Source of the DNA: Cellulomonas sp. SG140 | GTDB taxonomy: Bacteria > Actinomycetota > Actinomycetes > Actinomycetales > Cellulomonadaceae | Direction of reading: 5' to 3' | NCBI RefSeq assembly: GCF_025770785.1 | Contig: NZ_JANZLA010000002.1 | Coordinates: 1 to 64,000, forward strand | Length of the DNA stretch: 64,000 nt | Notes under the pieces: model-generated | Seen by the model: the letters and a program-made list of their open reading frames with translations, nothing else | Told to the model about the DNA's origin: nothing | The model's database searches: none | Program-made: the position numbers and the translations under genes | Shown here: positions 1-64,000 of the stretch, piece by piece | Layout: each line of letters opens with the position of its first letter | Numbering within the stretch: the stretch's first letter is position 1

Positions 1-231
1 CGGCGCGGTGGCCAGGGGCGCGCCGTCCGGCGCGGGTGCGGGGGCGGCCGGCTCGGCGCCGCCCGTGGCCTCGGACCCCGGGGCGAGCGGCCGGTACCCC
101 TCGAAGAAGTCCCACCAGGCGGGGTCGACCGTGCTGGGGTCGCGGAGGTACTGCTCGTACAGCTCGTCCACGAGCCATTCGTTGGCGCCGAAGTCGGCGC
201 GCCTCGAATCGATCTCGGCCTTCTGCGCCAC
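1..231 (-). CDS. kgd: Multifunctional 2-oxoglutarate decarboxylase/dehydrogenase E1, N-terminus (partial)
   Basis: The minus-strand frame reads VAQKAEIDSRRADFG, then ANEWLVDELYEQYLRDPSTV, then DPAWWDFFEGY, followed by an Ala/Pro/Gly-rich linker that runs off the window edge. The short helix containing NEWLVDELY and DPAWWDFF is the signature N-terminal segment of actinobacterial Kgd/SucA. That TCA-cycle enzyme fuses an E2-like acyltransferase domain to the thiamine-diphosphate E1 domain. The start is uncertain: GTG at 231 is chosen, and an in-frame GTG lies at 246. It lies downstream of the histidine kinase on the same strand, with 223 bp between them. That gap holds only a weak 7-bp hairpin (304-310/324-330). 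Confidence 0.85.
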   Translation of the reverse strand, partial: MAQKAEIDSRRADFGANEWLVDELYEQYLRDPSTVDPAWWDFFEGYRPLAPGSEATGGAEPAAPAPAPDGAPLATAP

Positions 232-454
232 GCGAAACTCGCCCACTTCCGCTGCGGCCAGTCGACCGCGTCGTTGACTGATCTGTTGATGACAACACTA
301 CGGCCTGAGGGTCTTAGGTCCCGCCTCAGGGGCAGGTCCAGGCGCCGATCCGCACACCGTCTTCACCCGCTCCGACCGACGTGCTGCCCGAACGTGAATG
401 AGCAGGTCAAGACCGGGCAAGCGGTCGGTTCGCAGCCCCTCAACGGCCGGTGCG

Positions 455-1663
455 CTACGGCTCCGGGACGCGCGGCACGGCACCGGTGCCCGGGGCCGGG
501 CGTCCCGGCAGGGTGACGCGCATCGTGCAGCCCGAGGGCGTGTCCGCCACCTCGATCGCGCCGCCGTGCAGCTGCACCGCCCACCGCACGATCGCCAGCC
601 CGAGGCCGGTCCCTCCCGTCGAGCCCTGGCCGGTGACGGCGGGGGAGTTGCCGCGCACGAACCGCTCGAACACGTGGGCCCGCTGGTCGATCGCGATCCC
701 GGGACCGTTGTCCACCACGTCGATCTGGACGTCGCGCCCGGACCTCCGTCCCACCAGCCGCACCACGTCGCCGGTGGGGGACGCCCGCACCGCGTTGTGC
801 AGCAGGTTGGCGACCACCTGGTGCAGTCGCTCCGGGTCGGCGGGGACGGTGAGCCCCGCAGGTGTCACGGAGACCTCGAACCGGACCTGGCGCGCGGCGG
901 CGACGAGGGCGGACCCGTCGGCGGCCTCCTGGAGGAAGTCCGCGAGCCGCACCTCCTCGAGGTCGAGGGCCGCGTCCCCGGCCTCGAGGCGAGACAGGTC
1001 GAGCAGGTAGGTGACCAGCCTGCCGAGGCGTTCGGTCTGGGACAGCGCGGCGGCCAGCGTCGCCTCGTCCGGCTCGCTGATCCCGTCCACCATGTTCTCC
1101 AGCTGCGCACGCAGCGCCGCCACCGGTGTGCGCAGCTCGTGCGAGACGTTGGCCACCAGCTCCCTGCGGAAGGTGTCCGACTGCTCGAGGTCGTCCGCCA
1201 TCGTGTTGAAGGCCGCGGCGAGCTGACCGACCTCGTCGTGGCTCGAGGCGTGCACGCGCTGCGTGTAGTCGCCGGCCGCCATCGCCTGCGCCGCCGCGGT
1301 CATCTCGCGCAGCGGAGACGTCATCCCGCGCGCCAGGAGCTGGGTCAGCACCAGGGACAGCACGATCGCCAGCGGCAGCGTGCGGGTCGGTCCCAGGTGC
1401 CGGTACAGCCCGATCCAGGTGATGAACGCGGCCAGCGTGACGGTCGCCGCCACCAGCACGCCCAGCTTGATCTTGATCGAGGTGACCCGGTCCAGCGGGC
1501 GGATGTCGGGCAGCCGGTCACCGATGGGCCGCCGGTGCCGCGCCACCGGACCTGCGTCCCGGACGTCGCTCGGGTCCCCGGCGTGGACGGAGTCCCACCA
1601 CGGCGCGCGCGTCGGCTGCCCACCCGGGGCGGGGCCCGGGCCGGTGGTGCGGTCCGCCGTCAC
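455..1663 (-). CDS. Sensor histidine kinase with a very short extracytoplasmic loop
   Basis: 402 residues starting at a GTG that overlaps the stop of the upstream response regulator (GTGA). Order: about 65 cytoplasmic residues, TM1 (about 68-87), a loop of roughly 8 residues, TM2 (about 96-112), a HAMP linker, a dimerisation helix with the phospho-acceptor His in SHELRTP (about residue 175), then an HATPase_c domain with N, G1 (DNGPG) and G2 (GTGLGLAI) boxes. The tiny loop suggests sensing within or at the membrane. It is translationally coupled to its regulator. The signal is unknown. Confidence 0.93.
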   Translation of the reverse strand: MTADRTTGPGPAPGGQPTRAPWWDSVHAGDPSDVRDAGPVARHRRPIGDRLPDIRPLDRVTSIKIKLGVLVAATVTLAAFITWIGLYRHLGPTRTLPLAIVLSLVLTQLLARGMTSPLREMTAAAQAMAAGDYTQRVHASSHDEVGQLAAAFNTMADDLEQSDTFRRELVANVSHELRTPVAALRAQLENMVDGISEPDEATLAAALSQTERLGRLVTYLLDLSRLEAGDAALDLEEVRLADFLQEAADGSALVAAARQVRFEVSVTPAGLTVPADPERLHQVVANLLHNAVRASPTGDVVRLVGRRSGRDVQIDVVDNGPGIAIDQRAHVFERFVRGNSPAVTGQGSTGGTGLGLAIVRWAVQLHGGAIEVADTPSGCTMRVTLPGRPAPGTGAVPRVPEP

Positions 1664-2430
1664 GTGCCTGCCGGCGCGGCGTGCTCGGCCGGGGGCGTGG
1701 GCTCGGCGGGCTCGAAGGCGTAGCCGACGCCGTGCACGGTGCGGACCAGGTCGGGGCCGAGCTTGCGGCGCAGCGCCTTGATGTGGGAGTCGACGGTGCG
1801 CGTCCCGCTGGCGTCCACCCAGTCCCACACCTCGGCGAGCAGACGCTCGCGGCTCAGCACGGTGCGCGGCCGGGTGGCCAGCGCGACGAGCAGGTCGAAC
1901 TCGGTCGGTGTCAGGTGCACCTCCTCGGCGCCCCGCAGCACGCGGCGCTGCGCGCGGTCGACCGTCACGTCGCCCACGACCAGCGGCGGCTCCGGCTGGT
2001 GCACGCTGCTCAGCTCGGCCGCCTGCGACGCCCGCTGCTGCCGGCGCAGCAGCGCCTTGGTCCGTGCGACCAGCTCGCGCATCGAGAAGGGCTTGGTCAT
2101 GTAGTCGTCCGCCCCGACGCCGAGCCCGACGAGCATGTCGGTCTCGTCGTCGCGCGCCGTCAGCATCAGCACCGGGACGGGCCGCTCCGCCTGAATCCGC
2201 CGGCACACCTCCAGACCGTCGATGCCCGGCAGCATCACGTCCAGCAGCACCACGTCCGGGTGCAGGCGCGCGGCGGTGTCGACCGCGAGGAGCCCGTCGC
2301 CGACGGCATGCACCTGCCATCCCTCGGCCGAGAGCCGGTGCACGATCGCCTGCGCGATGGCCGGTTCGTCCTCCACGACGAGGACGGTCGTCGACCCGCC
2401 CGACCCGGCGAGTCCTTGCGAGAGCGCCAT
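1660..2430 (-). CDS. OmpR/PhoB-family response regulator
   Basis: 256 residues. The N-terminal receiver domain has the acidic pocket (EDE, residues about 20-22), the phospho-acceptor Asp in LLDVMLPG (about D64), the conserved Thr (LTARDD) and Lys (TKPFS). The C-terminal winged-helix domain ends with HIKALRRKLG and VRTVHGVGYAF, typical of the OmpR class. The ATG at 2430 is chosen because the receiver fold starts about 14 residues later. First gene of a two-gene operon with the histidine kinase. Confidence 0.95.
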   Translation of the reverse strand: MALSQGLAGSGGSTTVLVVEDEPAIAQAIVHRLSAEGWQVHAVGDGLLAVDTAARLHPDVVLLDVMLPGIDGLEVCRRIQAERPVPVLMLTARDDETDMLVGLGVGADDYMTKPFSMRELVARTKALLRRQQRASQAAELSSVHQPEPPLVVGDVTVDRAQRRVLRGAEEVHLTPTEFDLLVALATRPRTVLSRERLLAEVWDWVDASGTRTVDSHIKALRRKLGPDLVRTVHGVGYAFEPAEPTPPAEHAAPAGT

Positions 2431-2751
2431 GGGGTCAGCGTGGCACAGGCGCCTGTCGACGGCCGGTGCACGCGCAGGGACCTCGCATGGGCACGCCGCG
2501 GCGAGCGCGCGGCGTGGACGGGCGGCCCGCACCCGCGCGGCCTGGGCCGCCCGGGTGTGACCTTCGTCCCACCGCACGTGCGTGCCGTGCTGGCCGACGG
2601 TGGTTCGCGCACCCTCTCGACGTCGGACGTCCGTCCAGGGGGCTTGGAACCGTGGGGGCCACCCCGTTATGGTTTCGTGACCGCGACGCCCGGGCCGGAA
2701 GGCCGGACCCTCCGCGGTCTCGTCCCGGGTCGTGCCAGAGCAGGAGGTGTC
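2431..2751. other. Divergent intergenic region, response regulator / M15 peptidase
   Basis: 321 bp between two divergently transcribed genes. I see no coding frame with plausible start and no recognised riboswitch. It must contain promoters for both directions. The only clear element is the AGGAGG ribosome-binding site at 2742-2747 serving the peptidase. Confidence 0.5.
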
Positions 2752-3591
2752 GTGGGTTCGCACCGTGCAGCGCCGGCGACCCGGACGCTGCCTCGTGCCG
2801 CACGTGTGCACCACGGTGCGACCGGTCGCGACCACGCCGTCCCGGCAGCGGTGAGCGGCGGCGGCGCCTCCGGACGACGGCGCCGTGGAGCGACCCGAGC
2901 CTTCGGGCGCGTCGGCGTGCTCGGCGCCCTCGTCGCTGTGACCGTCGTCGTGCCCGTCACCCAGGGCGCGCTCGCCGATGCCGGCTCGGGCTACGCGACC
3001 GTGTCCGACGCCGCTCTGCCGTCGACCGTGCAGGCACTGACCTCGACGCCCGCCACGCAGCTGCCGCCCGCTTCCCTGGTCACGGCCGATGCCGCCCTCT
3101 CGCTGCGTTCGGCCGCAGCGGTGTCCCGGTCCGCCGACCGCAGCCCGCTGCCGAACTGCGACGGCCAGCCGCATCCGGGAGGCCAGAACGGCGCCATCCC
3201 CGACGCCTGGCTGTGCACGTTGTTCGACGGGCACACCCGGCTGCGTGCCGACGCGGCAGTCGCCCTGGCCCAGATGAACGAGGCGTTCGTCCAGCGGTTC
3301 GGCGCCGACCTGTGCCTGGCGTCGGGCTACCGGTCCTTGGCGGAGCAGCGGGCCGTGAAGGCCACCCGCGGCAGCCTGGCCGCGGACCCGGGACGCAGCA
3401 ACCACGGCTGGGGCCTCGCGGTCGACTTCTGCTCCGAGGAGACCTCCGGGGCACGCTGGACCTGGCTGCAGAAGAACGCCGCCATCTACGGCTTCGGCAA
3501 CCCGGCGTGGGCCCAGCCCGGCGGCAGCGGACCGTACGAGCGGTGGCACTGGGAGCTGACCAAGGCGGTCGCGGAGTCGGGCTTCAACTGA
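2752..3591 (+). CDS. Secreted M15-family D-alanyl-D-alanine carboxypeptidase (VanY-like)
   Basis: 279 residues from a GTG five bases after a perfect AGGAGG. There is a long basic N-terminal region, then one hydrophobic export segment (VGVLGALVAVTVVVPVTQGA) with a likely signal-peptidase site after ALA. The C-terminal half is the M15 domain: SGYRSLAEQ, the zinc ligands in SNHGWGLAVDF, and the WHWEL motif with catalytic Glu/His. It is predicted to trim peptidoglycan stem peptides outside the membrane. It converges with the epimerase gene over a hairpin terminator. Confidence 0.9.
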   Translation: MGSHRAAPATRTLPRAARVHHGATGRDHAVPAAVSGGGASGRRRRGATRAFGRVGVLGALVAVTVVVPVTQGALADAGSGYATVSDAALPSTVQALTSTPATQLPPASLVTADAALSLRSAAAVSRSADRSPLPNCDGQPHPGGQNGAIPDAWLCTLFDGHTRLRADAAVALAQMNEAFVQRFGADLCLASGYRSLAEQRAVKATRGSLAADPGRSNHGWGLAVDFCSEETSGARWTWLQKNAAIYGFGNPAWAQPGGSGPYERWHWELTKAVAESGFN

Positions 3592-3605
3592 CGGGACCAC
3601 GGCCT

Positions 3606-3633
3606 GGTCCGGCGCCGGTGAGGGCGCCGGACC
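3606..3633. terminator. Bidirectional hairpin between convergent genes
   Basis: Perfect 11-bp inverted repeat (3606-3616 / 3623-3633, GGTCCGGCGCC arms) with a 6-nt loop, between the stops of the peptidase and the epimerase. There is no T tract, as is common in high-GC actinobacteria. Confidence 0.75.
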
Positions 3634-3643
3634 GCCTCCGTCG

Positions 3644-4564
3644 TCAGCGCAGCTGGAGTCCCCAGCGCAGCACGTGCTCCTGGCCCGCCTCGAGCCGGAC
3701 CAGGTCGTCGCCGGTCCGGAACGCGTCCGCGACGCAGCTCATCGGCTCGACGGCGACGGCGGTGCGCCCGATCCTCTCCACCTGGTCGCCGGTGCACACC
3801 TGCCACGCGGTCGTCGCCGCGTCGCCCCACATGGCGACGGTGCTGCCGTCGGGCCGGCCCAGGGTGGCCCACGTCCGCTCGTCCTCGTCGCGCAGCACGT
3901 CCACCCACGCGTCGTCGAGCGCCAGCCCGGCGAGCGACCGCGACTGGCGCAGGTCGAACTGGTTGGCCACCGGCTCGGTGCCCGTCGGGAGGAGGCGGTT
4001 GTCGACGGTGACGTGCCGGGCGGCGCCCACGCTCAGCGAGCAGTCGTCGACGGCCGCTCCGCCGGTCGACAGCCACGGGTGCACCCCGACCCCGTAGGGG
4101 GCTGTGCTCGAACCCTGGTTGAGCGCGGTGACGGTGCACTCGAGGCCGGCGTCGGAGAGGGTGAACGTCACGGTGATCAGCAGGGGCCACGGGTAGCCAC
4201 CGGTGGGGACGAGGTCGTGCTGCAGCGTGACCGAGGTCTCGTCGTCCCGCGGGCCGGCCGCCGTGAAGCGCTCGTGGCCGACGAGCCCGTGCAGCGCGGT
4301 CATCCGGTCGACCTCGGTGACCGGCACCTGGTAGACGGAGCCCTCGAAGCCGTAGCGCCCGTCCGCCAGGCGGTTGGGCCACGGCGCCAGCAGCGCGCCC
4401 GAGAACGCCGGCGTGAGGACGTCCTCGTCGTAGGGCCGGACGACGTCGCGGCCGCCGACGCGGTACAGCCGCAGGCTCGCGCCGACCTCGGCGACCACCG
4501 CCTCCTGGTCGCCGTGGTGCAGGTGGTGCTGGGTGCCGGAGGGCAGCGGTGTGATCACCCGCAC
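3644..4564 (-). CDS. Aldose 1-epimerase family protein
   Basis: 306 residues, the usual length for galactose mutarotase relatives. Visible features are the substrate-binding region GALLAPWPNR, the first conserved His in TALHGLVGHERF, the catalytic His in GVGVHPWLS and the catalytic Glu in AVEPMSC. It should interconvert alpha and beta anomers of an aldose in the cytoplasm. The exact sugar cannot be told. Divergent from tadA over a 265-bp intergenic region. Confidence 0.9.
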   Translation of the reverse strand: MRVITPLPSGTQHHLHHGDQEAVVAEVGASLRLYRVGGRDVVRPYDEDVLTPAFSGALLAPWPNRLADGRYGFEGSVYQVPVTEVDRMTALHGLVGHERFTAAGPRDDETSVTLQHDLVPTGGYPWPLLITVTFTLSDAGLECTVTALNQGSSTAPYGVGVHPWLSTGGAAVDDCSLSVGAARHVTVDNRLLPTGTEPVANQFDLRQSRSLAGLALDDAWVDVLRDEDERTWATLGRPDGSTVAMWGDAATTAWQVCTGDQVERIGRTAVAVEPMSCVADAFRTGDDLVRLEAGQEHVLRWGLQLR

Positions 4565-4829
4565 ACGCTAGCGGGCGTCGCCCGAGGCCCGCCGCGCGGA
4601 GCCGCGGAGCGGGCAGCTGCCCGAGCGGCGTCTCGTCCGTCGACGACGTGCAGCGGATGGGCGGCCTGGGACCGAAGGCCCACCCATGGCCGGCGGACGC
4701 TGTCACGGCGGGCACGCGACGCAGTGCGGGACACCGTGACTTGTGCGGAACCGCCTCCGGCCCGCCGCCGGGTGCCCTAGCGTCGCGCTGCCGAAGATCC
4801 GGACACTTCGGGCAGAACGGAGAAATGCC

Positions 4830-6056
4830 GTGGACGGCGTCGCGATCGTCGAGCGCGAGGTGCGCGAGCTGATCCGGCGCCGTGGCGTCGACCCCGTGCG
4901 GGACCGAGCCGGGGTGGACGCCCTCGTGGCGGCGGCCATCGCCGACTACGACGAGCGCTCGGTGCTCGGCGCGCTGCCTCCGCTGGCGGATCCCGGTGCC
5001 GTCCACAAGCAGGTGGTCGACTCGGTGGCCGGGCTCGGGCCCCTGCAGCGGTACCTCGACGACGACGCCGTGGAGGAGATCTGGATCAACTCCCCGCACC
5101 AGGTGTTCGTCGCGCGCGGCGGGGAGCCCGAGCTGACCACCACGATCCTCACCGACAGCCAGGTGCGGGACCTCGTCGAGCAGATGCTCAAGGTCTCCGG
5201 CCGGCGGCTCGACCTCAGCAGCCCCTTCGTCGACGCGTCGCTGCCCGGTGGTGAGCGGCTCCATGCGGTGATCCCGGACGTCACGCGTCGCCACTGGTCC
5301 GTGAACATCCGCAAGTACGTCGTGCGTGCCGCCGGTCTGGACGACCTCGTGACCCTGGGCAGCGTCCCACCGACCGTCGCCACGTTCCTGCACGCCGCGG
5401 TCCGCGTGGGTCTCAACGTGGTCGTGTCGGGCTCCACCCAGAGCGGGAAGACGACCATGCTGAACGCCCTCTGCGGGTCGATCCCGCCACGGGAACGGGT
5501 GATCAGCTGCGAGGAGGTGTTCGAGCTGCGCCTGGCGGTGCGCGACTGGGTGGCGATGCAGTGCCGGCAGCCCAACCTCGAGGGTGCAGGCGAGATCCCG
5601 CTGCGGCGGCTGGTCAAGGAGGCGCTGCGGATGCGTCCGAGCCGCCTGGTGGTCGGTGAGGTGCGCGAGGCCGAGGCGCTCGACCTGCTGATCGCTCTCA
5701 ACGCCGGCGTGCCGGCGATGTGCACCCTCCACGCCAACTCGGCGAGGGAGGCGCTGACCAAGCTGTGCACGCTGCCTCTGCTGGCCGGTGAGAACGTCTC
5801 CGACCGGTTCGTCGTGCCGACCGTCGCCTCCGCCGTCGACCTGGTCGTCCACCTCGACCTGGACCCGTCGGGCCGGCGGTCGGTGCGCGAGGTGCTGGCC
5901 GTCCCCGGCCGCGTGGAGGCCGGCGTGGTGGAGACGGCGGAGCTGTTCGTCACGCGTGACCGGCGGCTCGTCCGCGCGGACGGCTTCCCGCCGCACACCG
6001 AGCGGTTCTCGCGTGCGGGCGTCGACCTCGCGGCCCTGCTGCGTGGGCGGGACTGA
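4830..6056 (+). CDS. tadA: TadA/CpaF secretion ATPase of the Flp pilus system
   Basis: 408 residues from a GTG preceded by GGAG at 7-nt spacing. An in-frame ATG 87 bp upstream gives a non-conserved extension. The VirB11/CpaF-type ATPase has Walker A GSTQSGKTT (about 201-209), an Asp box, Walker B around LVVGEVREAEAL and a His box CTLHANSA. It energises assembly of the type IVc (Flp) pilus from the cytoplasmic face. It opens the tad operon and a TAGCGT -10-like box lies about 50 nt upstream. Confidence 0.95.
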   Translation: MDGVAIVEREVRELIRRRGVDPVRDRAGVDALVAAAIADYDERSVLGALPPLADPGAVHKQVVDSVAGLGPLQRYLDDDAVEEIWINSPHQVFVARGGEPELTTTILTDSQVRDLVEQMLKVSGRRLDLSSPFVDASLPGGERLHAVIPDVTRRHWSVNIRKYVVRAAGLDDLVTLGSVPPTVATFLHAAVRVGLNVVVSGSTQSGKTTMLNALCGSIPPRERVISCEEVFELRLAVRDWVAMQCRQPNLEGAGEIPLRRLVKEALRMRPSRLVVGEVREAEALDLLIALNAGVPAMCTLHANSAREALTKLCTLPLLAGENVSDRFVVPTVASAVDLVVHLDLDPSGRRSVREVLAVPGRVEAGVVETAELFVTRDRRLVRADGFPPHTERFSRAGVDLAALLRGRD

Positions 6057-6060
6057 CGCC

Positions 6061-6918
6061 GTGGGCGTTCTGCTCGGGCTGCTGCTGGGTGGCGGGTTCG
6101 CCTGCATCTGGTGGTCGTGCTGGCCTTCCTCGACCGTTCCGCGGCGGCGTTCCCGGTGGACCGAGACCATGCGGGACACCCTGGTCCAGGCCGGTGTCAG
6201 CGGTGTGGAGCCCGCGGCCGTGGTGGGCGTGAGCGCCCTGGCCGGTCTCGTGGTGGCGGTCGTCGCGTGCGCCGCGGTGCCGGTCGCGCCGATCGTCGTG
6301 GCGTTCACCTGCTTCGGCGCCGGCGCGCCCTGGCTGCTCCTCCGTGGCCGGGCACGGCGGCGCGTCGGTCGCCTGCGGCAGCTGTGGCCCGACGTGGTGG
6401 ACCACCTCGCCTCGGGCGTCCGTGCGGGTCTGTCCCTGCCGGAGGCGCTCTCGCAGCTCGCCGACCGCGGCCCTGCGGAGCTTCGGGAGCCGTTCGCGGC
6501 GTTCGCTGCGGACTACCGGGCGTCCGGTCGGTTCGGCGAGAGCCTGGACGCGCTGAAGGACCGTCTGGCTGACCCCGTGGCGGACCGGATCGTCGAGGCG
6601 CTCCGGCTGACGCGGGACGTGGGTGGGACGGATCTCGGCCGTCTGCTGCGCACGCTGTCCGCCTTCCTCCGTGACGACCTGCGGACCCGAGGAGAGCTCG
6701 AGGCCCGCCAGAGCTGGACCGTCAACTCGGCACGCCTCGCCGCCGCGGCGCCGTGGATCGTGCTGGCGACCCTGGCCTCGCGTCACGAGGCGGTGCAGGC
6801 CTTCGGCACGCCGGCCGGCGCGCTGGTCCTGCTGCTCGGCGCCGGGTGCACGGTCGGTGCGTACCTGCTGATGCTGCGAGCGGCGCGCCTGCCCGACGAC
6901 CCCCGGGTGCTGCGATGA
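6061..6918 (+). CDS. tadB: TadB-like inner-membrane platform protein
   Basis: 285 residues starting at a GTG 4 nt after the tadA stop. It has N-terminal hydrophobic segments, a central GSPII_F/T2SSF cytoplasmic domain (WPDVVDHLASGVRAGLSLPEAL and RLTRDVGGTDLGRLLR), then two C-terminal TM segments. It should form the membrane platform of the Tad pilus with TadC. Its stop overlaps the next start as ATGA. Confidence 0.92.
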   Translation: MGVLLGLLLGGGFACIWWSCWPSSTVPRRRSRWTETMRDTLVQAGVSGVEPAAVVGVSALAGLVVAVVACAAVPVAPIVVAFTCFGAGAPWLLLRGRARRRVGRLRQLWPDVVDHLASGVRAGLSLPEALSQLADRGPAELREPFAAFAADYRASGRFGESLDALKDRLADPVADRIVEALRLTRDVGGTDLGRLLRTLSAFLRDDLRTRGELEARQSWTVNSARLAAAAPWIVLATLASRHEAVQAFGTPAGALVLLLGAGCTVGAYLLMLRAARLPDDPRVLR

Positions 6919-7239
6919 CCGCGGTGACGCTCGGCGGCGCCGTCGGCCTCCTCGGCGGCGTGGGGCTGCTCCTCGTCACGCTCCGGTGGCCCACGCGCCG
7001 GCCGTCCCTCGACTCGCGGCTCGCGCCGTACCTGCGCGGGCGTCGCACCGAGTCCGCACTGCTCCGCACGCCCGTGGCGACGTCGCCCTTCGGCGTGGCG
7101 GAGCGGCTGGCGGCACCGTTCATGGCGGACGCGACACGTCTGGTCGCCCGGCTCGGCTCACCGGCTCGCGAGCTGCGGCGCAGGCTCGCCCGCGCCGGCC
7201 GGACGGAGTCGGTGGAGCAGTTCCGCGCCGGCACGCAGG
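6915..7239 (+). pseudogene. tadC: tadC 5' fragment, truncated by prophage insertion
   Basis: This starts with ATG overlapping the tadB stop and encodes the first 107 residues (TM segment plus the start of the T2SSF region, ending RTESVEQFRAGT) before the CAGG attachment core. Reading on into the prophage, the frame stays open to 7385 (156 codons in all), adding about 48 unrelated residues. The remaining 204 residues are at 56161..56775. Joining 6915..7235 to 56161..56775 restores an uninterrupted 311-residue TadC, so the gene is interrupted rather than decayed. Confidence 0.93.
7236..7239. other. attL core (CAGG)
   Basis: Left junction: host bases ending GGCACG precede CAGG and phage bases GACACTTAAG follow. 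The flanking base differs on each side from the right junction, so identity is exactly 4 bp, consistent with the very short cores of serine integrases. Confidence 0.85.
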
Positions 7240-7296
7240 GACACTTAAGTCGACGGAAGGTCGCACCGTCCACGTGCGTTTGTGCAGGTCAGCGAC

Positions 7297-7494
7297 CTAG
7301 CGGTCGTTCACCAGCATCACGGTCATTTCGTCGACCAGCTCCAGCCGCATCCCGGGGCGGCGCAGGCCGTGGGCCACGGCGATAGCCACCGGGTGCACGC
7401 GCATCGTGGTCACCGGCTCGACGCGCTTGCCAGCGTCGTCGCTCTGCCTAGCTCCAGCTGGCCGGCTCTCGCCTCGTGCATCCGTCACCCTCAC
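7297..7494 (-). CDS. Hypothetical small protein at the left end of the prophage
   Basis: 65 residues, GTG start preceded by GAGAGGAG at good spacing. The C-terminal half (MRVHPVAIAVAHGLRRPGMR) looks like a compact folded segment, but I do not recognise the family. It lies beyond the terminator that ends the left-arm operon, so it would need its own promoter or read-through. Confidence 0.55.
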   Translation of the reverse strand: MRVTDARGESRPAGARQSDDAGKRVEPVTTMRVHPVAIAVAHGLRRPGMRLELVDEMTVMLVNDR

Positions 7495-7524
7495 CCGGGA
7501 TCTCCTCTCAGCTCGAACACAGAA

Positions 7525-7566
7525 AAGCCCCCGCCCCAGTCCATCACAGGACCGGAGCGGGGGCTT
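7525..7566 (-). terminator. Rho-independent terminator of the left-arm operon
   Basis: Perfect 10-bp stem (7525-7534 / 7557-7566, AAGCCCCCGC on plus) followed on the minus strand by TTTT. It lies just after the MazG-like gene, the last gene of the leftward operon. Confidence 0.88.
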
Positions 7567-7578
7567 CGTGTGTTGCGG

Positions 7579-8046
7579 CTACGCGGCGGCGTAGTCCGAC
7601 CAGAGCTTGCGCTCTGCGGGGTGGGGCTCGTCGGGCAGGACGATCGGGCGCAGGTTCGGCCGGCTGTAGCCGGGGCCCTTCAGCACCTTGCCGTCCTCGC
7701 GGTAGATCGGCTTGCCGTCCGCCCCGAGCTTGCTCATGTTCGAGCGGTGGATCTCGGCGACGACGGCCTCCAGGTCGATGCCGAACGCGAGGGCCGCGCC
7801 GATCACGACGTAGGTGATGTCGCCCAGGGCGTCGGCCATCTCGACGAGATCGGGCTCGGTCACCGTGGCGCTGTCGCAGGCGCACGCACCCGCGTCGCCC
7901 AGCGCCTCAAAGAGCTCGTCCAGCTCCTCGGAGATCAGGTCGAAGCGCAGCTCGCGCAGCGCCTTGTCGCCCACGGTCGGGGCGCTGGCGACCGGGTGGC
8001 CGAACGTCTCGTGGAACTGCCGGACCTGCTCGATCATCGTGTTCAC
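7579..8046 (-). CDS. MazG-like all-alpha NTP pyrophosphohydrolase
   Basis: 155 residues; the GTG start overlaps the upstream stop (GTGA). The metal-binding helices read ISEELDELFEAL and EMADALGDITYVVIG, the ExxE...ExxD pattern of the MazG/PRA-PH fold, followed by a C-terminal tail (SNMSKLGADGKPIYREDGKV) common to phage members. It probably hydrolyses (d)NTPs or alarmone-like nucleotides in the cytoplasm and may adjust the nucleotide pool during replication. Last gene of the leftward replication operon. Confidence 0.85.
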   Translation of the reverse strand: MNTMIEQVRQFHETFGHPVASAPTVGDKALRELRFDLISEELDELFEALGDAGACACDSATVTEPDLVEMADALGDITYVVIGAALAFGIDLEAVVAEIHRSNMSKLGADGKPIYREDGKVLKGPGYSRPNLRPIVLPDEPHPAERKLWSDYAAA

Positions 8047-8285
8047 TGCTGGGCCTCCCGGGCGTACTCGCGGATGCGATCCGGGCGGTAGCCGGACCAG
8101 TGGTTGTCGGTGTCGATGAAGACGACGGGCGTCTCCTGGTAGCCGAGTGCCAGGGCGAAGTCGCGGGCTGCTGGGTCCTCGCTGACGTCGATCACGACGT
8201 GCTCGATGTCGAGCTTGTCGAGCAGGCGCTTGGTGGCGTTGCAGGGCTGGCAGTGGGGCGCGGAGTAGACGGTCACCACGCTCAC
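8043..8285 (-). CDS. NrdH-like glutaredoxin
   Basis: 80 residues with the thioredoxin fold and redox-active CQPC motif at residues about 12-15, then the cis-Pro segment TPVVFIDTDNHWSGYRPDRI, which is typical of NrdH redoxins. It probably supplies electrons to a class Ib ribonucleotide reductase for dNTP synthesis. No reductase gene is in the prophage, so the host enzyme would be the partner. GTGA overlap upstream and downstream. Confidence 0.9.
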   Translation of the reverse strand: MSVVTVYSAPHCQPCNATKRLLDKLDIEHVVIDVSEDPAARDFALALGYQETPVVFIDTDNHWSGYRPDRIREYAREAQQ

Positions 8286-8479
8286 GCCGGCAGCTCCGTC
8301 AGCAGCTCGTCGAGCATCGCCGCGGTGTCCCGGAGGAAGTTGGCGCCCTCGATCAGCTCGTCGAGCCGCCGCTGCGTGCGGGCCCGGAGGGCCACCTCCT
8401 CCTGGGCCTCGGCGATGTTGGTCAGGTCCGCGACGCGGGCCGTGGCTCGCTCGCGCAGGGTGTCAGTGCTCGGTGCCAC
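8282..8479 (-). CDS. Hypothetical small helical protein
   Basis: 65 residues from a GTG preceded by GGGAGG, overlapping the end of the sigma-like gene by 17 nt. It is entirely helical and charged (ATARVADLTNIAEAQEEVAL, RAR, LDELIEGANFL), so a coiled coil is likely. No function is recognised. Confidence 0.65.
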   Translation of the reverse strand: MAPSTDTLRERATARVADLTNIAEAQEEVALRARTQRRLDELIEGANFLRDTAAMLDELLTELPA

Positions 8480-9221
8480 TGAGGGGCACCTCCCTTCCGT
8501 TGAGGTGGGCCGTGAGCTTCTCCAGCCCACGGATCAGGCGGTGCGAGATCGCCTGCTGGGTGCAGCCCTCGTGGCTGCCGATCTCCTGCTCCGTCAGCCC
8601 GATCGAGAGCTTCAGGAACAGGGCCCGGCGCTCGGCCAGGGCCAGGGGCGCATCGCGCCACGCGCGCCGCAGGTCGGCGACGTGGGCCATGTGCGTGCCG
8701 CTGTGCGACGGGTCGCTGGACGCCTTCGGCATGTCCGGGGACGGGCCCCGCTCGCCCTGCACTCCGGCGAGCATCGACTCGTCCCAGATGGCCGGCAGCG
8801 CCGTCTCCACCACGGCCGGCGTGTAGGCCATGCCCTCGAAGCCCGGGGGAGTGGGGCGGTTGCTCCACCGCGTCAGGTCGACGCGCTCCTCCTGCTTCAC
8901 CGCGGCGTCCAGCTCCCGAGCTCGGGTGTCGATCTGGGTCTGGGCCCAGGCGCGCATCCGCAGCGTCAGCAGGTAGGCCACGGCCTTGCGGGCGCCGGTC
9001 TCGCCGCCCCGGATCCCGGGGAGCGAGTTGCCGTAGTCCGCCTGCTTGGTCATCTCCTCCACGTGCGTGGCGAGGTAGATGACCGCCTCCTGGAACACGT
9101 CGTCCTCCTCCACGCTGGAGTAGCCCGACGCCACCGCCTTGGCCGCGCGCTCGGCAGCCCAGAAGCCCCGCTCGCCGATCGAGTCCCAGTCGACCCGCGT
9201 CACTTGCACGTCCTGCGTCAC
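8463..9221 (-). CDS. Phage sigma-70-like factor
   Basis: 252 residues, GTG start in a GTGA overlap. An N-terminal helical part with EEDDVFQEAVIYLATHVEEM resembles sigma region 2. The C-terminus has a region-4-like helix-turn-helix (LTEQEIGSHEGCTQQAISHR then LIRGLEKL). The middle is divergent. It may redirect host RNA polymerase to phage promoters, for example the late promoter. An exact copy of the 13-bp operator (9197-9209) lies inside codons 5-9. Confidence 0.7.
   Translation of the reverse strand: MTQDVQVTRVDWDSIGERGFWAAERAAKAVASGYSSVEEDDVFQEAVIYLATHVEEMTKQADYGNSLPGIRGGETGARKAVAYLLTLRMRAWAQTQIDTRARELDAAVKQEERVDLTRWSNRPTPPGFEGMAYTPAVVETALPAIWDESMLAGVQGERGPSPDMPKASSDPSHSGTHMAHVADLRRAWRDAPLALAERRALFLKLSIGLTEQEIGSHEGCTQQAISHRLIRGLEKLTAHLNGREVPLSGTEH
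9197..9209 (-). promoter_or_regulatory. Candidate stoperator, exact GTGCAAGTGACGC
   Basis: Exact consensus on the strand being transcribed, inside the 5' end of the sigma-like gene. Confidence 0.75.
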
Positions 9222-9484
9222 TCGATCACCCGCTTCCATCTCGGCTGCGCCCCCGACGTCCAGGCGACGACTTCCAACATCCGGTCGATCTCGCCGGCAT
9301 CGACGCGGCGGTCGAAGCTCGGCAGGTGCACCACGAGGTCGTCCGGCGAGAACCTCACGCCCTGCAGCGTGCGGGTCGAGGCGACGAAGACCGTGCCCTT
9401 GCCGTTGACCCGCACGCCGTTCTCCCGGCACCACTCGCGCGCTGCGTCCTCGTTGCCGGCGAGGATGAACGTGCGCTCGCTCAA
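9218..9484 (-). CDS. Hypothetical small phage protein
   Basis: 88 residues, TTG start in a TTGA overlap with the phosphoesterase stop. It begins MSERTFILAGNEDAAREW and has an alpha/beta appearance (GTVFVASTRTLQGVRF, DDLVVHLPSFDRR). Function not recognised. Confidence 0.75.
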   Translation of the reverse strand: MSERTFILAGNEDAAREWCRENGVRVNGKGTVFVASTRTLQGVRFSPDDLVVHLPSFDRRVDAGEIDRMLEVVAWTSGAQPRWKRVIE

Positions 9485-10731
9485 CGGATCACCTCCACCG
9501 GTCCGGTCCGGCCGTCCTTGGTGACCGCGATGACGATGCCGGGCACGCCGCGCACGCCCTTGCGGTGCCGGTACCACGTGCTCTCCGACTCCAGCGCCGG
9601 CACCTGAATGAAGGTGCGCGGGCGCAGCCGCTTGCGGATCCCCAGCCGCTCGCCGATCTTGCGGGCCAGCGTCTTCAGGACGCCCTGCTCCTCGTGCAGG
9701 AAGTGGTGCAGGTGCCCGGCCAGGAGCAGCTCGGCGTCGGTCAGCGGGGAGCCGCCGAACGCCTGCCCCTCCCACCAGCTGAAGTGCTTGCCGGGCGTGA
9801 ACTGCTGCCCGTGCACGTGGCCCGTGACCGTGCCAGCCAGGTCCAGCGTCACCGTCATCTCGTCGAGCTCGGGCGTGTAGAACTCGACGTGCCCGTAGCG
9901 CGCCGGGTCCATCGCAGCCGCCTCGCTGACGGCGATCAGGGCCTCGGTGTCGTGGCTGTCGTCGTAGCGCGTCACGCCCTTGCCGGCGAACCGCTGGGGG
10001 TCGCCGTGGTTGCCCGGGACGGCAACCATCGTCACCCGCTCGGCCAGCGGCGCGAACGTCACCAGCGCGTGCATCATGACCCGGCGCACGAGGCGCGTCT
10101 GCTCGCTGAGGGTCAGCGGCGTGCGCCACGTGTTCGCCCCGCCCTGGGACACGAAGCCCTCGATGTGGTCCCCGAGCCAGGCGATGTGGATGTGCCCGAT
10201 GTCGAACCGCTTGCGGTACCACGCCAGGGCGTCCGCGGCCTTGTTGATGTACTCGATCGCCCGGCGCAGCGTGCCCTCCACGCCGTCGCCGTCGATCTTG
10301 CCGAACTGCATGTCGCCCAGGGCCACGATGAAGGCGTGCTCGCCGGTCTGGCGCACCGTGATCGGGCTGGCGCGGTGCAGCTCGATCAGCGCGAACAGCT
10401 CGTCCAGGTCCGGTGCCGCGGGCGCGGCCTCGGTCCCGACCCGGCCGTAGCTGAAGCGGGCGGAGACGCCCTCCTCGCCGTTCGCCATCGTCCAGCGCGA
10501 GGTGCGGAAGCCGGTGACCTCCCACTCGGACGGGGCGAGCCCGTACTGCTCCAGCAGCTCGCGGGCCTGACCCTCCAGCTCGGCGCGCGGGGCCACCGCG
10601 GTGTTGATCGTCGCCTCGGCGACGTTGCCCCGTACGTCCAGCGAGCGGGTCATGGCGCCGCCCGCGCGGCTGGGGATCGGCGGGGCTGCCGGCAGCGCGA
10701 GCAGGCTGTCGGCGAGGCTGGTCTTCGTCAC
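9481..10731 (-). CDS. Calcineurin-like metallophosphoesterase
   Basis: 416 residues, GTG start in a GTGA overlap. After about 140 N-terminal residues the metallophosphatase motifs appear in order: GDMQFGK, WLGDHIEG, VPGNHGD and GHLHHF. The position within replication genes suggests a role in DNA or nucleotide metabolism, like SbcD/exonuclease-type phosphoesterases. Substrate unknown. Confidence 0.85.
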   Translation of the reverse strand: MTKTSLADSLLALPAAPPIPSRAGGAMTRSLDVRGNVAEATINTAVAPRAELEGQARELLEQYGLAPSEWEVTGFRTSRWTMANGEEGVSARFSYGRVGTEAAPAAPDLDELFALIELHRASPITVRQTGEHAFIVALGDMQFGKIDGDGVEGTLRRAIEYINKAADALAWYRKRFDIGHIHIAWLGDHIEGFVSQGGANTWRTPLTLSEQTRLVRRVMMHALVTFAPLAERVTMVAVPGNHGDPQRFAGKGVTRYDDSHDTEALIAVSEAAAMDPARYGHVEFYTPELDEMTVTLDLAGTVTGHVHGQQFTPGKHFSWWEGQAFGGSPLTDAELLLAGHLHHFLHEEQGVLKTLARKIGERLGIRKRLRPRTFIQVPALESESTWYRHRKGVRGVPGIVIAVTKDGRTGPVEVIR

Positions 10732-10934
10732 TCGGTCTTGTCTCCGTTCGGGCGCATGAGGCGCCGGTAGGTGCGAATCGTTGAGGGGGAGATCGCGAAG
10801 CCGTAGTCCCACAGCACCTGCGCCACGGCCTCGGCCGGCGCGGAGCCCAGGAGCTTGCGCTTGACCTCGGCCCGCTGTTCGAGCGGGACTGTGGACAGGA
10901 CGTTCTCGATCACCCGGAAGCGCTGCCCGGTCAC
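10728..10934 (-). CDS. Small helix-turn-helix protein
   Basis: 68 residues, GTG in a GTGA overlap. The C-terminal part (AEAVAQVLWDYGFAISPSTI RTYRRLM) looks like a DNA-binding helix-turn-helix. Function unknown; possibly a regulator or replication accessory. Confidence 0.65.
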   Translation of the reverse strand: MTGQRFRVIENVLSTVPLEQRAEVKRKLLGSAPAEAVAQVLWDYGFAISPSTIRTYRRLMRPNGDKTE

Positions 10935-11266
10935 ATCGGACCGGACCAGGCCCGCAGCCCGTAGGTGTAGGGCCAGGCGTCGAAGTCGAGGTCGTCGTGG
11001 CGCTCGACCGGGATCGGCTGGGGCCTTGTGCGCTCCGCTACCAGCTCGTCGTGGATCGGCGTGCCGGCCCCGGTCGTGTCCAGCTCCACCAGGGGGCTCA
11101 TGACCGTGCGGTGCCGGGTCAGCGGGCCGGTGCCAGGGCCGGTCGCGATCGTGGTCACGACCAGCTCCATCTCGGCGCCGTGGATCGTCTCGATCCGGTC
11201 GGACGCCGGCACGCCGTACAGCCCCATGACCCACTCGATGTCAGCGAGCAGCGAGCGGGCCCTCAT
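10931..11266 (-). CDS. Hypothetical phage protein
   Basis: 111 residues from ATG 11266 (MRARSLLADIEWVMGLYGV). A GTG at 11314 would add 16 residues but would place the operator at 11292 inside the gene. Beta-rich middle with conserved-looking THG-like stretches; no family recognised. Its stop overlaps the next start. Confidence 0.65.
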   Translation of the reverse strand: MRARSLLADIEWVMGLYGVPASDRIETIHGAEMELVVTTIATGPGTGPLTRHRTVMSPLVELDTTGAGTPIHDELVAERTRPQPIPVERHDDLDFDAWPYTYGLRAWSGPM

Positions 11267-11291
11267 CCGCGGACCCCGGCGATGTGCTCCT

Positions 11292-11304
11292 GCGTCACTT
11301 GCAT
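11292..11304 (-). promoter_or_regulatory. Candidate stoperator, ATGCAAGTGACGC
   Basis: One mismatch to consensus; lies in the short gap after the primase stop, in the direction of transcription. Confidence 0.65.
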
Positions 11305-11969
11305 CACTCCCCACGCTTGCGGGCGCGCAGCGCTGCCACGCCGCCCTTCAGGTACAGCTCCGTCACGTCCCCGTCCGCCTTCAGCAGCCGGACGCCGACC
11401 GCGTTGCGCACGGCGCGCGTGACCTTGCCGATGAACTCCGACCCCGCCTCGTCCGGGTCGCCCCAGACGTAGACCTTCGAGAAGCCGGCGACCATGCGCC
11501 GATGGTGCGAGGACCAGCCCTGGGCGCCCGGGATCGCGATGGCCGGCATCCCCACCTTGTTGAGGATCATCGAGTCGAACTCGCCCTCGGCGATGTGCAG
11601 CTCGTCGTCGGCTCGGTGGATCGCGCCGATGTTGAAGACCCGCGCCGGCTCGTCCTTCAGGCTCATGTACTTGCCGTGGCCGAAGTCGCGGTGCACGTGC
11701 TCCTGCAGGCACCGGAACCGCATCGACAGCGGGTGGCCGGTGTGGTCCAGGTAGGGGATCGAGAGGAAGCCCCGGAACTTCTCGTGACCCGGGAAGGGGT
11801 CAGCGACGACGCCAAGACGGAACCCAGTCGCTTCCGCTCGCTCGATCCCCCGAGCCTTCAGAATCGCTACCGCCTCCGGCGTAACGGCTGCCTGATACGC
11901 GACGGTTGCCGCCTCCAGCTCGGCCATTCGCGAGGCCGAGACCGGCTGCAAAGGTTCGCGCTCCGACAA
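11304..11969 (-). CDS. DNA primase, TOPRIM/catalytic half
   Basis: 221 residues from a TTG preceded by AAGGAGG at 9-nt spacing. The DnaG-type TOPRIM core shows HIAEGEFDSMILNKVGMPAI, then IPGAQGW and KVYVWGDPDEAGSEF (catalytic acidic residues). The zinc-binding half is encoded upstream in a different frame (+1 offset) and overlaps by 170 bp. Separate polypeptides made by coupled initiation are likely; a programmed +1 shift is the alternative. Confidence 0.85.
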   Translation of the reverse strand: MSEREPLQPVSASRMAELEAATVAYQAAVTPEAVAILKARGIERAEATGFRLGVVADPFPGHEKFRGFLSIPYLDHTGHPLSMRFRCLQEHVHRDFGHGKYMSLKDEPARVFNIGAIHRADDELHIAEGEFDSMILNKVGMPAIAIPGAQGWSSHHRRMVAGFSKVYVWGDPDEAGSEFIGKVTRAVRNAVGVRLLKADGDVTELYLKGGVAALRARKRGE

Positions 11970-12186
11970 AGTTGATGTCCTCCTTCTGCATGATGAGCGA
12001 GTAGCTGTCGCCGGCCCGGCCGCAGGACTTGCAGTTCCACAGCCCGCGGTCGAGCCGGATCGACAGGGATGGCGTGCGGTCTTCGTGGAACGGGCACGAG
12101 ACCATCTCGATCTGCCGGCTGGAGCTGTGGCGCACGCCGTAGTGGTCGAGCACCGCGGCCAGGTCCGGCTTGGGGTCGTCAGACAT
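11800..12186 (-). CDS. DNA primase, CHC2 zinc-binding half
   Basis: 128 residues, ATG start overlapping the upstream stop. A CHC2 zinc ribbon is visible: CPFHEDRTPSLSI ... WNCKSCGRAGDSYSLI. The useful domain ends near residue 73, where the frame offset to the TOPRIM half occurs. The remaining residues (Gly/Ser/Arg-rich) look like translation of the other gene out of frame. Together with 11304..11969 it should lay down primers for phage replication. Confidence 0.8.
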   Translation of the reverse strand: MSDDPKPDLAAVLDHYGVRHSSSRQIEMVSCPFHEDRTPSLSIRLDRGLWNCKSCGRAGDSYSLIMQKEDINFVGARTFAAGLGLANGRAGGGNRRVSGSRYAGGGSDSEGSGDRASGSDWVPSWRRR

Positions 12187-12346
12187 CGAGACCCGCCTCG
12201 ATCACCGCCAGCGTCACGATGTCGTCGTTGGTCAGCTCGGGGTCCGAGAGGAAGTCCTCCAGGGCGTCGAACTCCTCGTCGTCGTAGACCCCGGCCTCGT
12301 CCTGCGTCTCCGCGAACATGCGGTCCATCGCCTCGTCGAGCGTCAT
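12179..12346 (-). CDS. Small acidic hypothetical protein
   Basis: 55 residues (MTLDEAMDRMFAETQDEAGV start), ATGA overlap with the nuclease gene upstream and overlapping the primase start downstream. About a third of residues are Asp/Glu. The tight coupling between replication genes supports it as real. Function unknown; acidity could suggest a DNA mimic or a partner-binding peptide, which is speculation. Confidence 0.75.
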   Translation of the reverse strand: MTLDEAMDRMFAETQDEAGVYDDEEFDALEDFLSDPELTNDDIVTLAVIEAGLDV

Positions 12347-12729
12347 GCCGCGATGTCCGGGAACCGCTGGGAGAAGCGCTCGATGACGTAGGCGTCCTCG
12401 ATGCCCTTGCCCCGGGCCTTCACGACGGCGATGCGCTGGACGTCCGTGCGCTCCACGCCTGGCCGGTGGTCGGCGAAGTTGTCGCCCTCCACCTGGGCCT
12501 CGCGCAGGTAGCCCGGGATGTCGATGCGGGCCTCGTTCTTGGCCTCGATCACGATGTACTTCCCGCCGCCGAGCCGAACCACGAGGTCGCCCTCGTCCTC
12601 CTTGCCGGACAGCTCCAGGATCTCGACGTCGTAGCGGCCGGCGCGCAGCGCGTTGCGGATGTCGGACTGCCAGCTGGCGCCCTTGCGCTTGTTCGCTCGG
12701 GCCCGCTTGGTCGCCTCGGGAGTCGTCAC
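12343..12729 (-). CDS. Holliday-junction-resolvase-like PD-(D/E)XK nuclease
   Basis: 128 residues, GTG in a GTGA overlap. KRKGASWQSDIRNALRAGRY is followed by DEGDLVVRLGGGKYIVIEAK, giving the Asp...Glu-x-Lys catalytic pattern of archaeal-type resolvase/restriction-fold nucleases common in actinophages. Predicted role: resolving recombination or replication intermediates before packaging. Confidence 0.8.
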   Translation of the reverse strand: MTTPEATKRARANKRKGASWQSDIRNALRAGRYDVEILELSGKEDEGDLVVRLGGGKYIVIEAKNEARIDIPGYLREAQVEGDNFADHRPGVERTDVQRIAVVKARGKGIEDAYVIERFSQRFPDIAA

Positions 12730-12917
12730 TCGCCCACCACCTCGTACTTGGCCGTCAGGCCGGAGGCGCTGATGTGGTAGGTCCGCTTGGTGGCTTCGTT
12801 CTCCACGAGGTACCACTTCTCGCCGCGGAACTCGGGGTCGATGCCCAGGACACGGACCGTGCGCACCTTGCCGCGCGCGTTCTTGGTCACGAGCCGGGTG
12901 CCCAGCTTGATCTCCAT
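12726..12917 (-). CDS. Hypothetical small beta-rich protein
   Basis: 63 residues, ATG preceded by GAGGAG at 9-nt spacing. Sequence (MEIKLGTRLVTKNARGKVRT and YLVENEATKRTYHISASGL) suggests a small beta-barrel. Family not recognised. Confidence 0.7.
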   Translation of the reverse strand: MEIKLGTRLVTKNARGKVRTVRVLGIDPEFRGEKWYLVENEATKRTYHISASGLTAKYEVVGE

Positions 12918-12931
12918 GCTGATGTCGCTCC

Positions 12932-13750
12932 TCAGATGGCCGTGAGGCCGTGTTCGTAGGGCAGGAACCGGGTCCGCGCGGGGTCGGCGCGCAGCGTGGC
13001 GAAGGTCTGGGCGGAGGGGTCCGATGGCCCCATGCGCTGCTTCAGGCACGCGATCCGGTAGATGTAGCTGGTCGGGTCCAGCGCGACGGACAGGGACAGC
13101 TCGGGCTTCTCGCTCATGCCGCCCTTGACCTGATCCCGGCTCGGCGGCTTCCACGGATCCGACTTGGCTTCCCAGCTCTTGTCGCTCGCGTGGTGCAGGA
13201 CGAGCACCGTCGAGCCGGTAGCCCGGCTCAGGTCGGCGATGTTCTGCATCGCCTCCATCTGGGCCGTGTAGTCGGCGCTGGCGCCCTCGATGTCCATGAG
13301 GTTGTCGATGACGATGACCGCCGGGTAGGCGTTCCAGAGCTCGACGAACGCCGTCAGCTCGTCGTCGACCGCGTGCCAGGTGATCGGCGAGCCGAAGCTG
13401 AACGTGATCGGCACGCTGTCGACGGCGTGACGGATGGCCGGCGCGATCGCCTCATCCGCCATGCCGAGCTCGACCTGCTCGGTGGTCTTGTTCGTCGCCG
13501 AGCAGGCGATGCGGACCGACGCCTGGAACGGCGTCATGTCGGCGCTGAAGTAGAGCGTGGGCAGGCCCATGTTGAGCACCCACCACAGGGCGAAGCCCGA
13601 CTTCTGCGTGCCCGAGCGGCCGGCGATCATGATGATCTCGCCCTGCCTCGGACGGACGCCCATGCGGTACAGGTCGTCCAGCGCCGCGACCCTCGGCAGC
13701 TCGGGGCTGGACTGCGAGCTCAGCGAGAGCGCGCGCGATGCGGTCAGCAC
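12932..13750 (-). CDS. DnaB/RecA-like replicative helicase ATPase
   Basis: 272 residues from GTG 13750, 8 nt after GAGAGGAGG. The GTG at 13759 overlaps that Shine-Dalgarno, so it is not used. Walker A is IAGRSGTQKSGFAL, Walker B AVIVIDNLMDIE, and a sensor-like segment TVLVLHHASD follows. It lacks a separate N-terminal domain and is shorter than DnaB, as in many actinophage helicases. It should unwind DNA for phage replication next to the split primase. Confidence 0.85.
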   Translation of the reverse strand: MLTASRALSLSSQSSPELPRVAALDDLYRMGVRPRQGEIIMIAGRSGTQKSGFALWWVLNMGLPTLYFSADMTPFQASVRIACSATNKTTEQVELGMADEAIAPAIRHAVDSVPITFSFGSPITWHAVDDELTAFVELWNAYPAVIVIDNLMDIEGASADYTAQMEAMQNIADLSRATGSTVLVLHHASDKSWEAKSDPWKPPSRDQVKGGMSEKPELSLSVALDPTSYIYRIACLKQRMGPSDPSAQTFATLRADPARTRFLPYEHGLTAI

Positions 13751-13779
13751 CCTGACCACCTCCTCTCAACGAGAGGGCC

Positions 13780-13810
13780 GGCGCCCCGCGTCACTTGCAC
13801 GCAGGGCGCC
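13780..13810 (-). terminator. GC-rich hairpin enclosing an operator
   Basis: 7-bp perfect arms (13780-13786 / 13804-13810, GGCGCCC type). The 17-nt loop contains the complete operator at 13788-13800. It lies between the stop of the gene at 13829 and the helicase start, so it could attenuate transcription. Confidence 0.5.
13788..13800 (-). promoter_or_regulatory. Candidate stoperator, exact
   Basis: Exact GTGCAAGTGACGC in the transcribed orientation, in the leader of the helicase gene. Confidence 0.8.
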
Positions 13811-13828
13811 AGCCAAGCGGTCGGGGTG

Positions 13829-14263
13829 TCAGGCGGCGAAGTCGGGCATCTCCTCGATCGCCGCCGCAGCCGCCGCCTCCCGGCGCTCGGCGAAGGCGAT
13901 GACCTTGCCGCGCACGTCCGCGTCGACCGCACGCCACACCCAGGCGCCGTTGGGCAGCTGGGACGACGGGGGCAGCTTCACCACGGTCACGACCGTCGCC
14001 GAGCCGACGAGGTGGGCCAGCTTCTTCACGAGGTCGATCTGCTGGATCTTGATGCCGGTGGTCAGCGTGCCGCCGTCCGCGTCGATCTCCGCCACGGTGC
14101 CGAACGCGGTGATGTCCGCCGTCAGGGTGTCCTTGGGGCCGAACTTCGTCGGGACCTGCGGGTCGATGTGCTTGGGCTCGATCAGCAGCGCGACGGCCGA
14201 GGCGAAGTCGTCGCCCTTGAAGTAGGAACCACCGGAGGCGATGTCACCGAACTTGAGTGCCAT
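13829..14263 (-). CDS. Hypothetical replication-module protein
   Basis: 144 residues starting at ATG 14263 with GGAG 12 nt upstream. Begins MALKFGDIASGGSYFKGDDF; the body alternates strands (LTADITAFGTVAEIDADGG) and ends in a helix and acidic tail (AAAIEEMPDFAA). An acidic tail plus a beta-rich body is reminiscent of single-strand-binding proteins, but I cannot confirm this. Confidence 0.7.
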   Translation of the reverse strand: MALKFGDIASGGSYFKGDDFASAVALLIEPKHIDPQVPTKFGPKDTLTADITAFGTVAEIDADGGTLTTGIKIQQIDLVKKLAHLVGSATVVTVVKLPPSSQLPNGAWVWRAVDADVRGKVIAFAERREAAAAAAIEEMPDFAA

Positions 14264-14310
14264 TGGTTTGTTGTGCTCCTTCGATACTGCGGATGGGAAA
14301 GGGGTCGTGC

Positions 14311-14421
14311 TCAGAAGCTGCGGAGGAAGTGGCGGGCGACCATCGCCCACGTGATGAGGACTGCCAGCCCGAACAGCACGAGCGCCCCCGCGGCGATCGC
14401 GATGCCGGCGCCGAGCGTCAC
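14311..14421 (-). CDS. Tiny single-pass membrane protein
   Basis: 36 residues: a Gly/Ala-rich start, one TM helix (AALVLFGLAVLITWAMV-like) and a basic end VARHFLRSF. GTG start overlaps the previous stop (GTGA). It is too short for most ORF finders, but the coupling and clean TM pattern support it. Confidence 0.6.
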   Translation of the reverse strand: MTLGAGIAIAAGALVLFGLAVLITWAMVARHFLRSF

Positions 14422-14696
14422 GCGAACAGGCCGCGGATCTTGTCGGCCTTGGCGCGGTTGCCGTCCGCCGCGTCCTGCAGCTCCACGGCGGTGTGCTCCA
14501 GCGTCGTGGCGAAGGACCGGCTCAGCTCGGCCGCGTCGAGCGCCTCCGCGCTGAGCTTGTCCTGCACCTGGGCGGCGCCGTCGAGCAGGTCAGCGGCCTG
14601 GTCGAACAGGGCGGTCGCGGCCTTGGCGTTGGCGGACGCGAGGTCGGCCTCGTCGACCTTGCCCAGGGACTGCTTGATCTTGTCGATGATCGACAT
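14418..14696 (-). CDS. Hypothetical coiled-coil protein
   Basis: 92 residues, ATG with GGGAG 12 nt upstream. Nearly all helix, Ala-rich (SANAKAATALFDQAADLLDG), so an amphipathic coiled coil is likely. No family recognised. Confidence 0.7.
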   Translation of the reverse strand: MSIIDKIKQSLGKVDEADLASANAKAATALFDQAADLLDGAAQVQDKLSAEALDAAELSRSFATTLEHTAVELQDAADGNRAKADKIRGLFA

Positions 14697-14713
14697 GCGG
14701 TGTGTGTGCTCCC

Positions 14714-15010
14714 TCAGTGCTCGTGGTTGTGGTTGGTGATGTCGCCGAGCAGGATCTGCACCAGCAGCTCGGCCGGCAGCGGGCTCTTGACCCGGACGCC
14801 CTCGCAGGTGACGAAGACCCCGGAGCCGTCCAGGTCCATCTCCACCGCGGCGGCGTGCGCCAGGCTGAAAAAGAAGCCCCGGGTCGGCACGAACAGGAAC
14901 CCGTCGACCAGCTGGTGCTCGGGCGTCGAGCCGCGCAGGTCAGCGACCAGCGCCTCGAACACCGACTCGTCGAAGTCGTCGCCGGGACGCTCCGGCATGT
15001 CGACGCTCAC
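14714..15010 (-). CDS. Hypothetical phage protein
   Basis: 98 residues, GTG in a GTGA overlap. Middle reads HQLVDGFLFVPTRGFFFSLA and ends with a His/Asn-rich tail (ITNHNHEH). No recognised family. Confidence 0.65.
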   Translation of the reverse strand: MSVDMPERPGDDFDESVFEALVADLRGSTPEHQLVDGFLFVPTRGFFFSLAHAAAVEMDLDGSGVFVTCEGVRVKSPLPAELLVQILLGDITNHNHEH

Positions 15011-15513
15011 GCGGCGAGCCGCTTCTGGGCGATCGCTGCCTCGGCCTTGATCTCCGGCTCGGCGAAGCGCGCGGTGTTCGCCTTCCACAGCAGGGCGAAC
15101 TCGGCCTTGGTCGCCACGGTGCGGATCCGCGAGATCAGCGGGTCGACGTTCGGCTCGAACGGCGGGTCGTCCTTGCCGGCGCCAGCGCTCTCGGCCGCGT
15201 CCCAGGCAGCCTCGCCCGTGGGGGAGGTGGCCGTCATCGGGTTGGTCGCGGGGATCGGCTGGCGGTTGTCCTCGATGCCGATGATCTGACCGCCGAGCTT
15301 CGAGCTGGCCGTCCAGAGGTTGCGAGCCACGCGGGACGCCTCGACGATGACCTCCGCCGTCGTCAGCCCTGCGTCACTTGCACCGTCGAGCCCGAAGGCA
15401 TCGATCAGCTCGGCCTTGATCTCCTCCGGGCTGCCGTACGCGACATACCACGGGGCGTCGTAGCCCTTGTCGAACTTGATGGTCGCGGTGCTCGCGACCT
15501 GCTTCTCACTCAC
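15007..15513 (-). CDS. Hypothetical protein, first gene of a leftward operon
   Basis: 168 residues, GTG start with GGGAG 11 nt upstream. Begins MSEKQVASTATIKFDKGYDA. Acid and basic helices in the C-terminal half (IKAEAAIAQKRLAA). An exact operator lies within the coding region (15371-15383). It follows a sigma-70-type promoter overlapped by another operator. Function unknown. Confidence 0.7.
   Translation of the reverse strand: MSEKQVASTATIKFDKGYDAPWYVAYGSPEEIKAELIDAFGLDGASDAGLTTAEVIVEASRVARNLWTASSKLGGQIIGIEDNRQPIPATNPMTATSPTGEAAWDAAESAGAGKDDPPFEPNVDPLISRIRTVATKAEFALLWKANTARFAEPEIKAEAAIAQKRLAA
15371..15383 (-). promoter_or_regulatory. Candidate stoperator, exact, intragenic
   Basis: Exact consensus inside the gene at 15007..15513, in the direction of transcription. 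Confidence 0.75.
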
Positions 15514-15545
15514 TAGAGGTGGTGCTCCCTTCTCCGGTACCCCGT

Positions 15546-15574
15546 ACGTTACACGTGCTGCGTCACTTGCACAA
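15546..15574 (-). promoter_or_regulatory. Leftward promoter TTGTGC-N17-TAACGT
   Basis: -35 at 15569-15574 and -10 at 15546-15551 with 17-bp spacing, upstream of the gene starting at 15513. The operator at 15560-15572 covers the -35 and spacer. Confidence 0.65.
15560..15572 (-). promoter_or_regulatory. Candidate operator, exact, over a promoter
   Basis: Exact GTGCAAGTGACGC overlapping the -35 and spacer of the 15.5-kb promoter. Confidence 0.8.
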
Positions 15575-15579
15575 GTCGA

Positions 15580-16500
15580 TCAGGCTGCAGCGGGCGTGTC
15601 CTGCGTCACATTCACCCGCTGTGGGTCCTGCAAGGGCGCGGTGCGCGGGCGCAGCACGTCCTTGACGGGGATCGACAGCGACTTCGAGCCGGCGAACGCC
15701 CGGCAGTAGTCGCGCACCCCGCAGCCCTTGCACATGTTCGTGATGTTCGGCAGGAAGACCCCCGCCTCGATCCCACGCCAGGCCATCTCGAACTGGTGGT
15801 CGACGTACTCCTCGGAGAACGCCGTCAGGTCGAAGGGGCCCACGATCTCGCCCGTGCCGGCCATCCAGTACATGCCCAGGTCGGCCACGATCCCGTAGAG
15901 CCGCTCCAGGGCGATGGCGTACACCGCCAGCTGCAGGCGCCCGGAGGGCTCCTTGCCGCTCTTGATGTCGACGATCGCGATGCGGCCGTCCGGCAGGATG
16001 AACACCCGGTCGATGAACCCGAGCTGGTCCCTGCCGCCGAACGGGACCTCGATGCGGACCTCGATGCCGACCGTGCCGTCAGGCAGAGCGGGGATCGTCC
16101 ACTTGGTCAGCTTGCGCCAGTCGACGTAGCTCTGGAAGTAGATCGGGCCCCAGTGCGACCACCACTCGCGGTCCTTCTTGTTCGGCCCGCCGTCCTTGGT
16201 GATCGACTGCCGCTTGTAGCCGGACGCCTTGATCTCCCGGCCCTTGCTGCGCTCGACCGCGACGGCGATGTCCAGCGCCGTCTCGAAGTCGGGCACCTGC
16301 ACGTCCTCGCCGAGCTGCTGGCGGTCCCACGCCTCGGTCATCGAGTGCAGCGCGGTGCCGGCGACCGTGGCCCACCACGTGCTCTTGTCGAGGTGGTAGC
16401 CGCGCTCCAGGCGCCAGCGCTCACCGCACTCGGCGTAGGAGGACAGGGCCGAGTAGGACAGCCGGCCCGGCAGGGTGATGACGCCCTGAGCCGCCGTCAC
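15580..16500 (-). CDS. Cas4/RecB-like exonuclease with Fe-S cysteines
   Basis: 306 residues, GTG in a GTGA overlap. N-terminal SYSALSSYAECGERWRLE carries the first Cys. The PD-(D/E)XK core is QLGFIDRVFILPDGRIAIVD then IKSGK. Three C-terminal cysteines (CKGCGVRDYC) complete a 4Fe-4S-type set. This is the Cas4/AddB-like family common in actinophages; it probably resects DNA ends during phage recombination. Its last codons contain a degenerate operator (15603-15615). Confidence 0.85.
   Translation of the reverse strand: MTAAQGVITLPGRLSYSALSSYAECGERWRLERGYHLDKSTWWATVAGTALHSMTEAWDRQQLGEDVQVPDFETALDIAVAVERSKGREIKASGYKRQSITKDGGPNKKDREWWSHWGPIYFQSYVDWRKLTKWTIPALPDGTVGIEVRIEVPFGGRDQLGFIDRVFILPDGRIAIVDIKSGKEPSGRLQLAVYAIALERLYGIVADLGMYWMAGTGEIVGPFDLTAFSEEYVDHQFEMAWRGIEAGVFLPNITNMCKGCGVRDYCRAFAGSKSLSIPVKDVLRPRTAPLQDPQRVNVTQDTPAAA
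15603..15615 (-). promoter_or_regulatory. Degenerate stoperator, GTGAATGTGACGC
   Basis: Two mismatches to consensus, 30 bp upstream of the stronger site at 15560. Confidence 0.45.
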
Positions 16501-16820
16501 GCGAACATCACCGTCACGACCGGGGTCAGGTACCACGTGGCCGAGCCGTCCGCGCCGTAGACGGGCGGGCACTCGTCGTCGTCCATGAGCTCGAAGCCCA
16601 GCGACTCGGCGATGCGCAGCAGGGCGGTCAGCTCGTCGGTGTCCGCGGACTCGTAGTCCTCGACGCGCAGGTGGAAGTCGAACGCAGTCTGGTTCAGCTG
16701 GAGGCTCGCGCGGCCAGAGGCGGAGGTGAAGGCGCCGAGGCTGACGCCGGGGGGAAGGCCGTCCTGGGCCTCGACGTCGGTGGTGACGTCGGCCTGGTCG
16801 AGCAGGTCGTGAAGGTTCAC
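16497..16820 (-). CDS. Hypothetical protein, first gene of the leftward replication operon
   Basis: 107 residues from GTG 16820, preceded by GGGAGCACTCCACACC. In-frame ATGs further up (16853, 16871) lack that leader. Begins MNLHDLLDQADVTTDVEAQD; contains SASGRASLQLNQTAFDFHL and a C-terminal acidic stretch. Function unknown. It precedes the exonuclease gene with a GTGA overlap. Confidence 0.7.
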   Translation of the reverse strand: MNLHDLLDQADVTTDVEAQDGLPPGVSLGAFTSASGRASLQLNQTAFDFHLRVEDYESADTDELTALLRIAESLGFELMDDDECPPVYGADGSATWYLTPVVTVMFA

Positions 16821-16861
16821 GGTGTGGAGTGCTCCCATCGTCCGAACAGCAGTGATGGGCA

Positions 16862-16891
16862 TTCCTACCATGAAAGCGGCGCGACGTGCAA
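16862..16891 (-). promoter_or_regulatory. Leftward promoter TTGCAC-N18-TAGGAA
   Basis: -35 at 16886-16891, -10 at 16862-16867. The operator at 16886-16898 contains the -35 hexamer but in the opposite orientation to the other left-arm sites. Confidence 0.55.
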
Positions 16892-16898
16892 GTGACGC
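16886..16898 (+). promoter_or_regulatory. Candidate operator, exact, opposite orientation
   Basis: Exact GTGCAAGTGACGC on the plus strand; the only exact site oriented against local transcription. It covers the -35 of the leftward promoter, so it is better called an operator than a stoperator. Confidence 0.75.
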
Positions 16899-17114
16899 GA
16901 GGGACCGGTAGTTGACGACGACGTGGGCGAGAAGGTGCAGGCCAGGGTGGCTCATGGGTCTTTGGTCCCTACGTGGTAGCGCCTGTGTCGGGCCCTACCA
17001 GCCGGACATCGCGAGCGACCGCGGACACCCCCTGGGCTCGCGGCACATGCACGCTAACTGACACATGGGTAACTCCCAGGGTCGGATAGGCGAACCTTAG
17101 AGATCGTTACCAAT

Positions 17115-17143
17115 CCGTTACAGGTCTGCCCGTATCTGAACAA
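17115..17143 (-). promoter_or_regulatory. Leftward promoter TTGTTC-N17-TAACGG
   Basis: -35 at 17138-17143 and -10 at 17115-17120, downstream of the repressor-gene terminator and upstream of the left-arm operon. It may be the main leftward early promoter. Confidence 0.5.
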
Positions 17144-17180
17144 GCGTCCAAGACGATGCAGGTGTATACGCGGACACAAG

Positions 17181-17218
17181 AAGGCCCCCACCGGACGAGC
17201 CTGCTCGGTGGGGGCCTT
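17181..17218 (-). terminator. Terminator of the candidate repressor gene
   Basis: Perfect 13-bp stem (17181-17193 / 17206-17218, AAGGCCCCCACCG) just beyond the stop at 17237. Confidence 0.85.
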
Positions 17219-17236
17219 CAGCTTGTGGAGGGTACG

Positions 17237-17689
17237 TCAGTCCGCAGCTCGCCGCTGCGTGGTCTTGCGCTCGGGCTCGCGTATGACGTCGAGATCCACG
17301 CCCTTGCGGCGAGGGACATAGAAGAAGCCCTCCTCGGTGTCGGGGTCGTAGTGGAGCACGAGGTCGCCCTCGGCGAGGCGCTGGTGCCACAGCTCCAGCC
17401 GGCGCTCGTCGTCCGGAGACAGCGTGGCGCCGGCCCGCTTCCGGGCCTCCATGCGCAGCACGGCCAGGTCGTAGGACCAGCGGTGCTTCTCCAGCACGTG
17501 CCACGGGATCAGGTTGTCGTCCCGCACGATCCGGCGAGTGAGTCCCTTGCGGCGCCGGAAGTTGCCCCACATCGAGGGCACGGTCTGGATGTTGTACTTG
17601 CGCTCGTACTCCTGGCTCATCCAGGCATACGTTCGCCCCTCGTTGAACCAGCGAATGACCTCGCCCTCGTCAACGATCTTGCTAGTCAT
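17237..17689 (-). CDS. Helix-turn-helix protein, candidate immunity repressor
   Basis: 150 residues, ATG 2 nt after AAGGGAGGGG. N-terminal homeodomain-like HTH: EVIRWFNEGRTYAWMSQEY ... SMWGNFRRRKGL. The rest (IPWHVLEKHRWSYDLAVLRM, then HYDPDTEEGFFYVPRRKG) resembles a family I associate with actinophage regulators. It stands alone between its own terminator and a divergent promoter region with degenerate operators, where an immunity gene would be expected. The repressor role is inference; it is the best candidate in the prophage to bind the 13-mers. Confidence 0.6.
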   Translation of the reverse strand: MTSKIVDEGEVIRWFNEGRTYAWMSQEYERKYNIQTVPSMWGNFRRRKGLTRRIVRDDNLIPWHVLEKHRWSYDLAVLRMEARKRAGATLSPDDERRLELWHQRLAEGDLVLHYDPDTEEGFFYVPRRKGVDLDVIREPERKTTQRRAAD

Positions 17690-17810
17690 GGCCCCTCCCT
17701 TCCCGATTGCGCCGTGCGTCGAACGCCCCCTGCGCGGTCTTGCATCTGAGTGCTGCTTGTCAACGTGTGCCCAACACTAGCGGCAACACGTTGCCCGCGT
17801 GCAAGTTTCA

Positions 17811-17823
17811 GCGCCACATTCAC
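17811..17823 (-). promoter_or_regulatory. Degenerate operator, GTGAATGTGGCGC
   Basis: Matches the GTGNAAGTGRCGC pattern with the A/T change also seen at 15603; lies in the repressor control region. Confidence 0.45.
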
Positions 17824-17856
17824 TCGGATGGCTCGGCTCTTAGCGAACTCCTGGCG

Positions 17857-17869
17857 CCGCCACTTACAC
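17857..17869 (-). promoter_or_regulatory. Degenerate operator, GTGTAAGTGGCGG
   Basis: Two mismatches to consensus; lies immediately upstream of the TACAGT -10 of the 17.9-kb gene. Confidence 0.45.
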
Positions 17870-17917
17870 CTCGCTACAGTCGGGGCATCCACAACCGCAT
17901 AGAGAAGGGAGAGGAGC

Positions 17918-18157
17918 ATGGCGAAGCTTCAGGTAGTGGTCTGTGACGAGTGCAAGTCGCTCGACAGGCCGACCAAGCGCTACACGCTGACAGGACCGCA
18001 GGGGCGGGCCGTCGTTGACCTGTGCGACCAGCATGCTCGCGCGCTAGAGGCGATCCTCGACAAGTACGCGACCAAGGTCAGCCGCACGCCGTTCGAGGCG
18101 AAGGTCACGACGGTCGAGGAGATCGAGCAGCGCAAGAAGAAGCCGGCGACGAACTAG
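17918..18157 (+). CDS. Small zinc-ribbon protein (Lsr2-like N-terminus)
   Basis: 79 residues, ATG after GGGAGAGGAG. VVVCDECKSLDRPTKRYTLT and DLCDQHARALEAIL show a CxxC...CxxH metal site followed by a dimerisation-like beta hairpin, as seen in actinophage proteins related to the Lsr2 N-terminus. It lacks the Lsr2 DNA-binding AT-hook domain. It is the only rightward gene in the left half and is divergent from the candidate repressor, so a regulatory role is plausible. Confidence 0.75.
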   Translation: MAKLQVVVCDECKSLDRPTKRYTLTGPQGRAVVDLCDQHARALEAILDKYATKVSRTPFEAKVTTVEEIEQRKKKPATN

Positions 18158-18172
18158 CGCCGGCACGACGAA

Positions 18173-18208
18173 AAGGCCCCCCACCCAGAACATCGGGTAG
18201 GGGGCCTT
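18173..18208. terminator. Bidirectional terminator between convergent units
   Basis: 14-bp stem with one mismatch (18173-18186 / 18195-18208), ending in TTTT on the minus strand. It ends both the 17.9-kb gene and the leftward lysis operon. Confidence 0.88.
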
Positions 18209-18219
18209 CGTCATGTGCA

Positions 18220-18507
18220 TCACGCCGCGGCGGGTGCGTCCTCGCTCGCCGTGATGGCCGGCGTCACCTTCATGCGGACGAGGTAGCTCGCCACCGAGGT
18301 GATGGCCGAGCGGGCTACCAGGAGCCCGAGGCCAGTCCACGCGGCGGGGCTGGACAGGTCGGCGTCCACGATCCACGTGGACAGGACCACGCCCACGGCG
18401 ACGGCGAGGTCGACACCGAGGGAGGTCCACAGGGTGCGCAGCGCGCGCTCACGCGCGTCGGCACGGACGGTCGAGCTGGTGGTCGTGCTGGTCATGACGT
18501 GGGACAT
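18220..18507 (-). CDS. Holin-like two-TM membrane protein
   Basis: 95 residues, ATG 3 nt after the lysin stop; a second in-frame ATG 12 nt later is also possible. Two hydrophobic helices (SLGVDLAVAVGVVLSTWIV and AAWTGLGLLVARSAITSVAS) are separated by a short turn. Adjacent to the endolysin, so it probably permeabilises the membrane at lysis. Confidence 0.8.
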   Translation of the reverse strand: MSHVMTSTTTSSTVRADARERALRTLWTSLGVDLAVAVGVVLSTWIVDADLSSPAAWTGLGLLVARSAITSVASYLVRMKVTPAITASEDAPAAA

Positions 18508-18510
18508 CCG

Positions 18511-19386
18511 TCAGAACCGCCCTTCGTTCAGGCGCCCCTGCAGAGCGCGGATCATCGTGGAGGGCCGGGAGATGAAGCCGTCCACGGGGGTGCCGAGGTA
18601 CTTCTGCAGCGCCCGGATGGTGTCGGCGCCCATCACGCCGTCCGCGCCGAAGCGGCCCACGCCGATGCCGCAGGCGATGAGCTTGTTCTGCACCGCCCGG
18701 ATCAGCGTCGAGCTCGGGCTGGAGATCACGCCGTCGACCGGCGTGCCCATGACCTGCTGCCAGCGGCTGATGGTCTTCGGGCCGAGGTAGCCGTCCACGT
18801 CCAGCGCCGCGGGAGCGGCCGGAGCTGCAGGGGCCACCGGGTTGGACGCCGGCACGACAGAGCCACCAGCGATCGCGGCCACGCGCGCCAGGAAGGCGTC
18901 CCACGGGAAGGAGGCGCCCGGGTCGGTGTGCGAGCTCTGGCGGTAGGCCAGCGTCACGTCGTAGTGGCCGACGATGCCCTTGGCGCCGGCCTTCAGCTCG
19001 GCGACGGACAGGTGCCGGATCGGGATGTCGTACGCCTGGCACCACTGGGCCACCCGCTGCGCAGCGCGCTCCAGGATCGCTTGGGAGGCGGCGTCCTGCC
19101 AGTCGCCCGAGGTCTGCCCGGCGCGGCCGGCGAGCTCGATCTGCAGGCCGTCAGCGTTGGCGCCCGGGGCAGCCCAGGCGGTGTCGGCGTCCGGGACGTA
19201 GCGGCACTCGGAGTCGGTGTCGACGCCCACGTGCGCGGACGCCTGGCGGGCCGGGTTAGCGAAGGCGTTGCCCACGGCCTCGGCGACGTTGGCGTCGTTC
19301 TCGTCGACCTCCATCGTGTGCACCACCACGACGCGGATCGGCTTGATGCGGCCGGCGTACTTGTTCGGGGACAGGATCTCGCTCAT
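18511..19386 (-). CDS. Endolysin: amidase domain plus peptidoglycan-binding repeats
   Basis: 291 residues. The N-terminal Amidase_2 (N-acetylmuramoyl-L-alanine amidase) domain has VVVVHTMEV, ASAHVGVDTD and GHYDV zinc-ligand regions. A Pro/Ala linker follows (about 185-195). The C-terminal region carries two PG_binding-type repeats (DVDGYLGPKTISRWQQVMG and GADGVMGADTIRALQKYLG). It should cut the stem peptide from glycan strands at the end of infection. Confidence 0.93.
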   Translation of the reverse strand: MSEILSPNKYAGRIKPIRVVVVHTMEVDENDANVAEAVGNAFANPARQASAHVGVDTDSECRYVPDADTAWAAPGANADGLQIELAGRAGQTSGDWQDAASQAILERAAQRVAQWCQAYDIPIRHLSVAELKAGAKGIVGHYDVTLAYRQSSHTDPGASFPWDAFLARVAAIAGGSVVPASNPVAPAAPAAPAALDVDGYLGPKTISRWQQVMGTPVDGVISSPSSTLIRAVQNKLIACGIGVGRFGADGVMGADTIRALQKYLGTPVDGFISRPSTMIRALQGRLNEGRF

Positions 19387-19419
19387 AGGGCTTTCGCCCT
19401 CCCTTCTTGGCGCACGAGA

Positions 19420-19450
19420 AAGGGCCCCCGGCTCAGTGCCGAGGGCCCTT
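19420..19450 (-). terminator. Hairpin upstream of the lysin gene
   Basis: 13-bp stem with one mismatch (19420-19432 / 19438-19450), AAGGGCCC type, then TTTC on minus. It separates tail and lysin transcription or allows partial read-through. Confidence 0.75.
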
Positions 19451-19464
19451 CTGCGTGCGGTGGA

Positions 19465-19824
19465 TCAGTCGTGCGGCCGGGCCGCTATGAAGTCGTCGAG
19501 ACGCTTGCCGAGCAGGATTCGCTCCTGCCGCTCGAAGCGGGCGTCGTCTCGGATGCCGCCGAGGGAGAGGGAGTGCTGGCGCAGGATCTCGTCCGTGCGC
19601 TTCTGCCCCTCGACGAGCTGGTCGATCCCCGCGATGGCGCGGTCAACGTCGTCGCGCAGGTTCGTGGTGTGGTCGTTCGCCACGTGGTACTTGGTGGCTG
19701 CCATGTCCTTGCGCAGCGCCTTGGTGTCAGAGCGCATTCGCTGGAACCAGTAGCCGAGGAGGGTGACGATTCCCGTCACGATGGCGACCTGAACGGTCGG
19801 GTGCAGCGTGGTGAAGACGCTCAC
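19465..19824 (-). CDS. DUF2746-type membrane/coiled-coil protein (possible second holin)
   Basis: 119 residues, GTG in a GTGA overlap. One TM segment (TVQVAIVTGIVTLLGYWF) followed by a long coiled coil (DVDRAIAGIDQLVEGQKRTD). The same layout is common next to actinophage endolysins. Holin or spanin-like function is inferred from position. Confidence 0.75.
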   Translation of the reverse strand: MSVFTTLHPTVQVAIVTGIVTLLGYWFQRMRSDTKALRKDMAATKYHVANDHTTNLRDDVDRAIAGIDQLVEGQKRTDEILRQHSLSLGGIRDDARFERQERILLGKRLDDFIAARPHD

Positions 19825-20885
19825 AGCTTCCACGCTCCGTTCGCCTTCTTGTAGACCTTGCCGGGCACCCAGGCGCCGTTCACCTTGATCCACACCTTCG
19901 CGTTCACCCAGGAGCCGTTGACCTTGACCTTGCCGCCCGAGAGCGTGGTGAAGCTGACGGTCGAGGACCAGGCGCCCCAGCCCATCGCGTTGCCCGCGCG
20001 CACGCGCACGTACTGGACGGTGCCGGGGATCAGGCCGCTCAGGGCGCCCGTGGTGAAGGTCTGCACGTTGGTGGTGAAGGCTGCGTCGGTGGCGACCTGG
20101 ACGTTGTAGTTGGTCAGGGTGGAGCCGCCGTCATACGGGGCCGTCCAGCTGACCAGGGCGGTGTCCGGCTGGATCGAGCCGACGCTCACGTTGGTCGGGG
20201 CATCGGGGACGGTCGCCAGGGTGGTGAACACCCCCATCGCGGCCCAGCCGGACCAGCCGGCCGCGTTGTGCGCGTGCGCCGTGTAGTAGTACGTCGTGGC
20301 CCGCTGCAGCCCGTAGGCGTTGAAGGACCCGCCAGCTGCCGAGGCGACGACGTTGCCGCCCTGGCCGGGCCAGGCGTTGTTCGTCATCACGTACGCCTCG
20401 TAGGCGTCGACCCCGGCGCCGTGGACGTCGCCCGGCTGGTAGACGTAGATCGACGCGCTGTTCGAGCTCACGTTGCCGTGGCCGATGCCGGGCGGGTCGG
20501 GCGGCGACGGGGGGCGCGCCGGCAGCGTGAAGCCCACCGACACGCTCGGGCGGGCACCGTCGTACAGCGGGCCGGTGCTGGCCGCGAAGGTCCAGCTGGG
20601 GCCACCGCTGTAGCTGGTGCCCTGGACGCCGATGTCGTACGTGCCGATGAACGTCGTGACCGAGCCGCCGCTCGGGGAGTAGAAGTGGTACCCCCACGAG
20701 CCGCCGAGCGATCCGCCGAAGCTCAGCGTGTAGTCGCCGTTGTAGCCCCAGCCGTTCGTGCCGTAGTAGAAGTCGGCGTAGACGTGGGACTGGGTGGTGC
20801 CAGCCCCGATGTCCTCCCAGCGGACGTTGACGCCGATCCGGGCCTTGGAGCTCCATCCGCCCCACTGGATTCCGGTCTCGGCCAT
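19821..20885 (-). CDS. Minor tail protein with fibronectin type III repeats
   Basis: 354 residues. The N-terminal beta-rich domain is Gly/Tyr/Trp-rich. Two FN3 modules follow (PPDPPGIGHGNVSSNSASIY and VPDAPTNVSVGSIQPDTALV). The C-terminus repeats VNGSWVNAKVWIKVNGAWV. Probably a tail-tip or fibre surface protein binding host glycans. Confidence 0.85.
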   Translation of the reverse strand: MAETGIQWGGWSSKARIGVNVRWEDIGAGTTQSHVYADFYYGTNGWGYNGDYTLSFGGSLGGSWGYHFYSPSGGSVTTFIGTYDIGVQGTSYSGGPSWTFAASTGPLYDGARPSVSVGFTLPARPPSPPDPPGIGHGNVSSNSASIYVYQPGDVHGAGVDAYEAYVMTNNAWPGQGGNVVASAAGGSFNAYGLQRATTYYYTAHAHNAAGWSGWAAMGVFTTLATVPDAPTNVSVGSIQPDTALVSWTAPYDGGSTLTNYNVQVATDAAFTTNVQTFTTGALSGLIPGTVQYVRVRAGNAMGWGAWSSTVSFTTLSGGKVKVNGSWVNAKVWIKVNGAWVPGKVYKKANGAWKL

Positions 20886-20886
20886 G

Positions 20887-21579
20887 TCAGATCCCGAACC
20901 AGAGGTCGCCGTTGGCGCCGTCAGCCGCGGTCGGAGCGGAAGCGCTCACGAAGATCGTGCGGCCGTCGATGGTGCTCTTGGTCGGGCGCCCGCTGATCGA
21001 GCCCCACGACAGGAGCGGCGTCCAGGCGCTGCCGGTCCAGAACTCCCAGAGCCCGGCCTCCTCGTTGTAGCCCAGCTGCCACTTGCGCGGGCTCGCCGGC
21101 CGAGTGGCGTTGGTCCAGGGGCGCAGGCGCATCCCGGAGCGGGGCCGGCGCAGCGTCACGGCGCTGGCCGGGATGGTGACGGCGTTGGCTGCGACGGCGA
21201 CGTCGGCCAGCGGCAGGTCGTACTTGTCGGTGTCGGTCTGCGTCAGGGCCGGCGCCGCGGGGGATGTGGCGGCGGTGCCCCTCAGCACGAGCAGCGCGAT
21301 GGTGTTTGCCACCGGGTCCAGCCGCACGACCACGGTGTCGATGCGCGGGTTGGACTCGCCCGTGGCGATCGCGAGGGTCTCGACCGCGGTGCTGCGGTAG
21401 GCGAAGCCGCGGACGAACGCCTGGCCCGCGGCCACCTTGACGTTCAGGCCGGAGCCGTCAGCGGTGACCGTCAGGTCACTGTCGCCCACGACGCCGGTGT
21501 CCTGCAGCTCGCGGAACATGTAGGAGAAGTCGGACTCGGAGGTGTCCAGTCCGTCGAACGGGTAGCCGATCTGCGCCAT
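20887..21579 (-). CDS. Minor tail protein
   Basis: 230 residues. Begins MAQIGYPFDGLDTSESDFSY; the middle resembles the structural part shared by actinophage minor tail proteins (VAAGQAFVRGFAYRS, NPRIDTVVVRLD). The C-terminus reads FWTGSAWTPLLSWGSISGRP. Encoded between the receptor-binding and FN3 proteins. Confidence 0.82.
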   Translation of the reverse strand: MAQIGYPFDGLDTSESDFSYMFRELQDTGVVGDSDLTVTADGSGLNVKVAAGQAFVRGFAYRSTAVETLAIATGESNPRIDTVVVRLDPVANTIALLVLRGTAATSPAAPALTQTDTDKYDLPLADVAVAANAVTIPASAVTLRRPRSGMRLRPWTNATRPASPRKWQLGYNEEAGLWEFWTGSAWTPLLSWGSISGRPTKSTIDGRTIFVSASAPTAADGANGDLWFGI

Positions 21580-21610
21580 GCGCTACGGCCTCCTTTCTGG
21601 GCGCGCCGAG

Positions 21611-21639
21611 AAGGCCCCCGCGCTATGCACGAGGGCCTT
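21611..21639 (-). terminator. Hairpin upstream of the minor tail gene
   Basis: AAGGCCCCC / GAGGGCCTT arms (21611-21619 / 21631-21639), 11-nt loop. Confidence 0.65.
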
Positions 21640-21659
21640 CCGGCGAGGCGGGGGCTAGG

Positions 21660-21839
21660 TCAGACGGTCGGGTTCGGGATGTCGGCGACGATGGCGCCGG
21701 GGATCGACACGACCAGCGCCTTGGCCGGGAAGCCCCTGATGGGGTCGGGGCTCGACTCGGTGAGGCTGATGAACGTCAGCGAGACGTTGCCGGTCGCCTC
21801 GTCGTACTCGACCGAGCTCGGGCTGTTCGAGAAGATCAT
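21660..21839 (-). CDS. Small hypothetical tail-region protein
   Basis: 59 residues (MIFSNSPSSVEYDEATGNVS start), ATG just after the stop of the large tail protein. Beta-strand rich (VEYDEATGNVSLTFI, ALVVSIPGAIVADI). No family recognised. Confidence 0.75.
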   Translation of the reverse strand: MIFSNSPSSVEYDEATGNVSLTFISLTESSPDPIRGFPAKALVVSIPGAIVADIPNPTV

Positions 21840-21845
21840 TAGGGG

Positions 21846-24482
21846 TTACCCCTCCGCGAATCCGTAGATGTTGTTCAGCGACCACCAGACGTTCACTCCC
21901 GCAATGGGACCGAGAGCGGTGGCACCGAAGTCGGTGCGCCCGACCCTTTCCTGTGCGTTCATTGTGTGAACCGTGGTCCCGGCCATAGAGCCCCGGTAGT
22001 TGGTCGGCACTGCGCAGATGTCTGGCTGCCCGCCGCCAACGCCGCCATTCCTGATGAGGCCGCGCCAGTGCACGATGCCGTCCGCCGCGACGTAGCACGA
22101 CGCGCCCGGGAACGTTGCCGGGTCGTAGTTGACCCAGGAGCCCCCAAGAGGAACGCCGTACCACGAGGAGTCCGGCGCGAGCGCGCTCGGCACGAGGCAC
22201 GTGTTGCTCACGGAGAAATAGACGAAGGAGCCGTTGAGGCCCCCGCCGTACTTCCACACGTACTGCGAGGCGTTGTTGATGTGCTGGGAGCAGAAGGCTC
22301 CTGCGTTGCCCATTCCGTTCACGTGGATCTGCTGCCGTGGCGCGGCAGCGCCAGGGAGCTGGGCGAAGGGTGTATCCGCGCCGGGGCTGCTCGCGCGGCC
22401 GACAAGGCCACGGAACCAATAGCGCCCGAGGGAGTCGACCCAATACCCAGCCGTGACGTTGTTCCAGTTGTACTGCGTGAAGCCGTTCAGGTAGGTGAAC
22501 GGCGTCCATGCCGAGTCGGGCGCCACGTCCGAGGCGGGGAACACGATGTCCGAGAGGTTGACCCACTCGCACCAGTTGCCCGACGCTCCTCCGACGAAGT
22601 AGACCGAGCCGTCCGGGTAGACGTCCACGCGGGCTGCCTGCGTGACCAGGGCCGAGTCCGAGGACGTCGAGCCGAAGATCGTGTGCGAGGTCGGGCGGTA
22701 CCCCACGGGCAGCGTCATGATGAGGCTGCTCGCCTCGTTGGCGCCGGGCTTCCTCACGAGCCCCTGGAGCATGACGATTCCGGCGCTGGTCTTGATGTAC
22801 CGGGCAGAGGCGAAGCCCCCCGTGTAGTTCTGCCAGCCGTTGACGAGGGTCGCGTTCTGCCAGCTCGGGCTGCCGGCGAAGGTGCCCGTCGCGGGGATGT
22901 ACCAGGACACGCCATCGGTGGTGGCGCGCTGCAGCGGGGGCCGGTACTGCGCCAGCGTCACCGTCAGCGGGGTGGCGGGCGTCGGCTTCATCTTGGACGC
23001 GACGTCGAGCCACATGGCTGTGCTGTCGACCGTCACGTCGCCCTCGGCGTGCCACGGGCCCCACGCCTTCGAGGCCACGACACCGCGGCGGTGGTACGTC
23101 TCGACGACGGCCAGGCCGTTGACGGCACGGGCGCTGGTGAAGCTCTGGATCGCGACCGTCCCGCTCTCGGCAGCGGCCACCGAGAAGTTGCCGTACTTGG
23201 TGGGCGGGAGGTTGGCGATGCTCGTCGCGTTGGCCGTGGGGACCGTGTAGTCCCCGGGCGTGATGTAGTCGTTCATGTTCGCGCCGCTGGGCACGACGAC
23301 CGGGGGCTTGTCGAGCGGGATCTCGACGTTGCGCTCCAGGTAGTCCACGCGCTGATCGATCCGCGAGGGCTGGGTGGCGGTGAAGTCGGTCGCCATGCCC
23401 GTCTGGGACAGGCCGACCTGCAGCCGCAGGCCCTGGTCGTCGACCACGATCACGACGGCCTGGGCGATGGCGGTGATCTCCCGCCCCTCGATGACCGCGG
23501 TGACGCGATCGCCGAGGTACCAGTCCTTGCCGTAGGCCATCGTGGAGTCGTCCATCGGGACGAACTTGACGACCTTCTGGGCGACGCCCTCCTGGGCCAG
23601 CACCTCGTCGCCGGCCTGCTGCAGCTCGGTGACGACCCCGGTGTTGCGGCGGTCGAGGAACTTCTCGATGCGCCGCCCCCAGAGAGCTTCCTGGGCCAGG
23701 GACTCGGTGGTGGTGCGCTCCAGGAACTGCCGGTCGGTGCCCTCGTCCTGACCGGCCACGATCGCGCGGGTGGTGATCGGGCCCGACTCGCGCACGTCGT
23801 AGGACGCGAGCGTGTTGTTCCAGATGTCCATGCGGATCTCGCGACTGCGGTCGACGACCTTGAACGTCTCGAAGACCAGCTGGGAGCCGCGCTGCACGAC
23901 GCGGAAGCCGAGGTCCGTCGTGGCCGCGATCTCGTTGAGCCACGAGCCCAGGACGGGGAAGCGGGCGTTCTTGGTGATGGTCGGCCCGCGGCCCTGGTTG
24001 GTGCCCATGACGAGCTTCGCCACGCGACGCGACGCGGGGGCGCCCGGGCCGATGTTGGCGTTGACGTAGGCGTGCAGCAGCGTCTCGACTGGACCCGTGC
24101 GGGTGTCGTGCGCCGAGGCTGCCTGGCCGGCCATCGTGTCCGAGGTCGGCACCGGCCACGCCAGCGCGTCGGACAGGCGCACGTCGTCGGTGACGCCCGA
24201 GACCGTGACCATGCCCTCCGGAGCACTGGAGGATGCGGTCGAGGCCGACTCGTCGGCGAGACCGGAGAGCAGGAGCATCCCGCCAGGGCCCGTGACGATG
24301 AGGCCGGCGCCGGGCTTGCGCAGCTCGGCCGTCATCGGGTGTTCGAGCGGGAGCGTGATGCTCCACTCGCCGACGTTGCAGTAGACGACCTTCAGCGTGA
24401 ACGTCGCATCGGTGGGCAGGATGACGCCCACGCGCCCGAGGTTCTTGTTGCGCACCTCCAGGGTGATGTCGCTGATGTCCAT
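21846..24482 (-). CDS. Large minor tail protein (Gp37-like hub plus receptor-binding region)
   Basis: 878 residues. The N-terminal about 380 residues match the pattern of Gp37-like siphovirus tail proteins (LPLEHPMTAELRKPGAGLIV, then FVPMDDSTMAYGKDWYLGD and IEGREITAIAQAVVIV). The C-terminal half contains Trp/Tyr/Gly-rich repeats (WQNYTGGFASARYIKTSAGI, VNYDPATFPGASCYVAADG) likely to bind the host surface. Probably the tail-tip hub and receptor-binding component. Confidence 0.85.
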   Translation of the reverse strand: MDISDITLEVRNKNLGRVGVILPTDATFTLKVVYCNVGEWSITLPLEHPMTAELRKPGAGLIVTGPGGMLLLSGLADESASTASSSAPEGMVTVSGVTDDVRLSDALAWPVPTSDTMAGQAASAHDTRTGPVETLLHAYVNANIGPGAPASRRVAKLVMGTNQGRGPTITKNARFPVLGSWLNEIAATTDLGFRVVQRGSQLVFETFKVVDRSREIRMDIWNNTLASYDVRESGPITTRAIVAGQDEGTDRQFLERTTTESLAQEALWGRRIEKFLDRRNTGVVTELQQAGDEVLAQEGVAQKVVKFVPMDDSTMAYGKDWYLGDRVTAVIEGREITAIAQAVVIVVDDQGLRLQVGLSQTGMATDFTATQPSRIDQRVDYLERNVEIPLDKPPVVVPSGANMNDYITPGDYTVPTANATSIANLPPTKYGNFSVAAAESGTVAIQSFTSARAVNGLAVVETYHRRGVVASKAWGPWHAEGDVTVDSTAMWLDVASKMKPTPATPLTVTLAQYRPPLQRATTDGVSWYIPATGTFAGSPSWQNATLVNGWQNYTGGFASARYIKTSAGIVMLQGLVRKPGANEASSLIMTLPVGYRPTSHTIFGSTSSDSALVTQAARVDVYPDGSVYFVGGASGNWCEWVNLSDIVFPASDVAPDSAWTPFTYLNGFTQYNWNNVTAGYWVDSLGRYWFRGLVGRASSPGADTPFAQLPGAAAPRQQIHVNGMGNAGAFCSQHINNASQYVWKYGGGLNGSFVYFSVSNTCLVPSALAPDSSWYGVPLGGSWVNYDPATFPGASCYVAADGIVHWRGLIRNGGVGGGQPDICAVPTNYRGSMAGTTVHTMNAQERVGRTDFGATALGPIAGVNVWWSLNNIYGFAEG

Positions 24483-24497
24483 GCGGGATCACCCCTC

Positions 24498-24899
24498 TCA
24501 GATGGCGAGCCAGCGCCGCGGGCGCCACGAGACGGCGATGCGGGACTTGCCGGCAGTGGTGTCGAGGAACTGGACGGCGGCGCGCGTCACGCCCGGGGGG
24601 ATGGCCCACATCCGGGGGGCGGTCGCCAGCTCGCTGTAGCGGTTGGCGCCGGTCTGGTCGACGCAGGTGCCCAGCTCGGTGTTGATCGTGATGGTCTGGC
24701 CCTCCAGCAGAGAGCCGGTCCACTCCAGGGTGTCGCCGGAGGGCGCCACGGCCTTGAAGTGGTTGCCCGGCCCTCGCACCTCCCAGACCGGGTAGGCGTC
24801 GGCGTCGCCGCTGTTCTCCAGGTCCAGCGAGCCGACCATCTGGGAGGCGGAGACCTTCAGGCGGGACAGGTCGGGCAGAAGTCCGCGGTTGGTTGCCAA
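24498..24899 (-). CDS. Distal tail protein, C-terminal part
   Basis: 133 residues from a TTG one base after the preceding stop; AAGGTG lies 10 nt upstream. Sequence (LKVSASQMVGSLDLENSGDA, DAYPVWEVRGPG, LLEGQTITINTELG) corresponds to the second domain of siphovirus tail-component proteins that are normally one polypeptide with the upstream gene. Confidence 0.75.
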   Translation of the reverse strand: MATNRGLLPDLSRLKVSASQMVGSLDLENSGDADAYPVWEVRGPGNHFKAVAPSGDTLEWTGSLLEGQTITINTELGTCVDQTGANRYSELATAPRMWAIPPGVTRAAVQFLDTTAGKSRIAVSWRPRRWLAI

Positions 24900-24900
24900 G

Positions 24901-25359
24901 TCAGCCGATCACCTTCTGCTGCGCCTGCTCGGCCACCCAGAACGGGTTCGGAGCTCGCAGCGTGATAACAGTTCGGATCTCCCGCTCGCCGTCCGTGTCG
25001 GCGCCGTAGGTGTAGGTGCCGCCGCCCACTCGGTAGACGTTGCACCACCACGACGAGCCGTCGTCCTCGATCATGCGCAACTTGCACTTGCCGTCGAGCA
25101 TGAGGGCCAGGCGCGACCACAGGGACCGGAGATCCTTGCGGTCGCGCCCGAGGATGAGCAGGGGAAGGTCGATGTCGCGGGGCAGCACTCGCCGGCCGCG
25201 GAATGTGGCGCCGTCGCCGGCACCTTCGAGCCATCGCACCTCGACGGGGGGCAGGCCCAGCCCGGTCACACCGGACAGAACCTGCACCCCCCGTCCGTAC
25301 TTCAGCACGTAGTCGAGGTCGAGGGAGTCGTTGTCGGATTCCAGCGCCATGCTCGGCAT
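24901..25359 (-). CDS. Distal tail protein, N-terminal part
   Basis: 152 residues, ATG overlapping the tape-measure stop (TAATG). Contains LPRDIDLPLLILGRDRKDLR, a typical siphovirus tail-component (Dit-like) region, and ends RAPNPFWVAEQAQQKVIG, where related proteins continue into the domain encoded by 24498..24899. The two frames differ by +1. Confidence 0.78.
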   Translation of the reverse strand: MPSMALESDNDSLDLDYVLKYGRGVQVLSGVTGLGLPPVEVRWLEGAGDGATFRGRRVLPRDIDLPLLILGRDRKDLRSLWSRLALMLDGKCKLRMIEDDGSSWWCNVYRVGGGTYTYGADTDGEREIRTVITLRAPNPFWVAEQAQQKVIG

Positions 25360-28300
25360 TAGAAGCCCACCATCCTTCCTCGGTCTGCAGCTGCAAACAG
25401 GTCCTCCTCGGCAGAGAGGGAGTTGTTCTGCGCCGCGTAGTAGGTGAGGTTGTTCTGACGAATGAGCAGCGAGGAGCTCTCGGCGCCGCTAAGCGCCGCG
25501 TGCGTTTCCTCGGCCATCTGGCGAGCGGCCTGCACCGCGTTGTTCGCGCGGGCCTGAATGCCGTCTGCCATCGCGTCCGCGATCGACATTCCCGAGTACA
25601 GGACCCAGCCCTTGCCCGAGAACGGGCCCTCCTTGGCGGGGCTGAACGGGAACAGCTTCCGGATGTCCGACAGGACGCCGGAGACCATCGCCTTGGCAGA
25701 AGCCGCGCGGTCGCGGATGCCCTGTGTGAAGCCGTCGATCAGCGAGCGACCGGAGTTGGTCAGCCAGCTGCCGACGTCGCGGAAGATGACATCGACGACG
25801 TTCCGGAAGCCTTCGAGCACGTTCGAGGCGCTGGAGATCGCGCCGCCGATGTCCTCGCCGAAGCGACGGAAGCCGGCGCCGGCCTCCTGAGCCTTCTGGT
25901 AGACGTTCTCGATCACCTTGGCGCCAGCTGCCAGCATCGGGATGAGCTGGGAGTTGAGCGCCTGCGACACGAAGACGATCACCGGGAGCATCACGCTCAT
26001 CGCCTGGGTCAGGAGCGGCACGAGCTTCATCGCCAGGGGCGTGAGCTGCGTCGCGAGCTCCAGGCCCGCCTTGGCGTTCTCCAGCAGGAGCGGGATCTGC
26101 GGGGTCAGCTGGTCGATCAGGTCCGAGAACTGCTGCGTCAGCTGCGGCAGGATCGGGTACAGGCTCTCCAGGAACATCGTCGCCAGGTCGGCGACCATCG
26201 GCAGAACCTGGACCAGTACGCCGGCCCACAGCCCGAGCGCGTCGGCCAGCATCGGCGCGAGCGACTGAGCCACGGGGGCCAGCGCCACGGCGATGTCAGC
26301 GATCGCGGTCGCGAGCACCGGCAGGATCTGGGCGATGGGCCCGGCGATCGCTGCCAGGAGCGTCGTGGTCGCGTCGACCAGCGGCCCAAGCGCGGGCGCC
26401 AGGGCGGCGATCGCGTTGGTCAGGCCAACGGACAGGATGTCCACGACGGGCATGAGGCCGTTGAGCAGCCCCACCAGTGCCGGCGAGACGGCCTGCAGCA
26501 GGGTCGTGACCAGCGGGGCGAACGCCTCAGCGAGGTGCCCCACGACGACGGCGACCGCGCCGATGATGTCGGCCAGCGGCTGCCACGCCGGGGTGAGCAG
26601 GTCGACCGCCGTCAGCAGGGAGTCGAACAGGCTCACGAGCCCGTCCTGCAGCGCGGCGGACGCCAGGGCGTTCGCGATGTCGCGCAGCAGCGTGCCGATC
26701 GCCGGACCGGCGCTGTTCATGATCTTGTCGAAGGTGTCCGTCAGGGCGACGAACAGCTTCTCGATCGCAGGGCCGGAGATGTGCCCGATGGCGTACATCG
26801 CCTCGTGCGCGGCCTGCAGCGCCTTGGTCATCCCGGTCTGGAAGGCCGGGGTGTCGACCGCCGCGTGGATCCGCTCCAGCGTGTCGGCGACCATCGAGAT
26901 CGTGGAGCCGCCTGCGGCCTCCGCTGCCCGGCCGAGGCCGGCGAGGATGCCACCCGCCTGGCCGATGAGCCGGCCGAGCTCGGTGAAGTTGAAGATCGCG
27001 ACGTCGAGCCAGCTCTGCAGCCGGCCGTCCTCCTGCGCCTTCGTCAGGAAGGCGTCGAAGCGGTCGGTGATCGAGACGAACCACGTCGCCAGGCGCGGCA
27101 GGTAGCCGGCGCCGACCTTGCCGAGGGTCGCGATGATGCCGGTGAGGCTCGCGGTGCCCTTCTCGGCGATGACGATGGAGTCGCTGAGGTCCTTGAACAT
27201 GCCGGCGAGCTCGCCGTTGAGCGCGCCCTTCAGTCCCTTGGCGAGACCGCCGAACCACGTGCCGAGGCTCGTGGAGATGTCCTTCATGCCCGCGGCCACC
27301 TGCGGGAACAGGGAGTTGATGAGCTCCTTGATCGGAGCTGCGGCCTTGGCCCAGAAGTTCGCGGACATCGAGTCCTGCAGCTGCTTCCAGGCTGCCCCGG
27401 CCTTGGTCGCGCGGCCCAGGCCGATCGCGAAGTCGGGGACGTACTTGTTGAAGTCCTTCAGGGCGACGGCCGAGGCGATGACGCCGATAGCCATTCCGCC
27501 GAAAATGCCGGGGAGGGCGAGGGCTGCCGGTCCGATCTGCGCCAGCGAGGACGACAGGGCGAACAGGTTGCTCGACGCGGAAAGGCCCCAGCCGGCGACG
27601 CCGGCAATGCCCAGCGCCACGGCGCCGAGCTTGGGGACGGCCTTGTCCAGGTTCGACAGCCAGTCGCCCCAGTCCTTCACCATGTCGCCGATCATTCGGC
27701 TGCCGGAGAGAGCGGCCAGCGCGGTGGCGACCTTGGCGGCGGACTTCTTGTTCAGGTTGACGACGATCTCGGTGTAGCGGCGCCGGTTCAGCAGCGCGAG
27801 CTCGGCGCGAGCCTTGGCTGCGTCGACCGCGGCCTGGAACTCCAGCTTCTTGCCGTCGTAGTCATCGACGATGTTGTCGAGCTCGTGCTTCATCCGCTCC
27901 ATGTCGAAGCGGTTCATCTTCACGGGCACGTCGACTGCGGCGAGATCCGCCAGCTCCTTGCCCAGGCGCTTGGACGCCGCGCGCACGGACTCGATGTCGT
28001 TGAAGTCGACCTTCAGGTCCATCGTGGTGTTCTTGCGCAGCTCCTCCAGCTGCGCCTTCGTCGCCTGCAGGTCGGCCTTGTTGAGGGCGACGTGAACGTC
28101 CACCTCGTCGATCTTCTGCAGCTGACGGTCGATGTCGGCGATCGCGTTCTGCACCGAGGCGAAGGAGTCCTGGTTCACCTTGATGGTGATGGACTTGGCG
28201 GTGCGCTCGGCCTCGTCGATCGCGGCGTTCAGCTTCGTGCGAAGGCCCGTGTCGTCGAGGTCGAGACCGACCCGAATGCGCTGGACCGACTTCTCGATCT

Positions 28301-28394
28301 TGCGCAGGTCGTTGCGCAGGTCGCTGGCAAAGTCCGCGGTGTCGGGGACCACCTTGACGGAGACCTTGCCGACGACGACGCTGTTCTTTGCCAT
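25359..28394 (-). CDS. Tape measure protein
   Basis: 1011 residues. N-terminal helical region with coiled coils, long hydrophobic segments in the middle (GAVALGIAGVAGWGLSASSN and GIFGGMAIGVIASAVAL) and Ala/Leu/Val/Pro-rich repeats (ALAPVAQSLAPMLADALG). The C-terminus has FSPAKEGPFSGKGWVLYSG, a motif typical of actinophage tape measures. Length predicts a tail of roughly 150 nm. Follows the frameshifted chaperone pair. Confidence 0.95.
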   Translation of the reverse strand: MAKNSVVVGKVSVKVVPDTADFASDLRNDLRKIEKSVQRIRVGLDLDDTGLRTKLNAAIDEAERTAKSITIKVNQDSFASVQNAIADIDRQLQKIDEVDVHVALNKADLQATKAQLEELRKNTTMDLKVDFNDIESVRAASKRLGKELADLAAVDVPVKMNRFDMERMKHELDNIVDDYDGKKLEFQAAVDAAKARAELALLNRRRYTEIVVNLNKKSAAKVATALAALSGSRMIGDMVKDWGDWLSNLDKAVPKLGAVALGIAGVAGWGLSASSNLFALSSSLAQIGPAALALPGIFGGMAIGVIASAVALKDFNKYVPDFAIGLGRATKAGAAWKQLQDSMSANFWAKAAAPIKELINSLFPQVAAGMKDISTSLGTWFGGLAKGLKGALNGELAGMFKDLSDSIVIAEKGTASLTGIIATLGKVGAGYLPRLATWFVSITDRFDAFLTKAQEDGRLQSWLDVAIFNFTELGRLIGQAGGILAGLGRAAEAAGGSTISMVADTLERIHAAVDTPAFQTGMTKALQAAHEAMYAIGHISGPAIEKLFVALTDTFDKIMNSAGPAIGTLLRDIANALASAALQDGLVSLFDSLLTAVDLLTPAWQPLADIIGAVAVVVGHLAEAFAPLVTTLLQAVSPALVGLLNGLMPVVDILSVGLTNAIAALAPALGPLVDATTTLLAAIAGPIAQILPVLATAIADIAVALAPVAQSLAPMLADALGLWAGVLVQVLPMVADLATMFLESLYPILPQLTQQFSDLIDQLTPQIPLLLENAKAGLELATQLTPLAMKLVPLLTQAMSVMLPVIVFVSQALNSQLIPMLAAGAKVIENVYQKAQEAGAGFRRFGEDIGGAISSASNVLEGFRNVVDVIFRDVGSWLTNSGRSLIDGFTQGIRDRAASAKAMVSGVLSDIRKLFPFSPAKEGPFSGKGWVLYSGMSIADAMADGIQARANNAVQAARQMAEETHAALSGAESSSLLIRQNNLTYYAAQNNSLSAEEDLFAAADRGRMVGF

Positions 28395-28396
28395 GC

Positions 28397-29097
28397 CTAC
28401 CTCCGGTGCATCTTTGCGAACAGACCGGCAACGGTCTGAGGAGTCTTCTTCTCGGCCTTGTCAGCCGGCCGGGGGAATGGCTTGAACTTGGGCGCCTTGC
28501 CCTTTTCCCACATTCCCGTGGCCTTGGTGTTCGTGTTGATCGCGTCGTAGACGCTGGCAAGCAGGTGGCGGTCGATGCCCCACCCGAGGTTCTCGGCGCC
28601 GCCCTGCGCCAAGGCGGTGGTCATGCTGTCGTCGGGCAGCCTCTGCACGAGCGAGACGAGAAGGCGCGGGGCCGGTCCGCGACCGTCGATCACTTCTGCT
28701 AGGTCGATGCCGTAGTAGAAGCGGAGGTCGGCGTAGAGCCCCGCGCCGTACTTGTCGATCAGCTCGCAGAGGCCGAGGCTTCCCCCACCTGGACCTGCTG
28801 GGAGTAGCCCTCGAACAGGACCGCCAGCATCGCCAGGTCGCCGCCGATGGACTTCACGAGGGCCTTGCCGGCGCTCGGGTTCTCCGCCACGGCGACGATC
28901 AGCTCACCCAGGAGCTCCTCCTGGTCGCTGCCCTCGTCGTTGAGCTTGCTCTGCAGGTCGAGGACGGCCTTGCGCTTGGCCTTGGTCATGCGCAGCGGGT
29001 TGACGAGGCGGACGGTCGAGCCGTCCAGCTCCACGTCGAAGGAGCCGTACTTGGCCTCAGCGGCGGCGCGGATGTCGTCGAGCGTCATGGTGGACAT
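28397..29097 (-). CDS. Tail assembly chaperone, -1 frameshift product (G-T fusion)
   Basis: The second chaperone frame lacks its own good start. Reading -1 after the slippery GGGGGAA (28786-28780) gives GSLGLCELIDKYGAGLYADL, then RFYYGIDLAEVIDGRGP, continuing through RLPDDSMTTALAQGGAENLG and YDAINTNTKATG to GKAPKFKPFPRP. That is the canonical downstream chaperone of actinophages. It occupies the conserved place between major tail protein and tape measure. The fusion would guide tail-tube assembly around the tape measure. Confidence 0.88.
28759..29097 (-). CDS. Tail assembly chaperone (unshifted product)
   Basis: 112 residues from ATG 29097, with GGAGG 11 nt upstream. Begins MSTMTLDDIRAAAEAKYGSF and has a helical C-terminus ending shortly after the slip site. 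Unshifted translation stops at 28759. Binds the tape measure in excess over the fusion product. Confidence 0.9.
   Translation of the reverse strand: MSTMTLDDIRAAAEAKYGSFDVELDGSTVRLVNPLRMTKAKRKAVLDLQSKLNDEGSDQEELLGELIVAVAENPSAGKALVKSIGGDLAMLAVLFEGYSQQVQVGEASASAS
28780..28786 (-). promoter_or_regulatory. Programmed -1 frameshift slippery site GGGGGAA
   Basis: Zero-frame reading is GTG GGG GAA; a -1 slip continues into the open downstream chaperone frame. Location matches the frameshift used by most siphoviruses. Confidence 0.85.
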
Positions 29098-29163
29098 GGG
29101 GTTGCGGACCTCCAGGTGTGGGTGAACAGGGGGAGCGGACCTACGTGCTCGCCAGGGGTGGCG

Positions 29164-29204
29164 ACTCCCCCCGCGCCGGGTCCGCATCACAGCGCGGGGG
29201 GAGT
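29164..29204 (-). terminator. Terminator after the major tail gene
   Basis: Perfect 13-bp stem (29164-29176 / 29192-29204, ACTCCCCCCGCGC), 15-nt loop. Partial termination here would make tail-tube mRNA exceed downstream mRNA. Confidence 0.85.
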
Positions 29205-29219
29205 GGTGCTAGGCGCCCG

Positions 29220-29774
29220 TCAGGGCGCGATCGTGCCGAGCGGGGTGACCGCGTAGGCGAAGGAGTTGGTGCCGTGCACCAGCGGGGTGATCGAGAGCGG
29301 CAGGCCGGCCAGCGACTCCGTGTCGGAGAACGCGATGGTGTCCGAGCCGAGGATCTCCGCCTTCGGGACGTAGATCGCGAAGACGTTGGTGCCGTCCACG
29401 AACACGGCCAGGAACGCCTTGACGGTCGGGACCGGGTTCTGCGGCACGCCGAGGGTGCCGTCCGCGTTCTCCACGGCGTTCGAGCCGTAGTAGAGCTTCA
29501 GGGTCGGCTTGTCGAACTGCTGGACGGTGACCGTGAAGGTGTCGACCTTCGTGGTGCGCGAGGTGCGCAGCGTCTTGTTCTGCAGCGTGCCGAGCACCGT
29601 CACGTCGCCACCGGAGGTGTCCTGGGAGAACACGTCCTGCAGCGAGGTGTGGCCGATGCTCTCCCACGTGCCGGTCGGGATCGCCGTCAGGTCGGTCGGG
29701 AGCACGGTGCCGGGCTCCGCGGTGAAGTAGTTGCCGGTGTTGATGACCAGCGTCGCGTTGTCGTTCAGCGCCAT
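29220..29774 (-). CDS. Major tail (tube) protein
   Basis: 184 residues, ATG start. Beta-sandwich pattern (NATLVINTGNYFTAEPGTVL, TWESIGHTSLQDVF, TVLGTLQNKTLRTSRTTKVD) and position before the chaperones identify the tube subunit. It is bracketed by strong hairpin terminators, suggesting high and independent expression. Confidence 0.9.
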   Translation of the reverse strand: MALNDNATLVINTGNYFTAEPGTVLPTDLTAIPTGTWESIGHTSLQDVFSQDTSGGDVTVLGTLQNKTLRTSRTTKVDTFTVTVQQFDKPTLKLYYGSNAVENADGTLGVPQNPVPTVKAFLAVFVDGTNVFAIYVPKAEILGSDTIAFSDTESLAGLPLSITPLVHGTNSFAYAVTPLGTIAP

Positions 29775-29809
29775 CGCCGGGGCCTCCTAGGTTCGTCGGG
29801 GCATGAAGA

Positions 29810-29840
29810 AGCCCCGCGGCGCAGGGAGCGCGGCGGGGCT
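29810..29840 (-). terminator. Hairpin before the major tail gene
   Basis: 8-bp perfect arms AGCCCCGC / GCGGGGCT (29810-29817 / 29833-29840). Confidence 0.7.
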
Positions 29841-29858
29841 GCGGGTGGGGGCTGGAGC

Positions 29859-30341
29859 TCAGCGCTCCTTGCGGATCGAGACGAGGTAGTGCGTCTCGTA
29901 GCGCCAGACGCCGGACGGCAGGTCGGCGAACTGGACGGGGCCCGAGGACGTGGCCCAGTCGGTGACGCGGCTGGGCTCCTCGGTCATCGTGATCTCGATG
30001 ACGGAACCGCGGCCGGGGATGACCCGGTGCGAGAGCCAGGCGTCACGCAGAGCGACGCGGACGGCCTCGGAGATCAGGGCTGCGGCCTCGTCGCCGTCAG
30101 GGTCCTGGGCGAACACCTGCAGCTCCACCAGGGCTGCGTCGGTGAAGCGGGGGTCGCCGTTCCAGCCGCCCATGCGGTGACCGCGGCGCACCACGATGAA
30201 CGGGAACGTCGGGGTCTTGGGGATCAGCGAGTAGATCGGGATGTCGGGGAAGTCCTCGCGCAGGAGCGCGAGCATGAAGTCCTCGATCGGGCTGAGCTCT
30301 AGCCGGCTCAGGACGGATGCGGGCAGGTTCGGGGTCGCCAT
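29859..30341 (-). CDS. Tail terminator / completion protein
   Basis: 160 residues from ATG 30341 preceded by GGAGGG. Contains FMLALLREDFPDIPIYSLIP, then FIVVRRGHRMGGWNGDP, and DAWLSHRVIPGRGSVIEITM, typical of actinophage tail terminators. Sits between connectors and tube protein as expected. Confidence 0.82.
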   Translation of the reverse strand: MATPNLPASVLSRLELSPIEDFMLALLREDFPDIPIYSLIPKTPTFPFIVVRRGHRMGGWNGDPRFTDAALVELQVFAQDPDGDEAAALISEAVRVALRDAWLSHRVIPGRGSVIEITMTEEPSRVTDWATSSGPVQFADLPSGVWRYETHYLVSIRKER

Positions 30342-30343
30342 CG

Positions 30344-30679
30344 TCAGCCCTCCGCCCATCCGAATGCCTTGCCGAGTGCACGCACCGGCTTGGAGTGGCG
30401 GATGTTGCCGTGCTTGTCGATGTAGTCGGCGCCGAACTCGATCGAGCGCGCGGCGCCGTAGCCGCGGTCGTCGCTGAGGATGACGTAGCGGTCGATCGTG
30501 CCCTTCTCGACCAGGATCTCGGAGTGGCCCTGGTCGACGTGGGCAGCCAGCACGGAGCGCGCGATCGCGGCCCGCTCATTCGCCACTCGGGTGAGCTCGC
30601 TCTGCACGACGTCGAGACGGGCGATCAGCCGCTCGATCTTCTGGCCGTTGACGACCTTGTAGACGAGAGCCACCGTCAC
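30344..30679 (-). CDS. DUF5403-like neck/tail connector protein
   Basis: 111 residues, GTG in a GTGA overlap. VTVALVYKVVNGQKIERLIA, then GHSEILVEKGTIDRYVILSD, resembles the DUF5403 phage family. Probable gp10/neck component; assignment rests on pattern and order. Confidence 0.75.
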   Translation of the reverse strand: MTVALVYKVVNGQKIERLIARLDVVQSELTRVANERAAIARSVLAAHVDQGHSEILVEKGTIDRYVILSDDRGYGAARSIEFGADYIDKHGNIRHSKPVRALGKAFGWAEG

Positions 30680-31032
30680 ACCCCCTCGCCGGCCGCGTTC
30701 GGCCGCTCTCGGATGTCGACGGACTGGTGCCGCGTGCGGCGCGTGCCGTAGCGGATCGCGGGCGGCGCCACGACGTCCCACTCCCGGCCGTTCCACAGCA
30801 CCCGGTTCCAGACGTAGACGTCGGGGATGTTGGGGTCGACGAGCATCCGGTAGACGTCGATGGTCTGCTGGCCGGGCACCTCCGCCTTCGAGGAGCGCTG
30901 CGGGATGAACGCCGCGCGCACCTCGATGGGGCGAGTCTCGTCGACCTTCAGCACCACGTTGCCGCGGTTGTCGGTGATCTTGGCGAGGGCGTAGACGATG
31001 GCCTTCTGCCCCCGCCGCCGCTGCAGGCTCAC
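30676..31032 (-). CDS. Head-tail connector (stopper-like)
   Basis: 118 residues, GTG in a GTGA overlap. Beta-rich with DPNIPDVYVWNRVLWNGREW and a short basic N-terminus. Order between adaptor and neck proteins suggests the head-completion stopper. Confidence 0.75.
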   Translation of the reverse strand: MSLQRRRGQKAIVYALAKITDNRGNVVLKVDETRPIEVRAAFIPQRSSKAEVPGQQTIDVYRMLVDPNIPDVYVWNRVLWNGREWDVVAPPAIRYGTRRTRHQSVDIRERPNAAGEGV

Positions 31033-31481
31033 CAGGGGCCCACCGGATCAGCGAAGTACGGGAAGGGCGTCGCGTCCGTAGGGACCATGCCCACGGTCGG
31101 CAGCGTCTTGGTCGGGCCGTACGCCACGACGACGGCGGACGTGAGCGCGTTGGGCCGGACCAGCCGCGTGAGCAGCTTGATCTCGGCGGCGGTCAGGTAG
31201 ACGGTGCCGGCGTTCTCGCCCTGCTGGTCCCAGGCCAGCGTCTCGTCGCCAGCTCGCGACTGGGTGTAGCCGTCCGGGTTCGCCATGTAGCGCTTGGCCG
31301 CGGACAGGGTGATGGTCTTGGCGATGTGCGGCGCCTCGGCCGCGGTGGGCCAGCTCTTGCCGTGGGCTCGCACCAGCATCGAGGCGTCGTCGAGCGCGCC
31401 CTCGGCCTGGTCCAGCTCCTCGGGGGAGAGCTCCCAATCGAGGCGCTTGGCGAGCTCTGCGACGGTCGCGAAGGGCTCCAT
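31029..31481 (-). CDS. Head-tail adaptor
   Basis: 150 residues, ATG preceded by GAGAGGAGG. Helical N-terminus (FATVAELAKRLDWELSPEEL) and the pattern AKTITLSAAKRYMANPDGYT are typical of gp15/gp6-like adaptors binding below the portal. Confidence 0.82.
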   Translation of the reverse strand: MEPFATVAELAKRLDWELSPEELDQAEGALDDASMLVRAHGKSWPTAAEAPHIAKTITLSAAKRYMANPDGYTQSRAGDETLAWDQQGENAGTVYLTAAEIKLLTRLVRPNALTSAVVVAYGPTKTLPTVGMVPTDATPFPYFADPVGPW

Positions 31482-31502
31482 GCGGTCCTCCTCTCATGGG
31501 GC

Positions 31503-31539
31503 GAGCCGGGGGCCAGGCTCAGTGCCCAGCCCCCGGCTC
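31503..31539 (-). terminator. Terminator after the capsid gene
   Basis: Perfect 11-bp stem GAGCCGGGGGC / GCCCCCGGCTC (31503-31513 / 31529-31539). Confidence 0.8.
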
Positions 31540-31545
31540 ATGGGG

Positions 31546-32622
31546 TCACGCGGTCGGCGCGTCCGGGATCGTCGGGGCCTTGACCCCGGTGATCGTCGCG
31601 AGCTCGGTGGCCCGCTTCTCCGCCTCGGTGGTGCCGGCCGTCACCTTCGGGACGACCGTCGCTGCCGTCGCGGACGCCTTGTCGGGCGTCAGCTCCAGCT
31701 TGATCGCGCGCACGAAGTGGTCGAAGTCGCCCACGAACGCCTGCTTCGTGTTCGGGTCGCGGCCGACCAGGACGTCCCGCACGTTGCGGAAGCCGCGGTA
31801 GGTGTTGAACACCGACCGGTCGCGCATCTTCTCGGTCTCGTAGTCGCGCAGCCACCGCAGCGCCACGCCCTCGTAGGACGAGGTGGCGCCGAAGGGCACG
31901 GACTGCGGGACGCTCGGGGCGCCGTTGGCGAAGATGAACGCCGAGTCGACCAGCGCGAAGGCGTCGGTCGGGTCGATCTCCTGGGCCACCACGATGTCGA
32001 AGCCGTAGCGCCGACCCAGGCTCGCGTCGCGCAGGGCACTGACGGCCTCGGACTCACCGACGTTCTGGGCGAGGTTGAGCTTCTCGTCCTCCAGGAGCGT
32101 GGACTCCCAGTCGGTGCCGACCAGCAGGGTCCGGCGCGTGCCCGGCGCCTGCAGGCGGTTGAGCATGGCGCGGGCGCGGATCAGGGCCCAGCGCATCGCG
32201 TACTCCGGCACGCCGAGCACGACGTCGTACTGCGCCTTGGACAGGTAGTCCGCCGCCTCGAAGTTCAGGCCCTTGGCGAGCGCCTCGGTCTGCTTGCGCG
32301 CGAGCTTCGTCCAGCCCTTCAGGTCGAAGTCGTTCTGCTCGTCGGTCAGGCGGACGGCGTTGTAGGCGTCGCCACCGAAGGTGACGGGCACCTTCCGCTC
32401 CTTGTACTCGTCGAAGACGATCGAGCTGGAGCGGTCGTTGCGCCACCCGTAGGTCCGGAAGGGCAGGACGCCCTCGACGGTGACGTTGATGGTGTCGTCC
32501 TCGGCACCCTTGTACTGGTCGATGCCCTCGCGCTGGAACACGGCCGGGACCGTGAGGGACTGCTCCAGGAGCACCGCGGCGGTGGCGGCGATCTTCTCGG
32601 GCTTGACGATCTGGTGGACCAT
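31546..32622 (-). CDS. Major capsid protein
   Basis: 358 residues, ATG with GGAGG 8 nt upstream. N-terminal helix (VHQIVKPEKIAATAAVLLEQ) and internal features (DYLSKAQYDVVLGVP, WESTLLEDEKLNLA, then FDIVVAQEIDPTDAFALVDS) fit the HK97-fold coat of actinophages of the P22-coat-like class. It follows scaffold and precedes a strong terminator. Confidence 0.92.
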   Translation of the reverse strand: MVHQIVKPEKIAATAAVLLEQSLTVPAVFQREGIDQYKGAEDDTINVTVEGVLPFRTYGWRNDRSSSIVFDEYKERKVPVTFGGDAYNAVRLTDEQNDFDLKGWTKLARKQTEALAKGLNFEAADYLSKAQYDVVLGVPEYAMRWALIRARAMLNRLQAPGTRRTLLVGTDWESTLLEDEKLNLAQNVGESEAVSALRDASLGRRYGFDIVVAQEIDPTDAFALVDSAFIFANGAPSVPQSVPFGATSSYEGVALRWLRDYETEKMRDRSVFNTYRGFRNVRDVLVGRDPNTKQAFVGDFDHFVRAIKLELTPDKASATAATVVPKVTAGTTEAEKRATELATITGVKAPTIPDAPTA

Positions 32623-32657
32623 GCTTCATGCCTCCAGGGGCTAGTGGCGCGACTGCC

Positions 32658-32670
32658 GCGTCACTTGCAC
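32658..32670 (-). promoter_or_regulatory. Candidate stoperator, exact, scaffold/capsid gap
   Basis: Exact consensus in the 74-bp gap between scaffold and capsid genes. It is the only site I found between 18 and 38 kb. Confidence 0.75.
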
Positions 32671-32696
32671 GCAGCCGCATGGGGGAAAGGTGTGGA

Positions 32697-33263
32697 TCAG
32701 TACCGCGAGGTGCGCGCCTTGCGCGCTGTCGCCACCGGGTCGAAGGCGTCGTCGTCGTCGCTCGGGTCCAGCCCGCCGCGGAGCTTGGCCGGGTCGGTCT
32801 CGACGGCCGGCGCGGCGATGAGCTTGGCGAGCGCCTTGGCGTCCGCGACCAGCTCCTCCTCGGTCGTGCCGACCAGGCGAGCGGCGAGCTCGGCGGGCAG
32901 CTTGTGTGCCGTCGCGACGCGCTCCCTCACGAGGGCCGTCTCGCTGGCGGCGAGCTTGTCGGACAGCTCCTTGACCGCGGCCTCGTACTCCTCGGGGCTC
33001 TTGGCCTTCGAGAGGGCGTCCTGCGCGGCGCGGAGCTGGGTGCGGTAGTTGGCGCTCTCGCGCCGCACGCGGTTCAGCTCGGTGGTGAGCCAGGCGGCGT
33101 CCTTGCCGCTCTCCTCGCCCTCGGCCGGCTCCTGCTCGGTGCCGGTCTCCTCGGCGGACGTCTCGGTCGCCTCAGCGGCCGGCGCCTCCTCGGTCGAGCC
33201 GCCGCCTTCACCGTCGTCGGTGGCGATGAAGCGGAGTCGGGGGTTGGCGAGTGTGCGGATCAT
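32697..33263 (-). CDS. Capsid scaffolding protein
   Basis: 188 residues. Long acidic Glu/Ala/Thr-rich N-terminal region (about 15-55), a coiled coil (WLTTELNRVRRESANYRTQL) and a basic C-terminus, the usual scaffold layout, immediately upstream of the capsid gene. ATGA-type overlap with the MuF stop. Confidence 0.85.
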   Translation of the reverse strand: MIRTLANPRLRFIATDDGEGGGSTEEAPAAEATETSAEETGTEQEPAEGEESGKDAAWLTTELNRVRRESANYRTQLRAAQDALSKAKSPEEYEAAVKELSDKLAASETALVRERVATAHKLPAELAARLVGTTEEELVADAKALAKLIAAPAVETDPAKLRGGLDPSDDDDAFDPVATARKARTSRY

Positions 33264-34282
33264 GCGGACGCCTCCTGGGCGGTCTTGGTGTCACCGCTCC
33301 TGGCGGTGCGCTTGGTCAGTGCGAGGTAACGGCGCCACTGGGAGTAGATGTCTCCATTTCCCAGGTCGCCGTCGTACTTCTGGAAGTCCTTCCACACCTG
33401 CGCGTAGTGGCGGTTCTCGGCGAATGCCTCACCGTTGTCGTCGCCCTTGTTGAAGATCGGGACGACGGTGCAGCCGCAGTTGTTGTGGTACTTGTCCCCG
33501 TCGCCGTAGATGGCGAACTTGGCGGACTTCTCGGACTTGTAGACCGCGCCGCGCGAAATGAGCATCGCGCAGAAGTGGCACGGGTTTCCGTCGCTCACGC
33601 GCGCCCAGCCGATCGCCTTGGGGTCCTTGGCGATCGCCTCGAAGACGGCGTTGCGTCCGCCGTCCCGCACGATGCGGTCGGCGGTGGCAGCCACCTCGGC
33701 CCCGGTGACGTCGCGCGCATCCTGGCGCGCCTTGTCCACGGTGTCCGCGGGCTGTGTGGTGTCGAGCTCGTCGAGCTTCTTGGTCAGCCGGTCAGGGCCG
33801 GTCGCCGCCAGGGTGACCGCCGCTTCCCGCTGTGCCTGGCGCTCGATCGCGTCGGTCAGCTCCAGCAGCTGCGTGAGCTTCTGGTCGATCCGCACCACGG
33901 CCTTGTCCAGGCCGGGCGCTTGCTTGCCGGGTGCCGGCGCGCCAGTCGCTTCGACCAGCAGCCGGAACTCGCGGCGCAGCTCGTCGAACGTCGCCTCTGC
34001 GGCGCCGGCCGCGCCGGGCTTGGGCACCGTCTCGTCCAGGCGCAGGGCCCGCGCCAGCCGGTAGTAGGCGACGGCGAGGTCGTGCGTGGCCGAGCGTCGC
34101 GCCATGACGAGGTTGACCACCTGGGCCAGCCACGCCGTGCGCTCTCGGGCCTGGGCGTTGGACGCCAGCGACTGCCACAGCACGAGCACCTTGATGGCGG
34201 TCTGCGTGCCGGTCTTGGCGAGCGCGGCCTGGAAGCTCAGTGCGGCAGCGTCGGCCTCAGCCGCCCGCGCCGCGGTGGTCAC
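33260..34282 (-). CDS. MuF-like minor capsid protein
   Basis: 340 residues, GTG in a GTGA overlap. Helical N-terminal two-thirds; the C-terminal MuF-type cysteine/histidine cluster reads NPCHFCAMLISRGAVY ... YHNNCGCTVVPIF. Probably injected or bound inside the capsid near the portal. Confidence 0.87.
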   Translation of the reverse strand: MTTAARAAEADAAALSFQAALAKTGTQTAIKVLVLWQSLASNAQARERTAWLAQVVNLVMARRSATHDLAVAYYRLARALRLDETVPKPGAAGAAEATFDELRREFRLLVEATGAPAPGKQAPGLDKAVVRIDQKLTQLLELTDAIERQAQREAAVTLAATGPDRLTKKLDELDTTQPADTVDKARQDARDVTGAEVAATADRIVRDGGRNAVFEAIAKDPKAIGWARVSDGNPCHFCAMLISRGAVYKSEKSAKFAIYGDGDKYHNNCGCTVVPIFNKGDDNGEAFAENRHYAQVWKDFQKYDGDLGNGDIYSQWRRYLALTKRTARSGDTKTAQEASA

Positions 34283-35688
34283 GCCGCCGCCAGCGTCGGG
34301 CCGGTGTCAGCGCCGAGCCCCCCGAAGCCGGCCTTGGAGATCGCTGCAGCGAGCGAGCCCTGCGAGTCGTCCTCGGTGTGCATCGCGTTCCAGTCGTCGA
34401 GCTCGACCTGGGTGACGCCCGGCACGCGCGGCCACAGGCCGCGCTTGGGGATGCCGAGCTGGTCGGCGAGCTTGCCCAGGGCGTCCGCGGACTGAGCGAG
34501 CGAACGCTGCTCCATGTCGCGCCAGACGACCTCGCCGGAGAAGTTCTCGGCGTTGGTCTCGTCGCCGTTCAGGCGCGCCGCGAGGCGGAAGACCCGCTCC
34601 CACGACTCGCCGAAGCCCTTGCGGAACTCCTCCACCTTGCGGCTGAGCGCGGTCTCGGCTGCGGCCAGTGCCTCAGCGGAGATGTTCGCGATCTGCCCGA
34701 GCAGGTGGTGCGGCGGGGTCTGGGAGACCGAGGCCAGGTGTCGGATGCTCATGTCGATCGAGGCGATGTAGCCGTCGAGCGGCGTCTCGTCGAGGGAGCC
34801 GAACTTGACGCCCTCGTCCTCGGCGAACAGGAACCGGCGCGCGTTGTGGTCGATCGGCAGCGGCTTGGGGTTGCCGGCCGCGTCGAGCACCGGGTCGCCG
34901 TTCTCGTCGCGCTCGATCGGGGGCGCCATGCCCGTGACGTAGCGGACCTTGAAGGAGCCGTACGTCTGGGCCACCAGCAGGTCGAAGACCGTCTGGTTGA
35001 TCCGGTCCTGCAGCGGGATCATCGGCTCGATGACGCCGACCGTGCGACCCTCCAGGTCCACCGAGGCGGAGAAGCGGGTCACGGGGCAGGTGTCAGCGCC
35101 GTGCCGGACGCCGGCCTTGACCTTGGGGCCAGCTGGCGTCAGGGCCACCGCGTACTTGTAGGTGTCGTCCCACAGGTAGGCCAGGCCCTCGGTCTCGCCG
35201 ACGAGCGGGAACTCCACCGTCAGCGCGGCGTACGGGTCCTCGTCGTTGGCCGGGTCCACGAACAGGGCCGCGGTGCGCAGGGCGCTCAGGCCGCGGAAGT
35301 TGACGTGGCCGTTGCGCTTCTCGGTCAGCACGAAGGAGTGCCCGTAGCTGATCGCACCGCGGTAGACCGCGGCCTGGCGGGCGTCCATGCGCGAGCGCTG
35401 CCAGTAGCCCCACTCGGGGGAGTCGCCGGACTGACGGGAGTCGCCACCGGCCGCGTGGCCTCGGCGGAACCCGTCCACGTACATCGCCTGTGCCGGCGTG
35501 GCGACCAGGAGCGGCATCCAGTTGGACACGGCCCGGCGCGCCAGGAGCCGGTACTCGGCGTCGGCGTTGAGCGGGATGTAGGGGTCCGCGTGCTTGCCGT
35601 GCAGGTAGTCGTCGATGCGCTTCAGACGCGCTTCGTCGCGATCGAGGATCGCGAGCAGGCGCTCTGCCAGCTTCTGCGGGCTCGCCAT
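34279..35688 (-). CDS. Portal protein (SPP1 Gp6-like)
   Basis: 469 residues. N-terminal RLKRIDDYLHGKHADPYIPL, a stem region with PMIPLQDRINQTVFDLLVAQ, and SQTPPHHLLGQIANISAEAL before the C-terminal helices, all characteristic of actinophage portals. Forms the dodecameric DNA channel at one capsid vertex. Confidence 0.93.
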   Translation of the reverse strand: MASPQKLAERLLAILDRDEARLKRIDDYLHGKHADPYIPLNADAEYRLLARRAVSNWMPLLVATPAQAMYVDGFRRGHAAGGDSRQSGDSPEWGYWQRSRMDARQAAVYRGAISYGHSFVLTEKRNGHVNFRGLSALRTAALFVDPANDEDPYAALTVEFPLVGETEGLAYLWDDTYKYAVALTPAGPKVKAGVRHGADTCPVTRFSASVDLEGRTVGVIEPMIPLQDRINQTVFDLLVAQTYGSFKVRYVTGMAPPIERDENGDPVLDAAGNPKPLPIDHNARRFLFAEDEGVKFGSLDETPLDGYIASIDMSIRHLASVSQTPPHHLLGQIANISAEALAAAETALSRKVEEFRKGFGESWERVFRLAARLNGDETNAENFSGEVVWRDMEQRSLAQSADALGKLADQLGIPKRGLWPRVPGVTQVELDDWNAMHTEDDSQGSLAAAISKAGFGGLGADTGPTLAAA

Positions 35689-35697
35689 TCACACCCC

Positions 35698-37392
35698 CTA
35701 GAGGAAGTAGCCACGGCCCGTCTTCTTCTTGACGGTCTTGCCGCGGGCGTTGAGGTCGTGGAGGCACTCGAAGGCGAGGAGCATCGCGGCGTAGGCGTCG
35801 ACCTTGCGGGGCGACTCGCGCGATTCCTTGCCGAAGGAGATGCCGTAGTTGTTCGACCGGCGCCGCGCATTGAGCACGTGCCGGCGAAGGGTCTTGTTCC
35901 CGTTGTGGGAGAGCTTCTGGTCGAAGATCGTCCGCATGAGCCGCTCGTGGGCGAAGGTGATCTTCTTCAGCGACTGACGCATGTCCCAGCCGATTGCGGA
36001 GAAGCCCGCGGACTTGACGGCCAGGCCGTCGCCGTACGCCTTCTCCCATTCGGAGATGTAGGACTCCCACAGCGCGACGTCGGCGTAGAAGCCCTTGACG
36101 TCGTAGAGGCGGAACGTCTCGTGGACCACCGAGTCGACCATCTCGCGGTCGATCTCCCAGCCGTCGCCCTGGGGGCCGTCCGGCTTCTCCCAGATCCCGA
36201 GCGGGAACACGCAGGTGTCGCGCACGCGGATGGCGACCAGCGCCGTGGCGTCGTCGCTCTTGCCACCGTCGAAGCCGAGGACGATCTCGTCGCCAGCGGC
36301 GAGCTCCGACTCGGGCTGCTCCAGCGGATCCCACTGGGCCTGCGAGTAGAGCGCGTCCTCCTCGGCGACGATCTGGTTCAGCCACATGCGCCGGGAGCGC
36401 GAAACGGCGATCGTCGCGTTGAGGATCGACTTCATGATCGACTCGATCTTCAGCCACTTCGAGTCGCCTCGAACCATGTCGAGAATGACGGGAAGGACCT
36501 TCGGATCCATCGGCGCGTGAGCCGGTGCTTCGAGCGAGTCGTACATCATGCCGACGTCGACCAGCTTGCCCTCGACGGTCTTGTCGTACGCCTCACGCCA
36601 ACGCTCTGCGACGGAATCCTCGCCGGGCAGGTAGGCGTTCGTGATCGCCAGGTAGCGGCCGTCCATCTTGGTCGCGTTGTTGACGATCGTGTCGTACATC
36701 TGGGTGCCGTTGTTGCCGGCGACCCAGTGGTGCGTCTCGTTGAGGAGGATGAAGCTGGACCGGCCACCTTCGAGCGCGCGGAAGGAGCTGGTGACCGCTT
36801 CGAGGCGGACACGCGAGCCCATCGCGTAGGTGATCTCGGCGCCGGACCGCACGTCGTACGTGGCCTTGAAGTGGTCCGACATGATCGAGGGGAACAGGGT
36901 CGCGGTGTTCCGCGTCTGGCTCTGGTTGACGGCTGCGATCTGGACCCAGGCAGCGGGGTTCCGCTTGCCGACCGGGCGCTTGGCGCCGGTCTTCTTGTCC
37001 AGCTCCCAGTGGTCGAAGCGGCTCGGGCCCACCAGCTCGACGAGGCACAGCACCGCGGCGAGCGGGTCCTTGCCGTGCCCCTTCAGGCGCTGCATGACGC
37101 CGGAGCTGTAGATGAACTCGCCTCGCTCGTTGAGGGCGTACCACCACAGGACGAACCGCAGCTGCTCGGGCGTGAACTGCCAGCGCCCCTGTCCGTCAGG
37201 GCCGTGGAGGAACTCGGCGCACCAGCCGGCGATCTCCCACCCGAGGGTGTACTCGGGCAGATCCCACGAGCCGTCCGGCTTCTTGCGCCACGTCGGCCCG
37301 ATGCACACCGGGGCGTACTTCTGGCGCAGCTGCTCCTCGGAGAGCTCGTCGTCGGGGATGTCGTAGAAGGGGATCGCGCTGGGCGCGCTCAC
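35698..37392 (-). CDS. Terminase large subunit
   Basis: 564 residues, GTG in a GTGA overlap with the small-subunit stop. The ATPase half has an atypical Walker A region (RLKGHGKDPLAAVLC) and Walker B-like SSFILLNETHHW. The nuclease half begins with EIVLGFDGGKSDDATALVAI and has FYADVALWESYISEWEKAYG and the C-terminal KVDAYAAMLLAFE acidic motif. Packages DNA into the prohead. Confidence 0.95.
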   Translation of the reverse strand: MSAPSAIPFYDIPDDELSEEQLRQKYAPVCIGPTWRKKPDGSWDLPEYTLGWEIAGWCAEFLHGPDGQGRWQFTPEQLRFVLWWYALNERGEFIYSSGVMQRLKGHGKDPLAAVLCLVELVGPSRFDHWELDKKTGAKRPVGKRNPAAWVQIAAVNQSQTRNTATLFPSIMSDHFKATYDVRSGAEITYAMGSRVRLEAVTSSFRALEGGRSSFILLNETHHWVAGNNGTQMYDTIVNNATKMDGRYLAITNAYLPGEDSVAERWREAYDKTVEGKLVDVGMMYDSLEAPAHAPMDPKVLPVILDMVRGDSKWLKIESIMKSILNATIAVSRSRRMWLNQIVAEEDALYSQAQWDPLEQPESELAAGDEIVLGFDGGKSDDATALVAIRVRDTCVFPLGIWEKPDGPQGDGWEIDREMVDSVVHETFRLYDVKGFYADVALWESYISEWEKAYGDGLAVKSAGFSAIGWDMRQSLKKITFAHERLMRTIFDQKLSHNGNKTLRRHVLNARRRSNNYGISFGKESRESPRKVDAYAAMLLAFECLHDLNARGKTVKKKTGRGYFL

Positions 37393-37811
37393 GCCACCCC
37401 GAGGGCAGCGCGGTACTGGTCGATCGCGACGACCGCGGCGGAGGTCTCCTCCTGCGGCGGCGTGACCAGCTCGATGCGGGCCTTGCGCCGGTCGGACTCG
37501 GTGAGCATGAGCCGGCCGAGGCCGTCGAGGATCGTCTGCAGCATCTGCGAGGACCGGCGCGTGTTGCTCGCGTAGGCGGTCACCTCGTCCATGAGGAAGA
37601 CCGCGAAGGCCCAGTCGCTGTCCTGGAAGAAGTCGGCCTGGCCGGAGGTCTTCAGCGCGTTGAAGATCCGCTTGGCGCGCGGGTGCCAGCCCGGGTCGAC
37701 GCGGGGGATGGTCACCTCGCGCAGCACGCCCTTGGTCACGGGCGCCACCTCGCCACCACGCCGATCGCGGGGACGCTGCAGCTCGGACTCTCGCTTGCGG
37801 GGAGTGGGCAC
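37389..37811 (-). CDS. Terminase small subunit
   Basis: 140 residues from GTG 37811, 8 nt after GGAGG. Longer starts run into the tRNA-operon terminator. Basic N-terminus, then GWHPRAKRIFNALKTSGQAD, FFQDSDWAFAVFLMDEVTAY and a helical C-terminus, as in actinophage TerS proteins. Recognises the packaging site. Confidence 0.82.
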   Translation of the reverse strand: MPTPRKRESELQRPRDRRGGEVAPVTKGVLREVTIPRVDPGWHPRAKRIFNALKTSGQADFFQDSDWAFAVFLMDEVTAYASNTRRSSQMLQTILDGLGRLMLTESDRRKARIELVTPPQEETSAAVVAIDQYRAALGVA

Positions 37812-37930
37812 GGCGCTCACCTCCGGATGGGCGGGGCGCGCGGAGCGCGCCTTGGGCGGGTTGGGGTTGTTCTCGCTGAACGTCGCCGTTGCGTGTCGAG
37901 CCGTTCGCGGATTTTTCGGGAAAGACGAAA

Positions 37931-37975
37931 ACCCCAGCATTTCGGCGCATTCATTTGCGTGAAAGAGGCTGGGGT
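37931..37975 (-). terminator. Terminator of the tRNA cluster
   Basis: Outer stem ACCCCAGC / GCTGGGGT (37931-37938 / 37968-37975) with an inner CGCA/TGCG stem, then TTTTC on the minus strand. It separates the tRNAs from the terminase genes. Confidence 0.8.
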
Positions 37976-37982
37976 GTTTATG

Positions 37983-38055
37983 TAGCGGGGGTGGGACTCG
38001 AACCCACGACTTCCGGCTTATGAGGCCGGCGAGCTACCAGCTGCTCTACCCCGCC
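37983..38055 (-). tRNA. tRNA-Met (CAT)
   Basis: Acceptor GGCGGGG / CCCCGCT, D arm GAGC...GCTC, anticodon stem CCGGC-CTCATAA-GCCGG, T arm GTGGG-TTCGAGT-CCCAC. The anticodon stem lacks the three G-C pairs of initiators, so this is an elongator type. No encoded CCA. Confidence 0.93.
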
Positions 38056-38093
38056 GCGATGGGCGCCGCCATCTCCTGTAGCTGCACGCCCCG

Positions 38094-38168
38094 TGCCCTC
38101 CGAGGGACTCGAACCCTCGACCCCCCGATTAAGAGTCGGGTGCTCTAGTCCAGCTGAGCTAGAAGGGC
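38094..38168 (-). tRNA. tRNA-Lys (CTT)
   Basis: Acceptor GCCCTTC / GGAGGGC (one G-U), anticodon loop CTCTTAA on stem CCCGA/TCGGG, T arm GAGGG-TTCGAGT-CCCTC. Confidence 0.93.
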
Positions 38169-38172
38169 TTGA

Positions 38173-38248
38173 TGGCTGGCCCGGCAGGACTCGAACCTGC
38201 GACGCGGTGGTTAACAGCCACCCGCTCTACCAGCTGAGCTACGAGCCA
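38173..38248 (-). tRNA. tRNA-Asn (GTT), encoded CCA
   Basis: Acceptor TGGCTCG / CGGGCCA, anticodon loop CTGTTAA on stem GGTGG/CCACC, T arm GCAGG-TTCGAGT-CCTGC. Unlike the other two, the 3' CCA is encoded. Confidence 0.93.
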
Positions 38249-38326
38249 TCGACGTTCACGACGCGGGGCGGAGCCGGGAGCACAGCTCGACGCCCCGCGT
38301 CGGGGCGGGCGCGTTCGCGCCCTCTC

Positions 38327-38650
38327 CTAGAGGAGCCCGGGGTGCGGCTCGACTCTGGAGAACTGTCGCTCGTAGCGCCTGCGAGCGAGCGCCCTTGCTC
38401 GCCCGCCCTCGCCCGAGGACTTCCTTCGGTGGTGCCAGCCGCACAGCGAACGCAGGTTCGACATGCGGTGATCGTCGCCAGGCCGGATGTGGTCGACGTC
38501 CGTTGCCGGCTCGGGGCAGCGCAGCCCTTCGCCGTCGTCGCGGATGGCTGTGCACTGGTACCCGTCACGCCGCAGCACCCGGCGCCTGAGCTCTGCCCAG
38601 TCGGCCGGCAGGCGTTCCTTGCGGTCGCTGCCTTCCCAGTTCGGCATCAT
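38327..38650 (-). CDS. HNH endonuclease
   Basis: 107 residues from ATG 38650, preceded by AGGGGG (a GTG at 38674 is the alternative). Core: RVLRRDGYQCTAI ... CPEPATDVDHIRPGDDHRMS NLRSLCGWHHRRK with zinc cysteines and catalytic His. HNH proteins next to terminase assist DNA cleavage at cos ends in many siphoviruses. First protein gene of the late leftward unit. Confidence 0.9.
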   Translation of the reverse strand: MMPNWEGSDRKERLPADWAELRRRVLRRDGYQCTAIRDDGEGLRCPEPATDVDHIRPGDDHRMSNLRSLCGWHHRRKSSGEGGRARALARRRYERQFSRVEPHPGLL

Positions 38651-38854
38651 CGCCCCCTGGGAGGTGTTGCCCACCGCGGGCCGCTACGGAGCTGCTTCAG
38701 CATCGCGTGGCCTCCTGCGCCCGGGTGGAAAAGGCCCCGGTGACGTATGCGGCAGTGCCGCGTCAACCCGGGGGAGTCATTGTTCGGCGCCAGCTACAGC
38801 GTCTTGGCTCTACTCCTAGGAGCAAGCCGCTGTGCAGCGACGTTGCGCTCTGCG

Positions 38855-38872
38855 GACCCCCGCAAGGGGGTC
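38855..38872. terminator. Compact hairpin near the late promoter
   Basis: Perfect GACCCCC-GCAA-GGGGGTC, 43 nt downstream of the -10 of the leftward late promoter, so it would lie in the 5' leader of late mRNA. May be an attenuator or antitermination target. Confidence 0.55.
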
Positions 38873-38914
38873 TACGCCAGGACCCTTTCGCCCTGCTCTT
38901 GCGCTCTACACTTA

Positions 38915-38943
38915 GTAATACGGAGCCCGAGCAGGTTCCACAA
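38915..38943 (-). promoter_or_regulatory. Late leftward promoter TTGTGG-N17-TATTAC
   Basis: -35 at 38938-38943, -10 at 38915-38920, 17-bp spacing. Reads into HNH, tRNAs and the structural operon. An operator with one mismatch lies 20 bp upstream. Confidence 0.65.
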
Positions 38944-38962
38944 ACGACTGCTTGTGTGTCGT

Positions 38963-38975
38963 GCGTCACATGCAC
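38963..38975 (-). promoter_or_regulatory. Operator, GTGCATGTGACGC
   Basis: One mismatch to consensus, just upstream of the late promoter. Confidence 0.6.
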
Positions 38976-39816
38976 GTGATGGTGCAGCGGCGGCACGATG
39001 AGCCGACAGCCCAGGCTCTAGGGCGACGGCGGACGGCTGGCGACCAGGGTCGAGGCGCAGGCTTGGGGGCCCCGGAGGGGCCCAGCTCAGGCGCAGGGGC
39101 CCCGCGGCAGCGTGCTGTGGGCCCCGCAGGGGCCCCAGCTCGAAAGGCCCGTTAGCCCCCGATCCAGCGGCAGGGGACTAGGAGCCGGCGCAGGGCGCAG
39201 AACAGTGGGCTGAGCTGCACTGACGTCCGCCGCCGCACCCAGCCCAGCGCCCCGCGCGCCGCTGCCTGATCGACCCCTTGATCGTGGCGGCTGCTCGGCT
39301 GCTAAGACGCAGCGGGCGCCGTCGCCTCTCGGATCGGGTCATACCCCCAGGGGCAGGGCGTACCTCGCAGCACGGGGCACACGGCGCACAGCGCGCAACG
39401 CGCCACACAACGGACACAGCGCCCATCGCGCTGCACAACGGCACGCAACGGCACGAACGGCGGCAACCCTCACGAGCCGCGCGCAACGGACGCGCGCCGA
39501 ACCCTCGCGGCATGGGCGCGGCTGGCCTGTAGGCAGGCGCACAGCGCGACCCATAGGCAGGCGCACAGCAGGGCCCAGCACGGCCCGCACAGCGCCACAC
39601 AGCAGGGCCCACGGCAGGGCCCAGCGCGCGGCACAGCAGGGCCCAGGACCAGGCGCACAGCAGGGCCCAGCACAGCGCCACGGCGTGCCGTAGTGGGGGC
39701 CCGCTACAGGTGCCAGCAGGGCCCACCTAGGGCCCACCACTGGGCACAGCGCGCGGCAGGAACGGGGGCCCAGCGCTGCAGGACAAGCCGCTGACCAGCG
39801 CAAACGCACCGAACGG
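38976..39816. other. GGGCCC-rich region with no convincing gene
   Basis: About 840 bp with no frame showing normal codon use. Long ORFs here (such as 39178..39726 minus) translate to Ala/Leu/Cys/Trp low-complexity. It contains about 14 GGGCCC palindromes and, around 39370-39500, repeated ACAACGG/CAACGGCACG units. Candidates are a replication origin, a recombination region or a structured non-coding RNA. Confidence 0.6.
39564..39669. repeat. Four copies of CACAGCAGGGCCCA
   Basis: Direct copies at 39564-39577, 39598-39611, 39632-39645 and 39656-39669, embedded in further GCACAGC/GGGCCCA fragments. Spacing is irregular (34, 34, 24 bp), unlike a CRISPR array. Confidence 0.8.
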
Positions 39817-39842
39817 GTGAAAGTGGCGCGTGCAAGTTGCGC
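39817..39842 (+). promoter_or_regulatory. Tandem operator pair
   Basis: Two abutting sites, GTGAAAGTGGCGC (39817-39829) and GTGCAAGTTGCGC (39830-39842), upstream of and overlapping the -35 of a rightward promoter. The only tandem arrangement in the window. Confidence 0.72.
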
Positions 39843-39866
39843 GAGAGTGCCGCGGGCCCGTACTGT
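39837..39866 (+). promoter_or_regulatory. Rightward promoter TTGCGC-N18-TACTGT
   Basis: -35 at 39837-39842 lies inside the second operator; -10 at 39861-39866. Reads rightward into a 580-bp region without a clear gene, then the early operon. Confidence 0.6.
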
Positions 39867-40449
39867 CTTCCATGTCGGGCCGAACGGATCGCCTCTAGGG
39901 GCGGTTCGGGAGGCCGGGCGGAAAGCCCCCGCGAGGGATGTCGCTACCGCCCGATGGACGTGGGTTGCGCCTAAGCCGCCCGCGAAACCGGCCGCGTGGG
40001 AATGCCTCACGCGGAACAGGTCGCGGGGACGGGCTGGGGGTCGCATTGGCCGCGCTACTTCCGATCACCTGCTCACGAGCACGGCGGCGCCTAGCGCGTC
40101 GCAAATGTACGGGGGCGGTGCAGCGAACGATCGGCGTCGAGGCGCGAGGGCATTCCTCGTGGGCGTGGACAATCGGACGGGCTGCATCGGTGATCGACGA
40201 CGAAAAAGCCCAGTCGAAAGCGCGTAGCGCGAACGGCTGGCAGTGAGTCACGGCGCCCGACAAGCGCTGTGCATCGTGATTCTTAGGGTCGCCATACCGG
40301 CCCGGTCGCAAGCGCGAAACGGCACTAGGTCACCTACCGGAATGCTCCGGAACAGGCACCGAGTGACTGGGCGCGCGGTCGGACCGGACACAGCGACCCA
40401 CACGCTTGGTCGGCGCGATAGCCGATCGGTGCGCGTCCACTAACCGACC
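39867..40449. other. Long leader without a convincing gene
   Basis: About 580 bp downstream of the tandem-operator promoter. Open frames on both strands (for example 39938..40246 plus) have third-codon positions unlike phage genes, so I do not call them. The region holds hairpins and copies of CTACCGGAA (around 40334 and 40473), with a related CTACCGAATG near 40516. It may be an untranslated leader or small RNA. Confidence 0.5.
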
Positions 40450-40478
40450 TTGAATGGTCGGTAACGGGTGGCTACCGG
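40443..40478 (+). promoter_or_regulatory. Palindrome over promoter TTGAAT-N17-TACCGG
   Basis: ACCGACC-TTGAAT-GGTCGGT (40443-40462) centres on the -35 hexamer; a weak -10 follows at 40473. It could be a dimeric-repressor operator for the first early gene. Confidence 0.45.
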
Positions 40479-40536
40479 AACGGATCCGGCGCGCACCACG
40501 TAACCAACCACCCTCTACCGAATGGCAGGAACCGCA

Positions 40537-40878
40537 ATGATCGCAGTCACGGTAACGCTGGGACGGAACGTCGGAACGGTCCCGATGGCAGCGGAGGAAT
40601 GGGACGACTTTCAGACGGACGCGGAAGCGATCCTGGAGGGCTGCACGGTCCGCGAGGACGTGTGGTGGTGCGAGCGCCACTACGGCGCCGGGGAATGGGA
40701 CGGCATCCGGGAGGAGAGCGTGCGGGTGACGCTCCTGGGAGTGGTGGAGGTGCGCGAGGCACAGCTCCGCCTCGAACTGGCCGAACTGGCGGACCAGTAC
40801 CGGCAGGACGCCGTGGCCCTGTCCTGGGGCGAGTCGGTGTTAGTCGCACGTGCAAGTGGCGCGATGGTGACGTCGTGA
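40537..40878 (+). CDS. Hypothetical early protein
   Basis: 113 residues from ATG 40537 (AGGA at proper spacing; ATG 40522 would add 5). MIAVTVTLGRNVGTVPMAAE, an acidic middle (EEWDDFQTDAEAILEG), WWCERHYGAGEWDGIREESV and a helical C-terminus. The 3' end contains an operator (40850-40862). Not recognised. Confidence 0.75.
   Translation: MIAVTVTLGRNVGTVPMAAEEWDDFQTDAEAILEGCTVREDVWWCERHYGAGEWDGIREESVRVTLLGVVEVREAQLRLELAELADQYRQDAVALSWGESVLVARASGAMVTS
40850..40862 (+). promoter_or_regulatory. Candidate operator, GTGCAAGTGGCGC
   Basis: Matches GTGCAAGTGRCGC exactly; 18 bp upstream of TAGAGT (40881-40886), the likely -10 of the promoter starting the ribozyme-containing transcripts. Confidence 0.75.
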
Positions 40879-40880
40879 CC

Positions 40881-40886
40881 TAGAGT
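40881..40886 (+). promoter_or_regulatory. -10 element TAGAGT before ribozyme 1
   Basis: TAGAGT with an upstream TGAC would start transcription near 40893, i.e. at the 5' end of hammerhead 1. The -35 is poor and overlaps the operator. Confidence 0.5.
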
Positions 40887-40893
40887 GACACCA

Positions 40894-40951
40894 GGCGAAA
40901 CCGGCTCCGGCCGGTCGGGCGGGCTGGCATCCCGCTCCTGACGAGCCTGCC
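40894..40951 (+). ncRNA. Type-II hammerhead ribozyme, copy 1
   Basis: Stem II GGC (40894-40896) / GCC (40945-40947). GAAA 40897-40900. Stem III ACCGGC-UCCG-GCCGGU (40900-40915, UNCG loop). Cleavage-site C at 40916. Stem I GGGCGGG / CCCGCUC (40917-40923 / 40931-40937, one G-U). CUGACGA 40938-40944. Loop I CUGGCAU can pair GGCA with UGCC at 40948-40951. All core nucleotides of a self-cleaving hammerhead are present. Predicted cut 40916/40917, 58 nt before the next ATG. Confidence 0.9.
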
Positions 40952-40974
40952 AACCACGAGAACGGATGGACACC

Positions 40975-41076
40975 ATGAGCACGTACGTCACCCGTAAGAC
41001 GACTGCAGACGCCAAGGCCGAGACGCTGGCACGCCGTGCCGCGCGCCGCGCCAAGTACGCGACGACCTCGCTGTGA
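40975..41076 (+). CDS. Small basic hypothetical protein
   Basis: 33 residues (MSTYVTRKTTADAKAETLAR, then RAARRAKYATTSL), directly downstream of hammerhead 1. Strongly basic helix. Its stop overlaps the next start (GTGA). Function unknown. Confidence 0.65.
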   Translation: MSTYVTRKTTADAKAETLARRAARRAKYATTSL

Positions 41077-41237
41077 ACCGCGCACGGATCGCGACGTCCT
41101 GGGTCCTGGTGGTGGGCGTGCTGGTCGGACTTCTGGCAGCGCTCACGCCGTCGCCCCGGATCGAGGAGGACGACCCCCGCTGGGACTGCCGCACGATGGG
41201 CAACCACGTGTGCGGGCCCGTGCAAGTGACGCCATAG
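41073..41237 (+). CDS. Small single-pass membrane protein
   Basis: 54 residues, GTG in a GTGA overlap. One TM helix (SWVLVVGVLVGLLAALT) then an acidic and Cys-containing tail. The last codons contain an exact operator and the stop TAG overlaps the first base of hammerhead 2. Confidence 0.65.
   Translation: MNRARIATSWVLVVGVLVGLLAALTPSPRIEEDDPRWDCRTMGNHVCGPVQVTP
41220..41232 (+). promoter_or_regulatory. Candidate stoperator, exact
   Basis: Exact GTGCAAGTGACGC at the end of the membrane-protein gene, 5 bp before hammerhead 2. Confidence 0.78.
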
Positions 41238-41296
41238 GCGAAACCGGGCATCCGCCCGGTCCGGTGGGCTGGCATCCCACCGCTGACGAGCCTGCC
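41237..41296 (+). ncRNA. Type-II hammerhead ribozyme, copy 2
   Basis: Stem II GGC / GCC (41237-41239 / 41290-41292). GAAA 41240-41243. Stem III ACCGGGC-AUCC-GCCCGGU (41243-41260). C 41261 at the cut. Stem I CGGUGGG / CCCACCG (41262-41268 / 41276-41282). CUGACGA 41283-41289. Loop I CUGGCAU pairs with UGCC 41293-41296. Both hairpin stems differ from copy 1 by compensatory changes. Cut 56 nt before ATG 41318. Confidence 0.9.
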
Positions 41297-41317
41297 GAAC
41301 CTGAGAGTGAGACGACG

Positions 41318-41671
41318 ATGGCGACCCTGCGGACGAACCGACGCGGTGCGATCCACGCGGCCCGGATGGGCTGGGCGTTCCTGGCCTCGAACCTGACCGG
41401 CCGACACGAGACCTACGCGGGCCCCACGGGGATCCTGCCGGAGCCCTGGCGCACCGAGTACCGGGAGGCGCTGCAGCGGGCCCGCGACACGCACCAGGAC
41501 TTCTACGTGGTCCGGTCCTACGCGACGCCGATCGCGTGGCGCGTGGGCACCGAGGACGCCGTGATCCCGGACGTGCGCTACAGCTCCTCGACCTCGCGGC
41601 ACCAGAGCGCCATCCGACTCGCCTACGGCCCGGCCGACGAGCGGCGCGCGCACCTCGCGGCCACGGCCTGA
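41318..41671 (+). CDS. Hypothetical early protein
   Basis: 117 residues, ATG after GAGTGAG, in the 5' context created by hammerhead 2. MATLRTNRRGAIHAARMGWA, AGPTGILPEPWRTEYREALQ, FYVVRSYATPIAWRVG. Looks like a small globular alpha/beta protein. Family not recognised. Confidence 0.75.
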   Translation: MATLRTNRRGAIHAARMGWAFLASNLTGRHETYAGPTGILPEPWRTEYREALQRARDTHQDFYVVRSYATPIAWRVGTEDAVIPDVRYSSSTSRHQSAIRLAYGPADERRAHLAATA

Positions 41672-41702
41672 CCCGACCACCTCGAACCGGAAGGACACGA
41701 CG

Positions 41703-42092
41703 ATGACGCGGTACAACGGCGGCGAGTACGTCGGACTGTGGCAGGGGGGCCCTGGCTACTCGCAGGGTGAGTGGGCAACGGACGCGGAGGTCTTCGACAG
41801 CCTGCAGCACGCCAAGGCGGTGCTCGCCGGCCGCTACGCCCGGGGGTCGCTGTGGCCGCAGACGGTGCCGCACGTCGCCGAGTGGCGCGAGGCGCCCGGG
41901 GGAGAGTCCTACGCCGTCAAGGGCGCCCAGGGCCACAACCTCATGTGCCCGGCCGTCGCCGAGGGGTCGAGCATCCTGCTGGCGCGCCGGGACCGAACCG
42001 GCCTGACGGCCCTGGAGGTCGACGGCCCCCACGCCTGCACGTACCTGCTGGAGATCGGCCCCCGCGGCGGCGTCAAGGTGACGCGCCTGTGA
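41703..42092 (+). CDS. Hypothetical early protein
   Basis: 129 residues, ATG preceded by GGAAGGA. MTRYNGGEYVGLWQGGPGYS, then LWPQTVPHVAEWREAPGGE and a C-terminal LLEIGPRGGVKVTRL. Not recognised. Confidence 0.75.
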   Translation: MTRYNGGEYVGLWQGGPGYSQGEWATDAEVFDSLQHAKAVLAGRYARGSLWPQTVPHVAEWREAPGGESYAVKGAQGHNLMCPAVAEGSSILLARRDRTGLTALEVDGPHACTYLLEIGPRGGVKVTRL

Positions 42093-42187
42093 GCCCGGAC
42101 GCCTGGGCCAACGATCCCGACCGCACCACGCGGCGCGAGACCTGGGACGTGCTCAACGACGTCCTGACCAACCTGCACAGCCTCTAG
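42089..42187 (+). CDS. Very small hypothetical protein
   Basis: 32 residues (MSPDAWANDPDRTTRRETWD, then VLNDVLTNLHSL), GTG in a GTGA overlap. Coupled translation is the main support. Confidence 0.5.
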   Translation: MSPDAWANDPDRTTRRETWDVLNDVLTNLHSL

Positions 42188-42202
42188 ATGGGAGACACAC
42201 CG

Positions 42203-42562
42203 ATGAGCCGAATCCTGCACGTGGGCGTCAACATCACCAAGCTCCGCGACTTCCTGCGCGACTCGGAGGTCGACTGGGAGATGGATGGCGACGGCTGGGA
42301 GGTCTGGGGCGAGCGCGTCGGCGACGACGCCAACGACACCCTGACGCTGCACCTGACCACGGAGGTGGACAGCACCGCCGACGCGGTGGCGCTGATCGCC
42401 AGCGCGGAGCGGGCACGCCTGCTGACGCCGATGGTCGGCGGTGGCGCCCTCGGGGCCCTGGCCGTCCTGACCGATCCGAGCGACTGGTCGGAGGACGTCC
42501 TGACGCTGCACACGACTCGGGCGATCGAGGTCCGCCTGCAGCGCGCACCCTCTTTCGGGTGA
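42203..42562 (+). CDS. Hypothetical early protein
   Basis: 119 residues from ATG 42203, preceded by GGGAG; the ATG at 42188 contains that Shine-Dalgarno. MSRILHVGVNITKLRDFLRD, WEVWGERVGDDANDTLTLHL. Alpha/beta, acidic. Function unknown. Confidence 0.75.
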   Translation: MSRILHVGVNITKLRDFLRDSEVDWEMDGDGWEVWGERVGDDANDTLTLHLTTEVDSTADAVALIASAERARLLTPMVGGGALGALAVLTDPSDWSEDVLTLHTTRAIEVRLQRAPSFG

Positions 42563-42578
42563 CACGTGCTAGTGCCGC

Positions 42579-42607
42579 TTGCAAGTGACGCGGCGACCAC
42601 GTAGAAC
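42579..42607 (+). promoter_or_regulatory. Promoter TTGCAA-N17-TAGAAC with built-in operator
   Basis: -35 42579-42584, -10 42602-42607, 17-bp spacing. The operator TTGCAAGTGACGC (42579-42591, one mismatch) contains the -35. Confidence 0.7.
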
Positions 42608-42645
42608 TGACGCAGACGCACCACGACGACGAGAACGGAGACGCC

Positions 42646-42960
42646 ATGCATGACGACGAGGCCCGGCGCTACACGGGCGGCGAGATCGACGCGATCGCCG
42701 ATGGCTCGGACCCGTGGCTGGAGCGCCCGGACGGGTCCGTCGTGGACCTGGCCGAGCACCTGGACCGGCTCAGCGTCGGGCCCTGCGGCGAGTGCCGCGG
42801 AGGGTTCTTCGCCCCGACGACGAACGGCCCGACCGACCAGGGCGTCGAGCGGTGCGACGCCTGCGACATCTACGACGGCGACCTGAGTGCCGCACTGGCC
42901 CTGGCCGCGCTGATCGGCCCGGACGTCGAGGTGCGCTACGCGGTCGACGCCGACGACTGA
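42646..42960 (+). CDS. Small zinc-ribbon hypothetical protein
   Basis: 104 residues, ATG after CGGAG. Helical N-terminus (GGEIDAIADGSDPWLERPDG) then two Cys pairs (CGECRGGFF ... CDACDIYDG) that should bind zinc. No catalytic motif seen. Confidence 0.75.
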   Translation: MHDDEARRYTGGEIDAIADGSDPWLERPDGSVVDLAEHLDRLSVGPCGECRGGFFAPTTNGPTDQGVERCDACDIYDGDLSAALALAALIGPDVEVRYAVDADD

Positions 42961-42974
42961 CCCACCACCCACAC

Positions 42975-43030
42975 GGCGAAACCCCTACGGGGGTCGCGAG
43001 GGCTGGCATCCCTCGCCTGACGAGCCTGCC
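42975..43030 (+). ncRNA. Type-II hammerhead ribozyme, copy 3
   Basis: Stem II GGC / GCC (42975-42977 / 43024-43026). GAAA 42978-42981. Stem III ACCCC-UACG-GGGGU (42981-42994, UNCG loop). C 42995 at the cut. Stem I GCGAGGG / CCCUCGC (42996-43002 / 43010-43016). CUGACGA 43017-43023. UGCC 43027-43030 pairs with loop I. Stem III is one pair shorter and fully covaried. Cut 54 nt before ATG 43050. Confidence 0.9.
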
Positions 43031-43049
43031 GAACAGATTGGAGACCACC

Positions 43050-44069
43050 ATGTCCCGCGAGACGCTGGAGCACCTGAACACCAACACCCTGATCGGCTAC
43101 ACCGACAAGCGCGGCAACGCCTGGCACTACCGGGCGGAGAAGCAGGGGGCCGAGTCCAACCACTACGCCGGAGCGATCCCGGTCGACGACGTGGTGCGGC
43201 GCCTGTTCGCCTGGCGCGGCGTGGAGGGCGAGATCAGCGCGACGGCGCTCACCGAGACCGGTGTCCTGTCGACGGTCGACCCCGAGCGCAAGGCGATCAT
43301 GCGCTCGGACACCGGAGCGATCCTCGGGGTCTTCAAGTCCGGCTACCGGATCCACCAGTACAAGGACTGGCTGATCGAGAACGTCGAGATGTTGCTCGAC
43401 GCCGACCTCGCCATCGGGTCCGCGGGGTTGTTGAAGGGTGGCGCGGTCGCCTGGGTGCAGATCGAGATGGAGGACACCCTGGAGGCCCCTGGCGGCGTGA
43501 AGTACCGGCCCTTCCTGACCGCCGCGACGAGCATGGACGGCTCGATCGCCACGACGTACCAGACCGGCGCTCAGGTGGTGGTGTGCGACAACACGCTCAG
43601 CACCGCCCTGGCGAGCAAGGACTCCTCCCGGTTCAAGGTGAAGCACTCGCGCTTCAGCCTGAACAAGGTGCAGGACGTGCGTGACGCGCTCGGCATCGTC
43701 CACACCGTCGCCTCGGACTTCGAGGCCCAGGTGCAGGCCCTGATCGACGAGCAGGTGAACGCCGACCGCTGGCGGGCGTTCGTGGCCGCGCACACCGAGA
43801 TCGACAAGGCGCGCGAGGCCAAGTCGAAGCGCGGCATCACCCTCGCCGAGAACAAGTCGGCGGAGCTGAACCGCCTGTGGAACCACGACGAGCGCGTGTC
43901 GCCGTGGGCTGGGACGGCCTACGGGGTGCTCGCCGCGGTGAACACCTACACCCACCACGTCGCGACCGTCCGGAACGCGACTCGCGTCGAGCGAAACATG
44001 GAGCGGGCGGTGACCGGCGGGATCGACCGCTTGGACGCCGACACGCTGCGCGTGCTCGCCACGGTCTGA
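43050..44069 (+). CDS. DUF932 (phage/plasmid-like) protein
   Basis: 339 residues, ATG after GGAG. N-terminal half with AIPVDDVVRRLFAWRGVEGE, then DTGAILGVFKSGYRIHQYKD and LTAATSMDGSIATTYQTGAQ, VVVCDNTLSTALA. This is the DUF932 pattern found in phages and plasmids, of unknown biochemical function. Expressed downstream of hammerhead 3. Confidence 0.85.
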   Translation: MSRETLEHLNTNTLIGYTDKRGNAWHYRAEKQGAESNHYAGAIPVDDVVRRLFAWRGVEGEISATALTETGVLSTVDPERKAIMRSDTGAILGVFKSGYRIHQYKDWLIENVEMLLDADLAIGSAGLLKGGAVAWVQIEMEDTLEAPGGVKYRPFLTAATSMDGSIATTYQTGAQVVVCDNTLSTALASKDSSRFKVKHSRFSLNKVQDVRDALGIVHTVASDFEAQVQALIDEQVNADRWRAFVAAHTEIDKAREAKSKRGITLAENKSAELNRLWNHDERVSPWAGTAYGVLAAVNTYTHHVATVRNATRVERNMERAVTGGIDRLDADTLRVLATV

Positions 44070-44079
44070 CCAGCCCTCT

Positions 44080-44116
44080 CGACCAGCACGCCACGCAGGG
44101 GGCGGCGTGCTGGTCG
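44080..44116 (+). terminator. 13-bp perfect hairpin
   Basis: CGACCAGCACGCC (44080-44092) pairs perfectly with 44104-44116 over an 11-nt loop, between two early genes. No T tract; may be a terminator, attenuator or RNA stability element. Confidence 0.65.
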
Positions 44117-44158
44117 GGGGAGTCGTGCAGACGGCACACCGAGAGAGAGGGGTTCGAG

Positions 44159-44671
44159 ATGACCAAGGACGAGACGATCACCGGAGCACTGGACGCGCTG
44201 GCCCGCATGGACAGCGCCTGGGAGCACCTGGCCTGCAGCGAGGCGGACGACCTCGCAGCGTTCATGGCCGCGCACGGCCGGGCCGAGGACGCGGCGGAGA
44301 TGCTGGCGATCTACCACGTCGACGGCGACGACCACGGCGACCCGCACGCCGCGATCAAGTACCTGAACGCCGACGAGGTGAACGCCGAGACCGGCGAGGG
44401 CCCGGCGCCCATCGAGCGCCCCAACACCGACCAGATGGTCGAGGCGGCTCGCGAGTACGTGGCCGGGCTCGGTGTCGACCAGCCGGCCGAGGCGCCGACC
44501 AGCGACCCCGAGACGCTCAGCGACGCGGAGGTGCTCACCCTGGCGATCTTCGCCATGAACACGGCCCTCTACCCCGAGTCGTCGAGCGGGGCGGACATCG
44601 AGGAGCTGGAGGCCAAGGCCGACAGGGCGATCGAGCGATTGGCGGAGATGCGGGAGGCCGCATCCGCCTGA
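44159..44671 (+). CDS. Acidic hypothetical early protein
   Basis: 170 residues, ATG after GAGAGGGG. MTKDETITGALDALARMDSA, helical and rich in Glu/Asp/Ala throughout (EAKADRAIERLAEMREAASA). No family recognised. Confidence 0.75.
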   Translation: MTKDETITGALDALARMDSAWEHLACSEADDLAAFMAAHGRAEDAAEMLAIYHVDGDDHGDPHAAIKYLNADEVNAETGEGPAPIERPNTDQMVEAAREYVAGLGVDQPAEAPTSDPETLSDAEVLTLAIFAMNTALYPESSSGADIEELEAKADRAIERLAEMREAASA

Positions 44672-44674
44672 CAC

Positions 44675-44732
44675 GGCGAAACCGGCTCCGGCCGGTCCGA
44701 TGGGCTGGCATCCCATCGCTGACGAGCCTGCC
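44675..44732 (+). ncRNA. Type-II hammerhead ribozyme, copy 4
   Basis: Stem II GGC / GCC (44675-44677 / 44726-44728). GAAA 44678-44681. Stem III ACCGGC-UCCG-GCCGGU (44681-44696). C 44697 at the cut. Stem I CGAUGGG / CCCAUCG (44698-44704 / 44712-44718). CUGACGA 44719-44725. UGCC 44729-44732 pairs with GGCA of loop I. Cut 55 nt before GTG 44753. Confidence 0.9.
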
Positions 44733-44752
44733 GATCATGAACGGAGACAGAC

Positions 44753-45388
44753 GTGAAGGACTGGACCTGGGACGAGACCTACACCCGCGGGTGGGCTCGG
44801 ACGGATGACCCGCGCGTGCTCGCCGTGATCGAGCGCGACAGCAGCCCGAGTCGCCCGGACGGCGACGCCTTCGCCCCGACGCTGGTGGGCTACGGCTGGC
44901 GCCACAACGACTACGAGATCGCCCAGGAGGTCGCCAGCGACGACGACGTGCTGCGCGCCTTCCAGCGCGCCTGCGGCTACTTCGGCATCCTCCCGGCGCA
45001 CACGCCCGAGACGATCGTGACCCGCTACATGCGGATCTTCCACGGCACGGAGCTCACCTTCGTCAGCTCGACGCTCGACCGATACGCGAACGTGGTCATC
45101 TTCGACACGCCGACCTGGCGCAACGCGGTCGGGGTGTCCGACGACGCCGAGGACGTGCTGGCCGGCGAGCGGATCACCTGGCAGGCGTACCTCGACGAGG
45201 ACGTCTACGGCGTCGGCACGGCCGTGCGCGCCACGCAGGTGCTCGACGACAGCGACGTCGACCTGAACGACTGGGACGTCTCCATCGAGTCCTGGGGTCA
45301 CTACGGCGACGAGTCGGCAGAGGAGGCCGCACTGGAGCACGCGGCCTGGGCGATCGGCCAGCTGCCCGAGCTCCTGCCCATCGCGTGA
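44753..45388 (+). CDS. Hypothetical early protein
   Basis: 211 residues, GTG after CGGAG, immediately downstream of hammerhead 4. MKDWTWDETYTRGWARTDDP, YGWRHNDYEIAQEVASDDD, then FGILPAHTPETIVTRYMRIF. Acidic, Trp-rich. No family recognised. Confidence 0.75.
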   Translation: MKDWTWDETYTRGWARTDDPRVLAVIERDSSPSRPDGDAFAPTLVGYGWRHNDYEIAQEVASDDDVLRAFQRACGYFGILPAHTPETIVTRYMRIFHGTELTFVSSTLDRYANVVIFDTPTWRNAVGVSDDAEDVLAGERITWQAYLDEDVYGVGTAVRATQVLDDSDVDLNDWDVSIESWGHYGDESAEEAALEHAAWAIGQLPELLPIA

Positions 45389-45534
45389 GGAAGCGCGCCC
45401 AGGAGAGCTTCGAGTGGAAGGTCGCGGCCGTCCCGTGCGGATGGTGCCTGACCGGCTACCACGACGACTGCCCCCGCGAGGGGATCGGCTTCACCTGCAC
45501 GTGCGCCGCAGAAGGACATCCTGCGCGGCGTTGA
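45385..45534 (+). CDS. Tiny cysteine-rich protein
   Basis: 49 residues, GTG in a GTGA overlap. Contains CGWCLTGYHDDCPREGIGF TCTC, a probable zinc knuckle. The stop codon overlaps the TTGACG -35 of the next promoter. Confidence 0.65.
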   Translation: MRKRAQESFEWKVAAVPCGWCLTGYHDDCPREGIGFTCTCAAEGHPARR

Positions 45535-45559
45535 CGTGAAAGTGACGCACCACTAGAGT
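45531..45559 (+). promoter_or_regulatory. Early promoter TTGACG-N17-TAGAGT
   Basis: The best sigma-70-like promoter in the prophage: -35 45531-45536, -10 45554-45559, 17-bp spacing. The spacer contains the operator GTGAAAGTGACGC (45536-45548), so repressor binding would occlude polymerase. Confidence 0.82.
45536..45548 (+). promoter_or_regulatory. Operator GTGAAAGTGACGC in promoter spacer
   Basis: One base from the commonest form; the A variant recurs at 49360 and 39817. Confidence 0.78.
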
Positions 45560-45607
45560 AGGGACCGTGCGCAAGGAGCACGCCAACAGACGAGGAGACC
45601 CACCGAC

Positions 45608-45895
45608 ATGCAGCAGCCCCGAGCCCACCGAGCCCACCTGACCGCCGCCAAGTCGCAGCCGCCGAGCGCGGAGTACATGCGCGGCTTCGTCCAGGCGCTC
45701 AGTGAGGTGGTCGACGTGATCGGAGAGCTCGACCAGGCCGTCGCCGCGAACCGGCGCCTGCTGGCCGGCCTTCGGGCCGACCTGGAGGACATGCGCACCG
45801 ACCTGAGCCACGCCGAGGCGCTGGAGCTGAACGAGGCGCTGAAGCAGGCCGAGCTCGCCACGGCCGACGTCGTGACCCTGGCGCAGAGCGCGTGA
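45608..45895 (+). CDS. Coiled-coil hypothetical protein
   Basis: 95 residues, ATG preceded by GAGGAG. Helical with heptads (VVDVIGELDQAVAANRRLLA, GLRADLEDMRTDLSHAEALE). First gene after the strong 45.5-kb promoter. Function unknown. Confidence 0.8.
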   Translation: MQQPRAHRAHLTAAKSQPPSAEYMRGFVQALSEVVDVIGELDQAVAANRRLLAGLRADLEDMRTDLSHAEALELNEALKQAELATADVVTLAQSA

Positions 45896-46068
45896 GCACG
45901 GCGACCGGCACCGAGGTGCGCCGCTGGATCGCCGGACGCCTGGGCGTGGACGCCAGGGGTGTCCGCATCACCAAGGCCCTGGCCGACAACTTCAACAGGC
46001 ACCACCCGGAGCGCCCGTATCAGGGCCGGGTGACCAGCGACTTCCGACTGCTGCACGCAGCGGCCTGA
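45892..46068 (+). CDS. Small basic hypothetical protein
   Basis: 58 residues (MSTATGTEVRRWIAGRLGVD, ARGVRITKALADNFNRHHPE), GTG in a GTGA overlap. Looks like a small helical DNA- or protein-binding module, resembling the Lsr2 C-terminal layout only loosely. Confidence 0.65.
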   Translation: MSTATGTEVRRWIAGRLGVDARGVRITKALADNFNRHHPERPYQGRVTSDFRLLHAAA

Positions 46069-46088
46069 CGAGAGGAACTACACCCAGC

Positions 46089-46715
46089 ATGGCTACGAAG
46101 ATCATCGGCCTGTCCGGCAAGAAGCAGTCGGGCAAGGACACCTTCGCCCAGGCGCTCATCGACAACCTCGGCTACACCCGAGTCGCGTTCGCCGACCCGC
46201 TGAAGGAGATGCTGTACGCGCTGGACCCGCTGGTCGTGGTCCGCACGGACGAGACGGGGCTGCTGCGCGAGGCCGGGATGCCCGCCTTCGCCCGCGGGCT
46301 GCGCTACGCCCGGATCACGATGCTGGTCGACTCCGTGGGCTGGGACGGCGCCAAGCAGCTGCACGACGTGCGCAGCCTGCTGCAGCGACTGGGCACCGAG
46401 GCCGGCCGCAAGGTCATGGGTGAGTCGATCTGGGTCGACACGGCCATGCGCCGAGCTGCGGAGATCGACGGGCCCGTGGTCATCACCGACATGCGCTTCC
46501 CGAACGAGAAGCGTGCCGTGGAGTTCGCGGGCGGCTGGTCGGTGCGGATCGAGCGCCCCGGCCTGGCCCAGGATCCCGACGCGCACGCCAGCGAGACGGC
46601 GCTCGACGCGGAGGTCTTCGACTTCCAGGTCGTCAACGGCGGCACCGTCGCTGACCTGCAGAGCCAGGCCGGGAGGATCCACAGCTACTTCGACCTGCTC
46701 CTCGACGCCGCCTGA
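46089..46715 (+). CDS. Deoxynucleoside monophosphate kinase
   Basis: 208 residues, ATG after AGAGGAA. P-loop GLSGKKQSGKDTFAQAL at about 7-23, the FADPLKEML segment, and VITDMRFPNEKRAVEFAGG typical of phage dNMP kinases (T4 gp1-like). It phosphorylates dNMPs for dNTP supply during replication. Confidence 0.9.
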   Translation: MATKIIGLSGKKQSGKDTFAQALIDNLGYTRVAFADPLKEMLYALDPLVVVRTDETGLLREAGMPAFARGLRYARITMLVDSVGWDGAKQLHDVRSLLQRLGTEAGRKVMGESIWVDTAMRRAAEIDGPVVITDMRFPNEKRAVEFAGGWSVRIERPGLAQDPDAHASETALDAEVFDFQVVNGGTVADLQSQAGRIHSYFDLLLDAA

Positions 46716-46724
46716 CGGGCGGAC

Positions 46725-46737
46725 GTGCAAGTGGCGC
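46725..46737 (+). promoter_or_regulatory. Operator coinciding with a start codon
   Basis: GTGCAAGTGGCGC, exact to GTGCAAGTGRCGC. Confidence 0.75.
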
Positions 46738-47222
46738 AGATCAAGTCGATCTTCAAGCTGCCGCGCATCGCCCCCAGGGCCGGCGAGATCAAGGAGCTGG
46801 CCGAGGAGATCGACGGCGGCAAGTTCAAGGACGCCGCCGCGATGGCCCGCAAGGCGATGGCTCTCGCGTTCGGGTTCATGGCCGACCGGTCGTGGTTCGT
46901 GGTCGCGTCTCGCCTCGACGGCGGGCCGGTGACGCTCTACGGCCTGTTCGCCACCGAGGCGGCAGCCATGAAGGCGCTGGAGGAGAACACGCTCGGCCTG
47001 TTCGGTCAGGCCGGCATCTACGAGGTGCGCAGCCTCACCGGCCGCGCGGACTACCTGGACGCCCAGGAGGACGCGCTGTGGAAGGACTGCGCCACGTGCG
47101 GCCACGTAGAGGCCGCTCATCACTGGCCCCGGTCGAAGGTCTCGGGGTGCGTCATCGCCGAATGCGGGTGCCACGAGTACGTGCGCCCGCCCCGTCCGAT
47201 CCAGCGCGTCAGCGCGGCTTAG
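46725..47222 (+). CDS. Hypothetical protein with C-terminal zinc motif; start inside an operator
   Basis: 165 residues. The start GTG is the first codon of the operator GTGCAAGTGGCGC; a second GTG two codons on is also within it, and no strong Shine-Dalgarno precedes either. C-terminal Cys/His cluster: WKDCATCGHVEAAHHWP ... CVIAECGCHEY. Repressor binding here would cover the start region of the gene. Confidence 0.75.
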   Translation: MQVAQIKSIFKLPRIAPRAGEIKELAEEIDGGKFKDAAAMARKAMALAFGFMADRSWFVVASRLDGGPVTLYGLFATEAAAMKALEENTLGLFGQAGIYEVRSLTGRADYLDAQEDALWKDCATCGHVEAAHHWPRSKVSGCVIAECGCHEYVRPPRPIQRVSAA

Positions 47223-47236
47223 GGAGGAACTACATC

Positions 47237-47476
47237 GTGAAGAAGGTCAAGTACGACATCTGCCCGACCGGCAAGCGCGCGTACGCCGAGGAACGCGACG
47301 CCGAGCGGGCGATGGGCAGGGCGCGAGCGCGCCGGGAGCGGTTCGGTGCCGCCAGGGGGACGATGCGCGGCCTGAAGGTCGAGAACCGCATCTACTGGTG
47401 CTCGATCTGCGAGGGCCACCACCTGACCGAGATGAGCCGGCGCGAGTTCACCCTCATCACCGGGGCAGCCGCGTGA
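47237..47476 (+). CDS. Small basic zinc-type protein
   Basis: 79 residues, GTG preceded by AGGGAGG. Basic helices (ERAMGRARARRERFGAARGT) then WCSICEGHHLTEMS, a CxxC...HH zinc site. Similar small proteins are frequent in actinophages; function unknown. Confidence 0.75.
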   Translation: MKKVKYDICPTGKRAYAEERDAERAMGRARARRERFGAARGTMRGLKVENRIYWCSICEGHHLTEMSRREFTLITGAAA

Positions 47477-47781
47477 AGCGCCGGACCCTGCACGAGGTCG
47501 ACGCCGGACGCTTCTGCTGGACCTGCGGGTCGACCAAGGCGTCCCGCGAGTTCGACGAGAGCCCGCTGGGCGCCGACCGCAAGGACGCCGAGTGCCGCTC
47601 GTGCGCAGCCGGCCGCAAGCGTGCCGCGGAGCTCGACGGACGCCCGGCCACCCGCGACTACACGATCGCCGGGGACAACGCCAAGCGCGCGCCGCGCAAC
47701 GCCGGCTTCTACGACTCCCTGGACAACGCGCTGCGCGCCCGGCCGACGTCGGGGCTGCAGTCGCTGGACCAGGCCGCATGA
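47473..47781 (+). CDS. Zinc-ribbon hypothetical protein
   Basis: 102 residues, GTG in a GTGA overlap. FCWTCGSTKASREF ... ECRSCAAGRKRAAEL shows a CxxC...CxxC ribbon like those near HNH or recombination-associated phage proteins. Confidence 0.75.
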   Translation: MKRRTLHEVDAGRFCWTCGSTKASREFDESPLGADRKDAECRSCAAGRKRAAELDGRPATRDYTIAGDNAKRAPRNAGFYDSLDNALRARPTSGLQSLDQAA

Positions 47782-47903
47782 ACGCCATCCGCCGCTACCA
47801 GCGCTGGGCAGCCCTCCACCAGGAGCCGAGCCTGCTCCAGCTGGTCCTGTTCACCACCTGCCTGATCGTCATGGTGATCGCCGTGATGTCCAACCACATC
47901 TGA
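47778..47903 (+). CDS. Tiny single-pass membrane protein
   Basis: 41 residues, ATGA overlap. Basic N-terminus (MNAIRRYQRWAALHQEPSLL) then one TM helix (LVLFTTCLIVMVIAVM). Confidence 0.7.
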   Translation: MNAIRRYQRWAALHQEPSLLQLVLFTTCLIVMVIAVMSNHI

Positions 47904-47918
47904 AGGAGCAACCACCGC

Positions 47919-48152
47919 ATGTCCAACGAGACCTCGCGCGGCGTCACGAGCAGCTTCCCGGTCCTGGGAGTCCTCGGCATCGCGTTCGTCATCATGAAGG
48001 TCGGCGGCTGGGGTGCCGTCGCGACCTGGCCCTGGTGGCTGGTGCTGATCCCGTTCTGGGGTGGCCTGGCGCTGTTCTTCGTCCTGCTGGCGATCCTCGT
48101 GGTCGTCGCGCTGGCCCTGGGTGCCCGCGGCCGGAAGGTGGTCTTCGCGTGA
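47919..48152 (+). CDS. Two-TM membrane protein
   Basis: 77 residues, ATG with GGAG 10 nt upstream. Two hydrophobic segments (FPVLGVLGIAFVIMKVGGW and WWLVLIPFWGGLALFFVLLA). Could alter host envelope properties; no family recognised. Confidence 0.75.
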   Translation: MSNETSRGVTSSFPVLGVLGIAFVIMKVGGWGAVATWPWWLVLIPFWGGLALFFVLLAILVVVALALGARGRKVVFA

Positions 48153-48865
48153 GCGGGGGCATCGTCTTCACGCCCTGGCCCAAGACGCCTCGGCTGTACC
48201 GCGAGGTCACGATCACCGAGAAGATCGACGGCACCAACGCCGCGGTCGGGATCCGGCCGCTGAGCGACCTGATCGACCTCGGTGACCTGGTGCGGGCGTT
48301 CGGCGCCAGCGAGGACGGCAACGTCGAGCTGGAGTTCGAGGGCGCCGAGTACGTGCTCGCCGTCGTCGGCGGCGCGGCCGTCTACGCCCAGTCCCGCAAG
48401 CGGCTGCTCACGCCGACCTCGGCCGGCGACAACTACGGCTTCGCCGCCTGGGTCCAGCGCAACGCCGAGCACCTGACCGAGATCCTCGGCCCGGGGCTGC
48501 ACTTCGGCGAGTGGTGGGGCTCGGGGATCCAGCGGGCCTACGGGCTGACGGCCGGTGACAAGCGCTTCAGCCTGTTCGACACCCGCAAGGCCCGGAACAT
48601 CGACCACGCCAAGGAGGCGCTCGGCATCGAGGTCCCCGGCCTGGACGTCGTGCCGGTGCTCTACGAGGGCCTGCACAGCGACCGGGTGGTCTCCACGGTG
48701 CTCGACACGCTGACCGCGTTCGGCTCCAGCGCCGAGCCGGGCTTCGGCCGGCCGGAGGGCGTCGTCGTGCGCCACCACGCCTCGGGGGAGCGGTTCAAGG
48801 TGCTCCTGGAGCACGACGACCAGCCCAAGTCGCTCCACGTCGTCGCTGCGCGAGCTGCGGCATGA
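48149..48865 (+). CDS. ATP-dependent RNA ligase family protein
   Basis: 238 residues, GTG in a GTGA overlap. Nucleotidyltransferase motif I ITEKIDGTNAAV (Lys is the AMP-attachment residue), then EFEGAEYVLAVVGGAAVYAQ, LHFGEWWGSG, RFSLFDTRKARN, motif IV PEGVVVRHH and motif V RFKVLLEH. Matches small RNA ligases of the Rnl2/DRB0094-like superfamily, which join 3'-OH and 5'-phosphate ends, i.e. chemistry different from RtcB. Likely RNA repair. Confidence 0.85.
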   Translation: MSGGIVFTPWPKTPRLYREVTITEKIDGTNAAVGIRPLSDLIDLGDLVRAFGASEDGNVELEFEGAEYVLAVVGGAAVYAQSRKRLLTPTSAGDNYGFAAWVQRNAEHLTEILGPGLHFGEWWGSGIQRAYGLTAGDKRFSLFDTRKARNIDHAKEALGIEVPGLDVVPVLYEGLHSDRVVSTVLDTLTAFGSSAEPGFGRPEGVVVRHHASGERFKVLLEHDDQPKSLHVVAARAAA

Positions 48866-49332
48866 GGGGCCAGCTCGGCAGGGTCGTCCTGCAGGCGATG
48901 CGGGTGCCGCACTTCGTCACGGCCCTCACGCCGGTCACGACGACGGACGGCACGCTGTCCTCCTCGGAGGAGGCTGCCAGCGAGGAGCGCGTCGAGGCGC
49001 CGCTGGACGAGGCCCTGCTCTGGTCGGCGCAGCGGCGAGCTCGCGGCTGGGACGGGGAGAGCCGGTACGCGCTCCTGCTCGACCTGGACACCGCGGTGCA
49101 CGTCGCCAAGTCCTCCAGCGGCAACACGCACCTGTACGTGGACGTGTCCATGACCAAGGAGCAGCACGACGCCGTGATGGACGCGCTGGCGAAGGCCGGC
49201 GTCATCGAGGCCGGCTTCGCGCGGTCGGGGATCCGCTCCACGTTCGGCACGACGCTGCGCCTGCCCTGGGTGCGCAAGCACCAGGACAAGACGCTGCACC
49301 AGCTCACGGCGATGGAGCGTCCGGGGGCCTGA
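48862..49332 (+). CDS. Hypothetical early protein
   Basis: 156 residues, ATGA overlap with the RNA ligase. VLLDLDTAVHVAKSSSGNTH-like segment LLDLDTAVHV, then HLYVDVSMTKEQHDAVMDAL and a basic C-terminus. Tight coupling suggests a joint role with the ligase, but no family is recognised. Confidence 0.72.
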   Translation: MRGQLGRVVLQAMRVPHFVTALTPVTTTDGTLSSSEEAASEERVEAPLDEALLWSAQRRARGWDGESRYALLLDLDTAVHVAKSSSGNTHLYVDVSMTKEQHDAVMDALAKAGVIEAGFARSGIRSTFGTTLRLPWVRKHQDKTLHQLTAMERPGA

Positions 49333-49359
49333 CCTCAGATCGCTGCACTAGCACGTCGC

Positions 49360-49385
49360 GTGAAAGTGACGCGGCGTGCTAGTGT
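49360..49385 (+). promoter_or_regulatory. Promoter with operator (GTGAAAGTGACGC ... TAGTGT)
   Basis: Operator 49360-49372 followed 7 bp later by a TAGTGT -10 (49380-49385). The -35 is poor. Serves the SPFH/lipoprotein pair. Confidence 0.6.
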
Positions 49386-49419
49386 GGTGCAACACCAACA
49401 GAAGGGAGCACACCACAGC

Positions 49420-50355
49420 ATGTTCGTGCTGTTCATCATCCTGGCGGTCCTGGCGCTCATCGTCCTGGCCGTGTCCTTCGCCGTGCCCAAGGCCACCGAC
49501 GACGACTTCCCGGCCCGCAAGGTCACGCGCGTCGTGGCCGGCGCCCTGACAGCCCTCGCGCTGGTGTTCGGCGGGTTCGCCTCGCTCTACACGCAGAGCG
49601 TCGGGCAGGCCAGCGTGCTCATCAACGCGGGCGGCACGATCTCGGGGCAGGACACCTCGCCCGGCTTCTCGGCCAAGGCCCCGTGGGTGAAGCTGTCGAC
49701 CTGGGACCTGTTCTCCCAGTCGGCCACCTACGCCGGCAACAAGAAGGGCGCCCCGGACTACACCCGCGGCCAGGTCAACGGCCAGGAGGTCACGTCCTCC
49801 GTGTCGGGCGGTGCGCAGGTCAACTTCGACCTGTCCGTCACGTACTCGATCGACGGCGCCAAGGTCGAGCAGCTCTACCGCGAGTTCCGCTCGCAGGAGC
49901 GCTTCACCAAGCAGGTGATCGAGCCGCAGATCCTGGCCGTCGTCCGTGACGTGCCGACCAGCTACAAGCCGGTGGAGTTCCGCGGCGAGAAGCGCGGCGA
50001 GGCCACGACCCGGATGCTCGACGCGCTCAACAAGTCCCTGAACAGCTACGGGGTCACCGTCTCGCTGGTCAACCTGCAGAACATCAGCTTCACCGACGAG
50101 GTGGAGACCTCGATCAAGTCGGTCGAGGTGGCTCAGCAGAAGGCTGCCGAGGCCGACGCCAACCTGCGGGCTGCGCAGATCGACGCCCAGCAGAAGGTCG
50201 TCGTGGCCCAGGCCGAGGCGGACGCCAACCGCCTGCTGTCCGAGTCCCTCACGCCGCAGGTGCTGGAGCAGCGCCGCATCGAGGCGATGAAGGCCGGCAC
50301 GGTGTTCGTGGTCCCCGAGGGCTCGACGCCGCTGGTGTCGCTGGCCGGCAAGTGA
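49420..50355 (+). CDS. SPFH/Band 7 (prohibitin-like) membrane protein
   Basis: 311 residues, ATG after GAAGGGAGCACACCACAGC. Two N-terminal hydrophobic stretches (VLFIILAVLALIVLAVSF and VVAGALTALALVFGGFASLY) precede an SPFH domain (VNFDLSVTYSIDGAKVEQLY, VVRDVPTSYKPVEFRGEKRG) and a long coiled coil rich in Ala/Glu/Gln (VEVAQQKAAEADANLRAAQI). Forms membrane-associated oligomers; in phages it may affect superinfection or lysis timing. Confidence 0.88.
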   Translation: MFVLFIILAVLALIVLAVSFAVPKATDDDFPARKVTRVVAGALTALALVFGGFASLYTQSVGQASVLINAGGTISGQDTSPGFSAKAPWVKLSTWDLFSQSATYAGNKKGAPDYTRGQVNGQEVTSSVSGGAQVNFDLSVTYSIDGAKVEQLYREFRSQERFTKQVIEPQILAVVRDVPTSYKPVEFRGEKRGEATTRMLDALNKSLNSYGVTVSLVNLQNISFTDEVETSIKSVEVAQQKAAEADANLRAAQIDAQQKVVVAQAEADANRLLSESLTPQVLEQRRIEAMKAGTVFVVPEGSTPLVSLAGK

Positions 50356-50591
50356 GCCGCACCAAGCGCGCCGGCCTCGCGCTGGCCGTAGCGGCGGCTG
50401 CCGCGCTCGGCCTGGCCGGCTGCGGCTCGGCGGGCGATGGCTCGACGCCAGCCCAGCACGTCGAGGGCCTGGAGGGCGCGGACGTGGCGCCCGTGGTCGT
50501 CGAGCTGGCGGGCGGTCACTCGGTCACCTGCGTCGTCTACGACGGCTACAAGTCGGGCGGCATCTCCTGCGACTGGAGCAAGCAGGGCTGA
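50352..50591 (+). CDS. Small phage lipoprotein
   Basis: 79 residues, GTG in a GTGA overlap. Basic N-terminus, hydrophobic segment and lipobox LAGC (about residues 21-24), then a short exported domain with two cysteines (TCVVYDGYKSGGISCDW). Exported lipoproteins of this size commonly mediate superinfection exclusion in lysogens. Confidence 0.85.
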   Translation: MSRTKRAGLALAVAAAAALGLAGCGSAGDGSTPAQHVEGLEGADVAPVVVELAGGHSVTCVVYDGYKSGGISCDWSKQG

Positions 50592-50600
50592 GTCGCAAGG

Positions 50601-50627
50601 GCGCAGGGGCTGTCGTGGCCCCTGCGC
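50601..50627 (+). terminator. Hairpin before the RtcB unit
   Basis: 10-bp perfect stem GCGCAGGGGC / GCCCCTGCGC (50601-50610 / 50618-50627). Confidence 0.6.
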
Positions 50628-50675
50628 TCACCAAGAAGTACCCATACAGCCACAAGAGAGAAGGAGGGCCCGACA

Positions 50676-50876
50676 GTGCCCCAGAACGTGAGCTCGACCC
50701 TGATCCGTCACCGCGCCGAGGGCCTGGGCAAGTACCCGAGCGCGGAGGGCGTCAACTCCTTCGCCATCGGCAGGACCTACAAGCAGCTGCGCTCCTGGGC
50801 AATCTGGGCCGACGCGCTGGCCGGCCAGCACCACAGCGAGGCGGCGCGCATGGCAGCGCGAGGCGGCAAGGCGTGA
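50676..50876 (+). CDS. Small hypothetical protein upstream of rtcB
   Basis: 66 residues, GTG preceded by AAGGAGGG. MPQNVSSTLIRHRAEGLGKY, then RTYKQLRSWAIWADALAGQH. Its stop overlaps the rtcB start, so the two are translationally coupled. Function unknown. Confidence 0.78.
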   Translation: MPQNVSSTLIRHRAEGLGKYPSAEGVNSFAIGRTYKQLRSWAIWADALAGQHHSEAARMAARGGKA

Positions 50877-52078
50877 GCCGCGTGGAGAAGATCACGGACA
50901 AGCTGCTGAGCTGGGCGTCGATCCTGGAGCCCAAGACGCGCGAGCAGGCGATCCGCACCGCGGCGATGCCGTTCGTGCAGCCGCACATGGCCCTCATGCC
51001 CGACGCCCACCTGGGCAAGGGCGCCACGGTGGGCTCGGTGATCCCGACCGAGGGCGCGATCATGCCCGCGGCGGTCGGCGTCGACATCGGCTGCGGCATG
51101 GACGCGGTGCTGACCCAGTGGACGATCGACGACCTCCAGGCGATCGACTACGGCCAGGACGGCTCGCTGCGCCGGCTGCGCGAGGAGATCGAGCGCGCGA
51201 TCCCGCTGTCGGCCGGCAAGTACAACACCGAGCTGACCGCGACGGCGATCGCGCGTCTGAATCGCCGCGACGGCCTGCACGACCTGGCCGCTCGCGCGGG
51301 GTTCGACCCGGCCGTCTACGCCCCGAACTGGGAGCGCCAGCTCGGCTCGCTCGGCTCGGGCAACCACTTCATCGAGATCAGCCTGGACGAACTGGACCGG
51401 GTGTGGATCTTCCTGCACAGCGGCTCGCGCGGCGTCGGCAACAAGCTGGCCCAGCACCACATCAAGGTGGCCCAGGAGCAGATGCGGCGCCGGTTCATCG
51501 AGCTGGAGGACCCGGACCTGGCCTACCTCATCGAGGGGGAGCCGGCCTTCGCCGCCTACATCGCCGAGCTGCGCTGGGCCCAGGCGTTCGCCCGCGAGAA
51601 CCGCGCCGAGATGATGGACCGGGTGGTCCTCACGCTCTCCGAGTTCATGCAGGAGGACGTCGAGAGTCAGGAGCACATCTCCTGCCACCACAACTACACG
51701 CAGCGCGAGCGGCACTTCGGCCGCGACCTGTGGGTCAGTCGCAAGGGCGCCATCGACGCGCACGAGGGCGTCATGGGCCTCATCCCGGGCTCGATGGGCA
51801 CGCGGTCCTACGTCGTGCGCGGCCGGGGCAACGTCGCGTCGCTGTCGTCGGCCCCGCACGGCGCCGGCCGCGAGTACAGCCGCGCCGCAGCTCGCAAGGC
51901 GTTCACCTTCGAGCAGCTCGACGCGGCGATGGAGGGGATCGAGTACCGGCGCACCGACGCCTTCATCGACGAGATCCCCGCGGCCTACAAGCCGATCGAC
52001 GTCATCATGCGCGACGCCGAGCCGCTGGTGGAGGTCGTGCACGAGCTGCGCCAGATCGTCAACGTGAAGGGGGACTGA
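50873..52078 (+). CDS. rtcB: RtcB RNA ligase (2',3'-cyclic phosphate / 5'-OH)
   Basis: 401 residues, GTG in a GTGA overlap. RtcB signature blocks in order: MALMPDAHLGKGATVGSVIP, AVGVDIGCGMDAVLT, LGSGNHFIEISLDELD, VWIFLHSGSRGVGN, SCHHNYTQRERHFG, and SSAPHGAGREYSRAAARKAF (His that accepts GMP). All metal-binding Asp/Cys/His positions appear present. RtcB joins 3'-phosphate or 2',3'-cyclic-phosphate ends to 5'-OH ends using GTP and Mn. These are the termini that hammerheads and anticodon nucleases generate. Confidence 0.95.
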   Translation: MSRVEKITDKLLSWASILEPKTREQAIRTAAMPFVQPHMALMPDAHLGKGATVGSVIPTEGAIMPAAVGVDIGCGMDAVLTQWTIDDLQAIDYGQDGSLRRLREEIERAIPLSAGKYNTELTATAIARLNRRDGLHDLAARAGFDPAVYAPNWERQLGSLGSGNHFIEISLDELDRVWIFLHSGSRGVGNKLAQHHIKVAQEQMRRRFIELEDPDLAYLIEGEPAFAAYIAELRWAQAFARENRAEMMDRVVLTLSEFMQEDVESQEHISCHHNYTQRERHFGRDLWVSRKGAIDAHEGVMGLIPGSMGTRSYVVRGRGNVASLSSAPHGAGREYSRAAARKAFTFEQLDAAMEGIEYRRTDAFIDEIPAAYKPIDVIMRDAEPLVEVVHELRQIVNVKGD

Positions 52079-52081
52079 CCC

Positions 52082-52420
52082 GTGGGGAGCTTCACCTACA
52101 GCAACGACGGCGGCGACGTCGCGATCGTGCGCAACCGCGGAGGCATCGAGGTCGCCAAGTCCCCGACGCCGATGGGGCTGGTGCGGCTACCGCTGAGAAC
52201 CGAGGCGGCAGCCGAGCTGCGCTCGACGGCGCGCACCTTCCTGCTCCTCGCCGACGCCATCGACGAGGAGATCGAGCGGCCCCTGCGCGAGGCAGTCGAG
52301 CGGGCGGTCTGGAGCGGGGATCTCCGCGCCACGCCCACGGAAGTGCTGGAGGTGCTCCAGCAGATGAGGGACGAGGGCTGGGCCATCACGGCGCCGGCCG
52401 CAACAGGAGAGGAGGGCTGA
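52082..52420 (+). CDS. Hypothetical protein downstream of rtcB
   Basis: 112 residues, GTG 3 nt after the rtcB stop. Beta-rich N-terminus (FTYSNDGGDVAIVRNRGGIE) then long acidic helices (TEAAAELRSTARTFLLLADA). Could be an rtcB partner by position only. Confidence 0.72.
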   Translation: MGSFTYSNDGGDVAIVRNRGGIEVAKSPTPMGLVRLPLRTEAAAELRSTARTFLLLADAIDEEIERPLREAVERAVWSGDLRATPTEVLEVLQQMRDEGWAITAPAATGEEG

Positions 52421-52424
52421 CCCA

Positions 52425-52655
52425 GTGGAGACGACCGAGAGCGAGCTGGAGACCTTCACCCCGTGCGATCGCTGCGGCCACCGCGCCTACGTGCTCGTCG
52501 AGGCGTACTCGCACAAGTTCTGCCAGGACCTGCGGATCGCGCTCTGCGGGCACCACTACCGAACCTTCGAGCGCCAGCTCACCCGGCAGGGCTTCGATGT
52601 CGTCGAGGACCGGCGCGAGGAGCTGGTGCCCAAGCGCGAGGCGGTCGCGGCGTGA
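52425..52655 (+). CDS. Small zinc-ribbon protein
   Basis: 76 residues, GTG 4 nt after the previous stop. TPCDRCGHRAYVLVEAYSHK and LCGHHYRTFERQL give a CxxC...CxHH site of the type found in actinobacterial DUF7455-like small proteins. Confidence 0.75.
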   Translation: METTESELETFTPCDRCGHRAYVLVEAYSHKFCQDLRIALCGHHYRTFERQLTRQGFDVVEDRREELVPKREAVAA

Positions 52656-52984
52656 GCGCCCTGTTCCTGGACGTGCTCGGGCGCGAGGCCAAGATCGGCG
52701 ACCTCATCGCGGTCGGCCGGCGCAACGGCCCGCCCGCCAGCGTCCGCGTGGGGCAGATCGTCGACCTGCGCGAGATCGGCAACCCGCACCCCATCGCCGC
52801 GTCTGTGCGGTGGATCGCTGGCGCCGACCTGCCGGCCAGCGAGGTGACGATGATCGAGTGGAAGCGGGAGCGCTTCGTCATCGTCGGCTGGTTCCCCCTC
52901 GGCACGCACGCCGACTACCAGGGCCCGGTCGAGTTCTGGCCGGCGCCGGAGGGCGAGCTGCCGAGCTGGGAGCGGCCGGCATGA
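52652..52984 (+). CDS. Hypothetical early protein
   Basis: 110 residues, GTG in a GTGA overlap. KIGDLIAVGRRNGPPASVRV and FVIVGWFPLGTHADYQGPVE suggest a small beta-barrel. Not recognised. Confidence 0.72.
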   Translation: MSALFLDVLGREAKIGDLIAVGRRNGPPASVRVGQIVDLREIGNPHPIAASVRWIAGADLPASEVTMIEWKRERFVIVGWFPLGTHADYQGPVEFWPAPEGELPSWERPA

Positions 52985-53394
52985 GGGCTCCGTCTGGACA
53001 CCACGTGCAAGTGGCGCTACGGTTACTGGACGAGGGCGCGCTCGCCCGGTTCCGGTCCTACGTCACCATCACCCGGCGCAACGGGTGGTCGTGCTGGGAG
53101 TGGACGGGCAAGCGCGACCACATGGGCTACGGCCGGTTCTGGCTCGACGGCGCCTGGCGACAGGCCCACCGGGTCGCGTTCGTGGCGCTCCAGGCAGAGG
53201 CGAGCTCGCCGATGCCGCGGATGCGCAGGCGGACGATCCCAGCCGACCTGCCCCAGCTCGACCATCGGTGCGTGAACGCCGCTTGCGTGCGGCCCTCGCA
53301 CCTGCAGCCCGTGACGGGCGCGCACAACCACCGCCTGCGGGTCCTCCGCGGCAACTACCGGACCAAGCCGAGCCTGCAGAGGGCTGCGGCCTGA
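52981..53394 (+). CDS. HNH endonuclease-like protein
   Basis: 137 residues, ATGA overlap. CWEWTGKRDHMGYGRFWLDG and RQAHRVAFVAL precede LDHRCVNAACVRPSHLQPVT and HNHRLR, the layout of homing-type phage HNH nucleases (cysteines bind zinc). Codons near the start contain an operator (53005-53017). Confidence 0.85.
   Translation: MRAPSGHHVQVALRLLDEGALARFRSYVTITRRNGWSCWEWTGKRDHMGYGRFWLDGAWRQAHRVAFVALQAEASSPMPRMRRRTIPADLPQLDHRCVNAACVRPSHLQPVTGAHNHRLRVLRGNYRTKPSLQRAAA
53005..53017 (+). promoter_or_regulatory. Candidate stoperator, GTGCAAGTGGCGC, intragenic
   Basis: Exact to GTGCAAGTGRCGC, inside the HNH gene. Confidence 0.72.
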
Positions 53395-53407
53395 AGCACG
53401 GCGCCAC

Positions 53408-53420
53408 GTGCAAGTGGCGC
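53408..53420 (+). promoter_or_regulatory. Candidate operator, GTGCAAGTGGCGC, within a palindrome
   Basis: Extended to GCGCCAC-GTGCAA-GTGGCGC (53401-53420), so it could also fold as an RNA hairpin. Immediately upstream of the ribosome-binding site of the next gene. Confidence 0.72.
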
Positions 53421-53436
53421 GGAAGGGAGCGACCGA

Positions 53437-53709
53437 GTGAGCATCCAGACGTCGTTCGAGCGGTTCGACCGGGAGAACCCCAAGGTCTACGAGCGCCTCG
53501 TCGAGCTGGCGATCGAGTGGCTGGCGACCCGGCCGCGGGTCGGGGTGAAGATGCTGTGGGAGGTGCTCCGCTGGGAGACCTCGCTGCGCACGGCCGGCGA
53601 CGAGTTCAAGCTGAACAACAACTTCCAGTCGCGCTACGCGCGCAAGCTCCTGGCCGACTTCCCCGAGTGGGAGGGCCGCGTCATGACCCGAGAGCTGAGG
53701 GCGGCATGA
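53437..53709 (+). CDS. Hypothetical protein
   Basis: 90 residues, GTG with GGGAG 8 nt upstream. MSIQTSFERFDRENPKVYER, LVELAIEWLATRPRVGVKML, FKLNNNFQSRYARKLLADFP: a helical domain widespread in phages and restriction-associated loci, possibly DNA-binding. Name unknown to me. Confidence 0.78.
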   Translation: MSIQTSFERFDRENPKVYERLVELAIEWLATRPRVGVKMLWEVLRWETSLRTAGDEFKLNNNFQSRYARKLLADFPEWEGRVMTRELRAA

Positions 53710-54302
53710 GCGCCGGCAACATCTGGCTCACCTCGGACCTGCACCTCGGCCACGAGAAGGTCGCCACGATCCGCGGCTTCCGCAGCCAGCTCGCGCACGA
53801 CGACGCGATCGAGCGCATGTGGTGGGACACGGTGAAGCCCAAGGATCAGGTCTGGGTGCTCGGCGACATCGCCGTGAGCTCGCCGGCCTACGCGCTGAAC
53901 CTGCTGGCCCGCGTGCCGGGGGAGAAGCACCTCATCTGGGGCAACCACGACCAGGGGCACCCGATGCATCGGGACGCGCACCGCAAGGCGGCGCGGTACC
54001 TGGAGGTGTTCGCCTCGGCGCAGGCGTTCGCGCGGCGCCGGATCGAGGGCCGGGAGGTGCTCCTGTCGCACTTCCCGTACGTCGGCGACACCCCCGGCCG
54101 AGACGGAGACCGGCACACCCAGTACCGGCTCCGCGACGAGGGGCTGCCCCTGATTCACGGGCACGTGCACGACCCGCGGGTGTTCTCCGTGGCGCCGTCG
54201 CGCTACCCGTTCTCGCCGCAGATCCACGTCGGGCTCGACGCCTGGGGTCTGCGCCTCGTCAACATTGACGAGGTGGCCGAGATGCTTAGGCTCGTCTCGT
54301 GA
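53706..54302 (+). CDS. Metallophosphoesterase; candidate recombination directionality factor
   Basis: 198 residues, ATGA overlap. Motifs: TSDLHLGHEKV, VLGDIAV, LIWGNHDQG, LLSHFPY and LIHGHVHDP, a complete calcineurin-like set. In Bxb1 the factor that switches the serine integrase to excision belongs to the phosphoesterase-like group, so this gene, the last large one before the integrase, is a candidate. That role is inference. Confidence 0.87.
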   Translation: MSAGNIWLTSDLHLGHEKVATIRGFRSQLAHDDAIERMWWDTVKPKDQVWVLGDIAVSSPAYALNLLARVPGEKHLIWGNHDQGHPMHRDAHRKAARYLEVFASAQAFARRRIEGREVLLSHFPYVGDTPGRDGDRHTQYRLRDEGLPLIHGHVHDPRVFSVAPSRYPFSPQIHVGLDAWGLRLVNIDEVAEMLRLVS

Positions 54303-54478
54303 CCGGCGTCAAGCCCGAGTGGCTCGAATACGCCCGGGAGATGGCGCGGAACGCGCCGCCGCTCTCGGAGCGCCAGAAGGACGAGCTCCGGCGCATCTTC
54401 ACGGGCGTGAAGTTCCAGCACGTCGAGCGCGACGCGGCGGACGCGGCCAAGCCCGACGCGGCGGCGGGCGACCAGTGA
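54299..54478 (+). CDS. Small hypothetical protein
   Basis: 59 residues (MTGVKPEWLEYAREMARNAP, then PLSERQKDELRRIFTGVKFQ), GTG in a GTGA overlap. The N-terminal part resembles short helical segments seen beside phage zinc-ribbon proteins. Confidence 0.7.
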   Translation: MTGVKPEWLEYAREMARNAPPLSERQKDELRRIFTGVKFQHVERDAADAAKPDAAAGDQ

Positions 54479-54624
54479 CGGACGACGAGGCGGTCGCCTA
54501 CTGGGCTGAGCGCTTCAAGGAGAATCCGCCCAAGCCCCCGTCGCCCGCCAAGCTGGTCGCCCTGCGCAACCTGCTCGGCCCCATCGACCTGACCCGCACA
54601 GCTCCAGCGGCGAAGGCCGCGTAA
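54475..54624 (+). CDS. Small hypothetical protein, last gene of the early operon
   Basis: 49 residues (MTDDEAVAYWAERFKENPPK, then PPSPAKLVALRNLLGPID), GTG in a GTGA overlap. Function unknown. Confidence 0.7.
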   Translation: MTDDEAVAYWAERFKENPPKPPSPAKLVALRNLLGPIDLTRTAPAAKAA

Positions 54625-54632
54625 CGCACACG

Positions 54633-54673
54633 AGGACCCCCTCGCCGGTCACAGCGACTGGCGAGGGGGTCCT
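54633..54673. terminator. Strong bidirectional terminator, early operon / integrase
   Basis: Perfect 14-bp stem AGGACCCCCTCGCC / GGCGAGGGGGTCCT (54633-54646 / 54660-54673) between convergent transcription units; TTCGTGTTT follows on plus. Confidence 0.9.
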
Positions 54674-54692
54674 TTCGTGTTTCCGGCGCCGG

Positions 54693-56123
54693 CTACGCCA
54701 GCTCGGCGATCTGCACGAACTTGCCCGGGTCGTAGACCGTGCCCTTGCGGGCGACACCGGGCCCTGCGATCGAGACGGTGCAAAGCTGCGACAGCAGGGC
54801 CCTGCGCTGTGCCAGGGGCAGCTCGTTCCAGTGCACCCCAACGGACTCCTCGTTGCGCAGCCCGGTGAAGCCAGAGAGGAGCGCGCCGCGACTGGTGCGC
54901 GCGAGGCGCGCCTCCAGGCCGTCCAGCTCGCCTTGCACGCGCGCGGCAACGCGGCCGTACGCGCCGAGGTCGATGGTGCCACGCGCGAGCCCGTCCTCCA
55001 GCATGTCGAGGCGGCTGCGCAGCGCCCGCATCTCCTCCTGCAGACCCTTCTCCTCCTCGCCGTCACCGCTGCCGATGAGCTTCTCCAGCACGCCAGGCAT
55101 GGCGATGTAGTTCACCACCCAGCCGCGCACGTAGCTGTCGCACGCCTGCCGCGGGACGGAAAGGTGGTTGTGGGTGGTGCAGACGTACCGAGGCTCCCCG
55201 CGTGATGCTGACGCGCGCACCGTGTTCTTGTCCTCGCAGCGCGTGCACGTGGCGATGCCGGTCAGCAGGTTCAGCGGCGTGCGCCCCATGTGCAGCGTGC
55301 CCACCTTGCGGCTCGGGTCGGCGAACTTGGCGAGGAGCGCGAGGTGCGTCGCCTCGTCCAGGATCTTCGGCCACTGGCCGTTGTCGTAGACCTGGCCGTT
55401 GTACTCCCGCTTGCCGATGTAGAGCGGGTTGCTCAGCACGCCGCGGACCCCACGTGAGCGCCACGGGCCGATCTTGTTCTTCTGGCTCGGCCGGCGAGAG
55501 TAGAGCCCTGCGTCGTTCCACTCCTTCGCGATCTGCACCAGTGACACGCCGTCGAGCACGAGTTTGGCGGCGCGGCGGATCGCCTCGGCCTCGGCTGGCA
55601 CGACGTGCATGTGGTCCTGGGTGTAGCCGAACGGAGCCACGCCCGACGTGTAGGGCAGCCCCTCCTTGGCGCGCTGCTCGTTGGCGAGACGCTGCCGAGC
55701 GGCCTTGCGCTCGACCTCCGCCCGCGCCACCGCGGCGATGATCCGGGCCACCATCCGGCCCACGTCGCTCGTCAGGTCGATGTCCCCGGAGACCGTCGCG
55801 ATGCCGATGTCGTGCTCGTCGGCCAGCTGGATCACGCGCTCCAGCTCGATCATGTTGCGAGTGATGCGGTCGATCGCCCAGGCGACCACGAGGTCGACCT
55901 CGCGCGCCTCGATGAGCTCGACGACCTCCTCCCAGCCGGGCCGCTTCGCCCCGCTGTAGCCGGAGATCGAGACGTCGCGGCGGACGCCTACGATCGTCCA
56001 GCCCCGCATCTCACAGAGGCGCCGGCACGCCTCCTCCTGGCGATCGTTGGACCGCCCCTCGCCCGTGTCGTCCCTGCTCACGCGGGTGTAGATGACGACC
56101 CGCTTGCCCCCTGCGCTCATCAT
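54693..56123 (-). CDS. int: Large serine integrase
   Basis: 476 residues from ATG 56123 (ATG 56120 or TTG 56132 are alternatives). Catalytic Ser in YTRVSRDDTG (about residue 16), resolvase domain with AWAIDRITRN and ISGYSGAKRPGWEEV, helix E, then a recombinase domain (PFGYTQDHMHVVPAEAEAIR, RGVLSNPLYIGKREYNGQVY), a zinc ribbon (CTRCEDKN ... VCTTHNHLSVPRQACDSYV) and a coiled coil with EEKGLQEEMRALRSRLDMLE. Catalyses attP x attB integration in tadC. Its start lies about 40 bp from the attachment core. Confidence 0.96.
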   Translation of the reverse strand: MMSAGGKRVVIYTRVSRDDTGEGRSNDRQEEACRRLCEMRGWTIVGVRRDVSISGYSGAKRPGWEEVVELIEAREVDLVVAWAIDRITRNMIELERVIQLADEHDIGIATVSGDIDLTSDVGRMVARIIAAVARAEVERKAARQRLANEQRAKEGLPYTSGVAPFGYTQDHMHVVPAEAEAIRRAAKLVLDGVSLVQIAKEWNDAGLYSRRPSQKNKIGPWRSRGVRGVLSNPLYIGKREYNGQVYDNGQWPKILDEATHLALLAKFADPSRKVGTLHMGRTPLNLLTGIATCTRCEDKNTVRASASRGEPRYVCTTHNHLSVPRQACDSYVRGWVVNYIAMPGVLEKLIGSGDGEEEKGLQEEMRALRSRLDMLEDGLARGTIDLGAYGRVAARVQGELDGLEARLARTSRGALLSGFTGLRNEESVGVHWNELPLAQRRALLSQLCTVSIAGPGVARKGTVYDPGKFVQIAELA

Positions 56124-56160
56124 GGTGCACAACCGTAGACCAAAGTGGATCTGTGCGGGT

Positions 56161-56164
56161 CAGG
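56161..56164. other. attR core (CAGG)
   Basis: Right junction. Reconstructed attP would read ...GTGCGGGT-CAGG-GACACTTA..., and attB ...GGCACG-CAGG-TCGTGTGG... within tadC. Confidence 0.85.
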
Positions 56165-56775
56165 TCGTGTGGGGAGTGCTCGGGCTCGCGGGCGGGCTCG
56201 CCGCCGCTCTGCTGGTGGGCACGGTCCGCGGCGGCTCGCCCCTCGCGCTCGCCGTCCTCGTGGCGGTCAGCGGCGTCAGCGGCGTCCTGCTGCGCGACTG
56301 GCTGCTCAGCCGGCAGGTTCGAGAGCGGGAGCAGCGGATCCTCACCGAGATGCCCACCGTCGCGGAGCTGCTCGCGCTCGCGGTCGGTGCCGGCGAGGGT
56401 GCAGCCGGTGCGCTCGAGCGCGTGGTGCGCTCCACGAGCGGTGCGCTGACGGAGGAGCTGCGCGCGACGCTCTCCGACGCGCGGGCGGGCGCACCGCTCA
56501 CCGAGGCGCTCGATGCGCTGGCCGGCCGCACGGGTCTCCCGGCGCTGACCCGGTTCGCCGAGGGGGTCGCCGTCGCGCTCGATCGCGGCACGCCGCTGGC
56601 CGACGTCCTGCGCGCGCAGGCGCAGGACGTCCGGGAGGAGTCCCGGCGAGCCCTGATGGAGGCGGGCGGCCGCAAGGAGGTGCTGATGATGGTCCCGGTC
56701 GTGTTCCTCATCCTCCCGGTGACCGTCCTGTTCGCGGTGTTCCCCAGCCTCGTGGTGCTGCGGGTGGGCCTGTGA
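56161..56775 (+). pseudogene. tadC: tadC 3' fragment
   Basis: 204 residues continuing QVVWGVLGLAGGLAAALLVG, with the T2SSF domain (RALMEAGGRKEVLMMVPVVF) and C-terminal TM segments. It has no own start apart from ATG codons in the antisense of the integrase, without ribosome-binding sites. Frame continues exactly from 6915..7235. Downstream tad genes lose their normal promoter while the prophage is present. Confidence 0.93.
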
Positions 56776-56820
56776 CCGACACGTCGCCGGCGAAGGACCG
56801 GCGGGACAAGGAGCACGAGC

Positions 56821-57108
56821 ATGACGACATCCCGTGGACGGATCCAGAGGTGGTTCCGCAGCCTGGTCTCCCGCGTGATCGGCCGCGGCGGCGGCCGTCC
56901 GGGCCTCACCACGGTCGAGGGCACGACGTCCGGGACCGCGACGGACGAGGACGCCCTGGCGCCGAGCGCGCCCGCCGACCGGGGAGACGTCCCGGGGTGG
57001 GTGCTGGTCACCCTGATGACGGCGGGACTGGTCTCGGCTCTGTGGCTGGTGGCGGGCAAGGCGCTGGTCAACCTGTTCGAGACGGCGATCAGCCACGTCG
57101 CGCCCTGA
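56821..57108 (+). CDS. Flp-pilin-like single-TM protein
   Basis: 95 residues, ATG preceded by AGGAG. Basic N-terminus (RIQRWFRSLVSRVIGRGGGR), a Thr/Ser/Ala linker, GDVPGWVLVTLMTAGLVSAL and a single TM helix. Location between tadC and tadE genes fits the pilin-like component of actinobacterial Tad loci. Confidence 0.78.
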   Translation: MTTSRGRIQRWFRSLVSRVIGRGGGRPGLTTVEGTTSGTATDEDALAPSAPADRGDVPGWVLVTLMTAGLVSALWLVAGKALVNLFETAISHVAP

Positions 57109-57509
57109 CCCGGCGCGTCTGGTGCGGTGGGCGCCCGGCGTCGGAGCGCGGTTCGGCGGTCGTCGACTTCGTCCTGGTCGGGGCGCTCGTCGCGGTGCTC
57201 GGTGTCGCCGTGCTGCAGCTCGCGCTCGTGCTGCACGTGCGGGCGACGCTCGTGGACTGCGCCGCCGAGGGTGCGCGGTACGCCGCCCAGGCGGGGCACC
57301 GTCCGGCCGACGGTGTGGAGCGCACCAGAGCGTTGGCGAGCCAGGCGGTGTCGTCCAGCTACGCGGGCGACGTCACGGCGGTCCGGACGGTCGTCGACGG
57401 GGTGGACCTGGTCGAGGTGACGGTCCGAGCACCGTTCCCGGTGGTCGGCCTGGTCGGGCCGAGCGGGGAGCTGGTCGTGCGTGGCCACGCGCTCGTGGAG
57501 GGCGGATGA
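57105..57509 (+). CDS. TadE-like pilus assembly protein
   Basis: 134 residues if started at CTG 57105, which overlaps the upstream stop as CTGA; the only standard in-frame start is GTG 57042, deep inside the pilin gene. ERGSAVVDFVLVGALVAVLG is the TadE N-terminal TM signature, followed by VDCAAEGARYAAQAGHRPAD and a beta-rich exported domain. Pseudopilin-type minor pilin. Confidence 0.8.
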   Translation: MTRRVWCGGRPASERGSAVVDFVLVGALVAVLGVAVLQLALVLHVRATLVDCAAEGARYAAQAGHRPADGVERTRALASQAVSSSYAGDVTAVRTVVDGVDLVEVTVRAPFPVVGLVGPSGELVVRGHALVEGG

Positions 57510-57994
57510 GCCGGTGTCGGGTGACCGGTCGCCCAGCGCGTCGGGACGGGCGGCTGCCGTCCCGGTGGAGCGACGACTCGGGCAACGCCGTCGTCGAGTT
57601 CCTCGGCCTCGCCGTGACGCTGCTCGTCCCGCTGGTCTACCTCGTCCTCGTCCTCGGCAGGCTGCAGGCCGGCACGTTCGCCGCAGACGCGGCGTCGCGC
57701 GACGCAGCCCGCGCGTACGCGAGCGCTCAGACAGCCGACGACGGTGCCGCCCAGGCCCTCGCTTCCGTCGGCGTGGCGCTCGACGACCAGGGCTTCGATG
57801 CCGCACCTGCGGACGTCCTGCGGCTGACGTGCTCCGCGCAGTGCCTCGCGCCCGGGAGCGAGGTGGACGCCGTCGTCCAGGTGAGGGTGCCGCTGCCCTT
57901 CGTGCCGCCCTTCGTCCGCTCCGCGGTCCCTCTCGAGATCGCGGTGTCCGCGGAGCACACGGCGATGGTGGACGACTACCGGGCGGCACCGTGA
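57506..57994 (+). CDS. TadE/TadF-like minor pilin
   Basis: 162 residues, ATGA overlap. DDSGNAVVEFLGLAVTLLVP is the TadE/F signature and first TM. AADAASRDAARAYASAQTAD and two cysteines (LTCSAQCLAPGS) lie in the exported domain. Partner of the other TadE-like protein in the pilus. Confidence 0.87.
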   Translation: MSRCRVTGRPARRDGRLPSRWSDDSGNAVVEFLGLAVTLLVPLVYLVLVLGRLQAGTFAADAASRDAARAYASAQTADDGAAQALASVGVALDDQGFDAAPADVLRLTCSAQCLAPGSEVDAVVQVRVPLPFVPPFVRSAVPLEIAVSAEHTAMVDDYRAAP

Positions 57995-58488
57995 GCCGCC
58001 CGGCCCTCGCCGCCGCGTGCGCACGGTCGACGCACCGAGCGGTGGCCGGTGACGACGAGGGGCAGGTCACCCTGCTCGTCCTCGGCTTCGTGCTGCTGGC
58101 CGTCGCCCTGATCACGGTGGTGGTGGCGGCGACCGGCGTGCACCTCGACCGCAAGCGCCTGCTGGACCTCTCGGACCTGGCGAGCCTCGCTGCGGCGGAC
58201 TCCGTCACGGACGACGGGTACTTCACCCACGGTGCGGCGCCGGGCGCTCGCGAGGTGCCGTTGAGCTCCGAGGCGGTCCGTGCTGCGGTCGAGCGGTACG
58301 TCCGCGACCACCCGGACCGGTTCGCGCGCTGGTCGCAGGTGCTGGTGCTCGAGGCCGGGACCGCCGACGGTCGCACCGTCGTCGTGCGACTGGGCGCGGT
58401 GAGCCGGCTGGCCCTGGTCGGGCCGCTGCTGGCGCCGTGGTCGGACGGGGTGCGCATCGAGGCGACATCGACGGCTCGTGCGTGGTGA
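57991..58488 (+). CDS. TadG-like (Flp) membrane protein
   Basis: 165 residues, GTG in a GTGA overlap. [20 protein letters not shown] is the TadG-type N-terminal TM, then [20 protein letters not shown] and a small exported domain. Shorter than full TadG, as usual in actinobacterial loci. Last gene of the interrupted tad operon. Confidence 0.85.
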
Positions 58489-58585
58489 GCCACCGGGGCG
58501 GGCGCGCGGTCGTGGTGGTCCCGGCACGGCGCCTGACCGGCAGGCCCGGCGGGTGGTCAGCGGCGAACCGGTAGCCTGGACGGTC

Positions 58586-59701
58586 GTGGCCACCGACTTC
58601 CCCGCCGAGATCCGCGCGCTGCGCAGCACCCTCGAGTCGATCGAGGCTGTGATCGACCCGGCGGCGCTGCGGGAGAAGATCGCGGACCTGTCCAGCAAGG
58701 CGTCCGCGCCGGACCTGTGGGACGACCCGGAGTCGGCGCAGCAGGTGACGAGCCAGCTGTCCGCAGCTCAGTCCGAGCTCGAGCGGCTCGCGAAGCTGAA
58801 CGCCCGCATCGACGACCTCGAGACGCTGGTGGAGCTCGCCACGGAGGAGGACGACGCCGACAGCGCCGCCGAGGCCGAGACGGAGCTCGGCGCCGTCCGC
58901 AAGGCGATGGGCGAGCTCGAGGTCCGCACGCTGCTGTCGGGGGAGTACGACCAGCGCGAAGCCGTGGTGACGATCCGGTCCGGCGCCGGCGGCGTGGACG
59001 CGGCCGACTTCGCCGAGATGCTGATGCGGATGTACCTGCGCTGGGCGGAGCGGCACGGGTACCCCACCAAGGTGCTGGACACGAGCTACGCCGAGGAGGC
59101 GGGGCTGAAGAGCGCCACGTTCGAGGTGAAGGTCCCGTACGCCTACGGGAACCTCTCCGTCGAGGCGGGCACCCACCGGCTGGTGCGCATCTCGCCGTTC
59201 GACAACCAGGGACGCCGTCAGACGAGCTTCGCGGCGGTCGAGGTGATCCCCCTGATCGAGCAGACCGACCACATCGACGTGCCGGAGTCGGACATCCGGG
59301 TGGACGTGTTCAGGTCCTCCGGCCCCGGCGGTCAGTCGGTGAACACCACCGACTCGGCGGTACGGATCACCCACCTGCCGACCGGTCTCGTGGTGTCGAT
59401 GCAGGACGAGAAGAGCCAGATCCAGAACCGGGCGGCCGCCATGCGGGTGCTTCAGTCCCGCCTGCTGGTGCTGCGCCAGCAGCAGGAGGACGCGAAGAAG
59501 AAGGAGCTGGCCGGCGACATCAAGGCCAGCTGGGGCGACCAGATGCGCAGCTACGTGCTGCACCCGTACCAGATGGTCAAGGACCTGCGCACCGACTACG
59601 AGGTGGGCAACCCGATGGCCGTGTTCGACGGTGACATCGACGGCTTCATCGAGGCCGGGATCCGCTGGCGCCGCGGCCAGGAGAACGGCGTCGGCGCCTG
59701 A
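58586..59701 (+). CDS. prfB: Peptide chain release factor 2
   Basis: 371 residues, GTG with TAGCCT 10 nt upstream, so the mRNA is probably leaderless. Contains the GPGGQSVN peptidyl-hydrolysis loop (GGQ), the stop-codon-reading region and [19 protein letters not shown]. No programmed frameshift is needed; the frame is continuous. It terminates translation at UAA and UGA. Confidence 0.96.
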
Positions 59702-59971
59702 CCCCGCAGGCGTGCTGCTCCGCGGGCACGCACCCGCATCCGAGGGCCGCCGTCGGACCGGCGAGCACGTTGCCGACCGGTGCACTCGGACGGTTGTCCG
59801 GGACGTATCGGGCATACCGGACCGAGCCCGCCGATTCACAGCGCCGGGGCGGCGTGTCCTGCCCGGACGCCCTGTCGGGCGTTCGTAGCCTCGAGGAGGC
59901 TCGCGAGGAGTGGGTCGTCCGGACGTCGGCGTGAGCCGGCGCCCGGGGCACGACGAGGTATGGGCAGGCAC
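59702..59971 (+). promoter_or_regulatory. Intergenic region before ftsE
   Basis: 270 bp between prfB and ftsE with no gene seen. Must contain the ftsEX promoter; TTGTCC near 59793 is a possible -35. No recognised operator. Confidence 0.4.
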
Positions 59972-60661
59972 GTGATCCGGTTCGAGAACGTCACCAAGGT
60001 CTATGCACGCGGTGCGAGGCCCGCGCTCGACCGGGTGAGCCTCGACGTCGAGCGCGGTGAGTTCGTCTTCCTCGTCGGTTCGTCCGGCTCGGGGAAGTCG
60101 ACCTTCCTGCGCCTCGTGCTGCGCGAGGAGCGCGCCTCCGCGGGCAAGGTGTTCGTCGCCGGCAAGGAGCTGAGCACCCTCTCGTCGTGGAAGGTGCCGC
60201 AGATGCGCCGCCAGATCGGCGCCGTGTTCCAGGACTTTCGGCTGCTGCCGAACAAGACGGTGTTCGAGAACGTCGCCTTCGCCCTGCAGGTGATCGGCAA
60301 GCCGCGCCACCACATCCTCACCACGGTGCCCGACGTGCTCGAGATGGTCGGCCTCGCCGGCAAGGAGAAGCGTCGCCCGCACGAGCTGTCCGGTGGTGAG
60401 CAGCAGCGCGTCGCCATCGCCCGCGCCTTCGTGAACCGACCGTCGATCCTGCTGGCCGACGAGCCGACCGGAAACCTCGACCCGACCACGTCACTGGGGA
60501 TCATGCGCCTGCTCGACCGCATCAACCGCACCGGCACCACCGTGGTGATGGCCACGCACGACGACGAGATCGTCGACCAGATGCGCAAGCGGGTGGTCGA
60601 GCTGAACACCGGGGCCATGGTGCGCGACCAGTCGCGCGGCGTGTACGGCTCGGACCGCTGA
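59972..60661 (+). CDS. ftsE: Cell-division ABC transporter ATPase FtsE
   Basis: 229 residues from GTG 59972 ([11 protein letters not shown]), the standard FtsE length; ATG 59960 would add MGRH. Walker [12 protein letters not shown] loop [13 protein letters not shown], signature [15 protein letters not shown], Walker [14 protein letters not shown] loop ATHDDEIV. With FtsX it controls peptidoglycan hydrolysis at the septum. Confidence 0.96.
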
Positions 60662-60674
60662 GGGGACCGGGACC

Positions 60675-61589
60675 GTGCGACTGCAGTTCATCCTCTCCGA
60701 GATCGGCATCGGTCTTCGTCGCAACCTGTCGATGACCATCTCGGTCATCCTGGTCACCTTCGTGTCGCTGACCTTCGTCGGCGTCGCCGGGCTGCTGCAG
60801 ACGCAGATCGGCAAGATGAAGGACCAGTGGTACGACAAGGTCGAGGTGTCGGTGTTCCTCTGCCCGGCCAACTCGTCCGCCACGACGTGCTCGTCGGGCG
60901 AGGTGACCGACGCGCAGAAGGCGGACATCCAGGCCGCGCTGGACGCGCCCGAGGTCAAGCCGTACATCCAGAAGGTCTACTTCGAGACGAAGCAGGAGGC
61001 CTTCGCGTCGTTCCAGAAGCAGTTCGCCGGCCAGTTCTGGGCCAGCGCCGCGACGGTCGACGACATGAACTCGTCCTACCGGATCAAGCTGACCGACCCC
61101 ACCAAGTACCAGGTGGTCGCCGACGTGCTGTCCGGTCGGCAGGGCGTGGAGCAGGTGCAGGACCAGCGGGCGCTGTTCGACAAGCTGTTCCTGGTGCTCG
61201 ACCGCGCCACCCTGCTCGCCGGCGGTCTGGCGGCCGTGATGCTGCTCGCAGCGGTGCTGCTGATCACCACGACGATCCGGCTGTCGGCGCTGAGCAGGCG
61301 CCGCGAGACGGGCATCATGCGGCTGGTCGGCGCGAGCACGGTCTTCATCCAGCTGCCGTTCATGCTCGAGGGTGCGATCGCGGCGACGATCGGTGCCGCA
61401 CTGGCCGTCGGCGCCCTGTGGCTGGGCGTGCGGTACCTGGTCACCGACTGGCTCGGCTCGTCCGTCGGCTGGATCCCGTACGTCGGGACCGGCGACGTGA
61501 TGACGGTGGCGCCGATCCTCGTCGCGGTGGCGATCCTGCTGGCCGGTGTCTCGTCCGTCGTCACTCTGAGCCGCTACACGAAGGTGTGA
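60675..61589 (+). CDS. ftsX: Cell-division permease FtsX
   Basis: 304 residues, GTG start. TM1 (LSMTISVILVTFVSLTFVGV), a large extracytoplasmic domain with two cysteines (FLCPANSSATTCSS), then three more TM helices (ATLLAGGLAAVMLLAAVLLI; LEGAIAATIGAALAVGALWL; VAPILVAVAILLAGVSSVVT). Transmits FtsE ATP state to a periplasmic hydrolase, here presumably the next gene. Confidence 0.96.
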   Translation: MRLQFILSEIGIGLRRNLSMTISVILVTFVSLTFVGVAGLLQTQIGKMKDQWYDKVEVSVFLCPANSSATTCSSGEVTDAQKADIQAALDAPEVKPYIQKVYFETKQEAFASFQKQFAGQFWASAATVDDMNSSYRIKLTDPTKYQVVADVLSGRQGVEQVQDQRALFDKLFLVLDRATLLAGGLAAVMLLAAVLLITTTIRLSALSRRRETGIMRLVGASTVFIQLPFMLEGAIAATIGAALAVGALWLGVRYLVTDWLGSSVGWIPYVGTGDVMTVAPILVAVAILLAGVSSVVTLSRYTKV

Positions 61590-61590
61590 C

Positions 61591-62943
61591 ATGAACCCTC
61601 AGACGACCCTTCGCCGCCGACGCTCCCGAGACCTGCACCGCGGGCTGGCCGCGGTGCTGTCCGCCCTGCTGCTCGCCCTGGTGGCGACGGCCTCACCGGC
61701 CGGCGCCGACGACCTGTCGAACAAGCGCAAGCAGACGCAGGCCCAGATCCAGGCGAACCAGGCCCAGCAGGACGCTCTGCAGGCCTCGCTGGAGGACCTG
61801 TCGGCCAACCTGGCCCAGGTCGCGTCCGACCTGCAGAACGTGCAGGCGCAGCTGCCGGGGGCGCAGCAGAAGCTGGACCAGGCCAACGCGACGTTGCAGG
61901 CCGCCCAGCGCGAGGCGCAGCGGATCGCCGACGAGCTGGCGGACGCCAAGTCGCAGGAGTCGGCCATCACCGACGCGGTCGCCAAGGACCAGGCGCAGGC
62001 CGCGCAGGTCCGTGCCGCGATCGGTCAGATGGCGCGCCAGGCGTACCAGGGCGGGGCTGCGGCGGACACGTCGGGACTCTCGGTGGTGCTCAGCGCGAGC
62101 GACGCGCAGGACTTCGTCGCGCGCTTCGCCCTCGCCTCGACCGCGCAGCGCACGCAGGAGCAGGTGCTGGGTCAGATGCAGCAGCTCGAGGCGCAGGACC
62201 GGAACTCGCAGGCGCGGCTGACGGCTGTGCGGCAGCGGATCGACGAGCTGAAGAAGGCCGCAGACCAGCAGGTCGTGGTCGCCGACCAGGCCAGCAAGGA
62301 CGCGGCGGCGGCGAAGGCGCAGCTCGACCAGCTGCTGGCGGAGCAGACGCAGAAGCAGGCGGCGCTCCAGGGGCAGATCGCGCAGGCGCAAGCCGACCAG
62401 GCGGCGCTCGACGCCGCTCGCACCCAGCTCGACCAGCAGCTCGCGCAGATCGTGGCGGAGCAGGCCGCGCAGGCGGCGGCCGCAGCACGCGCGGCCGCCG
62501 CGAGCGGCCGGCCGGCGCAGGCGGCGCCGGGCGCCTGGTTCGTCAACCCGACGGCGCACGACCCGATCTACGTGACCTCTGAGTACGGGATGCGGCTGCA
62601 GCCGATCCTGCACATCTGGCGCCTGCACGCCGGCATCGACCTGATGGACCACTGCAACGAGCCGGTGTACGCAGGGCGTGACGGCACCGTGCAGTGGGCG
62701 ATGTACCGGTCCGGCCTCGGCAACCAGGTGATGGTGGACCACGGCTGGGTGAACGGCGCGTCGCTGATGTCCAGCTACGACCACCTGAACAGCTTCGCCG
62801 TCTCCGCCGGGCAGCACGTGAGCGCCGGCCAGGTGGTCGGGTACGCCGGCATGACGGGCGGGGTGTCCACGGCGTGCCACCTGCACTTCGAGGTGTACAT
62901 CAACGGAGGGACGGTGAACCCGCGCCCGTACCTCGGCATCTGA
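61591..62943 (+). CDS. Exported coiled-coil M23 peptidase (EnvC-like)
   Basis: 450 residues, ATG 2 nt after the ftsX stop. Signal peptide ending PAGADDL, long coiled coils (KRKQTQAQIQANQAQQDALQ and following) and a C-terminal LytM/M23 domain with HAGIDLMD and HLHFEVYING zinc-ligand motifs. Gene order ftsE-ftsX-peptidase matches a FtsEX-activated hydrolase or activator. Confidence 0.93.
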   Translation: MNPQTTLRRRRSRDLHRGLAAVLSALLLALVATASPAGADDLSNKRKQTQAQIQANQAQQDALQASLEDLSANLAQVASDLQNVQAQLPGAQQKLDQANATLQAAQREAQRIADELADAKSQESAITDAVAKDQAQAAQVRAAIGQMARQAYQGGAAADTSGLSVVLSASDAQDFVARFALASTAQRTQEQVLGQMQQLEAQDRNSQARLTAVRQRIDELKKAADQQVVVADQASKDAAAAKAQLDQLLAEQTQKQAALQGQIAQAQADQAALDAARTQLDQQLAQIVAEQAAQAAAAARAAAASGRPAQAAPGAWFVNPTAHDPIYVTSEYGMRLQPILHIWRLHAGIDLMDHCNEPVYAGRDGTVQWAMYRSGLGNQVMVDHGWVNGASLMSSYDHLNSFAVSAGQHVSAGQVVGYAGMTGGVSTACHLHFEVYINGGTVNPRPYLGI

Positions 62944-63026
62944 ATCCGCCTGCGTCCGCACCGGCCCCCTGTGTAGGCTTCCACGGGCCCGCCGGGACGG
63001 TGGGCTGATCGAGGGGAGGCGGCACG

Positions 63027-63497
63027 GTGGTCAAGCCGACCGGGCGCAGCCTCGTCGCGGCCAACCGCAAGGCCCGCCACGACTACACGATCGAGGACGT
63101 CTACGAGGCCGGCGTCGTCCTCACCGGCACCGAGGTCAAGGCGCTGCGCGCCGGCCGGGCCTCCCTGGTGGACGGCTGGTGCGAGGTCGACGGCGGCGAG
63201 GCGTGGCTGCACGGCGTGCACATCCCCGAGTACTCGCAGGGCACGTGGACCAACCATGCTCCGCGGCGAAAGCGCAAGCTCCTGCTGCACCACGACGAGA
63301 TCGAGCGCCTCGCTGCCGGCACCCGGGAGAAGGGGCAGACGATCGTCCCGCTGTCCCTGTACTTCCTGGACGGGCGCGCCAAGGTGGAGATCGCCCTGGC
63401 CCGCGGCAAGAAGGACTGGGACAAGCGGCAGGCGCTGCGCGAGCGGCAGGACAGCCTCGAGGCGCAACGAGCCATCCGGGAGCGACGGGACCGGTGA
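63027..63497 (+). CDS. smpB: SsrA-binding protein SmpB
   Basis: 156 residues, GTG start. [39 protein letters not shown], then [13 protein letters not shown] and the basic C-terminal tail [20 protein letters not shown]. Binds tmRNA for trans-translation. A TAGGCT -10-like element lies upstream (62973). Confidence 0.96.
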
Positions 63498-64000
63498 GCA
63501 GGGGTAGGGACCGCGGGCGCACTGCAGCGGCTGCGTTGACGGCGCTCGGACTTCTCGCCGTCGTCACCGGGGGTCTGGTGGCGAGCGCCCGGCCCGCCAC
63601 GGCAGCGCCGCACGCGGCCGTGACCACGGGGCTGGCCACGACGGCGCCGACGGGCATCCAGACGGCCTCCGCTGGGCTCTCGCACAGGCCCGGGGACATG
63701 ACCGCGGGCCGTGAGGTGACGCGGTACGACGTGCGGGCGGACGTCGGTGCGGACGGCCGCACCCGCGTGACCATCGACCTGGACTTCGACTTCGGCAACG
63801 ACCCGGGCCACGGCCCGTACCTGACGCTGCCGACGCGGCAGCGGTACGACGACTCCCACGACCGCCTGTACCAGTACTCCGACATCACGGCGTCGAGCCC
63901 GACCGGGGCACCGGCGCACGTGAACAAGGAGAACGACCGGGACGCCATCGTCCTGCGGATCGGTGACCCGAAGAACGGCGACGTGCAGGGCGTGCAGACC
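63494..64000 (+). CDS. DUF2207 membrane protein, N-terminus (partial)
   Basis: 169 codons to the window end, GTG in a GTGA overlap with smpB. Signal peptide ([20 protein letters not shown]), then [27 protein letters not shown] and [19 protein letters not shown], the exported beta domain typical of DUF2207 (YciQ-like) proteins. Function unknown. Confidence 0.87.

Follow-up and report, generated by a model that had tools for sequence, protein, structure and literature searches.

The window, the whole 64-kb stretch of Cellulomonas sp. SG140 DNA analyzed here, carries a prophage whose early gene block ends at an integrase gene and includes four short RNA elements in gaps between predicted genes:

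40893..40955, + strand: type II hammerhead copy 1 (RF02276 39.0 bits; model R1 72.6 bits)
40975..41076, + strand: basic micro-ORF of 33 aa after copy 1 (blastp against Diane_4501, 63% over 19 aa, E=3e-4)
41236..41300, + strand: type II hammerhead copy 2 (RF02276 40.3 bits; R1 63.6 bits)
41318..41671, + strand: gene after copy 2, phrog_32689 by PHROG match (function unassigned)
42974..43034, + strand: type II hammerhead copy 3 (RF02276 30.7 bits, below the gathering score; R1 64.2 bits)
43050..44069, + strand: DUF932 gene after copy 3 (PF06067, phrog_1221)
44674..44736, + strand: type II hammerhead copy 4 (RF02276 35.2 bits, just below the gathering score; R1 68.6 bits)
44753..45388, + strand: gene after copy 4, without a PHROG or Pfam match
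45531..45559, + strand: sigma70-like promoter, TTGACG-17-TAGAGT (one found in 40-50 kb, 0.3 expected)
48149..48865, + strand: RNA ligase family protein (PF09414, E=2e-13)
50873..52078, + strand: RtcB RNA ligase, within the early gene block (PF01139, E=2.2e-114)
54693..56123, - strand: phage integrase whose N-terminal part resembles a DNA invertase (serine recombinase) (phrog_95, E=6.7e-104; phrog_125, E=1.3e-26), the end of the early block

An earlier note on this DNA had placed the elements in a prophage early operon; PHROG and Pfam matches identify prophage genes around them, and we infer a single transcript. The early block encodes a phosphoesterase in addition to RtcB and the RNA ligase family protein, and the prophage carries three tRNAs. 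A scan of ten early proteins for defence genes returned nothing, no exact repeat of 14 nt or more that could mark attL/attR was found between the flanks tested, and a portal search of 98 relatives' genomes at E<=1e-60 recovered only the prophage itself. Some gaps in the window have a promoter-like site or a plain hairpin in place of a hammerhead.

Sequence, structure and covariation identify four type II hammerheads

In the 64-kb window, a descriptor scan returned four matches on the + strand and none on the - strand; when 18 related loci were scanned along with the window, matches within any one locus always shared a strand, and five dinucleotide shuffles per locus gave none. The Rfam scan that the earlier note had suggested matched RF02276 (Hammerhead_II) at all four copies, two of them (40.3 and 39.0 bits) above the gathering score of 37 and two (35.2 and 30.7 bits) below it. 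Model R1, which was built on 38 phage copies with the window's four among them, scored these at 63.6-72.6 bits in an unfiltered search of 36000-58000, where the next best hit reached 11.5 bits, a 52-bit gap to noise.

All four copies have GTC before the predicted cut, CTGACGA, GAAA and the same loop I, CUGGCAU, whose GGCA can pair with UGCC of the 3' tail after stem II. Minimum-energy folds, computed without pseudoknots, reproduce hairpins I and III for copies 3 and 4 but give the stem I region of copies 1 and 2 other pairing partners. The predicted cuts after C40916, C41261, C42995 and C44697 lie 58, 56, 54 and 55 nt upstream of ATG 40975, ATG 41318, ATG 43050 and GTG 44753, respectively, and the stop codon of the preceding gene (41235-41237) lies partly within copy 2. 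A check of the sequence thus found the positions given in the earlier note right for all four elements and bore out its description of a changing stem I, a constant core, pairing of loop I with the 3' tail and cuts 54-58 nt upstream of four start codons.

Pairing holds in 95.5% of the pair cells of 117 distinct copies. Covariation is 0.526, against 0.152 for shuffled and no more than 0.098 for slid controls; these counts come from a model-fitted alignment (A2), which is biased towards structure, with slid controls much lower and the pseudoknot outside the model. We took pair counts from A2 because the MAFFT alignment A1 misplaced the cut column in some rows. Twelve of 16 pairs change on both sides, including all seven of stem I, and the loop I/3' tail pseudoknot has 84.3% of its cells paired, with covariation of 0.353 versus 0.165 and a UA/AU switch (48/37) at one pair. 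In 38 aligned copies the CGAAAC and CTGA-GA columns are invariant (38/38), and the stem sequences diverge by compensatory changes around this constant core. By sequence, structure and covariation, then, the four elements are type II hammerheads, with self-cleavage predicted; the class named in the earlier note is backed by the Rfam matches, the covariation and the pseudoknot. They share with RF02276 the core, an open stem II, closed stems I and III and room for the loop I/3' tail pseudoknot, but differ from its consensus in a shorter stem III hairpin, in using one CUGGCAU loop I throughout and in the two copies that fall below the gathering score.

Element arrays in related phages and sister genera

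R4 is a classic laboratory phage of Streptomyces. Among R4 and ten relatives, selected by BLAST match to a hammerhead copy (20 records, eight of them duplicate accessions for these phages and one, Loofah, not included), all 11 R4-like phages examined carry 8-12 hammerheads each, none of which is listed in the annotated stretches examined. A Lentzea prophage holds at least 12 and a Saccharothrix prophage at least 17 (the count for G215 was 17; a search at E<=0.1 gave 20, two weak and one unlisted). The earlier note had considered four copies unusual; since relatives in the same phage group carry 8-17, four is few, and other hammerhead contigs hold 1-4, some of these records being 45-63 kb long. 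The 236 R1 hits of a wider search include second copies of the same phages. Single pattern matches in genome_contigs came from two Planctomycetota, a Bacteroidales, an Omnitrophota, a Euryarchaeota and Paracoccus and were not counted; RF02276 had no match at E<=0.01 in the genomes of Paracoccus and the Bacteroidales. One other RF02276 match, weak and partial, was found in 198 relatives' genomes; at E<=0.1, the control E. coli gave one match, below the cut-off.

Spacing is similar across the group. In the 11 named phages, 103 of 104 hammerheads could be parsed; for 74 of these 103, an annotated start follows the predicted cut by 40-75 nt (median 57), and the other 29 fall outside that range, while 11 of the 104 elements, six of them in R4, sit wholly within an annotated gene. 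The median distance from predicted cut to start is 50.5 nt in Lentzea (10 of 12 placed) and 53 nt in Saccharothrix (15 of 17), with starts assigned by a simple rule that reaches at most 60 nt beyond the element. Six of the 11 phages were used for the gap and ortholog tests: there, 50 of 57 early gaps of at least 60 nt hold a hammerhead, as compared to 3 of 77 shorter gaps.

A different element occurs in sister genera. Twelve other phages had been picked by portal or DUF932 similarity before this element was known, and all seven Camvirus and Likavirus records carry 6-10 copies (ten in phiCAM) of a covarying, 40-nt tRNA-like element with an acceptor and a T-arm, which is a new observation in these genera. 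Its pairs are 99.7% paired, with covariation of 0.551 versus 0.128, in an alignment (A3) of 28 of 32 anchored matches that excludes three matches lacking the pairing and one out-of-register copy. Hammerheads were found in none of the seven Camvirus/Likavirus records by a search that does match in hammerhead phages, nor by R1 in four of their early regions; conversely, the tRNA-like element was found in none of the 11 hammerhead phages. One contig carries both. A further search returned at least 120 stretches; of the 80 listed, R1 was run on 20 (plus phiC31) and R2 on 26, mostly multi-copy.

The tRNA-like element has no significant match to an Rfam family. Its sole tRNA-like Rfam match, to mascRNA-menRNA (RF01684), is sub-threshold (26.2 bits, gathering score 42.5, E=0.47) and not significant; both have a tRNA-like fold, but the sister element is 40 nt long, lacks an anticodon arm and is present in many copies per phage. 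mascRNA-menRNA transcripts are cut by RNase P and RNase Z. The sister elements do not show the full cloverleaf of a tRNA gene: ARAGORN called no tRNAs in three loci (L138, L139 and L141) and two in a fourth (L140), and none of the four had an Rfam tRNA match. By analogy, the element is probably cut by host RNase P.

The two elements often occupy corresponding sites. Several early genes that stand behind hammerheads follow tRNA-like elements in Danzina and Joe, and these elements often precede genes orthologous to hammerhead-preceded ones. The micro-ORF at 40975..41076, for example, resembles one found behind a hammerhead in R4-like phages and behind a tRNA-like element in Danzina and Joe. Orthologs tend to agree in whether an element precedes them (Fisher p 0.045 for Danzina and 0.022 for Joe), modest values from two tests that are not independent, with one of nine Danzina regex matches, an intragenic one, removed beforehand; in 14 of 88 ortholog pairs for Danzina and 18 of 82 for Joe, just one partner has an element. 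On the portal tree, element labels require two changes, versus a shuffled mean of 8.1. As the tRNA-like element stands in several of the same gaps in sister phages, cutting of mRNA between genes is likely the trait that evolution keeps.

We also considered hammerheads as a stand-in for internal promoters and rejected the idea: no trade-off is seen because inner promoter sites are scarce in both groups: the 11 hammerhead loci contain one and the 4 sister loci none. Nine of ten early-strand consensus promoter sites lie within the first 1 kb, and region-start sites are commoner in sister loci (7 in 4 loci) than in hammerhead loci (2 in 11).

Proposed punctuation of early mRNA and competing explanations

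The best explanation, and in our judgment a likely one, is that these elements cut early polycistronic mRNA between genes, the hammerheads by self-cleavage and the tRNA-like elements probably via host RNase P. What the analysis establishes is the identity of the elements by sequence and covariation, their strand, their spacing, their distribution in the examined records and their positional correspondence. The four window elements occupy gaps between predicted early genes of a likely polycistronic mRNA, and each hammerhead would cut it ~55 nt upstream of the next start codon. With stems I and III both closed, the upstream product would end in hairpin III and a 2',3'-cyclic phosphate, and the downstream product would start with a 5'-OH and hairpin I, together with its pseudoknot, just upstream of the ribosome-binding site. 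The message would likely be divided into mRNAs of one or a few cistrons whose ends are structured and resist decay, with a presumed effect on mRNA stability or expression. The window array would belong to the punctuation system of its phage group, and in Camvirus and Likavirus the same job would probably be done by the tRNA-like elements and host RNase P.

On balance, we lean towards a broader version: phages of the Arquatrovirinae type would need early mRNA cut between genes, and a likely ancestral hammerhead array, held by the window prophage, Lentzea, Saccharothrix and the R4-like phages, would have been swapped in Camvirus-Likavirus, at many of the same sites, for tRNA mimics cut by RNase P. 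If so, a phage ribozyme and a host ribozyme would be interchangeable parts of one mRNA-punctuation system. Should both elements prove to be cut, selection would act on cutting as such, and the tRNA-like element would represent a new kind of signal for phage mRNA processing. A natural counterpart to the hammerhead phages is available in Joe, phiCAM and Danzina.

Other readings fit the data less well. The cuts might act as switches that control how the next gene is translated or expressed, rather than as constitutive processing, with folding or a ligand setting the output, as the similar distance at which each element abuts a ribosome-binding site and the longer element (76-82 nt, with a long stem III) at one site in 10 of the 11 named phages would allow; regulated cleavage is also raised in the excerpted text of Perreault 2011 (PMC3088659). 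We nevertheless consider this unlikely: hairpin loops are short in the window's four copies and contain no inserted domain, and the swap for a tRNA-like element in sister phages favours the cut over a specific sensor. A role for the prophage RtcB in joining 2',3'-cyclic phosphate and 5'-OH ends, so that fragments between hammerheads become circular or spliced RNAs, appears very unlikely. Such ends are the kind that hammerheads make and RtcB takes as substrates, and the early block unites RtcB with the RNA ligase family protein and the phosphoesterase. However, RtcB was found in one of 28 hammerhead records, the window's own genome, and in none of the 27 others (many of them fragments, with Triumph, R4 and several ~50-kb contigs among them), and the PF09414 RNA ligase family in one of 23 records, 16 of which have hammerheads. 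These counts speak against a regular RtcB-hammerhead partnership, for all its appeal in the window, and we keep joining only as a rival. RtcB is encoded in 652 of 50,697 phage records, with Mycobacterium phages accounting for 213, and the prophage has three tRNAs, so tRNA repair is a simpler use of the enzyme. An RtcB search of viral_contigs found no relative, and 21 mostly short contigs from a portal search of the same collection were set aside. No spliced or circular products were seen according to the excerpts of Perreault 2011 (PMC3088659).

We consider it very unlikely indeed that selfish or passive repeats have spread from gap to gap here without benefit to the phage. Copies 1 and 4 do have an identical stem III, and the same excerpts describe self-cleaving ribozymes as common in selfish elements, but compensatory divergence of the stems around a constant core in 38 aligned copies, the recurrence of sites and spacing across phages and a different structured element at several orthologous sites in sister genera all speak against it. 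Hardly credible is the idea that these are mere stem-loops, terminators or spacers whose likeness to hammerheads is incidental: they do include GC-rich hairpins close behind stop codons, yet the invariant CGAAAC and CTGA-GA columns, the pairing of the open stem II, the covarying pseudoknot and the absence of matches in shuffles would remain to be accounted for.

These arrays can be compared with known systems. The role of prokaryotic hammerheads is called an open question in the excerpted text of a 2017 review (PMC6155905), and it could be tested in standard strains because R4 and ten relatives hold 8-12 each. The excerpts of Perreault 2011 (PMC3088659) report that three tandem bacterial hammerhead arrangements cleave in vitro, one of them also in E. 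coli, and propose that long phage RNAs are processed into operon- or gene-length mRNAs. The hammerhead of haloviruses HF1/HF2 described there likewise precedes an early phage gene, with a transcript 5' end mapped within 3 nt of the cut; it differs in lying 13 nt before the start codon, in its variant core and in belonging to an archaeal virus. The same excerpts describe clustered prophage hammerheads, in which several copies flank genes or gene blocks: the window, too, has several copies on one strand (4 +, 0 -) among prophage genes of presumably one transcript. Whereas tandem and triple arrangements are described there, the present phage group has 8-17 hammerheads per phage, in most early gaps, and a different element in its sister genera.

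Four hammerheads in the early block of a prophage

The window holds a prophage whose terminase, portal, major head protein, tape measure, minor tail protein and endolysin genes all lie on the minus strand. A plus-strand block, which we read as the early genes from its likeness to relatives, encodes DUF932, a dNMP kinase, an SPFH protein, an RNA ligase family protein, RtcB and a phosphoesterase.

Features of the prophage in the window (hammerhead scores in bits against RF02276, Rfam Hammerhead_II)
about 40.5 to 54.6 kb, plus strand: gene block
40893-40955, plus strand: hammerhead copy 1, 39.0 bits; predicted cut after C40916, start codon 58 nt on
41236-41300, plus strand: hammerhead copy 2, 40.3 bits; predicted cut after C41261, start codon 56 nt on
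42974-43034, plus strand: hammerhead copy 3, 30.7 bits; predicted cut after C42995, start codon 54 nt on
44674-44736, plus strand: hammerhead copy 4, 35.2 bits; predicted cut after C44697, start codon 55 nt on
48149-48865: RNA ligase family protein, in the block shared with the hammerheads
50873-52078: RtcB, in the same block
53706-54302: phosphoesterase, in the same block
54693-56123: integrase, at the end of the early block

The Rfam type II scan that the earlier note had proposed as a check matched all four elements where that note had placed them, on the plus strand, with copies 1 and 2 above the gathering score of 37 and copies 3 and 4 below it; the measured distances from predicted cut to start codon likewise agree with its 54-58 nt. 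In each copy, stem II (GGC/GCC) and GAAA are followed by a closed stem III, GUC ahead of the predicted cut, a closed stem I whose loop is CUGGCAU, then CUGACGA and a UGCC tail able to pair with that loop, the contact the note had pointed out in all four. A descriptor scan of the 64 kb window found no fifth hammerhead, none on the minus strand and none in five shuffles, and in an unfiltered scan of 36000-58000 with R1, a hammerhead model built on 38 phage copies, the lowest of the four scored 63.6 bits and the next match 11.5. Across the 3.81 Mb of the own genome, RF02276 at E<=0.001 gave no match beyond the window sites, the same search recovering three of the four copies.

Several further features lie nearby. 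The hexamer TAGAGT (40881-40886) ends a few bases 5' of copy 1, without a clear -35, and three sister phages have it as the -10 in their consensus promoters; transcription might start at copy 1 itself. An early gap without a hammerhead holds a perfect 12-bp hairpin lacking a T-run (44081-44115), and three tRNA genes on the minus strand (37983-38248) are flanked by an HNH endonuclease gene and the terminase region. The portal is nearest to those of Streptomyces phages of the Arquatrovirinae (about 69% identity). Because 97 other genomes from the genus and order gave no match to it at E<=1e-60, and because contamination of the assembly is listed as 6.25%, the host assignment of the prophage is not secured.

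Hammerhead arrays in related phages

A pattern scan of IMG/VR returned 26 stretches in 25 contigs; RF02276 at E<=0.1 matched all 25 records, 21 of them above the gathering score, with one to 17 clear copies each. Contigs of 45-63 kb with 1-4 copies are among them, so low copy numbers exist in other phages. Eleven named R4-like Streptomyces phages (R4, phiELB20, Paedore, Triumph, Andris, Hank144, Diane, Amethyst, Daudau, Caelum and VieEnRose), chosen because one hammerhead copy matched by BLAST, carry 8-12 each, 104 in total, on one strand. The same pattern in a genome collection picked up arrays in Saccharothrix sp. ALI-22-I and Lentzea sp. NEAU-D7, both multi-copy (17 and 12 by R1 in the regions read) and each near a portal gene 67-69% like that of the window. 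Four copies, which the earlier note had called unusual, are thus few for this phage group.

In the 11 named phages, the predicted cut lies a median of 57 nt before the next start as annotated in the phage records, and 40-75 nt before it in 74 of 103 parsed copies; 11 of the 104, six of them in R4, fall wholly within an annotated gene. In six phages, hammerheads occupy 50 of the 57 early gaps that measure 60 nt or more and 3 of 77 shorter ones. Pairing holds in 95.5% of pair cells among 117 distinct copies, and covariation reaches 0.526, versus 0.152 in shuffles and at most 0.098 in slid versions; both sides change in all seven pairs of stem I, bearing out the covariation claimed from the window copies. 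The pseudoknot between loop I and the 3' tail, absent from the model used to align the hammerheads, is 84.3% paired, with covariation of 0.353 versus 0.165, and one of its pairs alternates between UA (48) and AU (37).

Some copies depart from this form: a 76-82 nt hammerhead whose stem III is long recurs at L061:2689-2770 and the matching site of nine other named phages, some Lentzea and Saccharothrix copies have the core variants TTGACGA and CCGATGA, and one unparsed copy in Diane (L090:8319-8386) has CCGACGA.

A tRNA-like element in sister phages

None of 12 related phages, selected via portal or DUF932 similarity, has a match to RF02276. In Danzina and Joe, early gaps of at least 55 nt hold instead a repeated 40-nt element (8 of 9 and 8 of 12, respectively; one Danzina copy is a variant). 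Its parts are, in order, a 5-bp stem, a linker of 11 nt that contains GGCA, a second stem of 6 bp closed by TTCGAGN, and ACT, and together they look like the acceptor and T-arm portion of a tRNA. Across 28 aligned copies from four phages, 25 of them distinct, pairing holds in 99.7% of pair cells, with covariation of 0.551 versus 0.128; a D-arm-like pair (CG 18, GC 7) and a linker/T-loop pair (AU 19, GC 3, CG 2, UA 1) also covary. No Rfam family reached gathering score at the elements in the four phage regions (L138-L141), where the arrays lie in the early region, the early strand being minus, and are intergenic in Danzina and Joe.

At E<=0.001, a model of this element found 6-10 copies in each of the seven Camvirus and Likavirus records. 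It found no copy in the own genome, phiC31, five phages that are more distant, or the 11 hammerhead phages; conversely, the hammerhead model had no match in 20 tRNA-like loci and the phiC31 region read. A search of the window, 29 hammerhead loci and RobsFeet found a single tRNA-like copy, in the IMG/VR contig L076, so the two elements are not strictly exclusive. In this sole mixed case, they lie on one strand at 4085-4151 and 5302-5351, some 1.2 kb from each other. Elsewhere, L179:1606-2981 has seven tRNA-like matches, five spaced about 100-140 nt, denser than the intergenic arrays; these may be truncated tRNA genes.

By reciprocal best hits, Danzina genes that follow a tRNA-like element tend to match hammerhead-preceded orthologs in six R4-like phages. 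Counted as both, the two one-sided classes and neither, gene pairs number 22, 8, 6 and 52 for Danzina (per gene 5/2/2/10, Fisher p 0.045) and 12, 6, 12 and 52 for Joe (per gene 4/1/2/11, p 0.022), the two tests sharing genes. Such sites include a gene annotated as an OCR-like antirestriction protein in Triumph and a basic micro-ORF of about 41-48 aa, which the 33-aa ORF after window copy 1 resembles (E=3e-4). A portal tree of 25 rows unites the tRNA-like phages in a single group (support 82/83) adjoining the R4-like phages, and places the window, Lentzea and Saccharothrix prophages outside both. Element labels need two changes on this tree, which is midpoint-rooted with a long branch on the window row; the simplest reading, with moderate support, makes hammerheads the older element, with a single replacement by the tRNA-like one.

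Predicted cleavage and known systems

We infer that one long mRNA would span the early block and be cut wherever an element lies. Since stems I and III are closed in type II, hairpin III would remain at the end of the upstream piece, and hairpin I with the pseudoknot at the start of the downstream one, just before the ribosome-binding site. Decay that depends on a 5'-monophosphate acts poorly on 5'-OH ends, so the predicted cutting may leave both pieces protected. The tRNA-like element is probably a cut site too, for host RNase P: minimal acceptor and T-arm RNAs are known substrates of the bacterial enzyme, and the ACT after the element's stem fits, in part, its 3' contact.

By title and abstract start, mostly of papers outside subscription journals, none of the work found on phage and prophage hammerheads, on self-cleaving elements in polycistronic RNA or on tRNA-like structures and RNase P cleavage describes these arrays or the sister element. 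A 2017 review (PMC6155905) treats the role of prokaryotic hammerheads as an open question. Natural type II hammerheads with their pseudoknot were described by Perreault et al. 2011 (PMC3088659), who also reported hammerhead clusters around genes in prophages, and three tandem arrangements that cleave in vitro, one of them also in E. coli.
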